A DNA stretch of 64,000 nucleotides from Dehalococcoidia bacterium (lineage in GTDB: Bacteria; Chloroflexota; Dehalococcoidia; Lucifugimonadales; UBA3495), in assembly GCA_021295965.1 (NCBI GenBank), contig JAGWBI010000003.1, positions 115,860 through 179,859 on the forward strand, read 5' to 3'. Below are positions 1-64,000 of the stretch, piece by piece. The notes under the pieces were generated by a model that worked only from the letters and a program-made list of their open reading frames with translations, was not told the DNA's origin and ran no database searches. Every line of letters begins with the position of its first letter. Positions within the stretch are counted from its first letter, which is position 1. Position numbers and translations under genes: made by a program.

Positions 1-68
1 AGCTCAGTGGATAGAGCGCTGCCCTGCGGAGGCAGAGGTCGTGAGTTCGAATCTCGCCAAGCGCGCCA
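1..68 (+). tRNA. tRNA-Arg (anticodon GCG), 5' end cut by window edge
   Basis: The D arm (GCTC/GAGC), anticodon stem CTGCC/GGCAG, T arm GTGAG/CTCGC with loop TTCGAAT and a 3' CCA are all present. Only the 5' acceptor strand is outside the window. The seven-base anticodon loop CTGCGGA puts GCG at 26-28, which reads the Arg codon CGC. Most bacteria read CGN with an ACG (inosine) anticodon, so GCG is less usual. It is followed 30 bases later by tRNA-Val on the same strand. Confidence 0.93.
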
Positions 69-97
69 TTTCTTTGCCCGCGTCAGTCACCCCTAGC

Positions 98-174
98 GGG
101 CGGTTAGCTCAGATGGTTAGAGCGTCTGCTTTACACGCAGAAGGCCGGGGGTTCGAGTCCCTCACCGCCCACCA
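98..174 (+). tRNA. tRNA-Val (anticodon TAC)
   Basis: This is a complete cloverleaf. Acceptor GGGCGGT (98-104) pairs with ACCGCCC (164-170), the D stem is GCTC/GAGC, and the anticodon stem TCTGC/GCAGA encloses loop TTTACAC with anticodon TAC at 132-134. The T loop is TTCGAGT, the discriminator is A and the CCA is genomically encoded (172-174). It probably shares a transcript with the tRNA-Arg just upstream. Confidence 0.97.
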
Positions 175-225
175 TCATCAGTCAAACCCACAACCCTACT
201 CGCGTGGCGATGGACCGTCGCTGAA

Positions 226-540
226 ATGATGGAGCACCAAGGCATCCGATGGGGTTACGTTTTCTTGCGCACCCCCAATTTCCTCAGCGGTGAGGACCGT
301 GAGCGTCTGATGACCGCCGCAGTCGAAATGTACTTGGCCGGCGAAGAGGAACGAAACGTCGAAAGCGTTGGATACGAAGGAAGGGTGTACACCGAGCGAC
401 GATTCGAAATGTTGGGCGAGTTCGGCGGGCAGCGTTTCGACGTCGAATTGGAAACCGCATACGGGCGCGACACTGCGACCTTTCTGGTGAATGAACAGAC
501 CAGCGGTTTTGGCGGGGGATCAGGTTTCTCCCGCAACTAG
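226..540 (+). CDS. hypothetical protein, about 104 residues
   Basis: An open frame of 104 codons starts at one of two adjacent ATGs (226 or 229), with no clear Shine-Dalgarno. Codon third positions look coding. The product is soluble, acidic in its first half (a helix around DRERLMTAAVEMYLAGEEER) and Gly/Ser-rich at the end (FGGGSGF), with no signal peptide or membrane segment. I do not recognise a family. It sits alone between tRNA-Val and the PAC2 gene; an antisense frame over the same bases is weaker. Confidence 0.4.
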   Translation: MMEHQGIRWGYVFLRTPNFLSGEDRERLMTAAVEMYLAGEEERNVESVGYEGRVYTERRFEMLGEFGGQRFDVELETAYGRDTATFLVNEQTSGFGGGSGFSRN

Positions 541-579
541 CCACTGCCGCCGTCCCGTCATTCCCGGTTCGTCCACATC

Positions 580-599
580 ATTCCCGCGAAAGCGGGAAT
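580..599. repeat. short palindrome, GCGGGAAT family
   Basis: Two 8-base arms, ATTCCCGC and GCGGGAAT, flank GAAA. The same family recurs in variant form near 32816, 41203, 42939, 45960 and 55549. It lies between the hypothetical gene and the promoter of the PAC2 gene and could form a hairpin on either strand. Confidence 0.8.
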
Positions 600-626
600 C
601 CGGCTCCGGGCGGTCAGCGGCGAATG

Positions 627-635
627 TGTTATATT
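627..635 (+). promoter_or_regulatory. extended -10 promoter candidate for the PAC2 gene
   Basis: TG-T-TATATT matches an extended -10 element about 45 bases before the PAC2 start, giving a predicted leader of roughly 38 nt that contains the ribosome-binding site GGAAGGGAGG. No convincing -35 is visible. Confidence 0.45.
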
Positions 636-679
636 AGGCAAAACCTCAGCGTGGCAGCCCGGAAGGGAGGCGCTCCATT

Positions 680-1630
680 ATGCCAGAGGAACTCTTCACC
701 TTCACCGACAAACCCGAAGCCAACTATTTGATCGCCGGCTGGCGGCGGCAATGGTCCAATGGCGGCCGGATCTCCAGCGGCTTGCCACGTTATCTCATCG
801 AGAAAAACGGCGGCCGGCAAGTCGGCCAAATGACCGAGTACGTCAACCAGATGTGCTACCCCTTCCAGGTGGCCGGAACTCATGATGCTTTTCGCCCGGC
901 GGCGTCCTTCCAGGAGGGTCTCCCCAACACTGCCATGTCTCGCCAAAACGCGTTCTATGAGATCGGCAGCGGGTTGTTGGTCTTCCTCGGTGAGGAACCA
1001 TGGTATCGCCTCGACATCTACACCGAGGCGTTTTTCAATGCGGTCAGGGATCTGGGCATTCAGCAGACGGTGGCGGTTGAAGGCGTCAATGGACCGGCTC
1101 CACCGGATCTGGAGCGGCGCATAACCTGTGTGTACTCCCAACCCGAGATGCGAGAGCAGTTGGAGCGCCACGGCGTGCAGTTCTCCAGCTACGGCAGCCG
1201 TGGGCGGCAAGGCCCCACCATAGGCATGGCCCTGGTCTCCGTCGCCCACTATGAATACCCCGACGTCCGGATGTTCCGCATGGGTGCCATGGCTCCCATG
1301 TATCCCTTTATGACCAGCAACAACAACCAGTTGGGGATCACCCAAGATCACCGCGCCTACTACGACATTCTGCGTCGCCTGCGGTCTCTATTCAAACTCG
1401 AGATGGATCTCTCTGAACTGGAACAGATGGGAAACCGCGAGTCTCAGGAGTTGCTGGACAACCTTGAGCGATTGGGCCGGACCAACAGCGAGGCCAAGCA
1501 GATCATCGATCAGGTCCGCCTCGACTACCAGTACACCCCTTATGTCGAGCCGGTGGATCTCGATCCGGCCCTGGAGGGAGCGCTGGAAAACATCCTGCGG
1601 GACATCGCCGAACCAGGCCAGGAACCCTGA
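680..1630 (+). CDS. PAC2 family (proteasome assembly chaperone 2-like) protein
   Basis: The 316-residue soluble protein resembles bacterial PAC2 (DUF75) proteins. It has an N-terminal segment leading into a central core (residues about 105-215) with VRDLGIQQTVAVEGVNG and PGPPDLERR-type text, where family members look for a ligand-binding pocket, then a helical tail. Family biochemistry in bacteria is poorly known, and the link to proteasome assembly is by homology only. The ATG at 680 follows a strong GGAAGGGAGG. It is monocistronic: the next gene is convergent and ends 18 bases downstream. Confidence 0.75.
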   Translation: MPEELFTFTDKPEANYLIAGWRRQWSNGGRISSGLPRYLIEKNGGRQVGQMTEYVNQMCYPFQVAGTHDAFRPAASFQEGLPNTAMSRQNAFYEIGSGLLVFLGEEPWYRLDIYTEAFFNAVRDLGIQQTVAVEGVNGPAPPDLERRITCVYSQPEMREQLERHGVQFSSYGSRGRQGPTIGMALVSVAHYEYPDVRMFRMGAMAPMYPFMTSNNNQLGITQDHRAYYDILRRLRSLFKLEMDLSELEQMGNRESQELLDNLERLGRTNSEAKQIIDQVRLDYQYTPYVEPVDLDPALEGALENILRDIAEPGQEP

Positions 1631-1648
1631 TCCTGGACGCCGCATCCC

Positions 1649-3028
1649 TCAAATCACGGGCCAGCGTGGTGGGTAATCCACGCCGGTCCTTTTTATTAGG
1701 GCTTCCCCCAAATCCTGCACTTCAGCCACCAACGCCTGCTCGTCAACAAACCGGGGCTTGTGGCTTGCAACCACGACTTTCCCGTTCACGATCACGGTAT
1801 GCACGCTGCGGCCGTCGGCGTTATACACCAGGCTGTTGATCGGGTTGTGGAGGGCAGCCCACTCCGCGCGGCGGGTATCGAATAGCACCAGGTCGGCGAA
1901 TTTTCCCGGCTCAATCGAGCCGATTATGTCACCCATGCCCAACGCTGCCGCCCCGCCAATAGTTCCCAGCTCCAGAGCCGTCTCCGCAGGTATCATCGAC
2001 ACATCCTGCCGCCCGTCCTTGTACAGTACGGCCGCCAAATAGACGGACCGGAGGGTCTCCAATAAGTTGGAATTGTTGCCGGCATCGGTTCCCAGACCCA
2101 CCGTAACGCCGCTGTCCAACAACTCTGGCAGCAAGGCGTGTCGAGTCATGCCAGCGCCACCCTTTATCGCGGCGGTCGGGCACATTACCACTGCCGTATT
2201 TCGTTCCGCGATCAGACCGGCTTCCAATTCGGAGATCCCAAGGCAGTGAGCTAGTGTCATTTCGGGGGTGAGAACGCCGGAACGATCCAGGTACTCGGTC
2301 GGTGTGCAGTCGTAGCTGCGCCGACACTCTTCAATCCAACGGGACCCATTGGTGAAATGCAGGGTCGAACGCGTTCCCGCGGTTTGGGCGATGGCATGGC
2401 TGGACGATAGTAATTCGGTTGAGCAAAACTCCGGCGAAAAGGGCATCGCCCACGCTGATACCATGCCATCCATCGCGCCATCAAATTCAGATATCGTTTC
2501 ATCCGTCAATCGAATTGCGGCGTCGGTTTCCTGCACCGGGATATTGAGCGGGTTAGGTTGGTCAAGTACGTTGCGTCCGACGATGATGCGGCACCCCGAT
2601 TGGCGATAAGCTTCCATGCAAGCGTCCAGGTGGGTGGTGCTGCCGGGATCCAGGAAGGTGGTGGTGCCGTATTTCAGCAATTCCGTGATGGCCAGCAAGG
2701 AAGTGGCGTACTCGTCGGTATCCGTCATCGCGCCCTGCAGACGGAAAACGTTGGGCAGATATTGGGCGCCTAAGTCGTCAGGGAACAACCCGCGCGCGGC
2801 GTGTGCGTAGCTGATGTGCATATGGCCGTTGACGAAACCGGGCGTCATGACCATGCCGCTGCCATCGATGACCGTATCGGCGTGCGTCCCAGCCAGGTCC
2901 GCCGCTTTTCCGACTTGGTCGATGCGGTTACCGGAAATAATTACGGCGCCGTCGGCAATAATGCGCCGCTCTGAGTCCATGGTGACGATGTAGCGGACGC
3001 CGTCAATCTTGATGGAAGCTTGGGACAT
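1649..3028 (-). CDS. amidohydrolase (Atz/Trz - SAH/MTA deaminase-like)
   Basis: A 459-residue member of the metal-dependent amidohydrolase superfamily, closest in layout to TRZ/ATZ and S-adenosylhomocysteine/methylthioadenosine deaminases. Metal ligands are visible: H69 and H71 in GHMH, then LHF, the HCLGISE histidine, and the GTDAGNN aspartate near the C-terminus. EPGKFADLVLFD is the usual C-terminal beta-sandwich signature. The frame stays open upstream, but ATG at 3028 has GGAG seven bases before it and leaves 26 bases to the nitroreductase stop, so the two probably form an operon. The substrate (deaminated purine, triazine or other) cannot be told. Confidence 0.85.
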   Translation of the reverse strand: MSQASIKIDGVRYIVTMDSERRIIADGAVIISGNRIDQVGKAADLAGTHADTVIDGSGMVMTPGFVNGHMHISYAHAARGLFPDDLGAQYLPNVFRLQGAMTDTDEYATSLLAITELLKYGTTTFLDPGSTTHLDACMEAYRQSGCRIIVGRNVLDQPNPLNIPVQETDAAIRLTDETISEFDGAMDGMVSAWAMPFSPEFCSTELLSSSHAIAQTAGTRSTLHFTNGSRWIEECRRSYDCTPTEYLDRSGVLTPEMTLAHCLGISELEAGLIAERNTAVVMCPTAAIKGGAGMTRHALLPELLDSGVTVGLGTDAGNNSNLLETLRSVYLAAVLYKDGRQDVSMIPAETALELGTIGGAAALGMGDIIGSIEPGKFADLVLFDTRRAEWAALHNPINSLVYNADGRSVHTVIVNGKVVVASHKPRFVDEQALVAEVQDLGEALIKRTGVDYPPRWPVI

Positions 3029-3054
3029 GTGACACTCCTGCGCCAATAAAAAAC

Positions 3055-3690
3055 TTAATCGGCCCAATCGCGGAATCCCCAACGGTTGAATGAGGTTACC
3101 TCCCCGGGCGAACGTCGGTTGGTAGGGCCAAAGTTGCCCCGGGGGTATCCGACGGGGGTGAGGCAAATCATCTCAGCGTATTCTGGTAAGGCCAGGATCT
3201 CCCGCACCTCGTCCTCTTTACGGTTCAGAACCGTCGTGATGCGCGTGCCCAATCCCAAGGCGCGGCCGGCCAGGAACAGGTTTTGCACCGCTGGCCAGAC
3301 CGACGCGGCGTGGCGGCCCCTTTCGATGGGCTCGCCGGCTTGATAACCGCCGCCTCGCGAGTGGTCCGCGCACACCACGATCATTGCAGGAACTTCGGGC
3401 ATATGGTGTGCCAAATAGCGGGCGTGACGATACACTCGGGTCTCCGATGGGGACGGTTCCCAACCCATAGCATCCAACCAGGTGTTTTTGTAAAGCTCAC
3501 CCAGGGAACGCACGGTGTCCGGATCGTTGACCACCACGAACTCCCACGGTTGGGTGTTGCCTCCGTTGGGGGCCCGCACGGCGGCGTCGATCATCTGCTG
3601 CAAGGCCGCTTGGGGAACCGGATCGGGTTTGTAGCGGGTAATTTGTCGCTGGCTGTAGATTGCTTCAAACAGGTCGAACTGGTCTGCCAT
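3055..3690 (-). CDS. nitroreductase family FMN oxidoreductase
   Basis: A 211-residue nitroreductase. The N-terminal RQITRYKPDPVP and RAPNGGNTQPWEF are the FMN-binding landmarks of the family (compare RRSxRxF and APSxxNxQPW), and the C-terminal half carries LGLGTRITT and LPEYAEMICLTPVGYP, typical of the cofactor-binding core. It would reduce nitro, quinone or related substrates with NAD(P)H. The ATG at 3690 has GGAGG about nine bases upstream, so the longer open frame is not used. It is first gene of a likely two-gene operon with the amidohydrolase. Confidence 0.87.
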   Translation of the reverse strand: MADQFDLFEAIYSQRQITRYKPDPVPQAALQQMIDAAVRAPNGGNTQPWEFVVVNDPDTVRSLGELYKNTWLDAMGWEPSPSETRVYRHARYLAHHMPEVPAMIVVCADHSRGGGYQAGEPIERGRHAASVWPAVQNLFLAGRALGLGTRITTVLNRKEDEVREILALPEYAEMICLTPVGYPRGNFGPTNRRSPGEVTSFNRWGFRDWAD

Positions 3691-3907
3691 GATCCAATTT
3701 CCTCCAATTGATTCGACTTCCCTTTCGCGCCCACGTGTTGCCGACAAGGATGGCTCCAAGCACGATTGCAAAGGTCTGGCGCTTGGTTAGGCTGGTTGAC
3801 CTTCCGGCATAATTTGAAGGAACCTGTGTGGTGTGATTGAATAGGTAGCGCGCTGGAGCGGTGCCGACCAACGTGTGCGAGCATTATACCGATTACGCCA
3901 GTGTTCA

Positions 3908-4792
3908 TCATCGGAACGCCGTGATCAGGACCAGGCCGGCCACGATCAACCCCGCGCCGATCAGGCGACCACTTGTAACGCGTTCCTTGAGCACCACTGC
4001 TCCCAACATTAGCGCGAAAAGGAGGCCAACTTCCCGTGCCGGCGCCACATAGCTGACGTTGGTGAAACTCATCGCCGTGAGCACTAAACCGTAAGCCAAG
4101 AACAGTAACGCCGAGGCGGCCATAACCGGGATGTAGCCGGTTCGCCACTCCTCCGCCAGGGCGGTCACACTGTAGGTACGTATTATGTAAGGCAACATCC
4201 CGATTGCCACTCCGCAGGTCATGAGGTACAGGTAAAGGAACGGGCTAACGTAAGCAACGCCCTGTTTGTCCACCAGCGTGTACAGCGCAATACACAAGCC
4301 CGTGAGCAAAGCGTAGATGATGCCGCTTCGACTGACTCCGAAACCGGCTCCAAAGGGCCGCCGCAGTTGCCGTAACCAGGACATGGTGTAGATACCCACA
4401 ACGATGGCTCCGATGCCTACCCAGGCCGGCACCGTTACGGCCTCGCCTAACGCGAATACAGCCAAAACTGGGACCAATCCGGGACCAAATCCGCGCGCAA
4501 TAGGATAGGCGAGTGAAAGATCGGCCCGGGCGAGACTGCGACCCAAAAATAGGAAGTAGCAAATATGGACCAAGGATGTGGCAATGACGTACCACCAACC
4601 AACCGGTTCGAAATCAGTTAGCAGGGCCAGCAAGACGGCGATGGGAGCCGCTCCCACCACGGCAAAAGCGGACAGCCACCACACAAACACCTCCTGACGC
4701 TGAGCGCGTTTCAGGAGCAGGTTCCAAGTGGCATGAGCGAAAGCGGAGGCCAACACTAGTGCCAAGGCTAGGATTATGGTGGGCTCTGACAT
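3908..4792 (-). CDS. EamA/DMT-family transporter
   Basis: A 294-residue, very hydrophobic protein with about ten predicted membrane segments arranged as two five-helix repeats, as in the drug/metabolite transporter superfamily. Characteristic text includes the first-helix AFAHATWNLLLK, and ALMLGAVVLKERVTSGRLIGAGLIVAGLVLI at the end. The ATG at 4792 has no Shine-Dalgarno and lies about 70 bases after tRNA-Glu on the same strand. The longer frame upstream runs through the tRNA and is not credible. The substrate is unknown. Confidence 0.82.
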   Translation of the reverse strand: MSEPTIILALALVLASAFAHATWNLLLKRAQRQEVFVWWLSAFAVVGAAPIAVLLALLTDFEPVGWWYVIATSLVHICYFLFLGRSLARADLSLAYPIARGFGPGLVPVLAVFALGEAVTVPAWVGIGAIVVGIYTMSWLRQLRRPFGAGFGVSRSGIIYALLTGLCIALYTLVDKQGVAYVSPFLYLYLMTCGVAIGMLPYIIRTYSVTALAEEWRTGYIPVMAASALLFLAYGLVLTAMSFTNVSYVAPAREVGLLFALMLGAVVLKERVTSGRLIGAGLIVAGLVLITAFR

Positions 4793-4820
4793 GGACGATG
4801 TCGGAAAGGCGTCGGAAAAC

Positions 4821-4854
4821 GAAAACGCCGACGTTACTCTGATGCCGTCGGCGT
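4821..4854 (-). terminator. rho-independent terminator after tRNA-Glu
   Basis: On the minus strand, ACGCCGAC (from 4854) pairs with GTCGGCGT (ending 4825), followed by TTTTCGTTTT. It lies directly downstream of tRNA-Glu and upstream of the EamA gene, so it should separate the two transcripts. Confidence 0.7.
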
Positions 4855-4861
4855 GAATTTT

Positions 4862-4938
4862 TGGTGGCGCATAGGGGATTCGAACCCCTGATCTCCGCCT
4901 TGAGAGGGCGGTGTCCTTGGCCGCTAGACGAATGCGCC
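4862..4938 (-). tRNA. tRNA-Glu (anticodon CTC)
   Basis: Read on the minus strand, acceptor GGCGCAT pairs with ATGCGCC. The anticodon stem CCGCC/GGCGG encloses CTCTCAA with anticodon CTC. The T arm is AGGGG/CCCCT with loop TTCGAAT, and the 3' CCA is encoded at 4862-4864. It reads GAG. Confidence 0.96.
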
Positions 4939-4939
4939 A

Positions 4940-5530
4940 TTTCTCGGGCGAAACCTGTCGCCCGCGCAGAAGATTATAGCAGACGCGATGTGCCTTGCAA
5001 CCCAGATTGCCGGCTAGCGCACATCCACTGACCGCAAATTGCCAATCAAGCTCCGTACTGGATGTCAGGCCCGTGTTCTTCTTCCTTATGTCGGGTTCTC
5101 CAGGGCTCGGGCAAGCACGCCAAACCCCAAACGGCTCATTGCGGCGCGGAGGCGGATTATGCGTCAAGAGGTGTCAACGCGCTTAATTTTAGGACTTCAA
5201 TCCGCGACAAACGCTCTTCGGGCGTCCTACCGGCGTCCCGACCTCCGGATAACTCAACCGAAGCCAACTAACTGGATGACCGAAGGGGGTAGCCTGTGAC
5301 ACGACATCCAGCAGCCCGGTACGATTGCGAATTCGGGCTCGAGCGGATTCACTGCGAGCAGCGACGCCGTTCGCCTTGAATCAGCGTGGACCCGGGTGTA
5401 ACGAGATCGCGACCTTGGTCACTGGACGACAGTTTGGCCGATAGTTGGTAGATGCGAGGATACGCCAGTACAGTTACGGCGGGCGGAAGGGTGGCCGTTG
5501 CCCGTTTCGGGCCTCCGATGATCGCATGCC
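4940..5530. other. intergenic stretch without a recognisable gene
   Basis: About 590 bases between tRNA-Glu and the promoter of the PurM-like gene. Short frames are present but lack ribosome-binding sites and coding-like codon use. No repeat, RNA gene or mobile element was recognised. Confidence 0.5.
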
Positions 5531-5535
5531 GGCTT

Positions 5536-5544
5536 TGCTAAACT
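5536..5544 (+). promoter_or_regulatory. extended -10 promoter candidate (TGC-TAAACT)
   Basis: TG-C-TAAACT lies 34 bases before the TTG start of the next gene, giving a short predicted leader. The same TGCTAAACTG string occurs immediately before the RNase D start at 52707, which supports it as a promoter element used in this genome. Confidence 0.45.
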
Positions 5545-5577
5545 GGCTGCCATCACTTTGATAAGGATGGGTCGTAG

Positions 5578-6603
5578 TTGGAAACTGGAAAATTACCGGC
5601 GCGGTTGCTCTCCGAATTACTGTCGGGTTTGCCGACAGGTGACCCGCGAGTGCTAGTTGGGCCTGAGATCGGAGAAGACTGTGCCGTTGTCGACATGGGG
5701 GGCCGGCTGCTGGTCGCCAAATCGGACCCCATTACGTTCGCCACGGACCGCATTGGCTGGTACTCGGTGCAGGTTAACGCAAATGATGTGGCGTGTGCTG
5801 GGGCTGATCCCCGTTGGTATTTGCCCACTATCCTGATCCCGCCCAACGCCACGCCCGATGACATCCGAACCATATTCGAGGACATCGGGGCCGCTTGCCG
5901 GGGGCTGGGCGTCACCGTGATCGGAGGTCACACCGAAATAACGGACGATTTGCCCCGACCGGTGGTTGCCGGGACGATGCTTGGTGAATTGGAGAACCGT
6001 GACCAGATGGTGCTCACAGGGGGTGCCCGAGATGGCGATAGCATCATCGTTACCTCTGGTATTGCCATCGAGGGAACGGCTATCCTCGCCAGGGAATTTG
6101 GTGACACGTTGCGCTATGCGGGTGTGGAATCAGAGATCATCATTCGTGCGACCGGGTTCCTGGATGACCCGGGAATAAGCGTAGTTGCAGCGGCGCGGGC
6201 ACTCTGCGAAACGGGCGCAGTTCACAGCCTGCACGATGTGACCGAGGGTGGGTTGATAACCGCGTTGCGGGAGGTTGCCACGGCATCAAAGTTGGGCTTG
6301 GTTGTGGAAGCGGAAAGCGTGCCGCTACTTCCGGAATGTGCGGCGATTTGTCAGGCGTTGTCCATTGACCCTTTTGGCCTTTTGGGTTCCGGGGCGCTGA
6401 TAGCCACCCTACCGGCTTCGGAGGCGCCCGGAGCGTTGCGCGTCTTGGACCGGATCGGAGTCAGTGGTTGGGAAATCGGCCAGATGATGGAGCGAGAGGA
6501 TGGGCTGTGGCTGATTGACCGCAGTGGCGAACGCGATCTCCCGGAATTTGGCCGGGACGAATTGGCCCGTTTCCTAGAAGGACAGAATCAGGAATCGAGA
6601 TAA
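5578..6603 (+). CDS. PurM/HypE-fold (AIR synthase-related) protein
   Basis: A 341-residue member of the AIR-synthase/HypE/ThiL/SelD superfamily, which act as ATP-dependent dimers. Landmarks are GPEIGEDCAVVDMGG near residue 28, the DPITFATDRIGWYSVQVNANDVACAGADPRWY ATP/metal region, VIGGHTEIT, and the C-terminal SLHDVTEGGLITALREVA. It is closest to HypE-like proteins, but no other hyp gene is in the window, so a role in hydrogenase maturation is not supported. The start is TTG after AAGGATG. It overlaps the convergent threonine dehydratase gene by 16 bases. Confidence 0.75.
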   Translation: METGKLPARLLSELLSGLPTGDPRVLVGPEIGEDCAVVDMGGRLLVAKSDPITFATDRIGWYSVQVNANDVACAGADPRWYLPTILIPPNATPDDIRTIFEDIGAACRGLGVTVIGGHTEITDDLPRPVVAGTMLGELENRDQMVLTGGARDGDSIIVTSGIAIEGTAILAREFGDTLRYAGVESEIIIRATGFLDDPGISVVAAARALCETGAVHSLHDVTEGGLITALREVATASKLGLVVEAESVPLLPECAAICQALSIDPFGLLGSGALIATLPASEAPGALRVLDRIGVSGWEIGQMMEREDGLWLIDRSGERDLPEFGRDELARFLEGQNQESR

Positions 6604-7556
6604 AGGTTGATGCAATCGCGCAGCTGAGCCAACGTGATGTTGGCACCGGAGATGGTGATTGACACTTTTTTTCCGCGCACCAGTTCAGGACTACGAACGG
6701 CGCCCGCCAGTGCCGTCGCGCCCGCCCCTTCAGCCAGGGTGTGGGCTTTTTCCACCAGCATCGCCACAGCACGTCGTATGTCATCGTCACTGACGAGAAT
6801 AAAATCGTGCAACCGATGGCGCATGATTTGCTGAGGCAATTCGTAGCCTTCTGCTGTGGCGGTACCCTCCACCCAAGTTTGCATCGGGGCCTGTACCAGT
6901 TGGCCCTGCTGCCACGAAAGGTAAGCGGCGGGAGCGGCTTCGGATTGTACCGCAACCACTTTTATGGAGGGGTTGAGGGCTTGGACGACGATGCAAGCCC
7001 CGGAAACGCCGCTGCCCCCACCGATCGGGAGCATCATCACGTCCACGTCGGGTAGGTCTTCGATAATTTCCAGACTGGCCGTGGCAACGCCAGCGATGAG
7101 GTCCGGTTCGTTGACGGGATGGACGTAACGGTAACCCTCCGCGGCGGCGAGTTGCTCGCAATATCGGCGGGCTTCGTCAAAGTTCGCACCGTGGAAGATC
7201 AGCTCCGCTCCCAGCGCTTCCATTGCGGCGACCTTGTTGGGATTGGCGTCGACCGGCAATCCAATCAACGCGCGAGCGCCGAAGGTTCGGCACGCGCTGG
7301 CTATTGACTGCCCGTGATTGCCGCTGCTGGCGGTAATCACACCACGGCTGCGCTCCTCGGACGACATATTTGCCAACAGGTTGATGCCGCCCCGGGGTTT
7401 GAATGCGCCCAGCTCCAGATGTTCTTCGTGCTTGAGGTACACCTGGGCGTCTAAGACGGCGCTCAGGCCTGCGGAAAAAGTGAGTGGCGTACGCGGGAAG
7501 TACGGGTTGATGGTGGCGCGAGCGCGGTACACGTCACGCAAAGTGGGTATGTTCAC
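6588..7556 (-). CDS. threonine/serine dehydratase, PLP fold type II
   Basis: A 322-residue fold-type-II PLP enzyme. The PLP lysine sits in ELGAFKPRGGINLL, the substrate-carboxylate loop in SSGNHGQS, and the phosphate-binding glycine loop in PIGGGSGVSG. The length matches the short catabolic form without an ACT regulatory domain. It should deaminate L-threonine or L-serine to a 2-oxoacid plus ammonia, feeding the 2-oxoacid chemistry seen elsewhere in the window. The GTG start at 7556 has GGAG eight bases upstream; the longer ATG frame (7646) adds an unrelated leader and is rejected. Confidence 0.85.
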   Translation of the reverse strand: MNIPTLRDVYRARATINPYFPRTPLTFSAGLSAVLDAQVYLKHEEHLELGAFKPRGGINLLANMSSEERSRGVITASSGNHGQSIASACRTFGARALIGLPVDANPNKVAAMEALGAELIFHGANFDEARRYCEQLAAAEGYRYVHPVNEPDLIAGVATASLEIIEDLPDVDVMMLPIGGGSGVSGACIVVQALNPSIKVVAVQSEAAPAAYLSWQQGQLVQAPMQTWVEGTATAEGYELPQQIMRHRLHDFILVSDDDIRRAVAMLVEKAHTLAEGAGATALAGAVRSPELVRGKKVSITISGANITLAQLRDCINLYLDS

Positions 7557-8470
7557 GACCAATCTCCGGGGTTGACCAAAGGTAAAGGTGAATCCCAAGG
7601 CGCATGAGAGATTAGGCAAGAGAGCTCCTCCTGTCAACTTAGCCACTAACGCCTGCCTGCGCCGTGGGTGGGGCAGCTCACGTCAATCACCAAGTCATCT
7701 CCCGCGACTATATTCTGGGGCTATTGACCCTCGGCAGGTCGGCAACCTAGCCGAAATTCCAAAGATCGACGAATCATCCCAAATCGAAATTGTTTCGGTG
7801 CGGCCCGGTTTATTGAGATTGCGTCGAAAGATCGTCGGGGCTGGGGATCGTGGGAACTGCGTATTACACCGGTGCATGCCGTCATTATTAAGACCGGGGG
7901 TTGCATTACACGGCCAATGACGGCAGCGCTCCTTCGCCGGATGTGATGAAATGTATTCAATGGTGTACATTATCTGACGCGTGCTTACCCGAATGTTATA
8001 CTGTACTAGTTGCACCCGGATCATCCAGCTGTCCCGGATCCCCGTATCAAACAAAAATATCGGGGTAATGATCACCGAGTACATTAAGTAGCTTGTGGCC
8101 GCCATTTGCCGTCGGCGATCGTGCGTGTACCGACGTGTAACCAGACGGCCAAGTTCGATGACTATCGAGTACTGCCCGGAACTCAACACCGTATCAGCAT
8201 TACACGCGCGGACTATCACGTTACCCTGACTGGTACAGCGTCCCGGAGGTTACCCACTAGGCCGGGTCAAGGCCGCGAGTTCGCCACGTTTTATCCCCCA
8301 GGGCCTATTTCCTCCAGCGCCTTGTCCCGTCCGGCGCGGATAGTCGAAAAATCCGTCAAATCGACATCATCACCCCTAGAGGAGGATCTACTGATATGGG
8401 AAAATAGGCACGTGGCGAGCAATGTTCTAAAATATTATAAAAATATTTTGGGATCAGTTTTGTCCACCGC
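7557..8470. other. long intergenic region, no convincing gene
   Basis: About 910 bases that are more AT-rich than the surroundings. Frames of up to 174 codons exist on both strands but are rich in Arg, Cys, Ile and Ser, lack ribosome-binding sites and match nothing I recognise. A TG-T-TATACT string near 7994 resembles an extended -10 element without an obvious gene. The region may be decayed or acquired DNA. Confidence 0.45.
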
Positions 8471-8499
8471 TTGACAAATTAATGATACATGGATAGTGT
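8471..8499 (+). promoter_or_regulatory. sigma-70 type promoter for the small HTH gene
   Basis: TTGACA at 8471-8476 and TAGTGT at 8494-8499 are separated by 17 bases, the ideal spacing. The predicted leader is about 85 nt and contains an imperfect hairpin (GATGCCGT / ACGGTGCATC) just before the AGGAGG of the gene. Confidence 0.6.
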
Positions 8500-8591
8500 A
8501 GCGAATACTCAGCGTGGTACTGCTCGTACAAAGTGCTGTGTCGGTGCGAGATGCCGTGTACTGAAAAACGGTGCATCACAGGAGGTGCATT

Positions 8592-8825
8592 TTGGCACGC
8601 AAAACCAAATTGATGCTGCGCGTAGAAAAGGAGTTTGACCGGCCCTTGGAAAGGTTGTTGCCTGAGTTGGTCAACGACCAGGGTATGACCGCCACCGCCG
8701 ACACCCTTGGCGTGAGCAAAGCGACGTTGGGCTATTGGATGTTGAAGATGGGCATCAACGTGCGGCGGGTAGCTCTAGCGCCGGGCGAGGTGCTGGAGGT
8801 CAAGCGGACGGAATACCCAAATTAG
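8592..8825 (+). CDS. small helix-turn-helix protein, 77 residues
   Basis: A basic 77-residue protein with a clear helix-turn-helix around residues 28-55: GMTATADTLGVSKATLGYWMLKMG has the spacing of MerR/HTH_17 or phage-regulator helices. It is probably a DNA-binding regulator. The TTG at 8592 is chosen because AGGAGG lies seven bases before it; the upstream ATG at 8571 has no such site. It has its own consensus promoter and two strong hairpins downstream, so it is an independent unit. A mobile element begins 220 bases after it, so it may be a relic of mobile DNA. Confidence 0.7.
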   Translation: MARKTKLMLRVEKEFDRPLERLLPELVNDQGMTATADTLGVSKATLGYWMLKMGINVRRVALAPGEVLEVKRTEYPN

Positions 8826-8833
8826 TGGCAACT

Positions 8834-8866
8834 GCGCCAAGGGTGGCGTTACACCACCCTTGGCGC
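8834..8866. terminator. perfect 13-bp hairpin after the HTH gene
   Basis: GCGCCAAGGGTGG (8834-8846) pairs perfectly with 8854-8866 around a seven-base loop. It starts eight bases after the stop codon. There is no T-tract, so it may be an mRNA-end stabiliser or a protein-binding palindrome rather than an intrinsic terminator. Confidence 0.6.
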
Positions 8867-8936
8867 GGCACGGCGTCGCGGCAGGCCGTTGGCGAGCTGG
8901 CCTGCTGATGCGTCGGTCCATCGCGTGTGCGGTGGG

Positions 8937-8982
8937 CAACAAAACGCCCCGGCCGGTGGCAAGTGGCCGGGGCGTTTTGTTG
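8937..8982. terminator. perfect 18-bp hairpin, likely bidirectional terminator
   Basis: CAACAAAACGCCCCGGCC (8937-8954) is perfectly complementary to 8965-8982 around a ten-base loop. The A-rich 5' foot and T-rich 3' foot make it a classic intrinsic terminator readable from both sides, between the HTH gene and the IS630-type element. Confidence 0.8.
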
Positions 8983-9045
8983 GTCTGTGGGCCGATGTGT
9001 GGGCTCAATATTGTGCGGGGCAACGGTGTCTACTCCGGCACCCCT

Positions 9046-10212
9046 CTAAACTGAAGCCAAGGTGAAATCTACATTTTCAGGGCGGAGAGGGTTGGCTTGG
9101 GTGTCGCCAATCAATTTTGCTTGCAGCACGGTTCGGCAGCGGCGTTTGACTTCTTCGCGTCGGCGGGTCAGATCGGCGAAAAAGCCGCCCACGTTTTCTT
9201 GGACCGCAGCCTTGGTGCCCAGGCCCAATTGGCCGTTACTTCCTGACGCGCCCAGCCCCAGATGGCGCGATTGGTCAAAATCGGAGAGTTGAAATCTGGG
9301 CTGTAACTGGGCAGGTTCACCAGGCGGAGGTTCAGGCCAGGCGTGGTCAGGTAGGCTCTGAGGGCGTCGCCCCGATGGGCTGGCGAATTGTTCCAGATCA
9401 CCGTCAGCGGTTGGGTGTGTCGCGCCCGTCCGCCACTGGCGGACCGCAGGAAGGCAGTGGCGGCTGCGGAGTTGCTGTTGCCCTCCAGTTCCATCAACTC
9501 CACCTCATCAGTCTCCAGGCACACTGCCGAAGAATAGCCAGCCTTCACCCCACGGCGTGGGCTGGTGGAGTCCACCAGCGCCGGTTCTCCCTTCACTACC
9601 CACTTGCCACGTAGGTCCGCATCGGCCCGAAAATGGGTCTCGTCGGCGAAGAATATCTTGCCCCCCGTTCGTCTGGCCGCCGCCGTCAGGGCAGCGTACT
9701 TCGCCACAAAGGCTTCCCGCCGTGCCGGATCCGCCATGACCAACCGCTGCCTGGGCCGCTTCAGCACAAACCCCAAACGGTGCAAGTAGTTCAGATCCGC
9801 CTGTGGCGGACTACGGCTCAGCGTCAAGCCAAAACGGTCCCGTACAAATTGCCGCACCGCCTTCCAGTTCCAGTTGGATGGATCGATGCCGGCTTGGGAC
9901 GGCAATCCCTGCACCACCGCCTTCAACTCGGCCCGCTGCTCCACACCCAACGCGGGGGGAACCACCTGTCTGCTCGAAAACCAGCGCCTTGGGGCCGCCC
10001 TCAGCAAACGCCTTGACCCATTGGCCAACGGTGTGCGCATCACGCTTCAAGGCGCTGCCCACCGTCGCCGCCGTCCACCCCTGGGCCAGCAGCCATCCGC
10101 CAGAGGCGGATCATCGCTCCCGTTCCCCGGGCGTCGGCGCTCGATACATCCGCCGCCGCACCTCAGCCTCGTCCATCCGCCACTGTTCCAGCAACCCGAC
10201 CATCTCCTGCAT
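9046..10212 (-). pseudogene. IS630-family DDE transposase, frameshifted
   Basis: The reading is in pieces. An N-terminal HTH segment starts with ATG at 10212 (EQWRMDEAEVRRRMYRAPTPGERER) and hits a stop near 10110. The next piece is TVGQWVKAFAEGGPKALVFEQTGG, with a frame change near 9960. The long catalytic piece carries IFFADETHFRADADLRGKW and the downstream catalytic Asp region VIWNNSPAHRG, NLPSYSPDF. A last frame change near 9230-9280 leads to the C-terminus KAAVQENVGGFFADLTRRREEVKRRCRTVL. Three copies of the palindrome TCCGCC-NNN-GGCGGA sit inside it (9429-9443, 9796-9810, 10096-10110). The expected catalytic WDNSPAH reads WNNSPAH, consistent with decay. Confidence 0.85.
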
Positions 10213-10306
10213 ACCCAACTACCCCCTCAGGTCTTCCAAACGACTGTCCCATTCCCTCCCAATTCTACCCAACACCGCTGCGGGCTTCACCTTGGCTTCG
10301 GTTTAG
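9046..10306 (-). mobile_element. IS630-type insertion sequence, inactivated
   Basis: Terminal inverted repeats matching CTAAACYGAAGCCAAGGTGA lie at 9046-9065 and, inverted, at 10287-10306, with one mismatch between ends. TA flanks both ends (9047-9048 and 10304-10305), the expected IS630/Tc1 target. The 1.26-kb length fits the family. The only gene is the minus-strand transposase, which is frameshifted, so the copy cannot move by itself. Its right end abuts the truncated IS701-type transposase. Confidence 0.85.
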
Positions 10307-10311
10307 TATTA

Positions 10312-11390
10312 CAACGACGGTTCAGGGAGGTAGGCAGGAGCCACCCACGTAAGCCCGAGTCGCAAGGGCGTGTCGTCAGGAGCGTTGGATAGATAGTAGC
10401 GGGGCTCACTGCCGTCCAGGTTCCGGCGATAGACTACCCAAAGGATTTCGCCGGGCTGGCGCCGGTGAGACACCCGCACCCGTTGGGCGCTATAACGACA
10501 GGTCGTGGCCCCTGGCTGCCTTCAGCCACCGTGATCTCTCGCCACGCTGTATCCCCCAACGCAGCGCTGCGTTGGGATGCGGGCTGACGCTCCTCGCGCG
10601 GCGGTTTGGGTTTCGCGGCTGTCCACGTCCCTGATAGGGCGGTTTGGTCCCGGGTCGGCTCCAGCGGCCATACGGTCATATCGGCTTGGGCGTCCAAAAC
10701 TAGAACATTCCCGCCGTCGCCAGGCCCTCCCGCAACGGGGACGACATCCCTAAACCGCTATCCCCAGCCGACCATTGGACCCGGGGGTGTCCCCTCCGGC
10801 TTGGACACGCTCCACATCTCCGACGCCAATTCCGTCTTGCTCCGGTACGGCCGCCGCTCCACCGGCATTCCAGTCGCTGCGGATCGCTCCCCATCCCCAG
10901 TCCGTTCCCCGGGTAGATACAGCCGCTTGTCCACCGACGCTCTGCCCCTGGTTCCCACATGCGCCAGAAACACCCCAGCCTGGTCCGCCATAGGCGGAGC
11001 AATCTTCCCCAACGTCCCGCATTACTGCCGGGCCACCCCCATCGACTTCACTCTCTGCTTGGGAAAGTGATTGGGCAACAATCCGGGCCGTCCGGCACCC
11101 ATACCCCCTGGGCATGCTCCAGCCTTGGCTTCGGATACTCCCGCAAGACGATCCACCACCGTATCGTCATCCCAGCGAGCCTCGGAGAGAAATCGCTGCA
11201 TCACCCGCGGTGACGCTGCCACCGTCTCCGACAGGTTTTCCGCGATATGTCGCTCCCCGGACTTTACCGGCAGGCCCGGCAGGTATTGCCCGCTGCGCTC
11301 CCGCCACTGCTTGCGGCCAAACGCCGGCGCGAAGTAGGCGTGAAATTCCGGGAAGGCCTCGCACACCCTTTCCAAAGCTGCCGCGTCCAT
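10312..11390 (-). pseudogene. IS701-family transposase remnant, truncated and frameshifted
   Basis: The N-terminal piece, from ATG at 11390, reads LERVCEAFPEFHAYFAPAFG, then SGERHIAENLSE and FLSEARWDDD, as in IS701/DDE_5 transposases. After frame changes near 11015 and 10750 come QAGVFLAHVG, KRLYLPGE and YRSKTELA, then TAWREITVAEGSQGPR, and finally RRNLDGSEPRYYLSNAPDDTPL at about 10390-10430. The C-terminal third is missing: similarity ends next to the IS630 right end and does not resume beyond it. One TCCGCC-ATA-GGCGGA palindrome (10984-10998) sits where the family normally reads GKIANCQAG. Confidence 0.8.
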
Positions 11391-11723
11391 CGGCCCACCC
11401 CACCTGCCGAAGCCTTCCGACTGCTCAGCAATTTCCTACCAGATAACCCGTCGTTGTGATACCAACAAGGTGGCAGGAAGCTCATGCGCACCCAGTTCGT
11501 CATCGCGAGGAGCGCAGCGACGTGGCGATCTCGTTGCTGAAAGAGACCCCCTTGCCATCACGAGATTGACAGTTCTAGTGAAACTGGGTACGTGTAAGGG
11601 CAGGAAGGCATGACGCGTACACGGCGGTGAAATAATGTGGGAATGGTCGGCGCTCTGATGCCCTCACGCGCGAGTAGTGGGTGTTGCGCACGAGATGGAA
11701 GGGGAACCGCATGGGCGCGGCCG
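11391..11723. repeat. gene-free stretch with a dispersed GCGAGGAGCGCAGCGA-type repeat
   Basis: The core at about 11488-11593 runs from GCACCCAGTTCGTCATCGCG to GTGAAACTGGGTACG. Its ends are partly inverted, so it may be a palindromic element of about 105 bases. Relatives occur near 15015, 21540, 24937, 32950, 37332, 38995 and 50149. No gene is visible in the rest of the stretch. Confidence 0.7.
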
Positions 11724-12836
11724 TCAAGCCTGGAAGATATCCTCCGGAAGGAAGGCGGAGACGGTGACGTTGGGAAGGTCCACGATGTTACTGACGCGGA
11801 GGTCCACGGCCACGCTGCAAATTATGTAGGCTTGCTCTGCCGTCCAGCCCCGTTCCTGGAGAAGGGCGATCATGTTAAGGAGGGCGTTGCGGGCGGCCAG
11901 GGAGAGGCTATCTTCACCCTCCTGAGACCCGTCGGAACGGATAGGATAGCCGATGGTGGCGGTGAAATTGCGCGGGGCGGCCCATTCCGGCGGGAGGAAG
12001 TAGCCGGGGTGAGAGTAACGCGGGAAGATTATGTTGTGTCGGGCGGCTTCGCCTTTGTGGATGGCAAAGCGGACGGCGCAGGTGGCGCCCATCTCGATGG
12101 CGGTGATACAGACTTCGCCATCGCCCTGGGCGAAATGGCCGTCGCCGGCGGAGTAGAGGCCGCCGGGCACGGCTACGGGGATGAAGAGGCGTGAGCCGGT
12201 GGTGAGCTGCTTGGCATCCACGTTGCCGCAGTTCTCGCGGGGCGGGAGCGTTCGCAGGCCCTCGTTGGCAATCTGGCCGCCGGGGGGTACGGCGTCCTCG
12301 GGATCCGGGGGCGCCGCGGTGCCGCCGCGGTTGACCCAATCCGCTTCACGAGCGGCCCAGGCGGCGACCTGAGCGTGGGACGGGGCGAGGCCGGCGGTGC
12401 CCATGAAGGAACCGTCGGGGATGCGGACGCCGGGGATCTGGGCCGAGGTGGCCCAACCGTCGGCGATGTCCCAGTGGACCAAGTAGGGATTGGTGAAAAC
12501 GTCGCGGAGGAAGCCGGCGCCGGGGCGGTTGCGGGTCCAGCCGCGGGGTTGGGCGATTATGTCAAGGTACTCGATTTCGAGGAGATCGCCGGGTTCGGCG
12601 CCCTTGACGTACACCGGGCCGGTGAGTGGGTGGGCGACCTTGGCGTCGAGGCCGGCGAGGTCGGCTTCGGTCATGCCGGGCTGAATCTGGGAGTCGGAGG
12701 CGTCGCGGGTTTCCAGGACGACCTCTTCGCCAGGGTCAACTTCGACGATGGGCGAAATATCAGGGTGCCAGCGGTTGTGGCCGAATTGGGGCTCCTCTTT
12801 GAGGCGTTTGGCGCGGTCGATGGTGATGGATTGCAT
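11724..12836 (-). CDS. acetamidase/formamidase family protein
   Basis: A 370-residue FmdA/AmdA-type amidase, which hydrolyses acetamide, formamide or similar short amides to ammonia and the acid. Family text includes the N-terminal HNRWHPDISPIVEVDPGEEVVLETRDASD, HPLTGPVYVKGAEPGDLLEIEYLDI, GENC-like PRENCGNVDAK, GGLYSAGDGHFAQGDGEVCITAIEM and the C-terminal LLQERGWTAEQAYIICSVAVDLRVS. The length matches the family. ATG at 12836 has GGAGGG nine bases upstream. It is downstream of, and on the same strand as, the TPP enzyme gene, across a 154-base gap holding two palindromic repeats. Confidence 0.88.
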   Translation of the reverse strand: MQSITIDRAKRLKEEPQFGHNRWHPDISPIVEVDPGEEVVLETRDASDSQIQPGMTEADLAGLDAKVAHPLTGPVYVKGAEPGDLLEIEYLDIIAQPRGWTRNRPGAGFLRDVFTNPYLVHWDIADGWATSAQIPGVRIPDGSFMGTAGLAPSHAQVAAWAAREADWVNRGGTAAPPDPEDAVPPGGQIANEGLRTLPPRENCGNVDAKQLTTGSRLFIPVAVPGGLYSAGDGHFAQGDGEVCITAIEMGATCAVRFAIHKGEAARHNIIFPRYSHPGYFLPPEWAAPRNFTATIGYPIRSDGSQEGEDSLSLAARNALLNMIALLQERGWTAEQAYIICSVAVDLRVSNIVDLPNVTVSAFLPEDIFQA

Positions 12837-12872
12837 GGTGTTCCCTCCGGCAATTGCGGTTTCGGATTATGG

Positions 12873-12972
12873 GTAAGGGCGGGTTTAAAACCCGCCCCTA
12901 CGTTGGTCGATTTGGGCGTGGGCGATGAGTTGATACCTCTCACCCTAGCCCTCTCCCGCAAGGGGAGAGGGG
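12873..12972. repeat. two palindromic repeats in the acetamidase/TPP gap
   Basis: 12873-12901 is a GTAAGGGCGGGTTT / AAACCCGCCCCTAC palindrome. 12945-12972 is a CTAGCCCTCTCCC-GCAA-GGGGAGAG hairpin. The first belongs to the same broad set as the GGGGCGAAT and GGGCGACCC palindromes found elsewhere in the window. Confidence 0.7.
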
Positions 12973-12990
12973 GATGTCGTTATTCATGGA

Positions 12991-14673
12991 TCAGAGGGAC
13001 CAGTCGTCGGGGAGTTCCGGGGTGGGGAGGGGGCGGATCATTACCTCGACGAGGGCGGACTGGCCCTGTTCGGTGGCGTTGATGGCGCGCTGGAAGGCGG
13101 GGCGGATGTCCTCGGGGTGTTCGACGCGCTCGGAGTGGCAACCGAGGCCGTCGGCGACGACGCTGAAGTTGCCGCCGAGGACAGCCATTTCCGGGGGCGT
13201 GCCGTTGGGATCCTCCATGCCCATCATGCCGCCGCCGATACCGCCGTTGTTGATGACGACGGTGAGAATGGGCAGGCCCATGCGGGCGGCGGTCTCCAGT
13301 TCCATGCCGGTCATGCCGAAGGAGGCATCGCCGAGGACGTGGCAGACGAGGTGGTCAGGGCGGCCCAGCTTGGTGCCGATGGCGGCGCCGACTGACCAGC
13401 CCATAGCGGCCATCCCGCCCATGGCGACGAAGTTGCGGGGACGGGTGGTCTGCCAGAAGGGGACCACGTAGCCGCGGCTGCCGCCGGCGTCGTGGAGGGC
13501 GATGGTGCGGTCGGGGTCGATGAGCTGCTGGAGCTCGTGGACGACGCGATAGCCGTTGGTGGGCGTCTCCGAGTCGCGGAACCGTGGCATCCATTCCATC
13601 TCGTGCTTCTCGTGGCAGGCGCGGATTTCGTCCACGATCTCCTGCTTGATGCCGCCGCCGTCGGGGCCGATACGGGATCGCACGGCGTCGATGATGGCGC
13701 GGAGGGCCAGCTTGGCGTCGGCCAGTACCGGTAGGTCAACCTGGTAGGTCTTGTTGAGGTCGGCCGCGTCGGCGTTGACGTGGATGATCTGGACGCCCTC
13801 GGGGATGGGCCGGCCATCGGTGCCGTTGGGCTGGCGGAAGGAGTTGCCCACGGCAAGGACGACGTCGGCCTTGCGGTTGATCTGGAGGGCCGCGCCGGAG
13901 GCGTAGCGGCTGCGGGGATATACGCCGCCACCGAGGGAAAGGGGGTGATTTTCGGGGAAGATGCCCTTGCCCATGATGGTGGTGGCGACGGGCATGGAGA
14001 GCATTTCGGCGAGTTCCATGACCTCTTCGGCGGCGCCGGCGGCCATGGCGCCGCCACCGGCGTTGAGGACGGGCAGGCTGGCGTTGACCAGCATATCGGC
14101 GGCGCGCTGCACGTCGGCGTCGGAGGGGCCGGCCTTGCCGGGGGTGCCCACCGGGGTGTAGGCCAGCGCGGCGTCATCGGCCTCGGCGGTGAGGACGTCC
14201 TGGTGCATTTCCAGCACGACCGGGCCCGGAGAACCGGAGCGCAGGGCGGTGAAGGCGCGGCGCATGACCTGGGGGATGTCCTGGACGCGGGTGAAGGAGC
14301 CGCGCCACTTGCAGAGGCCGTCGAAGATGCTGGCGGAGACCTCCTGCTGCCACTCCTGACCGAGGTTGCGGGCCGGGTGCTGGCCCATAAGGAGCAGCAC
14401 GGGGATGTTGTCGGCGTAGCAGCCGGCGATGGCGGTGAGGCAGTTGGTGGCGCCGGGGCCGGTGCCGGTCATGGCGACGCCGACCTCTCCGGTGGCGCGG
14501 GCGTAGCCGTCGGCGATCTCAACGCCGAGGCGTTCGTGGCGGGCGGCGAAGGGCCGGATGCTGGAGCCGCGGAGGGGGCCCCAGAGGGGAGCCAGACCGC
14601 CGCCGGAGAATCCGGTTATGTAACGTATTCCTTCCTGTTCGAGGGCTTTGATAACGGCTTCGGCTCCACGCAT
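12991..14673 (-). CDS. TPP-dependent enzyme, acetolactate synthase-like (copy 1)
   Basis: A 560-residue three-domain TPP enzyme. The N-terminal Pyr domain has the catalytic glutamate in ARHERLGVEIADGYARATGE. The central domain reads ADMLVNASLPVLNAGGGAMAAGA. The C-terminal PP domain has the cofactor motif HVLGDASFGMTGMELETAARMGLPILTVVINN. It resembles large acetolactate synthase subunits and oxalyl-CoA/sulfoacetaldehyde-type enzymes. No ilvN-like small subunit is adjacent, so a catabolic lyase or decarboxylase is more likely than branched-chain synthesis. The long upstream frame is repeat-derived; ATG at 14673 has AAGGAG upstream. Confidence 0.82.
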   Translation of the reverse strand: MRGAEAVIKALEQEGIRYITGFSGGGLAPLWGPLRGSSIRPFAARHERLGVEIADGYARATGEVGVAMTGTGPGATNCLTAIAGCYADNIPVLLLMGQHPARNLGQEWQQEVSASIFDGLCKWRGSFTRVQDIPQVMRRAFTALRSGSPGPVVLEMHQDVLTAEADDAALAYTPVGTPGKAGPSDADVQRAADMLVNASLPVLNAGGGAMAAGAAEEVMELAEMLSMPVATTIMGKGIFPENHPLSLGGGVYPRSRYASGAALQINRKADVVLAVGNSFRQPNGTDGRPIPEGVQIIHVNADAADLNKTYQVDLPVLADAKLALRAIIDAVRSRIGPDGGGIKQEIVDEIRACHEKHEMEWMPRFRDSETPTNGYRVVHELQQLIDPDRTIALHDAGGSRGYVVPFWQTTRPRNFVAMGGMAAMGWSVGAAIGTKLGRPDHLVCHVLGDASFGMTGMELETAARMGLPILTVVINNGGIGGGMMGMEDPNGTPPEMAVLGGNFSVVADGLGCHSERVEHPEDIRPAFQRAINATEQGQSALVEVMIRPLPTPELPDDWSL

Positions 14674-14715
14674 GGTTGCACCTCTCCTTGGTGGGTGGGT
14701 GTTCACCCTAGAGCA

Positions 14716-14741
14716 AGGGCGGCCACAAGGGTCGCCCCTAC
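14716..14741. repeat. GGGCGACCC-type palindrome
   Basis: AAGGGCGGCC / GGGTCGCCCCTAC arms form an imperfect palindrome in the upstream region of the TPP gene. It is related to copies at 21632, 37434 and 44655. Confidence 0.6.
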
Positions 14742-14803
14742 GGGCGGGACTGTCGTGTTTGCCGGGATGATAGGGCAGGGTGGGGGCGGGGTCAACCGGG
14801 GCC

Positions 14804-14970
14804 GGGTTTTGCACAGGGCAATCGCATTTCAAACCGGCTCACCCGCCACTCCTGCGGAAGCAGGAGTCCAGAAGCCGAAAAGCAAGCAAACCTGTAACGA
14901 ATCTACTATTTTGGCCACTGGATTCGACGGATGCCTTCCGGTCCGAATGCGATTGCCCTGGGGTTTTGCA
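14804..14970. mobile_element. MITE-like element with 10-bp target duplication (copy A)
   Basis: A 147-bp element (14814-14960) is bounded by perfect 15-bp terminal inverted repeats, CAGGGCAATCGCATT and its complement. The exact 10-bp direct repeat GGGTTTTGCA flanks it on both sides (14804-14813 and 14961-14970), the signature of transposition with a 10-bp target duplication. It contains no gene; inside is another palindrome (ACTCCTGC/GCAGGAGT). A second copy with the same ends is at 18382-18608. Confidence 0.85.
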
Positions 14971-15014
14971 CGGATGAACGGGACAGGAGGGACGCGACGG
15001 TTCCGCCGCCGGAG

Positions 15015-15092
15015 GAACGCTCCTTCGGCGACGAGATTGCCACGCTGCGCTCGCAATGACCGTTCTGGTGAAACTGGGTACACGCTAGTTGA
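15015..15092. repeat. dispersed GAGATTGCC repeat with GTGAAACTGGGTAC tail
   Basis: The core CGAGATTGCCACGCTGCGCT is followed by CGCAATGAC and, after a short spacer, GTGAAACTGGGTACACG. This is the uninterrupted form of the repeat, which elsewhere carries a 15-base palindrome inserted after GATTGCC(A). Confidence 0.7.
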
Positions 15093-15148
15093 GCGGCTGG
15101 TTGCCGGGTGTATTGCGGATGGAGGGACCAGGAAAAACGGGTGGCGGG

Positions 15149-15718
15149 CTAGGTTGGGGGGTCGTGGGGAGGGGGGAAGGGGTCGGCGGTGCGGCACCTG
15201 AGGCAGTTCACGGGGTGACCGGCATGGGGCGGATCGGGCGGTAGGCCGACGGCGACGCGCAATTCGCCGATATTCTTGACGGGCGGCAGGGGCGGCACAA
15301 GGCCGGAGCCGTCGCCCAGGCGCTCGACGATGTCGCGGACCCGGGGCGGGTTGCGGTGGCCGTCGATGACGAACTCCACGTCGTTGACGAGGCGACGCAC
15401 GCGGCGGTACATGCGCAGGAGGGCAAATCGGCGCCGGCGCGGGTCCACGGAGTCGAGCCACTGCGGGGTAAGGGCGTGCACCTGACGGAAGGTCTGGATA
15501 TGGCCGTTGGTGAGATGGCCGTCGCGGATAACCCAATAGAGGGCCGCCATCAGCTGGCGGCGGGAGGAGTGGCGCAGGCCGGCATTGACCGCCGCCGCGG
15601 TGGCGGCGTGGCTGGCGGAGCGACGTAGGGCGTCGGCGGCACGGTCGGCGCGTTCATTGAGAATGTGCCGGTGTGAACGATCGAGGTATAACCGGCTGGT
15701 GTAGCGGTGGCGTTTCAC
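15149..15718 (-). CDS. hypothetical Arg/His-rich protein, 189 residues
   Basis: I do not recognise the family. The frame has strong G/C preference at third codon positions, so it looks genuinely coding. The product is very basic (many Arg and His) and helical through residues about 20-130, with SSRRQLMAALYWVIRDGHLTNGHIQTF and RRRFALLRMYRRVRRLV. It ends in a Pro-rich tail with a CLRC pair that could bind metal together with nearby residues. GTG at 15718 is preceded by only a weak CGGAA. It lies between two MITE-like elements. Confidence 0.55.
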   Translation of the reverse strand: MKRHRYTSRLYLDRSHRHILNERADRAADALRRSASHAATAAAVNAGLRHSSRRQLMAALYWVIRDGHLTNGHIQTFRQVHALTPQWLDSVDPRRRRFALLRMYRRVRRLVNDVEFVIDGHRNPPRVRDIVERLGDGSGLVPPLPPVKNIGELRVAVGLPPDPPHAGHPVNCLRCRTADPFPPPHDPPT

Positions 15719-15770
15719 GGTTCCGATGGCGATTGCTCCATTTGCTGGGGTGTTTGGCGATTGTTGTGAG

Positions 15771-15977
15771 AGGCAGGATTTCAGATCGTTGTCAGCGGAC
15801 GGCCGGGGGTACGCAACTATTTGCCCTACTTTTTCGTGTACTCAGCACGCCAGAGGCGTACCTGCGGTGACGCAGTGGGGCAATGCGGGCGATTGGTCGA
15901 ATGGTAGGCCACGGCTTGCCGACTGGGTCGGTTGCGATTTTTGCTGACGGGTTGGCCGTCGATCTGAAATCCTGCCT
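15771..15977. repeat. 207-bp segment bounded by 18-bp inverted repeats
   Basis: AGGCAGGATTTCAGATCG (15771-15788) is exactly repeated in inverted orientation at 15960-15977. No target duplication is obvious. It encloses a GCACGCCAGAGGCGTACCTG palindrome (about 15846-15865), a relative of the one at 55570. A 14-base match to the arm occurs at 32776-32789. It could be a decayed MITE. Confidence 0.6.
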
Positions 15978-16373
15978 TTTGGGGTATTGGGGTGTAACAG
16001 CTGTTTTGCCTTGGCTGTATTTAGGATATATGTTCTGGTGTGATGGTCGCAAGGGGCTTTTGTCAGAAGCGGGATTTTCGGGATCACCGGGCTTGACAGA
16101 ATTTCCGGTTGGACGGAACGCCGGGCTGACCGTGGCTCGCGATAGCGTGTGCAGCGCAGGCGCTAACCAGTACCGTGAGTGCAAGTACGGCCACGGCGGA
16201 GTGGTCGGTTCCTCCGCGGATTGCTCGATGTTGGGACTAGCCCGGTCGCCATGGACGGAAAGTTCCGTGCAATTAGTGGCGGCAAGGAGGAGGAGGGCGA
16301 GGGAGATGTCCTCATAGAAACCGAGCTTGGTGAACATCACCCGGCGGTCGATGAGCTCCGGTGGAGGATAGAT
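15978..16373. other. intergenic remainder, no supported gene
   Basis: Frames of up to about 180 codons cross this stretch on both strands, but they run through the inverted-repeat segment and have poor codon use. No convincing gene or RNA is seen between the inverted repeat and the AIPR stop codon. Confidence 0.4.
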
Positions 16374-18173
16374 TTATACCTCCACTTTTGTTTCTCCCGC
16401 GGGAATCGTCCCGTCATCCGAGGGTTCACCGTGTGCAGGATATCTTAGGATGTCCTGGAGGAGTTGAGGGCCTTTTGCTACTTGGTCTGTAGCTCCCAGA
16501 TCCTCGTACAATTTTTTCACCACAGCTAGGCTTTTTTTGATCGCCGCGTCGTCCAAACGGTCGACGTCGAATTTTGCTATTTCTGCCGGTGGGAGCGGGT
16601 GTTTTGCTGCACCAGCCACCGCGTGCATGCCTACGTAAAAACGAAGGTTACTGCGATCTTTGCGCACGACGTCGAGGCTATTGGATTTCAGGGCTTGCTC
16701 TATCTTCCGCATGGCCTGCACGCACACGTAGTACACATGAACCGGATAATCTGCGTTGAACACTTTTGCATAGTCCTCGTCGGTCTTCAAAAGTGATGAC
16801 GGTCGACCCCTGGCGGTATCTGGACGACGCAGCAGTATCGCCATGACAGCCTGCGCCAGATACGGGATGTCTATGATCACAGCGCGGGGAATGCCAGCGT
16901 TTTTGTAGAAATTCTTCCGCCGATCATAGTACAACCCGTGAGATTTGAGGTAGTCCTCAATGTCTCGTTGAATTTTATCCGTCGCCCGTAGTGAAGCGCG
17001 CTGGATGGACGTTTGGCTGTTGGTGGCCTTGATGATCCGGTCACGGCTCTCATCATCATCCGGGACCATAACCTTTATCAAGATGTTCCTGTCCGTTTCA
17101 GGGTCCTCAGTTTCGTTAAAGTATTTGTATACTTCCCGCGAGGTTTGAAGGCCATTGACGATTTGAGGATCCTCGATGGTTAAAGTTTTTCCGCCGCTCA
17201 TGGTGACTTCCGAAGCAATTATGGACACCCCGTTGTTCAACCACCAGAAATCTTCGCTTAGCGGCGTCGTCAGAGTTTCTTGGATCTCTTCGTTAACTTC
17301 AGTGGCACCTTGATAATCGCGCACATTGGATTCGAACACATGGCTGCGAAACTCCCCTTGTTCGTCCGTTATGAACGCAAAGAAATCACGCAAATTGGCC
17401 AAACAAACGAAGCCACTTTTCGCGGAAACTGTGATGGGATTTTCGGCCAAAGGTAAGAGATAGTTCCGAGGTGGCTGGCGACGAAACAACTCCACCAATT
17501 CGTTTGCTCCCAAAAACCTGAAATCAAACATGCACGCTGGCAACTGTCCCTCGACCGCTTGTTTTAACAGCCCAACTTTACGTTGAACTGTCCTACCAGG
17601 CTTGTCTCCTTTGCAAGCGTATACGAATGTCAGCTTGAGTGAGGGGTTTTTGATTGTCAGTTCTTTGTAAACGGCGTGGAAACGTGTCATTAACTCCACA
17701 ACCTGCTCGTTAAATATTTCGCTAAGTTCACCGGCGTCGCTGTCTAGATTTAGCAAATCTTCGCTGACGGTAATGAACCGCTCCACTGGTGTTTCTTGAA
17801 AACCGTTGTGGGTTTTGGCTTGAACCACGATCAGTTCGACGGATATGTTCTTCCGGAGATCGGCAAAATTCCATTCTTCTTGGATGAGTTGCCCGTTGAC
17901 TAACAGGTATAGACCATCGATTCCACCGTCGCCGCCATCCCCGACTAACCCGGATTCGATCTCATCGGATGAGATATCGAAATCTTTGAGGGCTTGCTCC
18001 GCAGCAAAGTACTCAAAAAAATGATCTGGCGTGTCGTCCGGATCAAGCGCCAGACGATACTGTTCCAATAATTGGTTCAAGATGGTGCGCTGGTTCGAGA
18101 CCATTATTACCTCGGCATGCAATGGTGTCGCAATATCGAAAACAAACGTTGACGGATCAATGTGGTGGTCCAT
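16374..18173 (-). CDS. AIPR family protein (abortive-infection phage resistance candidate)
   Basis: A 599-residue protein with the AIPR core: NVRDYQGATEVNEEIQETL, FWWLNNGVSIIASEV and LTIEDPQIVNGLQTSREVYKYF, then ILIKVMVPDDDESRDRIIKATNSQTSI. The N-terminal part has DGGIDGLYLLVNG and, about 30 residues later, VELIVVQAKTHNG. This fits a PD-(D/E)xK-like nuclease fold (D86, Q118, K120 with ATG at 18173). AIPR proteins are associated with phage defence by abortive infection; activity here is inferred. GGAG lies seven bases before ATG 18173. The gene is AT-richer than its neighbours and lies among MITE-like repeats, suggesting horizontal acquisition. Confidence 0.85.
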   Translation of the reverse strand: MDHHIDPSTFVFDIATPLHAEVIMVSNQRTILNQLLEQYRLALDPDDTPDHFFEYFAAEQALKDFDISSDEIESGLVGDGGDGGIDGLYLLVNGQLIQEEWNFADLRKNISVELIVVQAKTHNGFQETPVERFITVSEDLLNLDSDAGELSEIFNEQVVELMTRFHAVYKELTIKNPSLKLTFVYACKGDKPGRTVQRKVGLLKQAVEGQLPACMFDFRFLGANELVELFRRQPPRNYLLPLAENPITVSAKSGFVCLANLRDFFAFITDEQGEFRSHVFESNVRDYQGATEVNEEIQETLTTPLSEDFWWLNNGVSIIASEVTMSGGKTLTIEDPQIVNGLQTSREVYKYFNETEDPETDRNILIKVMVPDDDESRDRIIKATNSQTSIQRASLRATDKIQRDIEDYLKSHGLYYDRRKNFYKNAGIPRAVIIDIPYLAQAVMAILLRRPDTARGRPSSLLKTDEDYAKVFNADYPVHVYYVCVQAMRKIEQALKSNSLDVVRKDRSNLRFYVGMHAVAGAAKHPLPPAEIAKFDVDRLDDAAIKKSLAVVKKLYEDLGATDQVAKGPQLLQDILRYPAHGEPSDDGTIPAGETKVEV

Positions 18174-18371
18174 CGGCAATCTCCAACTGCCTCAGCGTAT
18201 GCGCCAAGCCAGCGTAAGTCCTGCCACGTCATTTTTAACGTTCCGACCACAACCATTTTAAAATCCACAACAGCCATCGGTTGAATTCAACGTATCCTTG
18301 GAACGTTATCGTCAACCAAAGACGGTCGCACGGTATTGTATCACCGGAGTGCCATGAGCTGTGCCAGATAC

Positions 18372-18618
18372 CTCCAAGCCTCAGGGCAATCGCGTCTTGC
18401 GGTAATCGGTATAATCAGCGCACTCGAACATTCTGTACGTTGATACTGCCCGTTAGTGGCCTCCTTCTAGATACTGCGATTCAGCCCGATTTGGTTCCAA
18501 GTAGGCGAACACAAGCCTCACCAAGGTGTGCTTTGACTGTCGAAAGTCGCGGCGGCACGGGGTTTGGTCCGGTATCACTGCGATCCCAATTTAGACGCGA
18601 TTGCCCTGCTCCAAGCTT
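18372..18618. mobile_element. MITE-like element with 10-bp target duplication (copy B)
   Basis: A 227-bp element (18382-18608) has perfect 16-bp terminal inverted repeats CAGGGCAATCGCGTCT, the same ends as copy A at 14814-14960. Direct repeats CTCCAAGCCT (18372-18381) and CTCCAAGCTT (18609-18618) flank it, 9 of 10 identical. The interior differs from copy A and encodes nothing. The remaining gap from the AIPR gene to the next gene (18174-18904) holds no other feature I can support. Confidence 0.82.
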
Positions 18619-18904
18619 CCGCGGCTAAACGGCGAACGATTGACTTTAGGCCATTGAGGTACGCATGACCCTGACGCAATACGGATTTCACAGCCGGTGA
18701 TCGTGAAGAATTGAAGACTGTGGTGGATTGGTAGATTTGCCGATTCCATTGGCATCAAATCGCGTCGCCTTCCATCGCTACTTCACCATCTGCAACCGGC
18801 AAAAAGCTTGTGTTTGTTGACCGGCCGGCAGGGTGTAGGTATCATCGGCGCAATATAGCGGTGAGAACAATTCCCGCGCTGACTTAATGTTTTAGGAGGT
18901 CACT

Positions 18905-20623
18905 ATGCCGCAGGCTAATGAGTTGATTGTGCAGTTTTTGGAGGAGGCTGGGATCGATGCGGTGTTTGGGATTCCCGGGGGCGGGACGGGGCAGATTTTT
19001 GAGAAGTTGGTGGGGAAGGAACCGGCGATCAACACGTACCTGGCGCGGCACGAGCAGACGGCGGCGATCATGGCCGACGCCTACGGGCGGGCGACGGGGA
19101 GGCCGGCGGTGATCATGGGGCAGGGGCTGTTCATGGGATCGAACGCGTCGTTCGGGATCATGGAGGCGATGCTGAGCAGCAGCCCGATGCTGGTGCTGAC
19201 GGACACGTCGGACGGCGGTGTGGGGCAGCATCCGGCGAACCAGTCGGGGGCCGGCGAATACGGTAGCATCGACCTGCACAACATCTTCCGGTCGATGACG
19301 AAGTACACGACGCTGGCGACGTCGCCCAAGGAGGCGGCGCTGGGGGCGCAGCTGGCCATCAAGCACGCGATGAGCGGGCGGCCGGGGCCGACGTGCCTGC
19401 TGATGCGGTCGGCGTCGATTGGCGGCGAGGTTGACCTGGAGTCGCCGCCGTTCATCCACGACACGGCGGGGTATCTCAACACGGCCAAGCCGCAGGCGGC
19501 GCCGGCGGACATCGAGAAGGCGGTGGAGATACTGTCGCAGTCGCGGCGTCCGGTGATCGTGGCGGGCAACGGGGTCCACATGGCGGGGGCGCACGGGCTG
19601 CTGGAGCAACTGGCGGAGCAGTGGAACGCGCCGATTGCCACCAGCTACAAGGGGAAGTCGGCCATCGCGGAGACGCATCCGCTGGCGCTGGGCATGGTGG
19701 GCATCTACGGGCAGGAGGCGGCGAACCGAGCGGTGGGTGACGCCGATACGGTGGTGGTCGTGGGGGCGAAGCTGAGCCCGCAGGACACGGTGCGGGAACG
19801 GCCCAACGTGTTCAATCCGCGGGGTCAGCGGATCATCCAGATCGACATTGACGACCGGAACGCCGGTTGGACGTTCCCGGTGGAGCTGGGGCTGATCGGA
19901 GACGCGGGGAGCATCCTGGGGCAGTTGGTGGAGGCGTCGGCGGACGCATCGGTCGGCACTGCCGGCAATCGGAACGAGTGGGCCGGGGCATTGGCGGGAC
20001 GGAAGACGGAGGCTGGGTTCTACGAGGACGCCGGACTGCATACCGACTCGTCGCCGGTGCTGCCGCAGCGGGTGGTGCGGTTGCTGCAGGAGACGATGCC
20101 CAAGGATACGGTGTACGCGCTGGACGCGGGGAACAACCGGACGTGGATGGCGCACCTGTTCCAGTCGCAGCAGGCGCATACGTTCTTCTGCCCGGGCGGG
20201 ACGGCCGGCATGGGCTGGGGACTACCGGCGTCGGTGGGATTGCAGATCGCCTATCCGGACCGGCAGGTGGTGGGCGTGACGGGGGACGGCGGATACATGA
20301 TGACGGTGAACGCGCTGTCCACGGCGATGCAGTACAACCTGCCCATCGTGTGCGTGGTGTTCAACGACGGCGCGCTGGGGATGGTGCGGCACCACCAGGC
20401 GCCGGGGCAGTACATCGCATCGGAATTCGCGGAGACGGACAACGCGGCGGTGGCGCGAGGGTTCGGGTGCTTCGGCGTGCAGGTGTCGGACTCGCGGGAC
20501 CTGGCCGGGGCATTGCAGGATGCGCGGGCGTCGGGACTGCCGGCGGTGGTGGACGTGCTGATCGACCGGGGGCCGAGCCCGGACGACTGGCGGGCGGATA
20601 TGCGGACGTCGGGGGAGACTTAG
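18905..20623 (+). CDS. TPP-dependent enzyme, acetolactate synthase-like (copy 2)
   Basis: A 572-residue TPP enzyme. The catalytic glutamate lies in LARHEQTAAIMADAYGRATGRP (residue about 47), the central domain in EILSQSRRPVIVAGNGVHMAGA, and the cofactor motif in GVTGDGGYMMTVNALSTAMQYNLPIVCVVFND. Like copy 1 it has no adjacent small regulatory subunit, so it may decarboxylate or ligate a 2-oxoacid rather than serve isoleucine/valine synthesis. AGGAGGT stands seven bases before the ATG. Divergence from the copies at 12991 and 42978 indicates separate functions rather than recent duplication. Confidence 0.85.
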   Translation: MPQANELIVQFLEEAGIDAVFGIPGGGTGQIFEKLVGKEPAINTYLARHEQTAAIMADAYGRATGRPAVIMGQGLFMGSNASFGIMEAMLSSSPMLVLTDTSDGGVGQHPANQSGAGEYGSIDLHNIFRSMTKYTTLATSPKEAALGAQLAIKHAMSGRPGPTCLLMRSASIGGEVDLESPPFIHDTAGYLNTAKPQAAPADIEKAVEILSQSRRPVIVAGNGVHMAGAHGLLEQLAEQWNAPIATSYKGKSAIAETHPLALGMVGIYGQEAANRAVGDADTVVVVGAKLSPQDTVRERPNVFNPRGQRIIQIDIDDRNAGWTFPVELGLIGDAGSILGQLVEASADASVGTAGNRNEWAGALAGRKTEAGFYEDAGLHTDSSPVLPQRVVRLLQETMPKDTVYALDAGNNRTWMAHLFQSQQAHTFFCPGGTAGMGWGLPASVGLQIAYPDRQVVGVTGDGGYMMTVNALSTAMQYNLPIVCVVFNDGALGMVRHHQAPGQYIASEFAETDNAAVARGFGCFGVQVSDSRDLAGALQDARASGLPAVVDVLIDRGPSPDDWRADMRTSGET

Positions 20624-20669
20624 GCGGGTGGAATGGCGCAAAAGTCATCGAGTGGAGCAAGGGGAAAAC

Positions 20670-20972
20670 ATGGCTTTGGCAAGGGAGATTACCGGCCGGG
20701 AACGGGATGAGTTGATTGAAAGTCTCGGCGGAGAGGAAAGCATCAGGGAGGGTCTCCGTTGGTATGGAGAACGGTGTGAACTGTTTGACCGCCGACGGGA
20801 AGAGCTGACGGAAAAATACCCGGATCAGTATGTCGCCCTTGCAGCGGACGATACTATCGTGGCAGCCGAAACGCTGGATGGGGTTTTTGAGGAGTTGGAC
20901 CGGCGCGGCCTGGAGCGGGAACCTTGCGTTGTGGAGTTCCTCAGTTCGGAGCCGGAAATCTGGATTCTATGA
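20670..20972 (+). CDS. DUF5678-like small protein, partner of retropepsin
   Basis: A 100-residue acidic protein. Residues about 50-100 read EKYPDQYVALAADDTIVAAETLDGVFEELDRRGLEREPCVVEFLSSEPEIWIL, of the DUF5678 pattern (tyrPro-x-x-Tyr-Val-Ala-Leu, then a helix, then a terminal strand). Function is unknown. ATG at 20670 is chosen because AAGGGGAAAAC precedes it; the in-frame ATG at 20628 has no such site. The stop TGA overlaps the ATG of the aspartic protease gene (ATGA), so the two are translationally coupled. Confidence 0.7.
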   Translation: MALAREITGRERDELIESLGGEESIREGLRWYGERCELFDRRREELTEKYPDQYVALAADDTIVAAETLDGVFEELDRRGLEREPCVVEFLSSEPEIWIL

Positions 20973-21397
20973 TTGCGGGCTGGTTCGATGGGCGGGGGCG
21001 TCCGACAATTCGAGCCCGCCTGATTATTCGTCGCCTCGGCGTTAGCGGACGCGTTGATTTTTTGGTTGACACCGGTGCTACCGTCACCAGCTTGCATCCA
21101 GATGACGGAAGGCGCATCGGTTGCCCATTTGACGAACTGCGGAACCGAAGAAATATGGCCGGGGTGGGTGGCAGCAATCAGTATTTCCAGGAGCCAGCAG
21201 TAATCGTGCTGTACGGCAGATATGGAGCGCATACGCTGAACATCGAACTGTTAGTATCCAAGCCGCAGCCTCCGTCAGCATCCGACCCGCGCCCGGTGGT
21301 TAACCGGCTGCCGTCGCTGCTGGGCCGGGATGTGTTGAACCGACTGCGTATGGATTACGACTTTCTTGCCCAAAGGTTGCAGTTCTTTTCTAGCTAA
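20969..21397 (+). CDS. retropepsin-like aspartic protease, 142 residues
   Basis: A single-domain clan AA aspartic protease that would act as a dimer. The catalytic motif is D34-T35-G36 in VDFLVDTGATVTSLHPDD. A flap-like region (MAGVGGSNQYF) follows, and the C-terminus has the conserved SLLGRDVLNRLRMDYDF hydrophobic-Gly-Arg-Asp element. There is no signal peptide, so it is probably cytoplasmic. The start overlaps the DUF5678-like stop by four bases (ATGA), indicating a two-gene module in which the small acidic protein may be substrate, inhibitor or targeting partner (inference). Confidence 0.8.
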   Translation: MIAGWFDGRGRPTIRARLIIRRLGVSGRVDFLVDTGATVTSLHPDDGRRIGCPFDELRNRRNMAGVGGSNQYFQEPAVIVLYGRYGAHTLNIELLVSKPQPPSASDPRPVVNRLPSLLGRDVLNRLRMDYDFLAQRLQFFSS

Positions 21398-21445
21398 ACG
21401 ATACTTGGAAACGGGTGGTCGGACTGCGGTTGACAGGGGCGTGGT

Positions 21446-21655
21446 TCGACGGGCTCGCCATGATCCTTCGACAGGCTCGCCATGATCCTTCGACAAGCTC
21501 GCCACGATCCTTCGACAAGCTCAGGATGAGCGGGGTGGGGGCGACGAGTTTGCCACGTTTGGCTCGCAATGACAAAATAGGGGATATTGAGTAGGGGCGA
21601 ATGATTATTCGCCCCTACGGCTAGGAAGGACGGGCGACCCACGGGTCGCCCCCAC
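21446..21655. repeat. cluster of three repeat families
   Basis: Four tandem degenerate units of CCTTCGACARGCTCGCCATGA type (21446-21535) are followed by a GAGTTTGCC...CGCAATGAC repeat (21538-21573). Next come a 28-bp palindrome GTAGGGGCGAAT/ATTCGCCCCTAC (21591-21618) and a GGGCGACCC-GGGTCGCC palindrome (21632-21655). It fills the gap between the retropepsin and acyl-CoA synthetase genes and looks like a repeat insertion hot spot. Confidence 0.75.
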
Positions 21656-21672
21656 GATGATGGAGACGTGTC

Positions 21673-23767
21673 ATGGCGGTCTGGAGTGACGAGCAGCTGG
21701 CTTCGATTGACCGGATGCTGAACCCGGGGTCGATTGCGGTGGAGGGGGCTACGCCGAGGATGCAGTATGGCGGGCGGTTTTTGGCGGCGGCGATGGGGGG
21801 ATCGGGGGGTGGATGAGGAAGTGCAGGGGGTACGGTGCTATCCGTCGGTTTCGGAGTTGCCGGAGGCGCCGGATGTCGTGGGCATCGTCGTGCCGTATCA
21901 CGCGGTGCTGGATACGCTGAAGGAGAGCCATGCCAAGGGGGCGAAGTCGGCGATTGTGATTTCGGCGGGGTTTGCCGAGCGCGGGGTGGACGACCGGCGG
22001 GAGTTGCAGGTCGAGCTGGGTAGGTTCGCGCAGGAATCGGGGATGCGGGTGAGCGGGCCGAACTGCCTGGGGTTGGCGAACCTGAAGGACGACATCTGGG
22101 CCAGCGCGGCGTCACGAGGCGCTACCGGGTTGAGCGGGCCGATTGGGTTGGTGTGCCAGAGCGGGGCGTCGGCGTTTGGGCCATTCTTGACGCGGGCGGT
22201 GGATGAAGGAATTGGGTTCACCTATATCGTTTCGACGGGGAACGAGGCGGATCTGGATTTCTGCGACTTTGCGCGGTATCTGATTGATGATGACGATACC
22301 CGGGTTATCGCCGGGTTCATCGAGGGGTTCAAGGACGGGCGTAAGTTTGTGGAAGTGGCGCGGCTGGCGGCGGAACGGGGGAAGCCGATTGTGCTGATCA
22401 AGATCGGGCGGTCGGAGCTGGGTTCGCGGGCGGCCGGGTCGCACACGGCGGCTTTGACGGGCGCGGATGACCGGTATGACGCGGTGTTTGCGCAGTACGG
22501 GGTGATACGGGTGCAGGACTATGACGACCTGCTGCAGGTGTCCAATCTGCTGGCGCGTTGTCCCAGGCCGCCGCAGCGTGGGGTTGCCGTGGTTTCGCAC
22601 TCGGGCGGGATCAGCAGTTTGACGGCGGATATGTTCGGGCAGGCCGGTTTGGACCTGCCGCCCCTTTCGGACCGGGCGCGGGACGGGATTAACGGTATAT
22701 TGAAGGGATTTGGGTGGGCAGCCAATCCGTCGGATGTGACGGGTTATGCGAACAGCGACGACTTTCCGGCGATTATGTCATTCATGGCGGACGACGAAGG
22801 CGTGGGTACGCTGGTGGTGGCTTCGGCGGGGGCGGATCCGCAGGCTACGCAGGTGATTGCGCAGCGGGACGGAAGCGACAAGCCGGTGGCGTTTCTGTGG
22901 ACAGGCACGCGAGGAGCGGAGTCCGGGTTGCCGATGCTGCGGCGGGAGGGCATACCGGTGTTCTACGTTCCGGACAAGCTGGCGGCCGGCGTCCGGTACC
23001 TGAACGATTACCACGAGTGGCGGGAGGAACGGTTGCGGCGAGGGTTTGCGAGTGCCGGGGATTTAACGGGGGCACAGGGTGACGCGGCCAATGCTCTGGG
23101 CAACGGCGGAGCGCTTTCGGAGTACGAAAGCAAAGGTTTGATCGCAGCGTTTGGGGTGCCGACCACGCGGGAGGAGCTTGCGGGGGACGCGGAGGGCGCC
23201 GTTGCGGCGGCGGAACGGGTCGGATATCCGGTGGCGATGAAGGTGGACTCGGCGGACATATTGCACAAGACCGAGGCCGGGGCAATCAGGCTGGGACTGG
23301 ATAGCGCCGACGCGGTGAGGGCGGCTTTCGACGAGGTTACGGCTAACGCCAGGGCCTATGACGCCAGCGCACGGATTGACGGCGTGGTGGTGCAGGAGAT
23401 GGTTTCCGGCGGCGTGGAGACGATTGTGGGAGTGTCTTACGACGCGCAGTTGGGGCCGTTCCTGCTGTTCGGCACGGGCGGCGTGATGGTTGAGGTGTAC
23501 GAGGACGTGGCGCTGCGGCTTTGCCCGATCACCCGAGGCGACGCGCTGGAGATGATTGACGAGGTGAAGGGGGCGCGTTTGCTGCGCGGGTTCCGAGGCG
23601 CGCCGGCGGCGGACGTTGATGCGCTGGCGGATACGCTAGTTCGGGTTTCTGAGATGGCGGTACAGCTGGAGGGTTTGCTGGGTGAGCTGGACATCAACCC
23701 GCTGATGGTCTTGCCGCAAGGACGGGGGGTGAAGGCGGTGGATGCGCTGGCGCTGGGCGCGAGGTAG
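21673..23767 (+). pseudogene. ADP-forming acyl-CoA synthetase, frameshifted near N-terminus
   Basis: ATG at 21673 after GGAG starts the normal N-terminus (LNPGSIAVEGATPRMQYGGRFLAAAMG) but stops at 21814. The rest (VDEEVQGVRCYPSVSELPEAPD onwards, about 650 residues) is in the next frame. About ten residues of the usual CoA-binding domain are missing between the parts, in a G-rich run at 21790-21812, so a small frameshifting deletion or assembly error is likely. Later landmarks are VSGPNCLGLAN, VCQSGASAF, GSHTAALTGADD and VSHSGGISS. The ATP-grasp part is YESKGLIAAFGVP...VAMKVDSADILHKTEAGAI and ELDINPL. It would interconvert acyl-CoA + ADP + Pi and acid + CoA + ATP. Confidence 0.8.
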
Positions 23768-23784
23768 GCCAAGGTTGATCGTGG

Positions 23785-23807
23785 GATACCCTTCCAAGGG
23801 TATCTTT
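23785..23807 (+). terminator. hairpin after the acyl-CoA synthetase gene
   Basis: GATACCCTT pairs with AAGGGTATC (23785-23804) and is followed by TTTCGT, 18 bases after the stop codon. It is a short but plausible intrinsic terminator. Confidence 0.5.
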
Positions 23808-23938
23808 CGTGCTTGGGGCGGGTTCGATTGGGGAATTGGCTCCGACCGGGCGAGTAGCGCCCGGAGGCCCGTTGCCGACGATGCCGAGGCGAAGGGATTT
23901 TGGCCTGGCACGGGATGCGGATAGCAAGGCGGGGTTGA

Positions 23939-24682
23939 ATGCTCGCGGGCTGGGAATTGGCGCTGGGGCTGGCGGCGATGTTCCTGGGGTCGGTGGTGCT
24001 GGGAACGATCAGCTTCGGGCTGGGGACGGTGGCGATGCCATTCCTGCTGATCGTCCTGCTCCCTCAGGACGCCGTGGTGATCGTCAATGCCATGATCATC
24101 CTGACCACCGGGTTGACCGTAGCGCAGACGTGGCGGCACCTGAAACCGGGGGAAACGTGGCCGTTCATAGTCGCCGGCCTGCCTCCGGTGCCGGTGGCCG
24201 TGTTCGCGCTGCATGAATTCAACCCGACCGCGCTGAGAGTGACCATCGCGTTAGTGGTGCTGACGGTCGGGTTGATGAGCCTTTTCAACGTCCGGATACC
24301 GGCGGCACGGAAAGCGTGGATGGCGCCGTTGGTTGGGAGTGGCACCACGTTTATGGTAACGACGTTTGCCGTGGGCGCACCTCTAGCCGCGCTCTACGCG
24401 ATTGAACAAGACTGGTCGCGGGACACCATCCGGGCCACGCTGGCGTTGTACTTCCTGCTTGCCGCGATTTTGGCGATGATCCTGTTCGCAGTTTCCGGCT
24501 TAATCAACGAGGGAGTGGTCCAAAACACGGGAGCGCTAGCCGTGTCCGTGTTGGCGGGGTCAGGGGTGGCTGCATTGGTGGCGCGGAGGATCAGCCTGAG
24601 CGTATTCCGGTATGTTGTGGTGTCGGTGACTGTAATCGGCAGCATATCTCTTTTGCTGCGGGAACTACTGCGGGTTTGGTAG
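23939..24682 (+). CDS. TauE/SafE family sulfite/anion exporter-like permease
   Basis: A 247-residue membrane protein with about eight hydrophobic segments in two repeats. The first repeat starts GLAAMFLGSVVLGTISFGLGTVAMPFLL and the second MAPLVGSGTTFMVTTFAVGAPLAALY, the paired Gly-rich signature of TauE/SafE (pfam01925) permeases. These export sulfite, sulfoacetate or other anions; the substrate is not predictable here. The ATG at 23939 has only a weak upstream GGGG. It is transcribed alone; a 12-bp hairpin lies about 180 bases downstream. Confidence 0.8.
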   Translation: MLAGWELALGLAAMFLGSVVLGTISFGLGTVAMPFLLIVLLPQDAVVIVNAMIILTTGLTVAQTWRHLKPGETWPFIVAGLPPVPVAVFALHEFNPTALRVTIALVVLTVGLMSLFNVRIPAARKAWMAPLVGSGTTFMVTTFAVGAPLAALYAIEQDWSRDTIRATLALYFLLAAILAMILFAVSGLINEGVVQNTGALAVSVLAGSGVAALVARRISLSVFRYVVVSVTVIGSISLLLRELLRVW

Positions 24683-24816
24683 ATTCGGCGGGGATGGACG
24701 GAGGTGGGACCGAGTTAGCGTTGCCCAAAATATAGGGAAGAACCGCAAGGAAGCGTGGCGACGAGGCGGCGGTCTGGAATTGGTGGTCTAATTGCGCGAA
24801 CATCGCTGCTAACGGG

Positions 24817-24844
24817 GCAGGGGCGAATGATTATTCGCCCCTAC
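24817..24844. repeat. GGGGCGAAT palindrome
   Basis: Palindrome GCAGGGGCGAAT / ATTCGCCCCTAC around TGATT, one of seven copies of this family in the window. Confidence 0.8.
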
Positions 24845-24860
24845 GGATCGAAATCACCTG

Positions 24861-24900
24861 AATGGCAATGCTACCGGTAAGCGCGGAGCATTGCCATTTT
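24861..24900 (+). terminator. 12-bp hairpin with T-tract
   Basis: AATGGCAATGCT (24861-24872) pairs with AGCATTGCCATT (24887-24898) and runs into TTTT. It is oriented to terminate plus-strand transcription from the TauE gene before it reaches the convergent gene at 25017. A GCGCCAACGAGATTACC-type dispersed repeat (24937-24988) follows. Nothing else is seen in the 24683-25016 gap. Confidence 0.65.
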
Positions 24901-25016
24901 GGTGGTCCCCTTCCTGAACGACGCTCCGAGGTTTATCCGGCGTTGCTGCGCCAACGAGATTACCGCGCTACGCTCGCCATGACAGACGTCGAACCACGCT
25001 CACGGAACGACCGCAC

Positions 25017-25433
25017 TTATCGTTCCTGAAGGACTTCACCGGAGAGCTGGTTGATGCGGTAGAGGCGGACGAGGACGGCGGCGCCGGTGCGGTCGGGATC
25101 GCGGTCGAGCTCGCCCTGGACGGTGCGGGCCATCACGTTGTCGCGGATTGCGCCTTCTCGGTACATGGTTGCCGTGCCGTAGAAACGGAGGTTGACGCGG
25201 TCGGTGGGATGTCGATAGAAGAAGACAACCTTGGACCCGTTCTGCACGTTGGCGGCTGAGTTACGCCATCCCCGTTCCCAGTAAGCGAGGGTTTCCCGAT
25301 CGAAGACGAGGACGCTGCCCCTCATGCTGATCTGGGGTTCGCCATCGGGAGAAACGGTGGCGATGAACATGGGGCAGCGGTCGGCCAGGGCGTTGTCGAT
25401 GCGGCTGCGGAGTTCGTCGTCGATGTGGATCAT
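25017..25433 (-). CDS. pyridoxamine 5'-phosphate oxidase-like (split beta-barrel) protein
   Basis: A 138-residue FMN/F420-binding split-barrel protein. CPMFIATVSPDGEPQISMRGSVLVFDRETLAYWERG is the typical N-terminal pattern of PNPOx-like proteins, and NVQNGSKVVFFYRHPTDRVNLRFYGTATMY forms the barrel core. It may be an F420- or flavin-dependent reductase of general-stress type; true PNPOx activity is not supported. ATG at 25433 has GGAG nine to ten bases upstream. It lies downstream of the CitE-like run on the same strand, with a 187-base gap. Confidence 0.8.
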   Translation of the reverse strand: MIHIDDELRSRIDNALADRCPMFIATVSPDGEPQISMRGSVLVFDRETLAYWERGWRNSAANVQNGSKVVFFYRHPTDRVNLRFYGTATMYREGAIRDNVMARTVQGELDRDPDRTGAAVLVRLYRINQLSGEVLQER

Positions 25434-25620
25434 AGTGGTTGTCTCCGGGGGCTGGGAGTCGGGACACTGGATTTATATCTTGCGTTCTGGATACCCGCTT
25501 GCGCAACTGGGGTGGGGTGATGGGGATGGCCGGAGCGGGAGTTATTCCAACCCTCCGGTATCCGGAATGCGATCCTGTGAAATTCGCCGGCTGCCACGAA
25601 CCGGGGTTGCCGGCGCCGGA

Positions 25621-26571
25621 CTATTCCGCCGGGATCAAGAGGTTGGACCAGACGTCGGCCGCACTGCGGGCGGCCTGCTTTTCGGCGTCGCGAGCGGCGC
25701 AGGCGGCGCTCATGGCCAACACGTCCTTGGCCCACTCGTCCACCGGGACGTCGATCATACGGCCGGCGAAGGGAGCGGCGGCGGTGCCGGCGGCAAGAGC
25801 CTGGGCAAAAACCTCGCGAACCTGAGTATAGTATTCGACCAGGGACTCGGTAGGAGTAAATGCCTCGTTGATTGCTTCGACCCAGCGGGGGTGTCCGCAC
25901 ACCATGCCTTTGAAGCCCAGATTGCGGGTGTCGCTGGCGATCTTGACCATTGTTTCGTGGCTCAGGTGGTCAACGCCCGAACCCATTGGGTCGGTGACCG
26001 CGACGGGTTGGACGCCGGCGGCGGTGGCTTCGATGCACAGGCGGCCACGGGCGTACACGAAGGGGTCCAGCTCGGCGGTTTGGGTGATGCCCAATGACGC
26101 GGACAAGCCAGCCTCGTCGATGCCGGCCTGCCGGACGCGCGGCGACGCGGTGATGATGTCACGGATATGCCACACGCCGGCAGCGGTTTCGACGGCTGGG
26201 GCCAACTCGGTAGCACCGGCGGTCACGCCGCGCTGACGCTCCAGTTCGGAAAGGATGGCGTCTGCATCCGCCACCTGGTCCGCCGATTCGACTCCCGGGA
26301 GGATGATGCCGGTGAGATTTGAAGAGACGGCCGCCGCGCAGTCGGCGTACACCGAATTGGCGTTAACGCGAACAAAAACGTGGGCTCCACCCTTCCCCAC
26401 CTGAGCCACCGCTTGACGCAGCATTTTGCGGGCCAAATGGACCTCGTTAGCGGGTACGCCGTCCTGGAGGTCGATGGTAACGGCGTCGGCGTTGTGCTTC
26501 CAACCCCAACGGATCATGCGCAGTTGGTTGGCGGGGATGATCAGGTTTGAGCGTCGGACGAGGATGGACAT
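25621..26571 (-). CDS. CitE/HpcH aldolase-like protein (third gene of the run)
   Basis: A 316-residue TIM-barrel protein of the HpcH/HpaI/CitE superfamily. Landmarks are IRWGWKHNADAVTIDLQDGVPANEVHLAR (metal-site Asp region), VFVRVNA, GIILPGVESADQV, APAVETAAGVWHIRDIITASPRVRQAGID (metal-ligand Glu) and GFKGMVCGHPRWVEAINEAF. Such enzymes cleave or hydrolyse malyl-, citramalyl- or similar CoA thioesters. The ATG at 26571 has a GGAG ten bases upstream; the longer frame translates a repeat. It is the downstream member of a three-gene run of related proteins. Confidence 0.8.
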   Translation of the reverse strand: MSILVRRSNLIIPANQLRMIRWGWKHNADAVTIDLQDGVPANEVHLARKMLRQAVAQVGKGGAHVFVRVNANSVYADCAAAVSSNLTGIILPGVESADQVADADAILSELERQRGVTAGATELAPAVETAAGVWHIRDIITASPRVRQAGIDEAGLSASLGITQTAELDPFVYARGRLCIEATAAGVQPVAVTDPMGSGVDHLSHETMVKIASDTRNLGFKGMVCGHPRWVEAINEAFTPTESLVEYYTQVREVFAQALAAGTAAAPFAGRMIDVPVDEWAKDVLAMSAACAARDAEKQAARSAADVWSNLLIPAE

Positions 26572-26592
26572 TTCGGATGGCTCCGGGTTACG

Positions 26593-26619
26593 CGGGGGCG
26601 AATAGTTATTCGGCCCTAC
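26593..26619. repeat. GGGGCGAAT palindrome supplying a stop codon
   Basis: A degenerate copy (GGGGGCGAATAGTTATTCGG) of the genome's palindrome family sits between two CitE-like genes. Its terminal CTAC supplies the TAG stop (26616-26618) of the upstream CitE-like gene, so the repeat overlaps coding sequence. Confidence 0.7.
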
Positions 26620-27629
26620 ACGGGTTCCTCGGCGGCGCGGACGCGGGCGACGGCATCGGCCTTTTCGCGGTCGCGCTCGTCGCAGCGTTGGCGCCATTGC
26701 AACAATTCTTCGGCGCGGGCGGCTTCGTAGCGGTCGATCACGCGGAAACGGCCCAGGTGCGAATCAGCATCCAGCGGCCGGGGAGTCTGATCTTTGGCGA
26801 TGGTCATCACGTCGATCTGGACCCAGGTTTCGGAGGAATGGGAGAGCTTGCGGTATTCATCCAACACCCATTGGGCGTCGGCAATTTCGGCTTCGGTGGG
26901 AGCGAAACCGCGGTTTTGCGGTTCGACGACGTTGGGGTGCAGGCCGCCGCCGATGCGGAAACCACACTTGCGGGAGGCATCGGCCTCGGCGAAGGCACGG
27001 TCGGGGTCGCTGACGCTGCCGGTGATGTTAGAAGTGAACGGCGCGGCGCGGGGTTCCCGGCCGGCGGCCCGGGCGGCCAACTCAACCTCACCTTTTCCGT
27101 ACACGAACTGGTCAAAACCGACGAACATTTCCACACCCAGATCGCGGGACATGTCGTAACCGGACGCGCCGCCGAAGTCCCTGATTCTAGGACTGGCAGT
27201 GACGATTTCGTAAGCGTTGGCCACGCCGACGGCGGTTTCGATGTTGGCGCCGATTTCCACGACGCCGGGACGTATGCCGCGCTCGGCTTCAAGGCGCGTG
27301 ATGATTTCGTCCATGCGCTGGATTTCGTGGCGGTATTCGGTTTTGGGGTAGTTGACCATGACGAGGCCGGGCCAGATGGCGGCGTTGAGGTCGGCCTCCA
27401 TCAAGTCGTGGTTGATGCGGCAGACAGCATCGGCGCCGCCTTTGTTGACAACCGGGATGCTCTGGCGGACGAGGTTACGGGCGACATCTTTGAGTTTGGG
27501 AGGGACCGAGTCCTCCAGATCCATGTTGATGAAGTCGCACCCGCGATGCCAGGCGTTGTTAATGAAGCGTTCAGTGACGATCGGCATAGTCAAGCCCGAT
27601 CGTTTCAATCGCCGGCTTGGGTTTGCCAT
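26616..27629 (-). CDS. CitE/HpcH aldolase-like protein (second gene of the run)
   Basis: A 337-residue CitE-superfamily protein. It reads RGCDFINMDLEDSVPPKLKDVARNLV (Asp-Glu-Asp metal region), DAVCRINHDLMEADLNAAIWPGLVMVNYP, EIGANIETAVGVANAYEIVTASPRI, then CGFRIGGGLHPNVVEPQNRGFAPTEAEI. The C-terminal 60 residues form an extra, charged helical tail (RWRQRCDERDREKADAVARVRAAEEP). AGGAG precedes the ATG at 27629 and overlaps the end region of the upstream paralogue; the gap is 12 bases, so the pair is co-transcribed. The reaction is unassigned; malyl-CoA-type lyase or thioesterase chemistry is plausible. Confidence 0.8.
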   Translation of the reverse strand: MANPSRRLKRSGLTMPIVTERFINNAWHRGCDFINMDLEDSVPPKLKDVARNLVRQSIPVVNKGGADAVCRINHDLMEADLNAAIWPGLVMVNYPKTEYRHEIQRMDEIITRLEAERGIRPGVVEIGANIETAVGVANAYEIVTASPRIRDFGGASGYDMSRDLGVEMFVGFDQFVYGKGEVELAARAAGREPRAAPFTSNITGSVSDPDRAFAEADASRKCGFRIGGGLHPNVVEPQNRGFAPTEAEIADAQWVLDEYRKLSHSSETWVQIDVMTIAKDQTPRPLDADSHLGRFRVIDRYEAARAEELLQWRQRCDERDREKADAVARVRAAEEPV

Positions 27630-27641
27630 TAGAACAATCTC

Positions 27642-28583
27642 CTAAGGTAGGGGGACAGGCCGGCCCTCGACGGCGGCGGCCTTGAAACGCTCACGTTCGG
27701 CGCAGGCCTGGGCCCAAGCCAGGGTGTTGGCGGCCTGTCGAGCGATGTCGATGGTGATGTAACCGCCGTTGACGACGGCGACGGTTCCGGCAGCGGTGGC
27801 TTCTGCATAGGTTTCGCCCAAGCGCTGAGCATCCAGGAGTTCCTGATCGGACGGGGTGAAACCGTCGTTGAGGGGTTCCACCTGTTCGTCCAGGACGCAG
27901 AAGGAGCCTTTGAAACCGATGGCACGGCCGCGGCGGGCGGCTTGCAGGGTATTCTCGGGAGTGGCGAGGAGGCCACGGTCGGGGAACCGCCACCAAGCGC
28001 CTAGAGGGACCTTCCCGGCAGCGCCCGCCAAGGTGACGAGGCGCTGCGTCAGGTAGGGCATGAGGTGAATTTCGCCGGACGGTTCGGGGCGGAGGTCCAT
28101 GACCAGATCGGCGCGACCGAGGGTTACACCCCAGATGCGTGGGCTGGCGGTGGCGATGTCGAAGCCGTTATGATTTCCGGAGGCGGTTTCCAAGGACGCT
28201 ACCAGCTCGACGCTTCCCGGCAACAAACCCCGCTCGCTTTCCAGGCTGGAGATTATGGCATCGACCTGCTTGACTTGGTCGGGCGTGTTGGCGCGAGAAA
28301 TGACGACACCGTTCAAGCCTGGCCAAACCGAGGCGCGCAGGTCCGCCAGCATGAGTTCGGGGTCAATCTGGATGAAGACCTCGGCCCCACCAGCCTTGGC
28401 AGGTTCCAAATTATCTTTGACCGCCTCGCGGGCGGCGGGTTTGTCGGCCTCTGCGACAAACTCGGCCAAGTCGAGGATCACCACGTCCGCACCGGCGGAG
28501 GTGGCAGACAGCAGACGCTCCGGGCGTAATACAGGCACCAGCAGCCAGGAGCGTCGGATGTTGTCGAGAGCAAGCATCGCCAT
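27642..28583 (-). CDS. CitE/HpcH aldolase-like protein (first gene of the run)
   Basis: A 313-residue member of the same superfamily. GADVVILDLAEFVAEADKPAAREAV is the metal-site region, but the usual LEDAV/LQDGV reads LAEF, so the first acidic ligand pair is altered. VFIQIDPELMLADLRASVWPGLNGVVI and ELVASLETASGNHNGFDIATASPRIWGV follow, then GFKGSFCVLDEQVEPLNDGFTPSDQE. ATG at 28583 has a weak CGGAAC upstream. It heads the three-gene run (28583 to 25621). The changed ligand pattern suggests a regulatory or altered-specificity paralogue (inference). Confidence 0.78.
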   Translation of the reverse strand: MAMLALDNIRRSWLLVPVLRPERLLSATSAGADVVILDLAEFVAEADKPAAREAVKDNLEPAKAGGAEVFIQIDPELMLADLRASVWPGLNGVVISRANTPDQVKQVDAIISSLESERGLLPGSVELVASLETASGNHNGFDIATASPRIWGVTLGRADLVMDLRPEPSGEIHLMPYLTQRLVTLAGAAGKVPLGAWWRFPDRGLLATPENTLQAARRGRAIGFKGSFCVLDEQVEPLNDGFTPSDQELLDAQRLGETYAEATAAGTVAVVNGGYITIDIARQAANTLAWAQACAERERFKAAAVEGRPVPLP

Positions 28584-28980
28584 GTGTTCCGAGGCGTTAA
28601 CGGGTTACGGGCAGCCTTATGTTGTATAATGCCGCCGGAACGGGTAAACGTGGGTTGGGCTTGCTGTGTTTGTGTCATCGATTGTAACCCAACTTGCGGA
28701 ATCTGACAAACGTGGTTGATATCCCCTAACGTATAGTGGCTACACAGAGTTAAAATGAACTAGTTATGTAAAGTTTATATCGAGAAGCATGAATTAACCA
28801 AAGCTTCATCCGCGTGGTTTACTTGAACGTCGCATCAACGTGGACACGTTGCAGCGATTCGGAAGTGATCGGGACAATTTGGCGTTGATTGTTCTTGCAG
28901 ACGGCGGGGTCACAGAAGTTGAACATTCCAGTGCGAAGGATCTATGACGCATTTATTTTTCCAGAGGAGCAACTGCCCGC
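28584..28980. other. divergent intergenic region with probable promoters
   Basis: This stretch separates the leftward CitE-like run from the rightward CHAT-STAND gene. It includes an AT-rich part (about 28730-28800). Near 28621-28632, TTG-TATAATG on the plus strand resembles an extended -10 element, and the minus strand there reads CATTATAC. I cannot assign either with certainty. No RNA gene or repeat was recognised. Confidence 0.4.
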
Positions 28981-31900
28981 ATGACCGCTAGTTTAGAGAT
29001 TCACGATCTGCCCGAGGCCGGGCACATAGAGGTTCGCCTGGTTGAATCGGGGGGAACCAGCCAGCAGGCGGCGCGTTCGGCGTTCGCGCTGGAGTTGTCG
29101 GATGACGAAAGGGCGACCCTGAACCGATATCACGCGGAGTATCGGCGACCAACCTTGGGTGGGTTGGCGCAGATTGAGGCGGTGGAAGGGGCGATGCGGA
29201 ACCTGGGCAGGCTGTTGTTAGAGATCGTCTTCGGGGCGAACAGCGGCGGCCGTGCGCTTTTGGACGACGTGATGGGCAGGGATGACCGGGCAGAGTTGAC
29301 GATCGTTTCGTCGCGGCCGGAGTTTTTGTCGCTGCCCTGGGAGCTGATGAATGACCCGAGTTTGGGTTATTTCGTGAACGGATTGGTGGGCGTCTTGAGG
29401 CAATCAGCCGCGACGATACCCGCCGATGCAGCGGAGGAACGAACCAAGGGCGCGCTGCACGTGGCGATGCTGTCGGCGACGCCGCTGGACGGGGAAACTC
29501 CGTCGGCCGGAGAGCTGCTGGAAAGGTCAGTGGTGGCGGGCGGAAACCTGGCGACGGCAACAGTAGCGGCCCTTGAGGGGCTGAATGTGGAAGCGTCGTT
29601 GGACAATCCCCGGCCGGCCACCCTGGACGCGCTGCGCGCCTTGCTGGAACGGAACCCGAACCACTATGACATCGCGCATATAGACGGGGCGACGTTGGAC
29701 GCCGAGGGAGCGATTCTGCTGGAGCGGGACGATGGAGGGGCGGAGGCGGTTTCGCCGGCGGATCTGGGTAGGGTTCTGGCCGACGGCGGCGTGCAGGTGG
29801 CGCTAATTTCGGCGGGGGTACAGGCGGACGAAGGGACCGCGACAAAATGGTCGGCGGCGGCTATGGCGGTGGCGGACGCCGGTGTGGCCCAAGTGGCGCT
29901 GTTCCCGGCGCCGTTGCATCCGGACATGGCCGAGGGATCGGCGCGGGCATTTTATACGCGGCTGGCCCAGGGAAACAGCGTCGGGGGAGCGATTTCGTCG
30001 GTGCGGCGCGGTTTGATGGACATCCCGGAGCGGGTGACGATACACGGGAAACGGGTGTTTTGGGACTGGCAGATGCCGGCGGTGTACCAGTCTCGACGAT
30101 ACCTGCCAGCTGAGATCGAACAGCACCAGCCGGATCCGTTGGCGCCGCCGGTGATCCAACCGGAGGAAGCGCCGACGGATGAATTGCAGATTCCGGTGGC
30201 AGGCCAGTACGGGCTGGTGGGGCGTGAGGGGGAATTGCGGCAATTGGAACGGGCGTTGAAGACGCATTCCGTAGTGCTGTTGTCCGGTGATACGGGAGTG
30301 GGCAAAACGGAGTTGGCACTGGGGTTGTCCCGGTGGTTCCTGAAGCCGGCGCGGGTTGCATACCCGGGCGGGGTGTTTTACACGGCATTTGAGGCGTCGC
30401 ATCCGGCCGGCATCGAGCGGGTGGTGCATGAGATCGGAACCGCGGTGGCCGGTCTGGATTTCGCCGATATGCCAGCGGAACAGCAAAGACGGTGGGTGAC
30501 GGCCTATTTGCAGCAGAACCCGTCACTGTTGGTCTGGGACAATATCGAGAACGTTGCGGGTTTCCCGGACGGGGCTCCGGGGTTGCTCGAAGAGGCTGAG
30601 CTGCCGGATCTGGCAGCTTTCCTGGGAGAGGTTACTACGGGTCCGGTGGGAACCGGGGCGCTGCTGCTGGGTCGGCGAACGGAAGAGGATTGGGTTGCGG
30701 TTCCGCATGCTTCGCTCACACTGGAGGGCCTTACGGAAGCCGACCGGCTGGCGTTGGCGGGATTTGTCATGGACAAAGCGGGGGTTCCGGCGACGCGAGC
30801 CGGGGCAGATTTCGGGGAGCTGATGGAGCTGCTGGAAGGGCATCCGTTGGCGATGCAGATCGCCATTCCGACGGTGAAGGACGTTCCGGCATCGGTGGTG
30901 GCCGGCGAACTGCGGAGCCTGATGGCGCAGCAACCGGACGGCGGTGAGCCGGGCCGGAGCGCGGTTTTGACGGCAGCGATGGAATACGGGTTTTCGCGAC
31001 TGTCACATCGGAACCGTACACACCTGCCGTTCCTGTCGTTGTTCCAACGTAGGGTGATGCTGGACGTTCTCTCGCACATCACCGAGGAACGGGTGTACGC
31101 GCAGGTGGTGGGAGACGATTTGACCTCGGGCGCCTCTCGGTCGCTGCTGACGCCGGAGGGGGGGATACAGTCCACCGGGAGATCCTATGCGTCCTGCCGG
31201 ACGCTGCTGCGGACGGCGCAGGCGGCGGGATTGCTGGAACCGGTGTCGCCCAGCGTGTATCAGATCAATCCGGCGCTGCCATGGTTCCTGGGGCGAAAGC
31301 TGGGGCGGCAGGTGTCCGGGGACGGCATCAGGCAGCTGGAGCAGGAATTCGTGCGGGTGTACGCGGACACGGCGGACTATTTCATGGAGAGCCTGTACGA
31401 GAACCAGGATACGGGCGTGACGGCGGTGTTGGCGGAAGAAGGCAACCTGACCCAGGCGTTGGGCCTGGCGTTGGAATACCGGCAGTGGGACAACGCGCAG
31501 TTGTTGATACAGCCGCTGGCGCAGGTGTACCGGATGCAAAAGCGGTTCCCTGAGTTGCGACGCCTTCGTGGGCAGTTGTTGGATATCGTAGGACATACGG
31601 CATCGGAGGCCGAGGGCAACGGAGCAGTGGAGTTCTGGCAGTATCTTTTGGGCACGGACTCGATGGAATCGGTGGAACTGATGGACCTGGACCGGGCCGA
31701 TATGTTCAACCGTCAACTGCTGGACTACCTGCTGGAGCAGCCGGACGGGGAGACCGACCCGCGAACGGCGGCGGTTTATCACCAGAACGGGTTGATTGCG
31801 ACGAGACGGGGACAGTACGAAAATGCCTCGGAGTGGCTGGAAAGGGGGCTGGAGATAATCGACGGCGGCGATGACCAGGAATCGATTGCCGATGCCTGTT

Positions 31901-32736
31901 TCGCCATCGGACAGGTGCGGCACCACCAACGGCAGTACGGAGCGGCGAAAGAGTGGTACATGCGTGCGCTGGACATTCACCAGCGATTGCCCGACTACGA
32001 GGAGATGGTCAACGATTTTCGCGCCCTGGGATCGGCGTGTCACATGCGGTTTGAGTACGACGAAGCGCGGAGTTGGTACCACCGGGCCCGGGAAATGGTG
32101 GAAGACAACCGGGACGAAGAGACTGCGGTCCACATTTTCCACGCGCTAGGGACGGTTGATCACTCCGAATACCTTTTCGAGGACGCGCAGTCGTGGTATC
32201 AGCAGGCATTGGGGCTGTGCGACCGCATGGGGATGACGGAGCAGATGATCGTTGAGTTTCATCACCTGGGCGTGCTGGCGCAGGCGCGGGGGATTCCCGA
32301 TGAAGCGGAGGAATGGCTGCGGGTCGCCATGGAATACCGGGAGCGACAGGGGGACATCAGAGGAATGGGTGTGGAGGCGCGCCAAATTGGGGTGGTGCAT
32401 CACGAGCAGGGAGACCTGGATCAGGCGTACCAATGGTACGACCAGGCGCGGGTTGCCTTCGAGGGCGCGCAGGACGTGCTGCGGGCGGCACGGACCTACG
32501 GACAATTGGGGATGGTTGAGGAGGAAAGGGGCAACCTGCCGGATGCGCTGGAGTGGGTGGCCCGCACGTTCCAATTGGTGAACGACTACCAGTTGCCGAT
32601 GCTGGTGCAGGTCAGGGCGCACCTGGCGCGGCTGCGGGACAACATGGGCGAGGAGCCGTTCGCGCAATGGTGGCGGGACAACACCGGGGCAGAACCCCCG
32701 GCGGACTTGGACGTGGATACCAGCGAGATTCTGTGA
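28981..32736 (+). CDS. CHAT-like / STAND NTPase / TPR protein with degenerate CHAT active site
   Basis: A 1251-residue multidomain protein. Residues about 120-360 align with CHAT caspase-like domains (SLPWELM, then HYDIAHIDGAT, VQVALISAGV, ARAFYTRLAQGNSVGGAISSVRRGL). The expected catalytic His of HxxGHG is A237, and the expected Cys of SAC is G279, so it is probably proteolytically dead. Residues about 405-720 form a STAND ATPase: YGLVGREGEL, Walker A G436-T443 (GDTGVGKT), Walker B LLVWDN (516-521). Residues about 750-1230 are helical, with TPR repeats from about 920 (AAKEWYMRALDIHQRL, EDAQSWYQQALGLCDRM). ATG 28981 follows GAGGAG. It is likely a ligand-sensing signalling or antiviral STAND protein (inference). 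Confidence 0.82.
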   Translation: MTASLEIHDLPEAGHIEVRLVESGGTSQQAARSAFALELSDDERATLNRYHAEYRRPTLGGLAQIEAVEGAMRNLGRLLLEIVFGANSGGRALLDDVMGRDDRAELTIVSSRPEFLSLPWELMNDPSLGYFVNGLVGVLRQSAATIPADAAEERTKGALHVAMLSATPLDGETPSAGELLERSVVAGGNLATATVAALEGLNVEASLDNPRPATLDALRALLERNPNHYDIAHIDGATLDAEGAILLERDDGGAEAVSPADLGRVLADGGVQVALISAGVQADEGTATKWSAAAMAVADAGVAQVALFPAPLHPDMAEGSARAFYTRLAQGNSVGGAISSVRRGLMDIPERVTIHGKRVFWDWQMPAVYQSRRYLPAEIEQHQPDPLAPPVIQPEEAPTDELQIPVAGQYGLVGREGELRQLERALKTHSVVLLSGDTGVGKTELALGLSRWFLKPARVAYPGGVFYTAFEASHPAGIERVVHEIGTAVAGLDFADMPAEQQRRWVTAYLQQNPSLLVWDNIENVAGFPDGAPGLLEEAELPDLAAFLGEVTTGPVGTGALLLGRRTEEDWVAVPHASLTLEGLTEADRLALAGFVMDKAGVPATRAGADFGELMELLEGHPLAMQIAIPTVKDVPASVVAGELRSLMAQQPDGGEPGRSAVLTAAMEYGFSRLSHRNRTHLPFLSLFQRRVMLDVLSHITEERVYAQVVGDDLTSGASRSLLTPEGGIQSTGRSYASCRTLLRTAQAAGLLEPVSPSVYQINPALPWFLGRKLGRQVSGDGIRQLEQEFVRVYADTADYFMESLYENQDTGVTAVLAEEGNLTQALGLALEYRQWDNAQLLIQPLAQVYRMQKRFPELRRLRGQLLDIVGHTASEAEGNGAVEFWQYLLGTDSMESVELMDLDRADMFNRQLLDYLLEQPDGETDPRTAAVYHQNGLIATRRGQYENASEWLERGLEIIDGGDDQESIADACFAIGQVRHHQRQYGAAKEWYMRALDIHQRLPDYEEMVNDFRALGSACHMRFEYDEARSWYHRAREMVEDNRDEETAVHIFHALGTVDHSEYLFEDAQSWYQQALGLCDRMGMTEQMIVEFHHLGVLAQARGIPDEAEEWLRVAMEYRERQGDIRGMGVEARQIGVVHHEQGDLDQAYQWYDQARVAFEGAQDVLRAARTYGQLGMVEEERGNLPDALEWVARTFQLVNDYQLPMLVQVRAHLARLRDNMGEEPFAQWWRDNTGAEPPADLDVDTSEIL

Positions 32737-33131
32737 TGAGTAGGGGTTTTATCGCAAAGACGCGGAGACGCAAAGGATTTCAGATCGGGCCGTGTTGACG
32801 TTTCGCCGTTGTTTCCGTGAAAGCGGGAATCCAGTATTGGAATGGGCAAGCATGGTCCAGAAATCTGACACGTCGCAGTCTCTGGATTCCAGCTTGCGCC
32901 GGAATGAAGAGTGAAATTCAAGAGGTCAAAAGATTGATGTGTCCCCATTTCGTCGTTGCGAGGAGCGACGCGACATTCTCGCTGACTGCACGACGATCGC
33001 TCCGGCGACGAGATTGCCGTCCGCCAGAGGCGGACTCCCAATGACATTTGGCACGAAAGTGGGTACGCGTGAGGTTAGAGGTTAACGGAACCTAGCGATT
33101 TTTTGCAGGCGAGATTTTGAGGTGAACTGAA
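32737..33131. repeat. repeat-filled gap after the CHAT-STAND gene
   Basis: It contains AGGATTTCAGATCG (32776-32789, also the arm of the 15771 inverted repeat). It also holds two halves of the GCGGGAATCCAG / CTGGATTCC...CCGGAATGA repeat (32816-32912), and a GTCGTTGCGAGGAGCGACGCGA-type dispersed repeat (32950-33072). Nested in the last is TCCGCC-AGA-GGCGGA (33020-33034), followed by the AAAGTGGGTACGCG tail. No gene is visible. Confidence 0.65.
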
Positions 33132-35123
33132 ATGGCGCTTACCAGGTTGGAGATCGGTACGCGGACAGCTTTCGCGGGCGGGCAGACTTTTGGCGATGTG
33201 GGTCGGTATGAGCGGATCGACGGTGTGGCGCATTTTTCCGCTGATCCGGAGCACGGGGATAATGCGGCAATTGCCGACATTGGGTTGGCGCCACGGAATG
33301 GCAACGGGTTGGTGGAGTTTTCTTCGGATTTCCGGATCATCAAGCCGGTGGACAATGACCATGGCAATGGGCGGCTGCTGCTGGACGTGCTGAACCGGGG
33401 GAAGGAACTGGCGCTGAAGAATCTCAACAGTTCGCCGGACGCGCCGCCGGATGCGGACCCGCATCCGGGGAACGGGTTCCTGATGCGGCAGGGTTACAGC
33501 CTGGTGTGGTGCGGGTGGCAGCATGACGTTCCCGACGCACCGGGGCTGTTCCGGTGCAACGTACCCAACGCGAGGAACGCCGACGGATCGCCGGTGTCGG
33601 GGCGCATCGTGATTTCATTCCAGCCTACAGCGGCAACAACGACGCAGTTTCTGTCAGACCGGGACCATGGGCCGTATCCGACGAACCACCTGGAGAGTTG
33701 GGACTCCGTTCTGACGGTACAGGACTACGAGGATGGGCCGGAGGTGGTGATACCGAGGGAGCAATGGGCTTTCGCGCGCCTGGTGGATGGGCGCAGGGCG
33801 CCGGATGCGGCGCACGTCACGATGGATGGCGGGTTCGAGGCGGGGAAGGTATATCGGGTCGTGTATGAAACCTCCCACGCACCAGTGGTAGGGCTGGGTT
33901 TACTGGCTACGCGGGATATTGTGGCGTGGCTGCGGTACGGGGACGCTGACGATGTGGGAACGGCAAATCCGCTGGCGGGCGCGCTCGGGCGGGCCTACGC
34001 CTACGGGCGGAGCCAGAGCGGGCGTTTCCTGCGGCAAATGCTGCACGCGGGGTTGAACCGGGACGAGGAGGGCCGCATTGTATTTGAAGGGATGCTGCCC
34101 AACGTGGCGGGAGGGAAGATGGGTGAGTTCAACGTGCGGTTCGGGCAACCTTCCAGTCTGTCCAACCGGAGTGTGAACAACGTGCCGCCGTTCCTGGACA
34201 TTGAACCGGACGGAGGCGACGGCGTGCTGGCCGAAGTGACCCGACGGGGGGTTGCTCCCAAGGTCATTTACACCAACACGTCATCGGAGTATTGGGGCGG
34301 CCACGGCGCGTTGGCTCACGTCACCCCCGACGGCAAGTCGGACGTGACGCTACCGGATAACGTGCGGTCGTGGCTGTTCTGCGGGACGCAGCACGGGCCG
34401 GCGAACCTGCCCATTTCGGACACCAACCCGGACACGGGAGCGCGGGGCACGCAGGCACTGAATTACGTTGACTACCGCCCGCTGATGCGGGCCGCGCTGT
34501 ACTGGCTGGACCGCTGGGTTACCCATAATGAGGAACCACCGGCCAATGGGTATCCCAATCGTGCGGATGAGACGATTATTCCTGCCGATAGCCTTCGGGA
34601 ATGGTTCGGGGCGTTGCCGGGCGTGGAGTTTCCGACGCATCAAAAGGTGATGCGGGCGTTGAACTTCGGGCCGGACCGAGCGGTGCCCACGGTGATACCG
34701 CCGGAGGTGGGGGACGAATATCCATCTCTGGTTTCGGCGGTGGACGCGGACGGCAACGAGGTAGGCGGCGTGCGGCTGCCGGCGATCTCCGTACCGCTGG
34801 CGACATATACCGGGTGGAACGTGCGGCATCCCGACATCGGCGGCGCGGGGCAGACGCTGGCGCCGGGCGGGACCGTGGTGGGTGGCGCGATACCCTTTGC
34901 GGTGACGCGGGCGGAACGGCTGGCGTCTGGGGATCCGAGGGCATCGATTGAGGAACGGTATGGTTCGCGGGACGAATACCTGGCGCGGGTTCGGGAGAGT
35001 GCGGAGGCGCTGGTGGCTCAGGAGTATATGCTGGCCGAGGATGTTGACGTGGTGGTGGGGCAAGGCGGAGAGGTGTACGACGCGATTGTGGGGGCACGGG
35101 AGGCGGTGGCGGCGGATGACTGA
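33132..35123 (+). CDS. large alpha/beta hydrolase domain protein
   Basis: A 663-residue protein of the alpha/beta-hydrolase_10 type. Its N-terminal beta-rich part carries YSLVWCGWQHDVP and its core has the nucleophile elbow YGRSQSGRFLRQMLHAGLN (S294). KVIYTNTSSEYWGGHGALAHV and FCGTQHGPANLP contribute the later catalytic region. No signal peptide is seen, so it is probably cytoplasmic. The substrate is unknown; family neighbours often accompany ester or lactone catabolism. GAGGTGAACTGAA precedes the ATG. The following nuclease gene starts within 26 bases of its stop. Confidence 0.78.
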   Translation: MALTRLEIGTRTAFAGGQTFGDVGRYERIDGVAHFSADPEHGDNAAIADIGLAPRNGNGLVEFSSDFRIIKPVDNDHGNGRLLLDVLNRGKELALKNLNSSPDAPPDADPHPGNGFLMRQGYSLVWCGWQHDVPDAPGLFRCNVPNARNADGSPVSGRIVISFQPTAATTTQFLSDRDHGPYPTNHLESWDSVLTVQDYEDGPEVVIPREQWAFARLVDGRRAPDAAHVTMDGGFEAGKVYRVVYETSHAPVVGLGLLATRDIVAWLRYGDADDVGTANPLAGALGRAYAYGRSQSGRFLRQMLHAGLNRDEEGRIVFEGMLPNVAGGKMGEFNVRFGQPSSLSNRSVNNVPPFLDIEPDGGDGVLAEVTRRGVAPKVIYTNTSSEYWGGHGALAHVTPDGKSDVTLPDNVRSWLFCGTQHGPANLPISDTNPDTGARGTQALNYVDYRPLMRAALYWLDRWVTHNEEPPANGYPNRADETIIPADSLREWFGALPGVEFPTHQKVMRALNFGPDRAVPTVIPPEVGDEYPSLVSAVDADGNEVGGVRLPAISVPLATYTGWNVRHPDIGGAGQTLAPGGTVVGGAIPFAVTRAERLASGDPRASIEERYGSRDEYLARVRESAEALVAQEYMLAEDVDVVVGQGGEVYDAIVGAREAVAADD

Positions 35124-35148
35124 GGTCTGCAAAAAGGGAGAGAACGAG

Positions 35149-35679
35149 GTGAACGAACATGACAATCGCCAAAGTCGAGCAGGCATCGTTCGAGTTCAGA
35201 AACACCTTGCTGCCTGGGACAGAGACGATTACCTTTACCATGAGACGCCAACCCGATACCTGCTCATAGATCCTATGTTGACGGGGTTAGGCTGGGACCT
35301 CCACAACATGGACGAATGCTCTATGGAATGGCCTATGCCAAAAGGACAATCGCGAACGCGTGTTGATTATGCCCTAGGCAACTCCGAAGGCGCAGTCGTT
35401 GCTGTGATAGAAGCCAAGAGCCTGAATGTCGCTGTTAAAAACCGGCCGGCCGGGTTGGAAAACCAGTTAGCTCATTACATCAAGGGCATGAGATTCGGGG
35501 TTGCTGTACTAACCAACGGGGCAATTTGGCACATATACAAACTGGATTCCAGCCGCCGGTCGCTGAAGAACAAGCACGTAGCAAAAGTGGACATTCGCGA
35601 AGGCAGCGCCGATAACGCTAAGTCTGGCCGGATTTCGCACAGGTGGTTAAACAAACCCAAGCTGTGGCGGACAAGATAA
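35149..35679 (+). CDS. stand-alone HsdR_N-like restriction nuclease domain
   Basis: A 176-residue protein matching the N-terminal nuclease domain of type I restriction HsdR subunits. YHETPTRYLLIDPMLTGLGWDL is followed by the PD-(D/E)xK core RVDYALGNSEGAVVAVIEAKSLN (D73, E88, K90) and YIKGMRFGVAVLTNGAIWHIY. No helicase domain, HsdM or HsdS follows, so it is an isolated nuclease-like protein. GTG at 35149 is preferred because AGGGAG stands before it; ATG at 35116, overlapping the previous stop, is the alternative. It is AT-richer than the hydrolase gene before it, hinting at transfer. Confidence 0.75.
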   Translation: MNEHDNRQSRAGIVRVQKHLAAWDRDDYLYHETPTRYLLIDPMLTGLGWDLHNMDECSMEWPMPKGQSRTRVDYALGNSEGAVVAVIEAKSLNVAVKNRPAGLENQLAHYIKGMRFGVAVLTNGAIWHIYKLDSSRRSLKNKHVAKVDIREGSADNAKSGRISHRWLNKPKLWRTR

Positions 35680-35715
35680 TCCCCGGTAAGATCGCAAGAC
35701 CCGTGGCATGAAGAC

Positions 35716-36063
35716 ATGGATGAACAGCACAAAAAACAGCCCTTTTACCACGCGCTCGGTGTCTGTGAGTTCAAGGAGCGGTGCCTGGAACTGATTGCCG
35801 AGGTTGCCGAGCGCGGCGGCAGCGTTATCATCTTCGATGGGGACGAGCCGGTGGCCGAACTGGTTCGTTTCGTGGATAAGCCAAACCCGACCTATGGAAG
35901 TATGAAAGGGCAGATCAAAATCCTTGGCGACATCGAAGGGCCGATGCCGGTGGAGTGGTACACCGACCCAAATGTCCAAACGGATGAGGACTGGAAGATT
36001 GACGGGCCGATGCCGGCGTCGTGGTTCGCCAGTCCCGCCAATGATGATGAGCGGGCATCTTGA
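35716..36063 (+). CDS. Phd/YefM-type antitoxin with duplicated C-terminal motif
   Basis: A 115-residue protein. Residues about 17-55 (CEFKERCLELIAEVAERGGSVIIFDGDEPVAELV) are the DNA-binding Phd/YefM fold that pairs with PIN toxins. The tail carries two copies of one motif, IEGPMPVEWYTDP (73-85) and IDGPMPASWFASP (96-108). The first follows the usual GSMKGQIKILGDI linker, and the C-terminus of such antitoxins usually wraps around the toxin. It overlaps the toxin gene start by four bases (TTGA), the typical coupled arrangement. It should neutralise the PIN toxin and autorepress the operon. Confidence 0.8.
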   Translation: MDEQHKKQPFYHALGVCEFKERCLELIAEVAERGGSVIIFDGDEPVAELVRFVDKPNPTYGSMKGQIKILGDIEGPMPVEWYTDPNVQTDEDWKIDGPMPASWFASPANDDERAS

Positions 36064-36467
36064 TTCTGTCCGACACCCACACCTTTTTATGGTTTATCAC
36101 TGCGGACCGTCGGCTGGGTCGACTCTCTAACCGGATGATGTGGCAAGCGAGCCTGGATAGGGATCTCGCGTTTTCAGCAATCTCGATCTGGGAAGTGAGT
36201 ATGTTATTGCAGAAAGGACGGCTCGACGTCACCTTCAATGTGAACGCTAGTCAATGGCGGCAAGATTTGATCGCGCGTGGGCTTACCGAGATCCCTGTTG
36301 ACTGCGCCATTGCCGCCCGCGCCGGAGACTTGGAGGATATGCACGGCGACCCGGCCGACCGCATCATTGTGGCTACGGCCCTTGAAGGCGGCCATCGCCT
36401 CATCACCAACGACACCAATATTCTCAACTGGCCGCATCAACTTGACCGCTTTCCCGCCCGCCGGTAA
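36060..36467 (+). CDS. PIN-domain toxin (VapC-like)
   Basis: A 135-residue PIN RNase with the expected acidic quartet: D5 in LSDTHTFLWF, E45 in AISIWEVSML, D97/D100 in HGDPADRIIVATA, and D118 in LITNDTNIL. The active site looks intact. The start is TTG within the TTGA overlap with the antitoxin stop. It would cleave RNA when the antitoxin is degraded. The pair stands between the lone nuclease gene and the LLM oxidoreductase. Confidence 0.87.
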   Translation: MILSDTHTFLWFITADRRLGRLSNRMMWQASLDRDLAFSAISIWEVSMLLQKGRLDVTFNVNASQWRQDLIARGLTEIPVDCAIAARAGDLEDMHGDPADRIIVATALEGGHRLITNDTNILNWPHQLDRFPARR

Positions 36468-36492
36468 ACCGGCAACCAAAGGAGCAATCATT

Positions 36493-37335
36493 ATGTCCGT
36501 TGGCACTTCCCTTCCGTTGCCGGCCTACACCGTTGACCCGGCGTTTATGGCCAGCAAGGCGGAATCATTGGGTTTTGAGTCCATCTGGTATGCCGAGCAT
36601 CCGATTTTGCCGGTGCAGAGCGCGAGCCAGTTTCCGTCCGGGGGCGAAATTCCGTGGACGTACGCCCACTTTGCTGACCCGTATATTGCGCTGGCGCGGG
36701 CTTCCGGGGCTACGACGACCATCAAGCTGGGCACCGGGATTACGCTGGTGCCGGAACGGAACCCGCTGATGCTGGCCAAGGAGATCGCGACGCTGGATCG
36801 GATCAGCGGTGGGAGGTTCCTGTTTGGCATCGGGGCGGGCTGGAACCGGGAGGAGACGGAGATTTTCGGGGGGGACTTTGACCACCGCTGGACGCAGACG
36901 CGGGAAGCGGTGGCCGTGATGAAGGAGCTTTGGACGAAGGACGAAGCGGAGTTTCACGGGACGTATTACGATTTCCCGACCGTGAAGTCTGATCCCAAGC
37001 CGATACAACAGCCGCATCCGCCGGTGATCCTGGGCGGACTGGCGCGGCGAGTTTTGCAGCGGGTGGCGACCTGGGGCGATGGTTGGCTGCCCAACCGGAT
37101 CACGCCGTCCGAGGTTGAGGAGAGCCGGAAGCGGTTGGATGAACTGGCCGAGGCGCGGGGAAGGGATCCGAAGTCGCTGACAATCTCGGTTTATGGGCAG
37201 GCTCCCGACGGGCAGTTGGTGCAGGACTTTCTCAACGCCGGGGCGGACCGGGTGGTGGTACGGCCGGAGCATTGTGAGACGGAAGCGGAGATGGGGGCGC
37301 AACTGGAACGGATGGCGGAAGCGGTGATTCGGTGA
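36493..37335 (+). CDS. LLM class F420-dependent oxidoreductase
   Basis: A 280-residue luciferase-like monooxygenase-fold protein. Landmarks are SLGFESIWYAEHP, IKLGTGITLVPERNPLMLAKEIATLDRISGGRFLFGIGAGWNREE, then HRWTQTREAVAVMKELWTKDEAEFHGTYYDF, and PPVILGGLARRVLQRVATWGDGWLPN, all characteristic of the F420-dependent TIGR03619-like group. It would oxidise or reduce an organic substrate with F420 (or FMN). ATG at 36493 is preceded by AGGAG. It lies 25 bases after the toxin gene but is unlikely to share its role. Confidence 0.85.
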   Translation: MSVGTSLPLPAYTVDPAFMASKAESLGFESIWYAEHPILPVQSASQFPSGGEIPWTYAHFADPYIALARASGATTTIKLGTGITLVPERNPLMLAKEIATLDRISGGRFLFGIGAGWNREETEIFGGDFDHRWTQTREAVAVMKELWTKDEAEFHGTYYDFPTVKSDPKPIQQPHPPVILGGLARRVLQRVATWGDGWLPNRITPSEVEESRKRLDELAEARGRDPKSLTISVYGQAPDGQLVQDFLNAGADRVVVRPEHCETEAEMGAQLERMAEAVIR

Positions 37336-37457
37336 CGAGATTGCCATCCGCCAAAGGCGGACTGCGCTCCTCGCAATGACATAGAATAGGGGCGAATGAT
37401 TATTCGCCCCTACCAATTGGCAGTACGATGAACGGGCGACCCTTGGGTCGCCCCTAC
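37332..37457. repeat. three repeats before the MmgE/PrpD gene
   Basis: A GACGAGATTGCC...CGCAATGAC repeat is interrupted by TCCGCC-AAA-GGCGGA (37347-37361). Next is a GGGGCGAAT palindrome (37387-37413) and then a GGGCGACCC / GGGTCGCCC palindrome (37434-37457). Confidence 0.75.
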
Positions 37458-37494
37458 GCCATCCTTACAATATGGATGAGAGGTAACGGGATTT

Positions 37495-38847
37495 ATGGAC
37501 CGCACCACGGAATTGCTCAGTTCTTATGCTTGCAACCTCACCTATGAGGAGCTGCCGCCGGAGGTGGTGCATCAGGTGAAACGGACCGTTGCCGATACGC
37601 TGGGTTGCGCGGTCGGCGGCTATTTGAGCGAGCCGGCCAAGGTGGCCCGGAAGCTGGCGGGTGACGTGTCCAGCGGAACGCCGTCGCGCATCCTGGGGAC
37701 GAATGACCATTCGTCGCTGGATCTGGCGGGGTTCGCCAACGGGGTGATGGTGCGCTACCTGGACTGCAATGATTCTTACTTTTCGCCGGGCGGCGGGCAT
37801 CCCAGCGACATGATCCCGGCGGCGCTGGCGGTGGCGGACAGTATGGGTGCGGACGGGCGCACGGTGATCACGGCCATCGCGTTGGCCTACGAGGTGTTCT
37901 GCCGGATTGCCGACCAGGTGCCGGACAACCAGTGGGACCAGGGTGTGCTGAGCGTCATCGGCGCGGCGTGCGCGGCGGGCAAGGTATTGGGGTTGGACGA
38001 GGAACAGATGGGTCATGCGATTTCGCTGGCGGTGGTGCCCAACGTGCCGCTGCGGGTGACGCGGATGGGAGAGCTGTCGATGTGGAAGGGTTGCGCGGCG
38101 GCGGCAGCGACGCGCTCGGGCGTTTTCGCGGCGCAGCTGGCGGCTGAAGGTATGACCGGGCCGTTCGAGCCTTTCGAGGGCAGGATGGGGTTGTGGGAAA
38201 AGGCAATCGGGTATCCGGTGGAGATTGAGGCGATGGGCGGCGACGACGAGCCGTTTCGCATTTTGAATACCATTTTCAAATTCTATCCGTCGCAGATTCA
38301 CACGCAGGCGCCCATTGACCTGGCCATTCAACTGCACGAGCGGGTGCAGCTGGACGAAGTGGCGTCCATAAAGGTCCAGTCTTATCGTTCGGCGGTGAGC
38401 AGCGCGTCAACGGAACCGGAAAAGTGGGACCCCAAGACGCGGGAAACGGCCGACCACAGCATACCGTTCCTGACGGCGGTGGGACTGCGGGATGGAGCGG
38501 TTACGCCAGCGACGTTTGCGCCGGACCGGATTGCCGATACCGGATTACGGGCGATCATCAACAAGATGCGGATTGAGGAAAATGCGGATTTCACGGAGCG
38601 GTATCCTGCTGAATACAACTGCCACATTGAGGTGATCAAGAACAACGGGCAGACCGAGGTGGCGGCGACGAGTTATCCCAAGGGCCACGGGAAGAATCCG
38701 TTGAGCGATTCGGACATTGACGCCAAGTTTCACCGGTTGGCGTGTCCGACGATCACGGAGCAACAGTGCGAGCAGGCCCTGGAGCTGATCTGGTCGTTGG
38801 AGAACCTGCCGAACCTGCGGGATATTTTTGACAGCGTGGTGGTGTGA
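37495..38847 (+). CDS. MmgE/PrpD family protein
   Basis: A 450-residue MmgE/PrpD protein, the fold of 2-methylcitrate dehydratase and cis-aconitate decarboxylase. Evidence: VHQVKRTVADTLGCAVGGY near the start, VMVRYLDCNDSYFSPGGGHPSDMIPAALAVADSMGADG (substrate-binding region), MWKGCAAAAATRSGVFAAQLAAEGMTGP, and FKFYPSQIHTQAPIDLAI. It probably dehydrates or isomerises a tricarboxylate or related acid; no methylcitrate synthase or lyase is adjacent, so the exact substrate is open. ATG at 37495 follows GAGAGG at a longer than usual spacing. Confidence 0.87.
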   Translation: MDRTTELLSSYACNLTYEELPPEVVHQVKRTVADTLGCAVGGYLSEPAKVARKLAGDVSSGTPSRILGTNDHSSLDLAGFANGVMVRYLDCNDSYFSPGGGHPSDMIPAALAVADSMGADGRTVITAIALAYEVFCRIADQVPDNQWDQGVLSVIGAACAAGKVLGLDEEQMGHAISLAVVPNVPLRVTRMGELSMWKGCAAAAATRSGVFAAQLAAEGMTGPFEPFEGRMGLWEKAIGYPVEIEAMGGDDEPFRILNTIFKFYPSQIHTQAPIDLAIQLHERVQLDEVASIKVQSYRSAVSSASTEPEKWDPKTRETADHSIPFLTAVGLRDGAVTPATFAPDRIADTGLRAIINKMRIEENADFTERYPAEYNCHIEVIKNNGQTEVAATSYPKGHGKNPLSDSDIDAKFHRLACPTITEQQCEQALELIWSLENLPNLRDIFDSVVV

Positions 38848-39264
38848 AGGTGCGGCGAACTTTGGTGTCGCGGATTCTCTCTAACTAACCCGGGTCTGCT
38901 GAACCGGGGGCGCTTGATCCAGCGCGTACCCGGTTTGTGATCGGGAGGAGTGCGATCCGATCTTTGACAAATCCGGCAATCCCGTCGCCTCGACAATGAT
39001 CCTTATCGCAACGAGATTGCGGCGCTTTGCTCGCAATGACAGGTCACGAAAAGTAGGTACGCGGGAGCGATATCGGGTAGTTGATCTTCCCATAGCTTAC
39101 TTCGACGCGGTGTAGGGACGAATAATCATTCGCCCCTACGAGTCGCCGCGCTGTGACAATTGATGGGTTTGGACGGCCTAACGATGCGGGAAATCCAATG
39201 GGTTAGTGTTATCGTATTAATAAGTGAACGGCCGGAATGAAGACTCGGACACCCTGGAGGGGCC
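38848..39264. repeat. gap with dispersed repeats and sigma-gene promoter region
   Basis: It holds a CAACGAGATTGCGGCGC...CGCAATGAC repeat with a CGAAAAGTAGGTACGCG tail (38995-39065) and a GTAGGGACGAAT palindrome (39112-39139). A possible extended -10 TG-T-TATCGT (39207-39215) lies about 50 bases before the sigma-factor start. No gene is seen. Confidence 0.6.
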
Positions 39265-39837
39265 GTGCCTGATAATCAATACAACGAGGACGTACAGCGC
39301 ATTGTTGATATCGGCGCTGGAGATGAGAGAGCGCTGGAGGCGATGTATGACCGCTATGCGCAGCGGATATACTCTTTGGCGGTGTCGGTGCTGAAGGATG
39401 AGAGCCTGGCCGAAGACGCGGTGCAGGAGGTGTTCAGCAACATCTGGCAGAAAGCGGGCAGCTATCGGCCCGAGATGTCTGCGCCGGGAACCTGGATCAT
39501 GTCAGTGGCCCACCACAAGGTTATCGATATGTATCGCTCAAGGCGGCGCACTACGGACCATACGGTGCATCCGGAGGTTGAGACTCTGCACCGTATTCCC
39601 GACCGGAAATTGAGCGTGGAACAGGAAGTGGAGCGGGGATTCAACGCCCGATTGGTAAGGGCCGCGCTCCTGGAACTTCCGGAAGAACAGAGCCGACCGC
39701 TGTATCTTTCGGCGTGGCATGGGTACAGTCAATCTGAAATTGCGACGATGCTGGAGATCCCGCTGGGCACCGTGAAAACGCGGATGCGTCTGGGAATGCA
39801 GAAACTGAAGGCGGCATTGGAAGAGTATGTGGCCTGA
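39265..39837 (+). CDS. ECF-type RNA polymerase sigma factor
   Basis: A 190-residue sigma-70 family factor with only regions 2 and 4. Region 2 is MYDRYAQRIYSLAVSVLKDESLAEDAVQEVFSNIW, with the -10 recognition segment APGTWIMSVAHHKVIDMYRSRRR. Region 4 is GYSQSEIATMLEIPLGTVKTRMRLGMQKLKAAL. GTG start has GGAGGGGCC before it. It overlaps the anti-sigma gene by 11 bases, so the pair is co-translated and the sigma is expected to be held inactive by its partner until a signal arrives. Confidence 0.93.
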   Translation: MPDNQYNEDVQRIVDIGAGDERALEAMYDRYAQRIYSLAVSVLKDESLAEDAVQEVFSNIWQKAGSYRPEMSAPGTWIMSVAHHKVIDMYRSRRRTTDHTVHPEVETLHRIPDRKLSVEQEVERGFNARLVRAALLELPEEQSRPLYLSAWHGYSQSEIATMLEIPLGTVKTRMRLGMQKLKAALEEYVA

Positions 39838-40954
39838 AAACTTGAGCGAACCTCAATTCGGTGGCGAGCACCCCGAGGGGGAGCTGGCGGCGTTTGCGTT
39901 GAACGCGTTGGACGACGCCGAGTTCCAGGCGGTGTTCCATCACGTTGTGCGCTGCCCGCATTGCCAGGAAGTACTGCTCGGCTTTCGTGAGGCAGCGGCT
40001 CGTCTTACGGAGGCTGCGCCGGAAGCGGATTTGCCGGCGGGGTTAAAGAGCCGGGTCCTGGCCGCAGCCACCGGGGCGGTTCCCGAGGCAAGTCAGGCGC
40101 GCGCTGCCGCGTTGCCGCCGCCGGACCGCCGTTGGTCGGTACGACGATTGCGCCGTTGGTTGGCTCCGGTCGCCATTGGCGCATTGAGCCTGTTGCTGGC
40201 GGCGTCCATCGGGTTCATGGTGTCGCAGCAGCGTGAGATCAGTCAGTTGACTGCCGCCAACGAGGCCGCGCCTCAGTCGCAGCCGGCGGCGATAGCGGCG
40301 TCGTCGGCGCGGAACGATCCGGGACCGGTTGCGCCCAGCGGCGAAATTGTAGCCCCCGCGCCGGCCGTTGTACTGGAGACGACCACTCCGGGAACAGTAC
40401 AGCAATCGCAGGCTATTCCGGTGACGCGGGCAGCCAGCAGTCTCAATCTGACCCAGGGAGGTGGGGCCGCGAGGAGCGCGGCGGTCGCAGCGGTCGCGGA
40501 CTCGCCCGAAACACGGGACGCGGATGCGGTGGATCACGTGAAACAGGAGATGTCTGACGTGGTGGAGGCCACGGTGCTGTCGGCGCAACCGGAGACGGAG
40601 AAACTTCCGATGAAATCGCCGATGGGTACGGAGCCGGAGGCCAAAGGGGTGTTGATGATCGATCCGAGCGGCCGCCAGGGAGTGCTGATGGTTTCCGGTA
40701 TGCCGGCCGATTCCTATCAGATCTGGCTGGTGCGGGACGATAAACGGATGTTGGTTGACCGCATCGTGGTAAACGAGGATGACGGGAGCGGGGTGAAGCA
40801 GTTTGAACTGGACGAATCGGTCTTTGGGTTCCAGGAGGTGGCCTTGATGCCCGACGAACGGCACGGGCCCAGCAATCCCACCGGGGAGAACTTCCTGACC
40901 GCTCGTATCATCACGGGGCCACCGATACCGCCGCCTCTGAACCGGGAGAGGTGA
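39827..40954 (+). CDS. membrane anti-sigma factor with zinc-finger and RskA C-terminal domain
   Basis: A 375-residue protein. The cytoplasmic N-terminus carries the anti-sigma zinc motif H39-x3-C43-x2-C46 (HVVRCPHC). One membrane segment is at about 111-131 (LAPVAIGALSLLLAASIGFMV). A long Ala/Pro-rich linker (140-260) leads to an RskA-like extracytoplasmic domain (about 265-365: GVLMVSGMPADSYQIWLVRDDKRMLVDRI, FGFQEVALMPDERHGPSNPTG). It should bind the upstream sigma factor and release it on an envelope signal, probably by regulated proteolysis as in other RskA proteins (inference). Confidence 0.9.
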   Translation: MWPENLSEPQFGGEHPEGELAAFALNALDDAEFQAVFHHVVRCPHCQEVLLGFREAAARLTEAAPEADLPAGLKSRVLAAATGAVPEASQARAAALPPPDRRWSVRRLRRWLAPVAIGALSLLLAASIGFMVSQQREISQLTAANEAAPQSQPAAIAASSARNDPGPVAPSGEIVAPAPAVVLETTTPGTVQQSQAIPVTRAASSLNLTQGGGAARSAAVAAVADSPETRDADAVDHVKQEMSDVVEATVLSAQPETEKLPMKSPMGTEPEAKGVLMIDPSGRQGVLMVSGMPADSYQIWLVRDDKRMLVDRIVVNEDDGSGVKQFELDESVFGFQEVALMPDERHGPSNPTGENFLTARIITGPPIPPPLNRER

Positions 40955-40958
40955 TGAA

Positions 40959-41111
40959 ATGTCGACTCATCGGATTGTGACGCCGAAGCCGTCGGAGCCA
41001 CGAAGGGACGATGGCCTGGACTGCGAGATTTGCGGCTTTCGGATGCACGAGCGGAGCTGCAAGATCACCTGCCGCAATTGCGGGTTTACGAGGGATTGCT
41101 CGGACCCGTAG
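40959..41111 (+). CDS. 50-residue zinc-ribbon protein, third gene of sigma operon
   Basis: A small frame, four bases after the anti-sigma stop, starts with ATG at 40959 behind GGGAGAGGTGATGAA. The 50-residue product has three CxxC-type elements: LDCEICGFRMHERSCKITC, then RNCGFTRDCSDP. That is Cys22/Cys25, Cys34/Cys38/Cys41 and Cys47, enough for one or two zinc sites. The N-terminal 20 residues are basic. I recognise the general small zinc-ribbon pattern but not a named family. Position and spacing suggest it is co-expressed with the sigma/anti-sigma pair, perhaps as an accessory regulator (inference). Confidence 0.7.
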   Translation: MSTHRIVTPKPSEPRRDDGLDCEICGFRMHERSCKITCRNCGFTRDCSDP

Positions 41112-41434
41112 GCTGGAGGTCGAATCCGTTGGAAACAACTTTGCGGACCCGCAACTCCAGCGAGGTCCGCTTTGTTTTTCAAAAAACCCGCTGTTGGCGG
41201 CGATTGGATTCCCGCTTTCGCGGGAATGACGAAGGGTGTGCGGGAATGACGATGGGCGTGTGGGAATGACGATGGGCGCGTGGGATTGATGATGGGCGCG
41301 TGGGATAGTAACGGGCCGGGCCGGCATGTTGAGACTGGTAGGAAAGTAGGGCCGGGCAGGGATGTCGAACCGGGGTTGGGAGTGACGATGACGGTGCGTG
41401 AATGTTATGTCAGGTGTCCGGAGTGGCTATCCGG
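41112..41434. repeat. gap with 20-bp tandem repeat and GCGGGAAT palindrome
   Basis: A GATTCCCGCTTTCGCGGGAAT hairpin-type repeat (about 41206-41226) is followed by 4.5 tandem copies of a 20-bp unit, GGGAATGACGATGGGCGYGT (41221-41310, with small changes). The unit appears to have grown from the tail of the palindrome. No gene is seen in the remainder. Confidence 0.75.
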
Positions 41435-42856
41435 TTATGCTGTAGCGAATGGCCACCATTGGGGAGCGTTGCGGAGCGGGAGGTGGCGGAACAGTTCGGG
41501 GTGGACGTTGACGGCGAGGCGCATGGCCTCGATTACGGGTTGGCGGATCGATTCGTGGGCTTGGCGAGACGTCCGCAATTTGAACAGGTGGTAACACTCG
41601 CGGAGACTCATCCGGGATAAGACGCGCTGGAGGTGGGAATGGGTGACGGCATACTGAGCGACGGCCGGGGAGTGATCGCGCAATTTACCGTAGAGCGCGT
41701 CGGCGAGGGAGGTTGCCTGACTGAAAACGTCCTCCATGCCGGACTGGCGGATCAGCGGCGGAACAGCGAACCCGCTGGCTACAGTCAGGGATTGGGACAA
41801 GTAGGTTTGCATGCGGTGGCGCCGGAACTCGCGCAACGCGCCGTAATCGAAGGTGAATTCAAAGGTATAGCCCACCAGTTCGAACTCCCGGGGAGCGGGG
41901 TCATGGGGGCCGATACCACAAACGGCGGCGTTGACGACGTCCAGCCGTTGATCTTCCGACATAGAGTTGGATTGGTCGAGAGCGTCGGCATACGCGCCAC
42001 CCTGCCGGTACAGGAGCGCTGCGGCGAGCTTGCGGGAGGCATGGGGGTCATGATCAACCAGGCGAACGGCCGCATTTGAGACGGGCGCGGGGGCAAAGTC
42101 GTTGGCTTCGGTGATGCTGCGACGTTGAGCCAGGTATGAATTTTGGTCGGCGTATTTGACGAGGGTGGGGGTAATGGTGCGACCCTGCTCGCGGAGTTCG
42201 GCGCCGATTTCACGTTCTTCCGCCAGGGGAGACGACATGAGCTTGCTGATGGCGTGCTCCAAAGTGCGGGCGTTGGCGGTGAGGCCGATGTTGGTGAGGG
42301 TGGCGGCGGGCAGGATCGCCCGGCAAGCGTCGGTGGCAAGGCGACGCAGGCGAAGGGCGTAAGCGCCGTCTCGCTCGTCAGCGCGCTGTGGTAGCTGGCT
42401 TGTCAGATGGGTTGTGACGCCATCGATGAGTTCAGCGTAGGTGTTGAAGAGGGACCGGCAGACGGATATGTACTCCTGGCGCAGGGCGGGTTGGTTGTCC
42501 AACTCTTGGGGAACGTGGAAACTTTCGGGGTCGATAACCTGATAGCGTGAGGATTTTTCGGTGTAGGAAGCGAGGCGGTTGTCTTCCAACGCGTCGCCGG
42601 CGAGGCGGGAGATGTTTTCCACGGCGAGGTGGAGGATGGCGTGTTCGGCGACGGAGGCGTGGCCGTAGCCGACGACCCAGCGTTCGTGAAAGCCGGCGGC
42701 GCGTTCGGCGCTGACCTGCTGGGCGATTTCGTCAAAGGGTTCGGGCCGGCGGGAGGTCATCGCGAAGGCGACCGCGATTTGCTCCTCGGACAGCTCACGG
42801 GGCGACAGGGGGTAGATGCGCCGGGGATTGGCCGGCGCCGTCAGGGGTTGGCGCAT
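41435..42856 (-). CDS. thyX: two-domain FAD-dependent thymidylate synthase-like protein (ThyX)
   Basis: A 473-residue protein made of two ThyX-like halves. The first half has YGHASVAEHAILHLAVENISRLAGDAL and DNRLASYTEKSSRYQVI, the ThyX motif region. The second half has ELVGYTFEFTFDYGALREFRRHRMQTYLSQSL, an RHRxxS-like motif in altered form. Single ThyX proteins are about 220-250 residues, so this is a fused or duplicated form. It would make dTMP from dUMP with methylenetetrahydrofolate and NADPH, if active. Start ATG 42856 has no clear Shine-Dalgarno. Confidence 0.75.
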   Translation of the reverse strand: MRQPLTAPANPRRIYPLSPRELSEEQIAVAFAMTSRRPEPFDEIAQQVSAERAAGFHERWVVGYGHASVAEHAILHLAVENISRLAGDALEDNRLASYTEKSSRYQVIDPESFHVPQELDNQPALRQEYISVCRSLFNTYAELIDGVTTHLTSQLPQRADERDGAYALRLRRLATDACRAILPAATLTNIGLTANARTLEHAISKLMSSPLAEEREIGAELREQGRTITPTLVKYADQNSYLAQRRSITEANDFAPAPVSNAAVRLVDHDPHASRKLAAALLYRQGGAYADALDQSNSMSEDQRLDVVNAAVCGIGPHDPAPREFELVGYTFEFTFDYGALREFRRHRMQTYLSQSLTVASGFAVPPLIRQSGMEDVFSQATSLADALYGKLRDHSPAVAQYAVTHSHLQRVLSRMSLRECYHLFKLRTSRQAHESIRQPVIEAMRLAVNVHPELFRHLPLRNAPQWWPFATA

Positions 42857-42938
42857 CGGGTGTTTAGAGGCATCGCTCCAGTTTGGTAGGCGCGATGTGG
42901 ACCCGATTCTAGGCGCCGGCTCTAGGATGCGCTAGGTG

Positions 42939-42970
42939 TTCTGGATTCCGGCTTTCGCCGGAATGACGGA
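42939..42970. repeat. GATTCCGG / CCGGAATGACGG palindrome
   Basis: Arms ATTCCGGC and GCCGGAAT around TTTC form a hairpin-type repeat, just downstream of the TPP enzyme gene on the opposite strand. It is related to the GCGGGAAT family. Confidence 0.75.
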
Positions 42971-42977
42971 TGTAATT

Positions 42978-44618
42978 CTACTGGCGGCAGAAGGCGGGGA
43001 AGCCGTCGGGCATGACGACTTCGATGAGGTGGATGCGGTCGGCGGCGACGGCGTCCTGGACGGCGCGGGTCATTTCGGCGACGTTGTGGACGCGGGTGCC
43101 GCCGATGCCGTAGGAGTCGAAGAGTTTTACGAAATCGGGGTTGACCAGGTCGGTGGCCATTTGGCGGCTGCCCCGGTCGCGCTGGTAGCCCTTCAGGACG
43201 CCCCAGGCGTTGTCGTTGAACACCATGACGATGGGGTTGATGCCGTATTGGACTGCGGTGCCGAGCTCCTGGGCGTTATATTGGAATCCGCCGTCGCCGG
43301 ATACGCAGATCACGGGGCGCTGCGGCTGGCCGACTTTGGCGCCCATCGAGGCGGGGAAGGCGAAGCCCAGGCCGGCCCAACCATGGGGGTACATATAGCT
43401 ACGGGGCTGGTTCATCTGGAGGCAGCGGACGGCGCGGTTGGCGGGCACGGTGGCGTCAAGCGAGAAGATGGTGTCATCGGGGATGACGGCTCGGATGGAC
43501 TCCCAAGCTTTGAGTTCGGGTCCCCATTGTTCCTGAAGGCCGGCGTAGATATTGCTCTTGAGATCGGCGACCTCCCGGCGGTAATCGTCGCCTACGCCGA
43601 TGTCGGTGTCGCCGGCGGCGTGGAGAAACTGGCGGACTACGGCGCCGCTGTTTGCAGTGATCCCGACTTCGGTTTCGTAGTTCCTGCCGATGTAGTCGCC
43701 GTCCAGCATGACATGGACGATCCGCTCGGGCAACTTGACGCCGACGCCGGCGGTGGAGCGATAGGGAAGGTTGCTGCCCAGGACGAGGGCAACGTCGCAA
43801 TCGCCCATCCAATCCAGGACCGGGTTCTGGCCCCAGATGCGATTGCCGAGGGCCATGCCGAGGGATAGAGGATGGTTTTCGGGGAAAGTCCCCTTGGCCC
43901 CGTCGCCGGTGACGACAGGCGCGCCGATGCGTTCCGCCAACTGGATTATGTCATCCGCGCCGCCGGTGGTGTGGATTTCCTCGCCGAGGAAGATCACCGG
44001 GCGTTTGGCGTTGCGGAGCAGGTTCCAGGCGCGTTCGACCTGCACCGGGTCGCCCTGGGGAACGTCGGGTTCGCGGGGGCGCAGGACTTCGACCTCTGCA
44101 TTCTGTCCGAGGAGATCCGTGGGGACTTCCAGCTCAATGGGCCGGGGCCGGCGTTCGCGAAAACGGACAAAAGCCTCAACGAAGTGGTCGGGGATGGACT
44201 CGATTTGATCAATGCGGGCGTTCCAGTCGGTTACGGCCGCGAACATCCCGAGCTGGTCCTTGGTCTCGTGGGTTGCCATCTTGCCGCTACCGACGAATTC
44301 GGCCTCGACGTTGGTGGTCACCTGGAGGACCGAGGATGCTGAGAAGTACGCTTCGCCCATGGCCCCGACGGAGTCGGCGGCGCCGGGGCCGGTGCTGGTG
44401 AGGATGACGCCGGGGCGTCCGGTGGCTCGGGAGTAGCCGTCGGCCATGTAGCCACAACCCAACTCCAAGCGACCGCCGATGAAGCGGACGTCGTCCTGGC
44501 GGTCGAAGAGGGCGTCGAACAGATCGAGGGTGTGGACGGATATGATGCCGAATACCGTATCGACGCCCTGGGCATGGAGGGACGCGACCACGGCCTGGCC
44601 GCCGGTCATCTGGGGCAT
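42978..44618 (-). CDS. TPP-dependent enzyme, decarboxylase/acetolactate-synthase-like (copy 3)
   Basis: A 546-residue TPP enzyme. The Pyr domain glutamate is in IGGRLELGCGYMADGYSRATGRP, where the usual RHE reads RLE. The central domain reads NLLRNAKRPVIFLGEEIHTTGGA. The cofactor motif is CVSGDGGFQYNAQELGTAVQYGINPIVMVFNDN. It probably decarboxylates a 2-oxoacid (benzoylformate- or oxalyl-type) rather than making acetolactate. GGAGGCTCACC precedes the ATG at 44618. It lies 90 bases downstream of the PDH E2 gene on the same strand, separated by a palindromic repeat, so it may be read as the last gene of that operon. Confidence 0.82.
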   Translation of the reverse strand: MPQMTGGQAVVASLHAQGVDTVFGIISVHTLDLFDALFDRQDDVRFIGGRLELGCGYMADGYSRATGRPGVILTSTGPGAADSVGAMGEAYFSASSVLQVTTNVEAEFVGSGKMATHETKDQLGMFAAVTDWNARIDQIESIPDHFVEAFVRFRERRPRPIELEVPTDLLGQNAEVEVLRPREPDVPQGDPVQVERAWNLLRNAKRPVIFLGEEIHTTGGADDIIQLAERIGAPVVTGDGAKGTFPENHPLSLGMALGNRIWGQNPVLDWMGDCDVALVLGSNLPYRSTAGVGVKLPERIVHVMLDGDYIGRNYETEVGITANSGAVVRQFLHAAGDTDIGVGDDYRREVADLKSNIYAGLQEQWGPELKAWESIRAVIPDDTIFSLDATVPANRAVRCLQMNQPRSYMYPHGWAGLGFAFPASMGAKVGQPQRPVICVSGDGGFQYNAQELGTAVQYGINPIVMVFNDNAWGVLKGYQRDRGSRQMATDLVNPDFVKLFDSYGIGGTRVHNVAEMTRAVQDAVAADRIHLIEVVMPDGFPAFCRQ

Positions 44619-44654
44619 GGTGAGCCTCCGGGGAAAATACGTATGGTTGGTGGC

Positions 44655-44683
44655 AACGGGACAACCACAAGGGTTGCCCCTAC
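44655..44683. repeat. CAACGGG / GGGTTGCCCCTAC palindrome
   Basis: Imperfect palindrome (arms GGGACAACC and GGGTTGCCC) between the E2 gene and the TPP enzyme gene. It could act as a partial terminator or mRNA-end hairpin within the operon. Confidence 0.6.
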
Positions 44684-44708
44684 ATAGTGCGACGACGATA
44701 AGCCCGAG

Positions 44709-45923
44709 TTAGAGCAGCAGGCTGACGGGGTTTTCGAGGACGCGCTTGATTTCCATGAGGAATTGAGCGGCTTCGGCGCCATCGGCGACGCGGTGGTCGG
44801 TGGACAGGGTGGCCTTCATCATGGTGCCGACGGCTAGTTGGCCGTCGCGGACGACGGGCTGCTCTTTGACGCTGCCGACCGCCAGGATAGCCGCGTGGGG
44901 CGGGTAGATGATGGCGGTGAAGCTTTCAACGTCGAACATGCCCATGTTGCTGATGCTGAAGGTGGTGCTGCTGTATTCTTCGTTGCGGAGGGTGCCGCTG
45001 TTGGCCCGGGAGATGAGGTCTTTGGTGGCGGCGGCGATTTGCAGCAGGCTCTTGCTTTCGCAGTTGCTGACACCGGGGAGGATGAGGCCGGATTCCAGCG
45101 CGATGGCGATGCCGATGTTCATAGCGCCGTGGACTTCCAGGTGGTCGCCCCGGAAGAAGGAGTTGAACTTGGGATGGTTGGCGAGGGCCAACGCACAGGC
45201 TTTGACCATCAGGTCGTTGACGCTGACGCGGTTTTCCGGGTCGGCTTCGTCGTTGACATCGCGGCGCAACTGCATGGCCTTGCCCATGTCGATCTCGGCG
45301 GTGACGTAGAAGTGCGGCGCGGTGGTCTTACTGTCGGAGGTTACGCGGGCGATGGTCTGGCGCATCCGGCTGAGTTCAATCCGGGAGTCGGCCGGGGCCG
45401 CAGCGGGTTCGGCTGCCGGCGTTGGTGCGGGGGCCGGCGCAGCAGCCGGAGGCTGGTAGTTTTCGACGTCGCGCTCGGTGATGCGTCCGTTGGGGCCGGT
45501 TCCCGTCACCGACGCGAGGTCGATGCCGCGCTCGCGGGCGAGGCGGCGGGCGATGGGTGAGGCGCGCACCTCGCCATCGGCGGACGGAGCCGGGGCAGCG
45601 GTCGCCGGGGCGGGCTCGGGAGACGGAGCAGCGGCCGGCGCCGGGGCCGCGGCGGGAGCGGCAGCTACTTCCGGCACGGCCTCGCCGGGTTCGGTGATGA
45701 TGGCGATGAGTTCGCCCACGGGAACGGCGATGCCGGCCGCGGCGACGATGCGTCCGAGGACGCCGCCGGTGTAGGCTTCGAACTCGACGGTGGCCTTGTC
45801 CGTTTCGATATCGGCGATGACCTCGCCGCGGTCCACCGTTTCGCCCTCCTGCTTGTACCAGCGGACGACGGTGCCTTCGCGCATATCGTAACCCATCTGG
45901 GGCATGACGACGTTGGTAGCCAC
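44709..45923 (-). CDS. pdhC: dihydrolipoamide acyltransferase, E2 of pyruvate dehydrogenase complex
   Basis: A 404-residue E2. The lipoyl domain has the lipoylated lysine K43 in DIETDKATVEFEA. A long Ala/Pro linker (85-117) follows, then the peripheral subunit-binding domain (119-155: ASPIARRLARERGIDLASVTGTGPNGRITERDV). The catalytic domain ends with STDHRVADGAEAAQFL (H377, D381). It transfers acetyl from lipoamide to CoA and forms the core of the complex. GTG at 45923 has TAGGAG before it. It is fourth in the E3-E1alpha-E1beta-E2 operon. Confidence 0.93.
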   Translation of the reverse strand: MATNVVMPQMGYDMREGTVVRWYKQEGETVDRGEVIADIETDKATVEFEAYTGGVLGRIVAAAGIAVPVGELIAIITEPGEAVPEVAAAPAAAPAPAAAPSPEPAPATAAPAPSADGEVRASPIARRLARERGIDLASVTGTGPNGRITERDVENYQPPAAAPAPAPTPAAEPAAAPADSRIELSRMRQTIARVTSDSKTTAPHFYVTAEIDMGKAMQLRRDVNDEADPENRVSVNDLMVKACALALANHPKFNSFFRGDHLEVHGAMNIGIAIALESGLILPGVSNCESKSLLQIAAATKDLISRANSGTLRNEEYSSTTFSISNMGMFDVESFTAIIYPPHAAILAVGSVKEQPVVRDGQLAVGTMMKATLSTDHRVADGAEAAQFLMEIKRVLENPVSLLL

Positions 45924-46011
45924 GGTATTCTCCTACGGTGTTTTGGTTGTGGGTTCCTGGGCGCCCGCTTTCGCGGTATGACGAGGAATTTAGCCCGCAA
46001 AGCGTTTCGGG

Positions 46012-46995
46012 TCAGGAGCCGTTGACGATCTTACGGGCGGCAGCAGCGATGGTCTGGGCGCTGGGTATCGCCAGCTGTTCAAGAGGGAAGGAATAGGGCA
46101 TGGGGACCTCTGCGCCGGCGACCCGGCCCACCGGGGCGTCCAGATAGTCGAAGGTTTCTTCCTGGACCTGGGAGACGAGTTCGCCGGCGAACCCGCCGAG
46201 GCGGGTGGTTTCTTCGACCATGAGGGCGCGGTGGGTCTTTTTTACCGAGGCGTAAACGGTTTCCATGTCCAAGGGGCGGAGGGTGCGGAGGTCGATTACG
46301 TCAGCTTCGATGCCCTCTTGAGCCAGGATGTCGGCGGCCTGCTCGGCGATGAGTGCCATGCGGGAGTAACCGCAGATGGTGATGTCGGCGCCGGTGCGAC
46401 GGACTGCCGCCTGGCCGATAGGGACGCGGAAATCGACGGCTCCGGAGGCTTCGCCGCGGGTGCCGTAGAGGAGGATGTGCTCGACGAACAGGACGGGGTC
46501 GTTGAGTTCGCGGCAGGAGCGGAACAAGCCGATAACGTCGCTGGGTGTGGACGGTGTTACGACGGTCAAGCCGGGGACGGAGGCGTACCAACCCTCGAAA
46601 GACGAGGAGTGGGTTGCGCCGACGGACGCGCCGCCGCCGGTGACGGTGCGAATGATGAGGGGGATTGAGAACTGGCCTCCGGACATATACCTGATCTTGG
46701 CGGCGTGGTTGACGATCTGGTCCATGGCGAGGAGGCTGAAATTAATGGTCATCAGTTCGACGACGGGGCGCAGGCCGGCCATGGCGGCGCCGACGCCGGC
46801 TCCGACGATCACAGACTCCGCCAAGGGGGAGTCCTTGATGCGTTTTTTGCCGTACTGTTCGGTGAAGCCCTTGGTTACGGCGAAGGCTCCACCATAGGGG
46901 CCGATGTCCTCGCCCATGAGGAAGACGCGGTCGTCCTGGTCCAGCGCCTCGCGCAGGGCGGATGAAACGGCGTCACGATACGTCATGACCGACAT
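46012..46995 (-). CDS. pdhB: pyruvate dehydrogenase E1 component, beta subunit
   Basis: A 327-residue E1-beta. Evidence: MGEDIGPYGGAFAVTKGFTEQYGKKRIKDSPLAESVIVGAGVGAAMAGLRPVVELM, then NHAAKIRYMSGGQFSIPLIIRTVTGGGASVGATHS, and LRPLDMETVYASVKKTHRALMVEET. With the alpha subunit it decarboxylates pyruvate (or a branched 2-oxoacid) using TPP. GAGAGG precedes ATG 46995; an internal ATG at 46986 is an alternative. It lies 33 bases after E1 alpha. Confidence 0.93.
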   Translation of the reverse strand: MSVMTYRDAVSSALREALDQDDRVFLMGEDIGPYGGAFAVTKGFTEQYGKKRIKDSPLAESVIVGAGVGAAMAGLRPVVELMTINFSLLAMDQIVNHAAKIRYMSGGQFSIPLIIRTVTGGGASVGATHSSSFEGWYASVPGLTVVTPSTPSDVIGLFRSCRELNDPVLFVEHILLYGTRGEASGAVDFRVPIGQAAVRRTGADITICGYSRMALIAEQAADILAQEGIEADVIDLRTLRPLDMETVYASVKKTHRALMVEETTRLGGFAGELVSQVQEETFDYLDAPVGRVAGAEVPMPYSFPLEQLAIPSAQTIAAAARKIVNGS

Positions 46996-47028
46996 GATGA
47001 TGATACCTCTCGCGGCGGGATGAGTGCG

Positions 47029-48036
47029 CTAAACGGGGATACCTTCGGTCGGTCGATCGGTGTACACACCGTCGTAAAGGTCGTCGGCCTGAGGCCAGGG
47101 GGACGATTCGCCGAACTCGGCGGCAACGACGATTTCCTCATCCACAGCGGCGTCGATCTCGTCGAAGTCCTCGACGGTGGCAATGCCTTCGTCGGTGAGC
47201 CAGTCGCGGAACCGGGGGATAGGGTCCTGGCCGGCCCAGTATTGGACTTCGTCCTCGGGGCGATAGTTGGCCGGGTCGGCGACGGAGTGGCCGCGTAGTC
47301 GGTAGGTTCGGGCAACGACGAAGGCGGGCCCCTTGCCGGCGCGGACTTCGGCGTTGATTTTCTGCATCAGGGCGCGGACTTCCAGGATGTCGTTGCCGTC
47401 CACCTCGTAGCGGGACATTCCGTAGGCGGCGGCCATCTCATGCAGGGAGTCCCACATTACCAGGGTTTCCTTGGACGAGGCTCCCATGCCGTAGAGGTTG
47501 TGTTCGCAGAAGAAGATCACGGGGAGCTGCCAGATGGCGGCCAGGTTCATTGCTTCGTGGAACTCGCCTTCGTTGACGGCGCCGTCGCCGAAAAAGCAGA
47601 GGACAACCTGGTCATCGCCGCGGTACTGGATGGCAAGACCGATGCCGGCGGCGATGCAGAGCTGGCCGCCCACGATGGCGTAGCCGCCCATGAAGTTGAG
47701 CTCGGAGCTGAACAGGTGCATGGAGCCGCCCTTGCCGTTGCTGCAACCGGTGGCTTTGCCCATGAGTTCGGCCATGACTTCGTTGCTGCTTATGCCTCGT
47801 GCCAGAGCCTGGCCGTGGTCGCGGTAGTGGGTGACGATGTAGTCGTCGGGCCGCAGGGTGTTGATTGCGCCGACCGCGATGGCTTCCTCGCCGTTATAGA
47901 CGTGGAGAAAGCCCTTGATGTTGCCTCGAGTGTACTGACGTTCCGACTCTCGCTCGAATTCGCGAATGAGTTTCATCTGCCGGTAGAAACCCAGCAGGTC
48001 GGATTTGGTCAGATCGGGAACGTCCGCTTTGAGCAT
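47029..48036 (-). CDS. pdhA: pyruvate dehydrogenase E1 component, alpha subunit
   Basis: A 335-residue E1-alpha. The TPP-binding motif is CFFGDGAVNEGEFHEAMNLAAIWQLPVIFFCEHN. Also present are HYRDHGQALARGISSNEVMAELMGKATGCSNGKGGSMHLF and the phosphorylation-loop-like RTYRLRGHSVADPANYRPEDEV. ATG at 48036 has GAGGAAGGGAT before it; the frame upstream (to 48069) is not needed. It is 54 bases downstream of lpdA in the same operon. Confidence 0.93.
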   Translation of the reverse strand: MLKADVPDLTKSDLLGFYRQMKLIREFERESERQYTRGNIKGFLHVYNGEEAIAVGAINTLRPDDYIVTHYRDHGQALARGISSNEVMAELMGKATGCSNGKGGSMHLFSSELNFMGGYAIVGGQLCIAAGIGLAIQYRGDDQVVLCFFGDGAVNEGEFHEAMNLAAIWQLPVIFFCEHNLYGMGASSKETLVMWDSLHEMAAAYGMSRYEVDGNDILEVRALMQKINAEVRAGKGPAFVVARTYRLRGHSVADPANYRPEDEVQYWAGQDPIPRFRDWLTDEGIATVEDFDEIDAAVDEEIVVAAEFGESSPWPQADDLYDGVYTDRPTEGIPV

Positions 48037-48090
48037 ATCCCTTCCTCGCAGGCAGTGTGTTGCGGCCAACCGACGCGGGGCCGGCCGGGG

Positions 48091-49491
48091 TTACATGTGG
48101 AGGGCGCGGCCTTCGGCGTCGAGGGCGGCTTCGTGGACCATTTCGGCGACGCTGGGGTGGGCGTGAACGGCCCAGCCGAGTTCCAAGGTGGTTCCTTCCA
48201 GCAGGTGGGTCATTTGGAGTTCGGCCAGGAGTTCGGTGACTTCAGGTCCGCACATATGGCCACCCAGGATTTCGCCATAGTTGGCGTCGATGACCAGCTT
48301 CACCATGCCGTCCATTTCGCCCATGGCCACGGCTTTGCCGCTGGCCTGGACGTTGAAACGGCCGATTTTCACCTCGTAACCCTGCTCCCGGGCCTGGGCT
48401 TCGGTGAGGCCGAAGGAAGCGACCTGGGGATGGCAATAGGTCGCGCGGGGCATGAAGGTGTAGTTCAGCGGCTGGGTTTCCTCGCCGGCGATGGCCTCGA
48501 TGGCGGTGACGCCCTGGGCGGAGGCGACGTGGGCCAGGGCCAGCTTTCCGGTTACGTCGCCGACGGCGTAGATGCCGGGAACGTTGGTAGCCATGCGGTC
48601 GTCAATGACGACGTAGCCGCGCTCGGTGGCGACGCCCACGGTTTCGAGGCCCAGGTCTTCGGTGTTGGGCAGGACGCCGATGGCCACCAGGACTTTGTCG
48701 TAGCGTCCGGTTTCGCTGACGCCGTCCTTGTCAATGGTAAGGGTGACCCCGTTGGCGTCCGCCTGGGCGTTGGTCACGCCGGCACCCGTTTGGAGTTTGA
48801 TGCCGTGGCGATTGAAGGCGCGCTCCAACTGCTGGCTTATTTCCTCGTCTTCGTTGGGGACCAGGTGGGGCAGCAATTCGATGACGGTGACGTCGGAGCC
48901 GTACATCTTGTAAATGTAGGCGAATTCCACGCCGATAGCGCCGCCGCCAATGATGGCTATGGAGTTAGGAATATCGTCGGCGACGATGCTTTCCCGGCTG
49001 GTGATGATGCGTTCGCCATCGACCGGGAGGGGCGGGATGCTGCGGGGCCGGGCCCCGGTGGCGATGATGATGTTGCGGGCGTTGATGCGGGAGGTCTGAC
49101 CGTCGGCAGCGGTGACGTCAATGGCGTTGGCGCTGGCGAGACGGCCGGCGCCAGCGATGTGGTCAACGCTGTTTTTGCGGAGAAGGAAGTCCACGCCACG
49201 GGTCATCCGGTCAACGACCTGACGACTGCGCTTCATGGCGACGGAGTAATCGGCGCGGAAGTTGTCGAAGGCCAGGCCAAACTGGTCGGCCCGATGCAGG
49301 TAGGATACGATTTCTGCGTTTTTCAGCAGGGCCTTGGAAGGAATGCAACCCCAGTTGAGGCACACCCCGCCAAGAGCTTCTCGCTCGATGACGCAGGATC
49401 TCAGACCCAGTTGGCCGGCCCGGATGCCGGCAACATAGCCGCCGGGTCCGCCGCCAATAATCGCTACGTCATACTCCGAATTGGTCGTCAT
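48091..49491 (-). CDS. lpdA: dihydrolipoamide dehydrogenase, E3
   Basis: A 466-residue flavoprotein disulfide reductase. FAD Rossmann motif GGGPGG (13-18), redox disulfide C44/C49 in GGVCLNWGCIPSKALL, NAD-binding IAIIGGGAIGVEFAYIYKMYG, and the catalytic His-Glu pair in HAHPSVAEMVHEA (H445, E450) are intact. It reoxidises dihydrolipoamide of E2 with NAD+. It is the first gene of the operon; the usual order puts E3 last. The start ATG at 49491 lacks a strong Shine-Dalgarno. Confidence 0.94.
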   Translation of the reverse strand: MTTNSEYDVAIIGGGPGGYVAGIRAGQLGLRSCVIEREALGGVCLNWGCIPSKALLKNAEIVSYLHRADQFGLAFDNFRADYSVAMKRSRQVVDRMTRGVDFLLRKNSVDHIAGAGRLASANAIDVTAADGQTSRINARNIIIATGARPRSIPPLPVDGERIITSRESIVADDIPNSIAIIGGGAIGVEFAYIYKMYGSDVTVIELLPHLVPNEDEEISQQLERAFNRHGIKLQTGAGVTNAQADANGVTLTIDKDGVSETGRYDKVLVAIGVLPNTEDLGLETVGVATERGYVVIDDRMATNVPGIYAVGDVTGKLALAHVASAQGVTAIEAIAGEETQPLNYTFMPRATYCHPQVASFGLTEAQAREQGYEVKIGRFNVQASGKAVAMGEMDGMVKLVIDANYGEILGGHMCGPEVTELLAELQMTHLLEGTTLELGWAVHAHPSVAEMVHEAALDAEGRALHM

Positions 49492-49738
49492 CTATCTGCC
49501 CAGTCCGCGAAGTTTGGTTTGGCGCAATCCACCAACCCTGGGACAGGGCCGACCCACTACGGAGGGGCTTGCGCGGTGATTGTGGCATTATAGCGTTGGG
49601 GGTTGGGGGCGGCAAGTTGGGAGGGAACGAGAGTCAACCCGACCAAGGTGGTTCAATTGACAGTGATTTGGGGGGGTCTTAGACTGCCAGTGGCTCGCTT
49701 TTGAAGGAGCCGATTCGGCAACTCTTTGCGGATGAAAT

Positions 49739-50146
49739 ATGGTCGTATCCGTTGATGACAGGTGTTTGCGGCTGACTGACGACAGCGGTGAGCGAGGCGT
49801 GCTGCTGGGGATGCGGTGCCCGCACTGCGGAGTGTGCGTGTTCGGGCCGGCGACGTTTTGCCAATCCTGCACGTCCCCGGATCTCGAGGAGATTGAGTTG
49901 AGCTCGGAGGGGACGCTGTACAGCTATACCATCGTGCGGGTCCCGCCGCCAGGGTGGCCCGGTCCGGTTCCCTACGTGTTGGGCGAGGTGGAGCTATCGG
50001 AAGGACCCCATGTGCTGGCGGAGGTGGTGGATTGCGCGCACGATGACCTGAAAGTCGGAATGGCGGTGTCGCTGGCACTGCGGACGGTGGCAATGGATGG
50101 CGCAGAGGATTCGGAGCGGGTGGTGTATAAGTGGCGGCCAGCGTAG
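49739..50146 (+). CDS. DUF35 OB-fold / zinc-ribbon protein (thiolase partner)
   Basis: A 135-residue protein with a rubredoxin-like zinc ribbon (C27, C30, C41, C44 in RCPHCGVCVFGPATFCQSC) followed by an OB-fold (EGTLYSYTIVRVPPPGWPGPVPYVLGEVEL), the DUF35 arrangement. Such proteins form complexes with thiolase-like enzymes or HMG-CoA synthases and may channel acyl-CoA intermediates. The thiolase gene follows on the same strand after a 75-base repeat-filled gap. No strong ribosome-binding site precedes the ATG. Confidence 0.83.
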   Translation: MVVSVDDRCLRLTDDSGERGVLLGMRCPHCGVCVFGPATFCQSCTSPDLEEIELSSEGTLYSYTIVRVPPPGWPGPVPYVLGEVELSEGPHVLAEVVDCAHDDLKVGMAVSLALRTVAMDGAEDSERVVYKWRPA

Positions 50147-50148
50147 GG

Positions 50149-50215
50149 GCGACGAGATTGCCATCCGCCAGAGGCGGACTCGCAATAACAAGGGGTTTGC
50201 TCGCAATGACAAGGG
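50149..50215. repeat. GCGACGAGATTGCC repeat with nested 15-mer palindrome
   Basis: The repeat carries TCCGCC-AGA-GGCGGA (50164-50178) at the same internal position as at 33020 and 37347. A second, shorter CTCGCAATGACAA segment follows. It separates the DUF35 and thiolase genes. Confidence 0.7.
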
Positions 50216-50221
50216 GGATTT

Positions 50222-51376
50222 ATGACGCAGTTTCGTCCCGGTCGTGAGGTTATGGTAGTGGGTGTGGGGCTGCACCCGTTTGGACGGTTCCCTGAGCAAA
50301 GCCTGTCGGACTTGGCCCGGGACGCGGTGGTTGACGCTCTACAGGATTCCGGGGTGCCGTGGAAGGCGATCCCGGTGGCGTACTTTGGGCACGTTTATTA
50401 TCACGGGATGTCGATCGGGGAGACGACGCTGGCGCAGCTGGGATTGACCGGGGTTCCCATCATCAACGTGGAGAACGCCTGCTCCAGCGGTTCGACGGCG
50501 TTCTGGCAGGCGTACTGGGGGATAACGTCGGGAGTTTTCGACCTGGCGCTGGCGTTCGGCGCGGAGAAGGTGCCCAGCGGCCCGGTCACGGTTACGGCGG
50601 AGAACAGCCCGGCGCGGTACATTGGCGGCGATCACATGATGGCCGGTTATGCGCTGCGGATGAAACGCTACATGGAGGAAACGGGCGCGCCGGCGTCGGC
50701 ATTGGCACAGGTGTCGGTGAAGGCGCGGCAGGCGGCGTCCATGAACCCCTACGCGCACCGGAAAGAAACATACTCGGTAGAGGACGTGCTGAACTCCCGG
50801 TTGATCGCTGATCCGCTGACGCTGTACCAGTGTTGTCCCACCAGCGAAGGCGGAGCGGCGGCGGTGTTGTGCGCGGCGGACGCTCTGGATACTTACGGCA
50901 TCGACCGAAGCCGGGCCATTCGCGTGGCAGCGGCAGCCCTGACATCCGGGAACTACAACGGCCGGGGCAGCGACCATTCCGCTTTCAGCCCGTATCGCAC
51001 CGAGCCGGCGGCGTTGCAGGCTTACGAGATGGCCGGCATTGGGCCGGAGGACGTGGATTTGGCGCAGGTGCATGACGCCGCGACGATTGGTGAGCTACAG
51101 CAGATTGAGGCGCTGCATCTGACACCCTTTGGTGAGGCGTGGCAGGCTACCGTTGAAGGCCGGACGGCGCTTGGTGGAGATATTCCGGTGAACACGGACG
51201 GAGGATTGTTGGCCATGGGCCATCCCTTCGGGGCTTCGGGCATCCGCATGGTTCACGAGACGGTGATGCAGCTGCGAGGCGAAGCCGGGCCGCGCCAGGT
51301 GGAAAACGCGCGGGTGGGCGTGGCGCAATGCTCGGGAGCCGGGGACGTCACCACGGTGCATATCCTGACGCGGTAG
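50222..51376 (+). CDS. thiolase family protein (acetyl-CoA acetyltransferase / SCP-x type)
   Basis: A 384-residue thiolase of the type that pairs with DUF35 proteins. The acylated cysteine is C87 in VENACSSGSTAFWQ. The second catalytic region is AQVHDAATIGELQQIEAL and the third is NTDGGLLAMGHPFGASGIRMV. Conserved C-terminal AQCSGAGDV. It would condense or thiolytically cleave acyl-CoAs. GGGGG stands before the ATG. Together with the preceding DUF35 protein it likely forms an acyl-CoA handling complex. Confidence 0.87.
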   Translation: MTQFRPGREVMVVGVGLHPFGRFPEQSLSDLARDAVVDALQDSGVPWKAIPVAYFGHVYYHGMSIGETTLAQLGLTGVPIINVENACSSGSTAFWQAYWGITSGVFDLALAFGAEKVPSGPVTVTAENSPARYIGGDHMMAGYALRMKRYMEETGAPASALAQVSVKARQAASMNPYAHRKETYSVEDVLNSRLIADPLTLYQCCPTSEGGAAAVLCAADALDTYGIDRSRAIRVAAAALTSGNYNGRGSDHSAFSPYRTEPAALQAYEMAGIGPEDVDLAQVHDAATIGELQQIEALHLTPFGEAWQATVEGRTALGGDIPVNTDGGLLAMGHPFGASGIRMVHETVMQLRGEAGPRQVENARVGVAQCSGAGDVTTVHILTR

Positions 51377-51423
51377 GGTCGATGGTTCGACAGGCTCACC
51401 ATGAGCGGCTTGGCGGGTGTGTG

Positions 51424-51708
51424 ATGGCGAATTATCTGATTATGGCGGCGATGAAGGGGCGGTTTATGTCGGAGCAGGGGAACCTGTACGACAACTTCCA
51501 GATGCTGGGCTACATGGAGGGCGCGTCGCCTTTCGACGCGGTGGCGGCGTTCTTCGACCAGCCTAAATTCCCGATTGTATGGGCCGACGTGGAGTATATG
51601 TGGGCGGAGCGGTTGGCGGACGATCCGGCCAACGGTCACCACGGGGAATACGACAAGGTTTATATCGCATCGCTGCGGGAGAGATGGGAGGGGAGTTCGC
51701 GGAATTGA
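51424..51708 (+). CDS. hypothetical protein, 94 residues, after the thiolase gene
   Basis: I do not recognise the family. The soluble 94-residue product reads MANYLIMAAMKGRFMSEQGN at the start, then DNFQMLGYMEGASPFDAVAAFFDQPKFPIVWADVEYMWAERL and an acidic tail. The aromatic-rich middle looks like a folded small domain, not a signal or membrane segment. ATG 51424 is 47 bases after the thiolase stop on the same strand; the gap holds a GTTCGACAGGCTCACCATGA-type repeat, so co-transcription is possible. Confidence 0.55.
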   Translation: MANYLIMAAMKGRFMSEQGNLYDNFQMLGYMEGASPFDAVAAFFDQPKFPIVWADVEYMWAERLADDPANGHHGEYDKVYIASLRERWEGSSRN

Positions 51709-51737
51709 GGAGCGATTGGTGGTAGCGGTGAAAAACA

Positions 51738-51765
51738 GTAGGGGCGAATAATTATTCGCCCCTAC
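51738..51765. repeat. GGGGCGAAT palindrome
   Basis: Palindrome GTAGGGGCGAAT / ATTCGCCCCTAC, just beyond the stop codon of the 94-residue hypothetical gene and before the convergent aldolase gene. It could act as an intercistronic hairpin. Confidence 0.85.
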
Positions 51766-51788
51766 ACATAGCTTTGTTGGGGTCGGGT

Positions 51789-52571
51789 TTAGACAGCGGA
51801 GGCCTTGTTCCTCAGGCGGGTGAACTCGGTGCGGAACCCTTCGGCCAGGGCGCGGCGATCGGTGCCGTGGAGGACGAAGCGGGCGCCCTGTTCGATCCAA
51901 TATTCGGATAGTTCGGGCGTCTGGTGGTGGACCAGGGTGGGCAGGCCGCGAGATTCGCACTTGTCGATGACGCTTTTGACGGTGGTCTTGTAGATTTCCT
52001 GGGCGTAGTCGTCGGGTACTCCCAGGGAGATGCTCATATCGTTGGGGCCGACGAAGATGGCATCGATGTGGGGAACGCTGATGATGGCGTCCAGGTTATC
52101 CACGGCGGCCTGGCTTTCGATGCCGATGATGCAGATATTGTCGCGGTTGCGGGCGGCGAGGTATTCCTCGCTGGCGCCACTGGGGAATTCTCCGGTGGCC
52201 AGGGCCTGCTCGGCGGCGGCTCCTTTGAGCGGTCGGAACTTGGCGGCTTTGACCACTTCGCGGACCTGATCTACGGTCTCGCAATAGGGAGCCAGAATGC
52301 CCTGGGCGCCGGCGTCGATGGCCATGGTCACGTAGTGGGAGTCTGGTATGGGAATACGGACGATAGGCACCACGCTGATGGTGCTGAACATGGTCAGGTA
52401 ATCGCCCAACTCGCCCCGGCTGCGAGGGCTGTGCTCGGTGTCAATGATGACGTAATCCAGACCCACACCGTCCAGTATGGGTATCCAGCGCGGGCTGCGG
52501 TTGATGCTGATCATGGTGCCGAAGATCCGGCCGCCCTGGCTAAGGGTATCCTTGAGGTCTGCGCCGCTCAT
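51789..52571 (-). CDS. HpcH/HpaI aldolase (class II 2-oxoacid aldolase)
   Basis: A 260-residue TIM-barrel aldolase related to HpaI (4-hydroxy-2-oxoheptanedioate aldolase) and rhamnonate aldolases. Evidence: GLDYVIIDTEHSPRSRGEL (metal/base region), VVPIVRIPIPDSHYVTMAIDAGAQGILAPYCETVDQVREVV, ICIIGIESQAAVDNLDAIISVPHIDAIFVGPNDMSISLG. It is the classical HpaI type, unlike the CitE-like run at 25-28.6 kb, and would release pyruvate from a 4-hydroxy-2-oxoacid. AAGGAG precedes ATG 52571. Confidence 0.87.
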   Translation of the reverse strand: MSGADLKDTLSQGGRIFGTMISINRSPRWIPILDGVGLDYVIIDTEHSPRSRGELGDYLTMFSTISVVPIVRIPIPDSHYVTMAIDAGAQGILAPYCETVDQVREVVKAAKFRPLKGAAAEQALATGEFPSGASEEYLAARNRDNICIIGIESQAAVDNLDAIISVPHIDAIFVGPNDMSISLGVPDDYAQEIYKTTVKSVIDKCESRGLPTLVHHQTPELSEYWIEQGARFVLHGTDRRALAEGFRTEFTRLRNKASAV

Positions 52572-52687
52572 GTGGGAATCGCTCCTTGAGGGGATGGTGC
52601 AAGGAGTATAGCACGGTGGAGTTGTCGGGAGCCGGAAGTGGGCGCGCTCGAGCAGCGGGTCCGGGAAACCGAGCGCGAGGCGGGCTG

Positions 52688-52696
52688 TGCTAAACT
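52688..52696 (+). promoter_or_regulatory. extended -10 promoter candidate (TGC-TAAACT) for rnd
   Basis: TG-C-TAAACT ends 10 bases before ATG 52707, implying an almost leaderless mRNA. The same TGCTAAACTG motif precedes the PurM-like gene at 5578. Its position inside the longer possible coding frame argues that the ATG, not the upstream GTG at 52638, is the true start. Confidence 0.4.
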
Positions 52697-52706
52697 GACC
52701 CGGACA

Positions 52707-53876
52707 ATGACGATTGGGCTAACGGGGGATCCGGGTAGTCGCCGGGGAAGTCGATTGCGAAATCAGTATCGCTATATCAACGAACAGGATGACTGGGAAG
52801 CGGTGGCGCGGGATCTGCGCCATGCCACCCGGTTGGCCCTGGACACGGAACGCAACGGTCGCTTTGCGTATCGGGAACGCATCTGTCTCATCCAAATATC
52901 AGACGGACGGAATACCTACCTGCTGGACCCTTTAGCCGTAAATGATCTTTCGGCGCTGGGCGCGATGCTAGCCGACGACGCAGTCGTCAAGGTCCTGCAT
53001 GGATGTGAAGAGGATATCCGGTTTTTTGACCGGGACTTCGGTTTCACGGTGAACAACCTTTTCGACACGGGGCTGGCGGCGCGGTTTTTGGGCGTGGGAA
53101 GACCCAACTTGGGAGCGGTGTTGGAAGAGTTTTGCGGCGTTGTAATCGCGAAGGACGCCCGGCTCCAGATGTCGCACTGGGGGTTGCGCCCGCTGTCGGG
53201 GCCAGCCTTGGATTACGCGGCGGGGGACGTGCATCACCTGCTTCCGCTGGCCGACGAACTGGAATATCAACTGGACGAGCTGGGTCGGGTTGAGTGGGTC
53301 AGGGAGGAGTGTTCCCGGATTGAAGCGTTGCGGCATCCTCCGGACGAGCCGTTGGAGACCGCGTTCCGACGAGTGAAGGGTTGGGAGGGGTTGAACCCGC
53401 GACAGACGACGGTATTGCAGGAACTCTATGCTTTTCGGGATGGAAAAGCGTGCGTGTGGGACGTGCCGCCCACGCTAGCGGCCAGCAACAACGACCTATT
53501 GGCGTTGGCTCAGGGCGGTGGGCAACCCCCGCGCGGCGTGGGCGGGATGCTGGCCAATCGGTGTTTCGGGGAATTGATGGAAGCTGTGGAAAGGGGGATG
53601 AGTAAATCGGAACTGCGGCGACCGGCTCGACCCCAACCCGCTCATGACGGTTGGACGCCAGAGCGACGGGAGCGGTTGAAGGCTCTGAAGCGATGGCGGA
53701 CGCAGATGTCCCAGGATTTAGGTTTGGCGGTGAGCCATATCTGGCCGACGGCCAGCCTGGAACGGATTGCGGTGCGTCCGGAGGACTTGGAGCGCGAACT
53801 CGCCGGAGGGGATGGGGAAGTGCGCCGATGGCAGCGGGCGGAGTTTGGAGAAGTGTTGATGCAGTTGATGGGGTAG
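52707..53876 (+). CDS. rnd: ribonuclease D-like 3'-5' exonuclease
   Basis: A 389-residue RNase D-type protein. Its DEDDy exonuclease motifs are visible: LALDTERN (D, E), VLHGCEEDIRFF (D), and DARLQMSHWGLRPLSGPALDYAAGDVHHLL (Y, D). An HRDC region follows (about 205-290, LNPRQTTVLQELYAFRDGKACVW). The C-terminal 90 residues (from about residue 300, PERRERLKALKRWRTQM) form a second HRDC-like helical segment. It trims tRNA and other structured RNA 3' ends. Start ATG 52707 is preferred over GTG 52638, which lies upstream of the likely promoter. Confidence 0.82.
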   Translation: MTIGLTGDPGSRRGSRLRNQYRYINEQDDWEAVARDLRHATRLALDTERNGRFAYRERICLIQISDGRNTYLLDPLAVNDLSALGAMLADDAVVKVLHGCEEDIRFFDRDFGFTVNNLFDTGLAARFLGVGRPNLGAVLEEFCGVVIAKDARLQMSHWGLRPLSGPALDYAAGDVHHLLPLADELEYQLDELGRVEWVREECSRIEALRHPPDEPLETAFRRVKGWEGLNPRQTTVLQELYAFRDGKACVWDVPPTLAASNNDLLALAQGGGQPPRGVGGMLANRCFGELMEAVERGMSKSELRRPARPQPAHDGWTPERRERLKALKRWRTQMSQDLGLAVSHIWPTASLERIAVRPEDLERELAGGDGEVRRWQRAEFGEVLMQLMG

Positions 53877-54026
53877 GTTGCACCAGGCCGATGCCGTCGC
53901 GTTGAAAGGACTGAATGGTCCAATGCGGAGGACAGAATTGCCCGACGGGTTGGGCGACCGCGGCATCGGTGTTCAGGCCGCCGGGTTCTCCATTGTTGGT
54001 GGCGGGGGCTGGTCAGGTCTGCAACT

Positions 54027-54332
54027 GTGGTCGGGGGCGACCATTTCCTTTACCTGTGGTTTGAAACCGCGGTTACCAAGCTTTATTGGGCGTTCGTGGT
54101 TCCGCTGGCCGCCACCTTTGATTGGGGGAGAAAGATGTTTGAGAAGGGCAAAGCCATACGCGAGGCGAAAAAGGCGGAGATTTTAGACAAGGCTCGCCTG
54201 AAAGCACTCCGAGAAGAGCGTCAGCGAATTAAGACCGAAATGGAACGGAACGGCATTCCCATAACGCCAGAGATCGAAGCGATTCTGTCAGGCGACGGCG
54301 AGTCCGACGGCTTGCCCTTCATCCTAGCGTGA
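54027..54332 (+). CDS. hypothetical coiled-coil protein, 65-101 residues
   Basis: Two starts are possible. GTG 54027 gives 101 residues, beginning with a hydrophobic segment (FLYLWFETAVTKLYWAFVVPLAATFDW). ATG 54135 has GGGGGAGAAAG directly before it and gives 65 residues, a charged helix (FEKGKAIREAKKAEILDKARLKALREERQRIKTEMERNG) then GIPITPEIEAILSGDGES. The hydrophobic N-terminus reads like a real membrane helix, so the longer form is not excluded. Function is unknown. It lies between the RNase D gene and the convergent peptidase gene. Confidence 0.5.
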   Translation: MVGGDHFLYLWFETAVTKLYWAFVVPLAATFDWGRKMFEKGKAIREAKKAEILDKARLKALREERQRIKTEMERNGIPITPEIEAILSGDGESDGLPFILA

Positions 54333-54340
54333 GGCAGCGC

Positions 54341-55423
54341 TCACGCGCCGTAGGCCAAGAGTTGCTCGCAGAAGCGGGCGGTGTTCATCAGGTCCGGGAT
54401 GACGACGTATTCGTCGATGGTGTGCATGAGGTTGGTGGACATGCCCACCACTACGCTTTCGATGCCGTTGAGACGGAAGACGTTGCCGTCGGTGCCGCCG
54501 CCGGAGGGCTGGATGTTGGGTTCCATGCCCATGTCGCGCATGACGCGGGTTACGAGCTGGGCGGTGGCCTCGTTGGGGTCGAGGCGGTACATCTGGAACA
54601 TCATTTCCAGGTTTTCGGTGATTTCGGCCTCGGTATAACGACCGCGGATGTTGCCGATGGAGTTGAGGAGCTGCATTCGGAGCAGTTCCAAGGACTCCAC
54701 GTTCATGCTGCGGAATTCGCCGGTGATGGACGCCTCGGAAGGGACCGCGTTGCGGACGGTGCCGCCGGTGATGGTGGCGACGTTGAAGGTGGTTTCCTCA
54801 TCGATACGGCCCTGGGGGAGGTCGGCGATGATGTCGCTGGCGATTTGGATGGCGGAGAGGCCTTTTTCGGGTTCGACGCCGGCGTGGGCGCCCCTACCGC
54901 GAATGTTTATGTCGAAGGCCATGTAGGTGGGGCTTCCGCCAGTGATGGTGTTGACGGGGCCGTTGCCGTCAAAGACGACCGCCTCGGTGGCGTTGATCAT
55001 GGAGAAGTCAAGATTGGACGCGCCGACCAGGCCGATTTCTTCGCCGCGGGTGAACACTACCTGGACCGGACGGCGGGGGCGTCCCTCTTCACGGACGGAT
55101 TCGAGAGCCTCCAGGATGGCGGCCACGCCGGCCTTGCAATCGCCGCCAAGAATGGTGTTGCGGTCGGAGGTGATGCGGTCGCCGGTGACCTGGGGCCTGA
55201 TGCTGCGGCCGGGGTCAACGGTATCCATGTGGGCGGAGAGCAGGAGGGGTTGGTCGCCGTCCTCGCGGGCGATGACGTTGCCGTGGTCGTCGCGGGCAAC
55301 CTGGAAACCGAGGTTGGCCAGGCGGTCGGACACCTGGAGGGCGACATCCCATTCCTCGCCGGAGGGGCTGTCGATACGTACCAAGTCGCAGAAATCGTTG
55401 ATCAATCTTTCCTGGTTGGGCAT
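54341..55423 (-). CDS. M20 family metallopeptidase (PepT-like)
   Basis: A 360-residue M20 peptidase. Zinc ligands and catalytic residues follow the family: H and D in LLLSAHMDTVDPG, D in ILGGDCKAGVAAIL, EE in VVFTRGEEIGLVG, D in AVVFDGNGPV, and H in STNLMHTIDEYV. The interspersed dimerisation domain is at about 165-270. The AHAGVEPEKGLSAIQIASDII text is as in PepT-type tripeptidases. ATG 55423 has GAGGTGTCC before it. It would cleave N-terminal residues from short peptides or related amides. Confidence 0.87.
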   Translation of the reverse strand: MPNQERLINDFCDLVRIDSPSGEEWDVALQVSDRLANLGFQVARDDHGNVIAREDGDQPLLLSAHMDTVDPGRSIRPQVTGDRITSDRNTILGGDCKAGVAAILEALESVREEGRPRRPVQVVFTRGEEIGLVGASNLDFSMINATEAVVFDGNGPVNTITGGSPTYMAFDINIRGRGAHAGVEPEKGLSAIQIASDIIADLPQGRIDEETTFNVATITGGTVRNAVPSEASITGEFRSMNVESLELLRMQLLNSIGNIRGRYTEAEITENLEMMFQMYRLDPNEATAQLVTRVMRDMGMEPNIQPSGGGTDGNVFRLNGIESVVVGMSTNLMHTIDEYVVIPDLMNTARFCEQLLAYGA

Positions 55424-55548
55424 GGGGACACCTCGGTGGTTGGGCAGTAGGGCCTTTCGATTATTCTAGTCATTCCGGACCCCGTATCTGGTACGGGGCA
55501 GGCATTGATCCGGACTCCAAAGCTTGGTCAGTGTGGCGACATCCCTGG

Positions 55549-55612
55549 TGCCTAACCGTTCCTGGATTCCGGCACGCCAAAGGCGCGTCTGCGACTTTGG
55601 CCGGAATGACGG
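55549..55612. repeat. CCGGAATGACGG repeat with nested GCACGCC palindrome
   Basis: GATTCCGG and CCGGAATGACGG arms are separated by ACGCCAAAGGCGCGTCTGCG, a palindrome related to the GCACGCCAGAGGCGTACCTG inside the 15771-15977 element. It looks like one repeat inserted in another. Confidence 0.65.
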
Positions 55613-55705
55613 ATATTGGCGGTTGCAGAGCAATAACCGAAAGGCCATGGGTTGGGCGGCGGTTCGGTTGCCTATTATAGCGCAGGTCACTAAAATCATT
55701 GCCCA

Positions 55706-56164
55706 ATGAGCGATATAGTGGACATACGCGCTGCCGGTACGTCGGACGGGGCGACCATTGCCGACTTCAACGCGGCTATGGCGCTGGAGTCGGAAGGGAT
55801 AACGTTGGATGGGGCGATTTTGCGGGCCGGAGTGGACGCGGCGCTGGCCGACGTTGGGAAGGCGTTTTACCTGCTGGCCGAAGTCGATGACGTTCCGGTG
55901 GGCCAATTGATGGTAACCACCGAGTGGAGCGACTGGCGGAACGGTTGGATCTGGTGGATACAGTCGGTGTACGTGGTTGAGGAGCGGCGCCGGCAGGGAG
56001 TATATCGCCGGCTGTACGGTCGATTGCTGGAGATGGCCGAAGAGCGGGGGGACGTCCGCGGGATGCGGCTGTACGTGATGCGAGAGAACCGGGTGGCGAA
56101 GCGGACCTATGAGGCCCTGGGGATGAGTCACTCGGAATATGACCTGTACGAGACCGAGTTTTAA
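55706..56164 (+). CDS. GNAT family N-acetyltransferase
   Basis: A 152-residue GNAT. The acetyl-CoA pyrophosphate loop is RRQGVYRRLYGRLLEMAEERG (motif A); VGQLMVTTEWSDWRNGWIWWIQSVYVVEE precedes it, and the C-terminal NRVAKRTYEALGMSHSEYDLYE is typical of motif B. The acceptor is unknown. The tetratricopeptide gene starts 12 bases after its stop, so the two may be co-transcribed. The upstream promoter region carries a repeat. Confidence 0.85.
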   Translation: MSDIVDIRAAGTSDGATIADFNAAMALESEGITLDGAILRAGVDAALADVGKAFYLLAEVDDVPVGQLMVTTEWSDWRNGWIWWIQSVYVVEERRRQGVYRRLYGRLLEMAEERGDVRGMRLYVMRENRVAKRTYEALGMSHSEYDLYETEF

Positions 56165-56176
56165 CGAGCGCAGGCC

Positions 56177-57232
56177 ATGACCACGGGCGGCGATTTACCA
56201 ACCGAGTTTCACTATACGGCGCGAGGGCAATTGGCGTTGCGGGCCGGACAGTTGAACGCGGCCATCGACGACTTCAACAATGCGCTGCAGATCAACGACG
56301 AGTTCGCGCCGGCGTATTACTATCGGGGGCTGGCGTTTCGGAACGGGGGCGATCTGAATAGGGCGATTGCCGACTACACCCGGGCCATCGTCGCGGATCC
56401 GCAATATCCGGTGCCGTATTACGCTCGAGGCGTGGTGCGCCGCCACTTGGGATTCTACGAAGACGCTATCGCCGACTATACCTCGGCAATCGATCTGGAG
56501 CCGGACGACGCGGACTACTATTATGCCAGAGGGGTGGCTCGAATATCGCTGGGCAGGTATGACGAAGCCATCGCTGATTTTCTGGGTTGCATACGCATCA
56601 ACCCGGAACACGCCAACGCGCAGTACAACCTGGGCATCGCGTACCGAGATACTGGAGACCGGGATACGGCGTTAGCCTACTACAACACCGCGATCGGAAT
56701 TCGGCCAGCGGAGCCGGACTATCGCTACGCCCGAGGGAACCTTTACAGCGACCGGCGGGAATACGATGCCGCCATTGCCGATTATGACGCGGCAATCGCA
56801 ATAGTGCCGACGTTCGCCAACGCTTTGTACAACCGCGGAATAGCCAAGCGGAACCGAGGCGAACCGCAGGACGCCATAGCTGACTTTGATGCCGCGCAAT
56901 CCTGCGGCATGGACACGGCGACCTTGTACCACAACCGCGGCGTGGCGAAGGCGGATCTTGGCGAACACGAAGCCGCCATGGCGGAGTACGAACAGGCGCT
57001 GCAACGGGACGCGACACTAGCGGGTATCTGGTTGTCGGTCGGGAACTCGCATGCGCTTTTGGAAAACTATCAGGAAGCAGTGGCGGCTTTTACCAGGGCG
57101 TTGGAGTTGAACGACAATCTGGCCGACGCTTACGGGAGTCGAGGTTTGGCGAACCGAGCGCTGGGCGATGAGCAAGCGGCGGCGGCGGATTTGGAGGAGT
57201 TCGCCCGGCGCAGTGGCGGTTCTGCGCCATGA
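56177..57232 (+). CDS. TPR repeat protein
   Basis: A 351-residue protein consisting of about nine tetratricopeptide repeats of 34 residues. Clear units include LNAAIDDFNNALQINDEFAPAYYYRGLAFRNGG, LNRAIADYTRAIVADPQYPVPYYARG, and YDAAIADYDAAIAIVPTFANALYNRG. It has no signal peptide or enzymatic domain and is likely a scaffold. The stop overlaps the ATG of the next gene (ATGA), so it is coupled to the hot-dog protein, an unusual pairing. Confidence 0.85.
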   Translation: MTTGGDLPTEFHYTARGQLALRAGQLNAAIDDFNNALQINDEFAPAYYYRGLAFRNGGDLNRAIADYTRAIVADPQYPVPYYARGVVRRHLGFYEDAIADYTSAIDLEPDDADYYYARGVARISLGRYDEAIADFLGCIRINPEHANAQYNLGIAYRDTGDRDTALAYYNTAIGIRPAEPDYRYARGNLYSDRREYDAAIADYDAAIAIVPTFANALYNRGIAKRNRGEPQDAIADFDAAQSCGMDTATLYHNRGVAKADLGEHEAAMAEYEQALQRDATLAGIWLSVGNSHALLENYQEAVAAFTRALELNDNLADAYGSRGLANRALGDEQAAAADLEEFARRSGGSAP

Positions 57233-58083
57233 CCGATGCGGCAACCCTGATCGGCTTACAGGTCGGCGACCAACTTGGTCATCTGGAATATGTGGTCAAT
57301 GAGGTGACGCAGGCGGGATACCGAGCGTTTGTGGGCAGTGGGGGATATTTCCCCAATTTGCTGGCCGATGACTGCCGCGCTTTGCTGCTGCAAAGGTGCG
57401 GGCCGCTGCCCTTGACCACCTCCCGGCGCCGTTTGGAATTCTTGCGTCCACCGATCCCTGGGCGGAGGGTACAGGTGGTCGGGTGGCTGCGCGAGACAAG
57501 TGGTTTGGATACCATGCCCCGGCTGCGAGTTGCCGCCTTTGCGGTGGATGAGATCGGCACTGAGATAATGCGCTCGGAAGCCGTATTTAGCGTTCGGGAG
57601 CGTCCTAAATCCGCATTGGCCGGCAGCGGATCACTCACGAACCAACCGGTGAATTCAGGGAAGTCGCCGGCGGAATACGACGGCTTGGCCGGCGTCGGTG
57701 TCGGAGACACGCTAAGGCTGGGGACGCTGGTTCTACCGGGGGGAAACACTCTAACGCGCGGGCAACAGCTGGGAAATGAACTGGCCGGGCTGGACTTGAA
57801 CGACGGCGGAAACGATTTGTCTCCTCTGGTTGTTGGTTGGCTGGAAGCCGGCATAGGTCGTTGGTTTGGAGATGATTTTCGGTGGGGCGGGCAGATGTCG
57901 TTGCGGTTACGTCGCCCGTTGAACATAGGGGAAGTCATTACGGGCGAAGCGTTGGTCACCTGGCGCAATGTCGAGGCTGGAGCGGTGGACTGGCAACTCA
58001 GGATCAACGTGTATAACCAACTCAACCGCCCCGCCATATTGGGAGATGTGACCGTCACGACACCGAGCGCGCGCCGGCTCTGA
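57229..58083 (+). CDS. hot-dog fold (MaoC-like dehydratase) protein
   Basis: A 284-residue protein with two hot-dog-like halves. The N-terminal half covers residues about 5-120 (VGDQLGHLEYVVNEVTQAGYRAFVGSGG, SRRRLEFLRPPIPGRRVQVVGWLRETSG). A second covers about 155-280 (YDGLAGVGVGDTLRLGTLVLPGGNTLTRGQQLGNELAGLD, GQMSLRLRRPLNIGEVITGEALVTWRNVEAG). The pattern matches MaoC/acyl-thioester dehydratase domains without a clear catalytic Asp-His pair. Likely substrates are acyl-CoA or acyl-carrier thioesters. It is coupled to the upstream TPR gene. Confidence 0.65.
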   Translation: MTDAATLIGLQVGDQLGHLEYVVNEVTQAGYRAFVGSGGYFPNLLADDCRALLLQRCGPLPLTTSRRRLEFLRPPIPGRRVQVVGWLRETSGLDTMPRLRVAAFAVDEIGTEIMRSEAVFSVRERPKSALAGSGSLTNQPVNSGKSPAEYDGLAGVGVGDTLRLGTLVLPGGNTLTRGQQLGNELAGLDLNDGGNDLSPLVVGWLEAGIGRWFGDDFRWGGQMSLRLRRPLNIGEVITGEALVTWRNVEAGAVDWQLRINVYNQLNRPAILGDVTVTTPSARRL

Positions 58084-58121
58084 TACCATGCCTTGCCATA
58101 CGGCGATAGGTGGAGGAACCC

Positions 58122-58871
58122 ATGCAGCAGACCCCGGCACCGACGAAAGCGATGCCCGAGAATTGGCGAACGGGACTGGCCATCGTGGCGCATCCCGATG
58201 ACTTGGAATATGGAGCAGCGGCGGCGATAGCCAAGTGGACGGCGCAGGGGAAAAAGATCGACTACGTGATGGTGAGCAAGGGGGAGGCCGGCATCGACGG
58301 AATGGAGCCATCAGAAGTCGGGCGGCTGAGATCACGCGAAGAGATCAACGCAGCCAGGGTAGTGGGCGTGGAAACGGTGGAGTTCCTAGACCACGTGGAC
58401 GGGGTGATTGAGTATGGGCCGAGGCTAAGGCGGGATTTGAGTCGGGCGATACGGCGACATCGCCCGGACGTGGTCATGACCATCAATCATCATTTGCAGT
58501 TTTTCAGCGGGCATCTGAACATGGCGGACCATCGCTGGGTGGGACTGGCCGTGTTCGACGCGGCGAGGGACGCCGGGAATCGGTGGATTTTCCCGGAACT
58601 GTTGGAAGAAGGGCTGGAGCCCTGGAACGAAGTGCGTTTCGTGGCGGTGTTTGGCTCGACGATTCCGACTCACGTGGTGGACGTTTCGGAACACTGGGAA
58701 ACCGGGTTGGCTTCGCTGCGCGAGCACAAGGTCTATCTGGAGAGTCTGGGCGACGTGGGCAACAGCCCGTTTGAGTTTCTGACGGCACACGCCCGGGAGG
58801 CGGGGGCGGCCTTCGGGTGTCGATACGCCTCTTACGCGGAGTTGGTGCTAATAAACGAACCATTTGCCTGA
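58122..58871 (+). CDS. PIG-L family deacetylase
   Basis: A 249-residue zinc deacetylase. H24-P25-D26-D27 in VAHPDDLEYG and H137 in NMADHRWVG are the metal and catalytic sites, as in MshB/LmbE-type enzymes that N-deacetylate sugars such as GlcNAc derivatives. ATG 58122 is chosen since GGAGGAACCC is immediately upstream; GTG 58110 is the alternative. It follows the hot-dog gene by 38 bases. Confidence 0.87.
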   Translation: MQQTPAPTKAMPENWRTGLAIVAHPDDLEYGAAAAIAKWTAQGKKIDYVMVSKGEAGIDGMEPSEVGRLRSREEINAARVVGVETVEFLDHVDGVIEYGPRLRRDLSRAIRRHRPDVVMTINHHLQFFSGHLNMADHRWVGLAVFDAARDAGNRWIFPELLEEGLEPWNEVRFVAVFGSTIPTHVVDVSEHWETGLASLREHKVYLESLGDVGNSPFEFLTAHAREAGAAFGCRYASYAELVLINEPFA

Positions 58872-58936
58872 GCTGAGCGTGATCCGGGGCGGCTGTTTGC
58901 GACAACAATGAAACACATCAGGAAGCGGGAGGAACC

Positions 58937-59590
58937 ATGGCCGGTTTCAGCGAGGAACTGAGACAGGAAGCGGAACCGATCTGGAAGGCGATTTTTGCCC
59001 ATCCATTTTTGAAGGAAATCAAGGAGGGGACGCTGCCGCTGGAAACGTTTCAATACTACCTGGGGCAGGACTACCACTACCTGGAAGGTTTCGGACGGGG
59101 AGTGGCAATGGCGCTGGCCAAGGCTCCGGATTCGGAACTGTTGCAGGATTTGGCGCACCGGGTGATGACACCGGTGGAACGCCCGTTGCATCACCGGTTG
59201 ATTGAGGCGGCGGGATTGACAATGGACGACGTCGAAAGGGCGCCCAGGTCGCCGACGAATACGGCTTATGTCAACCATATGCTGACCACAGCGGCGATGT
59301 ATGGCCTGGGGCCGACGGCGGCGGCGTTGTTGCCCTGCCCCTGGACGTACCACCTGCTGAAAGACGAAGTGGGACAGTCGGAACACCCACTCTACGGGCA
59401 GTGGACGCGGTTTTACGTGGAGGGGTTCTTGCAGTCCAGCGTCAATGCCTGGACGGGGTTCGTGGACGAGATGGCGCAGCGCGTGGGTGAGCAGGAACGA
59501 GAGGCAATGCGGTACGCCTTTATGGCCAGCAGCCGGTACGAGTACATGTTCTGGGACGCTGCATACCGACGGGAGGATTGGCCGGTTTAG
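58937..59590 (+). CDS. tenA: TenA family protein (thiaminase II-like)
   Basis: A 217-residue all-helical TenA protein. The catalytic cysteine is C134 in ALLPCPWTYHLL; D45 in YLGQDYHYLEGF and the C-terminal YEYMFWDAAY supply other active-site residues. TenA hydrolyses aminopyrimidine derivatives in thiamin salvage, which fits the several TPP enzymes in the window. GGGAGGAACC precedes the ATG. A repeat separates it from the next gene. Confidence 0.88.
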   Translation: MAGFSEELRQEAEPIWKAIFAHPFLKEIKEGTLPLETFQYYLGQDYHYLEGFGRGVAMALAKAPDSELLQDLAHRVMTPVERPLHHRLIEAAGLTMDDVERAPRSPTNTAYVNHMLTTAAMYGLGPTAAALLPCPWTYHLLKDEVGQSEHPLYGQWTRFYVEGFLQSSVNAWTGFVDEMAQRVGEQEREAMRYAFMASSRYEYMFWDAAYRREDWPV

Positions 59591-59605
59591 CGACCGGGAA
59601 CCCGG

Positions 59606-59634
59606 GTAGGGGCAGGTTTCAAACCTGCCCCTAC
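59606..59634. repeat. GTAGGGGCAGGTTT / AAACCTGCCCCTAC palindrome
   Basis: A perfect 14-base arm palindrome with a one-base loop sits between the tenA gene and the hydrolase gene. It is a relative of the GGGGCGAAT and GGGCGACCC families. Confidence 0.85.
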
Positions 59635-59669
59635 ATTGCCGCGCACAAAATAATCGGAGGAGTCTGGAT

Positions 59670-60467
59670 ATGCCATACGCGGAGATCAATGGGACGCAGA
59701 TGTTCTACGAGAGCCATGGTGATGGACCAGCTGTCGTGTTTGCCCACGGGAGGGGCGGGAATCATCTGAGCTGGTGGCAACAGGTCGCTGCGTTCCAGGG
59801 CAACTACCGTTGCATCACCTTCGACCATCGGGGCTGGGGACTAACGGCGGGGACGGGTGGGCAGCCCGAGCCGGCGACGTTCGTGGCCGACCTGGAGGCT
59901 CTGCTGGACCATTTGGAGATCGGCCGGGCGGTCCTGGTGGCGCAGTCCATGGGAGGGGTCACCTGCCTGGGGTTCGCTCTGGCGCATCCGGAACGGGTGG
60001 CGGGTTTGGTGCTGGGGGATACGACCGGCGGAATCGGCGAGGAATCGGTTATATCGCTGCTGACGGACGTGCATCCGCCGGAGGACCCGCTGCGGCGGGC
60101 GCTGAGCGACGGGTTCATAGCAGGGCAACCGGAATTGACTTTCCTATTCGGGTCGATAGGCCGCATCAATCCGGCGATGCCGGTCAGCGTAGTGTCCGGG
60201 TTGTTCAGGAACCCGGCCGGGCCGAAGGCAGCGGATTTGGCCAGACTGGACGTTCCCACGTTGTTCGTCGTGGGTGAAGAGGATTTGATATTCCCGGTGC
60301 GGGTAATCGAGGCGGCGCATCGCCTGATACCGGGGAGCCGGTTCGAGGTGGTGCCGGGAGCGGCGCATTCGACGCATTTTGAGCAGGCCGGAGTGTTCAA
60401 TGGCCTGTTGGCGGGGTTTTTGGCCGAGGTCGGGATGAGCGCGGTGGCGGTGGCGGCAGATAATTAA
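59670..60467 (+). CDS. alpha/beta hydrolase
   Basis: A 265-residue alpha/beta hydrolase. Oxyanion-hole HGRGGNHLSWW, nucleophile elbow VAQSMGGVTCL, acid region VVGEEDLIFP and catalytic histidine in AAHSTHFE are all present, with a cap region in between (about 130-190). It is of the 3-oxoadipate enol-lactonase/haloperoxidase type. GGAGGAG stands before the ATG. Confidence 0.85.
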   Translation: MPYAEINGTQMFYESHGDGPAVVFAHGRGGNHLSWWQQVAAFQGNYRCITFDHRGWGLTAGTGGQPEPATFVADLEALLDHLEIGRAVLVAQSMGGVTCLGFALAHPERVAGLVLGDTTGGIGEESVISLLTDVHPPEDPLRRALSDGFIAGQPELTFLFGSIGRINPAMPVSVVSGLFRNPAGPKAADLARLDVPTLFVVGEEDLIFPVRVIEAAHRLIPGSRFEVVPGAAHSTHFEQAGVFNGLLAGFLAEVGMSAVAVAADN

Positions 60468-60485
60468 GGGGTGAGGGCGAAAAGC

Positions 60486-60513
60486 GTAGGGGCGAATGAT
60501 TATTCGCCCCTGC
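60486..60513. repeat. GGGGCGAAT palindrome
   Basis: Palindrome GTAGGGGCGAAT / ATTCGCCCCTGC in the convergent gap between the hydrolase gene and the hydroxyacid oxidase gene. Confidence 0.85.
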
Positions 60514-60538
60514 TATTCGGCGATCTATCGGCGCGCCG

Positions 60539-61660
60539 CTAAAAGGGCAAGCGCTCGACGATGTCATTTTCGGTGCGGACCGGGCCCCATTCGCGGGGGA
60601 TATTCAGCAGGCGCTCTTCCAGGTCATCCACGCTGTTCTGGCCGCAGTAGGCCATGGCGCGGTTGAACTCTTCGCGCAGCAGTTCCAGCATATGATGGAC
60701 GCCCTCGGCGCCGTTGACGGCGAGGCCCCAATAGAGGGGACGTCCGACCGAGACCGCGGTCGCGCCCAAGGCGAGGGCTTTCAGCACGTCGCTGCCGCGG
60801 CGGACGCCGGAGTCGACGTAGATCTCGACCCGTCCAGCAGTTGCCGTGACGATTTCGGGTAGGGCCTCGATGCTGGACATGGTGGTGTCCATCCGCCGAC
60901 CGCCGTGGGTGGACACCATGATGGCGTTGGCGCCGTGTTCCAACGCCAGCCGGGCGTCTTCAGCGGTGCGAACACCTTTGAATACAATTGGCAGGTTGGT
61001 CAGGCTGCGCAGCCACTCCAGATCTTGCCAAGTCAACGGTGGCGCTGATGGCATCTCCCAATTGGGGGGATCCACGTCGTCGCCGGTGTCGGCGGTCTGT
61101 TTCAGGAACTCGCGGAAGTTACCCATTTCCCCGGGGCGCACGAAGCGGTTTCGTATGTCGCGCTCTTTGGGCGTGGGAATTGGGGCGTCAATGGTGAGGA
61201 CGATTGCCTTGTAGCCGGCGGCCTCAGCCCGCTGGACCAGGTTTTCGGTGGGGCCGTAACCGCGATGGGAGAGCTGGAACCACAGTGGACCGGTGGCCGC
61301 CGCGGCGATTTCCTCCAAGCTGCAGTGGGAGGAAGTGCTGCACATCATCAGGGTTTTGGACATCCCGGCCCCACGAGCGGTAGCGCACTCGGCTTCGGAG
61401 TAGGCCAAGCCGTGACCGTCGGTGGGTGAGATCATCACGGGAAAACTGATGGCCTCACCCAGCACGGTGGTGGCGATTTTGCGTTCCGTGGCGTCGATCA
61501 GAAAGCGTGGCCGGAGGGTGATGTCCTCGAAGGCGGAACGATTACGCGCGGTGGTAATTTCGTCCATGGCTCCGGCTTCGATGAACTCCCAGTTGTTGTG
61601 AGAGAGCAAGGGCCGGGCGCGCGCTTCGTAGTCGAAAAGATTGATGGGCTCCAACCGCAT
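60539..61660 (-). CDS. FMN-dependent 2-hydroxyacid oxidase-like protein (copy 1)
   Basis: A 373-residue TIM-barrel FMN protein. FMN and substrate residues match glycolate/lactate oxidases in part: Asp in VLTIDAP, Lys in PIVFKGV, His and Arg in VSTHGGRRMD, and YVDSGVRRGSDVLKALALGATAVSVGRP. Several active-site residues differ. The residue equal to glycolate-oxidase Tyr24 is Phe (NNWEFIEAG), Trp108 is Ser, and Tyr129 (QLY) is Ser (WFQLSHRG). AAGTAGG precedes ATG 61660. It lies 63 bases downstream of its tandem paralogue. Confidence 0.87.
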   Translation of the reverse strand: MRLEPINLFDYEARARPLLSHNNWEFIEAGAMDEITTARNRSAFEDITLRPRFLIDATERKIATTVLGEAISFPVMISPTDGHGLAYSEAECATARGAGMSKTLMMCSTSSHCSLEEIAAAATGPLWFQLSHRGYGPTENLVQRAEAAGYKAIVLTIDAPIPTPKERDIRNRFVRPGEMGNFREFLKQTADTGDDVDPPNWEMPSAPPLTWQDLEWLRSLTNLPIVFKGVRTAEDARLALEHGANAIMVSTHGGRRMDTTMSSIEALPEIVTATAGRVEIYVDSGVRRGSDVLKALALGATAVSVGRPLYWGLAVNGAEGVHHMLELLREEFNRAMAYCGQNSVDDLEERLLNIPREWGPVRTENDIVERLPF

Positions 61661-61723
61661 AATAGTACCTACTTTACACAGACGGCCGGGAGCCCATGCT
61701 TTGTCGGGGGTAAACCGGTCAAG

Positions 61724-62845
61724 CTAGAAGGGAAGATGCTCGGCGATGTCGTTCTCGGTGCGGAACGGTCCCCACTCGCGGGGGATATTCAGCAGGCGAT
61801 CTTCCAAGTCATCCACGCTGTTCTGGCCGCAGTAGGCCATGGCGCGGTTGAACTCTTCGCGCAGCAGTTCCAGCATGTGATGGACACCTTCGGAGCCGTT
61901 GACGGCGAGGCCCCAATAGAGGGGGCGGCCGACGGCGACGGCAGTGGCGCCCAAGGCAAGGGCTTTCAGTACGTCGCTGCCGCGGCGGACGCCGGAGTCG
62001 ACGTAAATTTCGGCTCGTCCACCGGCGGCGGCGACGATTTCGGGCACCATCTCGATGCTGGACATGGTGCTGTCCAACTGACGACCGCCGTGGGTGGAGA
62101 CGAGGATACCGTCAACACCGTGTTCGACAGCCATGCGGGCATCTTCGGCGACGCGGATGCCTTTGAGGACGAGGGGCAGATCAGTCAGACTGCGCAGCCA
62201 TTCGATTTCCTGCCAGGTCAAAGAAGGTGATTGGGGCATTTCCCAGCGTGGGGATTCGTCGGTACCGCTGACTTCGGCGAGGCGGTCCTGCTGTTCGCGG
62301 AAGTTGCCGAGTTCGCCGGGCCGCTCATAACGATTGCGGATGTCGCGTTCCTTCGGGCTGGGGGCGGGGGTATCCACGGTGAGCACGATGGCGCGGAAAC
62401 CGGCCGCCTCGGCGCGCTTGACCAGGTTTTCCGTGAGGTCGTAGCCACGGTGATAGAGTTGGAACCACAGGGGGCCGGTGGCGGCGTCAGCGATCTCCTC
62501 CATGCTGCAGTTGGAGGAGGTGCTGCACATCATGAGGGTGTTGGACATACCGGCGCCGCGAGCAGTGGCGGCCTCGGCCTCGGGGTGGGCGTTGCCATGG
62601 CCGCCGGCCGGGGAGATCATGACCGGGAAGCTGATGTCGGTGCCCAGGACGCTGGTGGCAATTTTGCGCTCGGTGGTGTCACGCATGAAACGTGGGCGCA
62701 GGGTGAGGGCCTCAAAAGCCGAACGGTTCCTGGCGGTAGTGAATTCGTCCATGGAACCGGCTTCGATAAACTCCCAGTTGTTGTGGGGCAACACCTGCTT
62801 GGCTCTGGCCTCGTAATCATAGAGGTTGATGGGATCCATTCGCAT
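61724..62845 (-). CDS. FMN-dependent 2-hydroxyacid oxidase-like protein (copy 2)
   Basis: A 373-residue paralogue of copy 1, of exactly the same length and highly similar throughout, arising by tandem duplication. It keeps the Tyr129 equivalent (WFQLYHRG) that copy 1 has lost, and the Asp, Lys (LVLKGI), His and Arg residues; Tyr24 is Phe and Trp108 is Ser in both. It probably oxidises a 2-hydroxyacid to a 2-oxoacid with O2 or another acceptor. AAGGAG precedes ATG 62845. It is upstream of copy 1 and both are probably co-transcribed. Confidence 0.87.
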   Translation of the reverse strand: MRMDPINLYDYEARAKQVLPHNNWEFIEAGSMDEFTTARNRSAFEALTLRPRFMRDTTERKIATSVLGTDISFPVMISPAGGHGNAHPEAEAATARGAGMSNTLMMCSTSSNCSMEEIADAATGPLWFQLYHRGYDLTENLVKRAEAAGFRAIVLTVDTPAPSPKERDIRNRYERPGELGNFREQQDRLAEVSGTDESPRWEMPQSPSLTWQEIEWLRSLTDLPLVLKGIRVAEDARMAVEHGVDGILVSTHGGRQLDSTMSSIEMVPEIVAAAGGRAEIYVDSGVRRGSDVLKALALGATAVAVGRPLYWGLAVNGSEGVHHMLELLREEFNRAMAYCGQNSVDDLEDRLLNIPREWGPFRTENDIAEHLPF

Positions 62846-62908
62846 AGGAAGTGTCTCCTTTGGAACAGTGGAGAGGTTGAAATAGCCGCCGGAACCGTAT
62901 CGCCGTCG

Positions 62909-63397
62909 TCATAGATTAAGGCGAACAATAGCATCCGCGACGTCAGGCAACATTCTATACTCGTCGGCCTGGGAGTCAAAGGACATAGGATGCGGCAATG
63001 CTACGTTGTGGGCGCGACGGATGCGTCGAACGGCATGACCTTGAGAAGAGAGACGGCCAGAAAGCTGGCGGACGGTAAGGTGCATTTCATCCAATAACGC
63101 TCGCCGGGATGTGACGTAACCGGCGCTCTTGGCGACGCTTTGGTATATCTCGCGAGCGTCTGGCGCCAGGAAACCCCAGAAGGTACGCACATGTTCGATG
63201 GTCCACCTACCTTCCGGGACGGGGGTGGGCGCGGGCGCTTGGGGTTGGGCGCTGGGTTGCTCCGCTGGTTCATCCACGTTGTCGTCGGCAGTTAAGACCG
63301 CCGGGGAAGACGGTGTCGCGTCGCCGATCGCAAGTTGTCGGAGGGCGGCGATAACTTCATCGGCTTCACCTTCAACCGTCAGCGCGACCTTTACCAT
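62909..63397 (-). CDS. hypothetical protein with winged-helix-like C-terminus, 162 residues
   Basis: I do not recognise a named family. The N-terminal strand-helix (MVKVALTVEGEADEVIAALRQLA) is followed by a Pro/Ala/Gln-rich linker (about 40-65). A C-terminal domain (about 68-162: WTIEHVRTFWGFLAPDAREIYQSVAKSAGYVTSRRALLDEM, then LSGRLSSQGHAVRRIRR) has the look of a winged helix. ATG 63397 is preceded by GAGG; a longer frame begins upstream. It could be a small regulator (inference). Confidence 0.65.
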   Translation of the reverse strand: MVKVALTVEGEADEVIAALRQLAIGDATPSSPAVLTADDNVDEPAEQPSAQPQAPAPTPVPEGRWTIEHVRTFWGFLAPDAREIYQSVAKSAGYVTSRRALLDEMHLTVRQLSGRLSSQGHAVRRIRRAHNVALPHPMSFDSQADEYRMLPDVADAIVRLNL

Positions 63398-63503
63398 GGT
63401 GTTACCTCGCTGGTGTTGATTGACATAGAAGTGTATCAGATTAATAAACGTGGTCAACGATTCGGTTCAATAATCATTGGGTTACAAAGCATGTAGTTAA
63501 CGG

Positions 63504-63531
63504 AAAAGGGGCAGGGTATGAAACCTGCCCC
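63504..63531 (-). terminator. terminator-like palindrome after the PorB-like gene
   Basis: On the minus strand GGGGCAGG pairs with CCTGCCCC around TTTCATAC and is followed by TTTTCC. It lies about 30 bases beyond the stop codon at 63564 and would end the por-type transcript; it also resembles the dispersed GGGGCAGG palindromes. Confidence 0.65.
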
Positions 63532-63563
63532 GAATGCGACGGATTTGGTGCCCTTAATCTGGT

Positions 63564-64000
63564 TTATTCGCCTTCGTCGTGTGGACCGAAGGGCACAATG
63601 CCGGGGATCCACCACTTTTCCCAACTTTCATCGATCTTTTCCTGGAAGAACTTGAGGTCCTCTTCGGTCAGGTGAGCGAAGCGGCCCTGGCGTTGCAGGT
63701 AGTCGGTGACGGGCTTCCGCTTGCGGATGCCGCGGGAGATGGCGCGGGACGGGCCGTTGAGGATCAACTCGCCGTCAACGATCTCATACTGGACCCAGAT
63801 GCCGGTTTCCACAGCGAGCATTCCCAATTCGTGAGAATACTTGGGGTCGTAGTCCCAGCCCTTGGGGCAGGGGTCGATGCTGTGGATGAAGGTGGGGCCG
63901 CCGATGGTGAGGGCGCGGCGGATTTTGTTGGTGAAGTCGGGGCCGTAGGAACCGCAAGCGGTGGCTACGTAGCGGACGTCGGGGTGGCCGGCGGCCAGCA
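63564..64000 (-). CDS. 2-oxoacid:ferredoxin oxidoreductase beta subunit (PorB-like), partial
   Basis: The C-terminal 145 codons of a TPP-containing beta subunit; the start lies outside the window. Text such as VRYVATACGSYGPDFTNKIRRALTIGGPTFIHSIDPCPKGWDYDPKYSHELGMLAVETGIWVQYEIVDGEL is the hallmark C-terminal portion of pyruvate/2-oxoisovalerate:ferredoxin oxidoreductase beta subunits. The chain ends in a charged tail (EEDLKFFQEKIDESWEKWW). The enzyme would oxidise a 2-oxoacid with CoA and reduce ferredoxin, an alternative to the PDH complex in the same genome. The alpha/gamma/delta partners are expected upstream, outside the window. Confidence 0.85.
   Translation of the reverse strand, partial: LAAGHPDVRYVATACGSYGPDFTNKIRRALTIGGPTFIHSIDPCPKGWDYDPKYSHELGMLAVETGIWVQYEIVDGELILNGPSRAISRGIRKRKPVTDYLQRQGRFAHLTEEDLKFFQEKIDESWEKWWIPGIVPFGPHDEGE

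Follow-up and report, generated by a model that had tools for sequence, protein, structure and literature searches.

Two short elements, here called copies A and B, lie less than 4 kb apart in the window (the whole 64,000-nucleotide stretch of DNA analysed here), and they raise the question of which enzyme moves them and where their interiors come from. A sequence-only reading had given both copies perfect terminal inverted repeats (TIRs), of 15 bp in A and 16 bp in B, flanked by direct repeats that agree at 10/10 positions in A and at 9/10 in B. Direct reading of the sequence confirms these features and their coordinates (Table 1). Neither copy contains a gene, and their earlier description as non-autonomous holds: they are short and non-coding, have TIRs and target duplications, and belong to a set with multiple copies, as MITEs do. 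The window contains 16 exact 12-mer inverted pairs at 60-350 bp spacing, and among these only copies A and B have matching flanks (>=8/10). Shuffling the window 100 times under a first-order Markov model never produced inverted 12-mers whose flanks agreed at 9/10 positions.

Table 1. Positions of the two elements and their parts in the window.
Feature	Position	Strand	Description
Copy A	14814..14960	+	ISAs1-type MITE, type A, 147 bp, end CAGGGCAATCGCATTTCA
Copy A, left TIR	14814..14828	+	15 bp
Copy A, right TIR	14946..14960	-	15 bp
Copy A, left target duplication	14804..14813		GGGTTTTGCA
Copy A, right target duplication	14961..14970		GGGTTTTGCA
Copy A, first REP hairpin	14845..14868	+	GCCACTCCTGCGGAAGCAGGAGTC, CGTC-REP type
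Copy A, second inverted REP	14917..14931	-	CTGGATTC/GACGGAT, approximate remnant, from by-eye comparison of elements
Copy B	18382..18608	+	ISAs1-type MITE, type B, 227 bp, end CAGGGCAATCGCGTCTT, without REP
Copy B, left target duplication	18372..18381		CTCCAAGCCT
Copy B, right target duplication	18609..18618		CTCCAAGCTT, 9/10

The shared end sequence is not confined to the window. The genome assembly of this member of the Dehalococcoidia (86 contigs, 3.23 Mb, 86.6% complete) contains 43 exact occurrences of CAGGGCAATCGC and none of a reversed control pattern, and 22 complete elements could be resolved. The 10-bp duplications looked for on both sides of such ends are exact in 18 of the 21 elements with readable flanks, while two of the remaining three match at 9/10 positions and L020 has an exact 9-bp match. 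Type A (132-164 bp) comprises copy A and 19 others, and type B (227 bp) comprises copy B and L022, which are 88% identical to each other; the second 227-bp type-B copy is located at G000:C27:17684-17910.

Insertion of copy A is supported by comparison with related genomes. Its left flank can be aligned in 13 genomes of the same genus, and none of them (0/13) carries the element. In several relatives, the sequence just past the junction proceeds to the right-hand flanking DNA of copy A and includes approximately one copy of the 10-mer, in line with the single copy that the sequence-only reading had expected at empty sites, while in the remaining relatives the sequence diverges too early for the junction to be judged. 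The empty site in G008 (L118) reads CCGGGGTTCGGTTTTTTGCATGGATGA, and CGGTTTTTTGCATGGATGA in this relative compares with an occupied site in which the element is placed between CGGGTTTTGCA and GGGTTTTGCACGGATGA. In G011, the empty site is CCGGGGTTCGGTTTCTTGCGTCGATGA, versus CCGGGGCCGGGTTTTGCA and GGGTTTTGCACGGATGA on either side of copy A. For copy B, no empty site could be aligned in the relatives, because its flanks are not conserved.

ISAs1-family insertion sequences (ISs) have ends starting with CAGGG and duplicate 8-10 bp of target DNA. The parent of copies A and B was at first presumed to belong to this family, and the assignment was then tested. A PF13808 search detected transposases in genomes of the same genus, several of which are bordered by the exact ends. 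These same-ended ISAs1-family ISs are 1188-1241 bp long; perfect ends together with exact 10-bp duplications are present in the ISs of G013 (two copies), G009 and G010 (four copies), and those of G012 and G001 have matching ends and a duplication that is not intact. The three IS transposases that were scanned, from G010 and G013, match NF033564 (transpos_ISAs1) with E values of 4e-130 to 5e-129 and contain the domains PF13808 and PF01609. Thus, the predicted parent transposase with these ends and a 10-bp duplication exists in sister genomes, but its presence in the same genome, which is common for such MITEs without being indispensable, is not borne out by the available assembly, in which no intact ISAs1 element was found at 86.6% completeness and only a transposase fragment is located at the end of contig C67.

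The ISAs1 elements of the genus form two sublineages, approximately 66% identical in DNA and ending in ATTTCA and GTCTTA. Type-A ends are identical to those of the ATTTCA sublineage over 16-18 bp in most copies (18 bp in copy A), and type-B ends to those of the GTCTTA sublineage over 17-20 bp (17 bp in copy B); a small subgroup, L019/L020, matches the sublineages over only 13-15 bp. Both ends and duplication length are therefore those of an ISAs1-family IS. The earlier observation that copies A and B share their ends and differ in their interiors is correct as far as the common CAGGGCAATCGC is concerned, but the two copies are not sisters and are cognate to different sublineages. Likeness to the ISs is limited to ends identical over 12-18 bp and the 10-bp duplication, with a cognate NF033564 transposase in sister genomes; the window elements, at 147 and 227 bp, are non-coding and have the ends alone in common with them.

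Judged from these sequence comparisons, copies A and B are very probably MITEs that depend for their movement on ISAs1-family DDE transposases acting in trans. Such an enzyme would bind the TIRs, starting with CAGGGCAATCGC, and cut out or copy the element, and insertion at a staggered cut would generate the 10-bp target duplication. Type-A elements would be served by the sublineage ending in ATTTCA and type-B elements by the one ending in GTCTTA.

In the interior of type A, a spacer joins a pair of hairpins in inverted orientation, (C)CGTCATTCCCGCGAAAGCGGGAATCCA and CGTCACTCCTGCGGAAGCAGGAGTCCA. The family displays the GTC tag, 8-bp stem, 4-base loop, CC tail and inverted pairing of CGTC-1 REP dimers, and its interior is a dimer of CGTC-tagged, dRS3-like REP hairpins. 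Copy A is a reduced member: comparison by eye with L031 and L037 shows that its second hairpin is deleted, and the retained hairpin carries a GCC variant of the tag. With a simple motif definition, 27 REP motifs are found in the 3.45 kb of the 22 elements versus 10 in 132 kb of flanking sequence. Genome-wide, the REP pattern has 88 matches, of which approximately 24 fall within ISAs1 MITEs by coordinates. In the same genome, the REP core is also present in other frames, namely CATAGGASTTACGCA (L269, L270) and CAGGGCCTTTYCAAAGT (L273, L274, L277), and the frames of L280 and L282, read by eye, are probably of the GGGC-TGT-GTCAA type; further matches have no visible frame. At least 14 copies of the same core, including the spacer, are found in the CATAGGASTTACGCA frame in G004. 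The search did not reveal a parent for this frame, and a 1.8-kb CATAGGASTTACGCA pair in G012:C21 was rejected as a candidate, as it encloses ordinary genes. Type A may have originated when a CGTC-tagged REP dimer came between two ISAs1 ends, and the resulting unit would then have multiplied as an ISAs1 passenger.

The REP dimer brings a different mover into consideration, namely a RAYT (Y1 tyrosine transposase) that spreads copies A and B as REP/REPIN repeats, with the ISAs1-like ends being incidental. Some REP dimers of the genus indeed lack terminal repeats, but the exact 10-bp duplications contradict this explanation, and TIRs that agree with ISAs1 ends over 15-18 bp speak against it, as does the lack of a REP in copy B. 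A search for PF01797, with positive controls, gave no match in 14 genomes of the genus, including the host of copies A and B, and transposition by a RAYT is therefore highly improbable. MITEs often originate by internal deletion, and the copies could likewise stem from an ISAs1 element that is not among the full-length ones found, in particular since the type-B interior has no recognised source. Yet six ISs from the two sublineages match either MITE type in the TIR only and not in the interior, indicating that the MITEs are not simple deletion products of the ISs found. Considering in addition that the REP dimer forming the type-A interior is present elsewhere with other ends, derivation from a missing full-length element appears unlikely.

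Whether the REP dimer was acquired once or repeatedly is a separate question, on which elements from other phyla are informative. An exact-pattern scan found ISAs1-type ends in many phyla among the matches listed. Complete elements with 10-bp duplications contain CGTC dimers in Alphaproteobacteria (Sphingomonas azotifigens, Bradyrhizobium pachyrhizi) and in one Nitrospirota MAG, while many other ISAs1-ended elements among the matches listed (Acidobacteriota, Defluviimonas, Porphyromonas) contain no REP; the dimer is thus a recurrent but not an obligatory cargo. A single ancestral capture, followed by inheritance or transfer, would agree with the spacer sequence that is common to the core copies within the genus. 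However, REP sequences and spacers differ between the Sphingomonas, Bradyrhizobium and Nitrospirota elements, and the same core occurs in other frames of the same genome; a single capture is somewhat unlikely. A bolder proposal, with chances somewhat below even, is that in several phyla CGTC REP dimers recurrently travel between the ends of DDE transposons, in ISAs1 and in other frames, and have been repeatedly captured and spread without RAYTs.

REP-carrying MITEs have a precedent in QMITE2 of Coxiella burnetii, a MITE that measures 150-190 bp, has 7-11 nt direct repeats and occurs in truncated forms resembling plain REPs (PMC5896051). Its REP is GTAG-type (PMC5896051), whereas the REPs described here form a CGTC-type dimer and the ISAs1 parent has been identified. 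CGTC-1 REPs, which have been equated with dRS3 in Neisseria, are characterized by a GTC tag, an 8-bp stem starting with AT, a 4-base loop, a CC(A) tail and an arrangement in inverted dimers; they were reported without a dedicated transposase, and a 2013 survey left their mode of spread open (PMC3733652). The type-A hairpins agree with them in tag, stem, loop, tail and inverted-dimer layout, but many of the CGTC REPs described here are located within ISAs1 terminal repeats with target duplications. In Halothiobacillus neapolitanus, CGTC-1 dimers likewise lie in an inverted-repeat frame, within 41-bp palindromes, although this frame, compared by its description, has a different sequence and was not tied to a transposon (PMC3733652). 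No description of a CGTC-REP dimer framed by ISAs1 ends, with its parent identified, was found in the limited open-access literature, and for ISAs1-derived MITEs the search yielded only papers in which the terms occur. On their own, copies A and B are routine, ordinary ISAs1 MITEs, and the REP interior carries more weight. For some of the CGTC REPs, ISAs1 ends provide a concrete vehicle: a defined share of those in one genome has known ends, a known duplication and an identified transposase, with no RAYT found. The question of their spread can thus be put to the test with a single transposase and a single mini-element.

Several other repeats and genes surround the two copies or recur with the family. 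Copy A is located upstream of a minus-strand TPP-enzyme-like gene, 141 bp from its likely start (14673). Copy B lies between a second TPP-enzyme-like gene (18905-20623, plus strand) and a gene for an AIPR-domain protein (PF10592; 16374-18179, minus strand), which belongs to a family linked to phage defence and is found in a stretch absent from most relatives. A second repeat (15771-16083) contains a perfect 18-bp inverted pair, AGGCAGGATTTCAGATCG, with arms at 15771-15788 and 15960-15977; relatives have it too, as do other parts of the genome (C45, C57, C24, C77, C40, C8). A further hairpin repeat, GTCATTGCGAGCG... / GGCAATCTC, occurs at 15029-15060 and adjoins many ISAs1 MITEs in their flanks, often in a CTCACGCGTACCC...GGGTACGCGTGAG frame. 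A high-copy unit of approximately 130 bp with GGCCTGTGCAAAGT ends, seen in L009 upstream of 1501 and at G000 C27:8536-8664, encloses another pair of hairpins, CTCATGGTGAGCCTGTCGAACCATG / CCTTCGACAGGCTCAGGATGAGCGG, and is common in G000, G001 and G004. Finally, the minus strand at 9168-10043 contains a transposase-like ORF with DDE_3 and HTH_33 domains.
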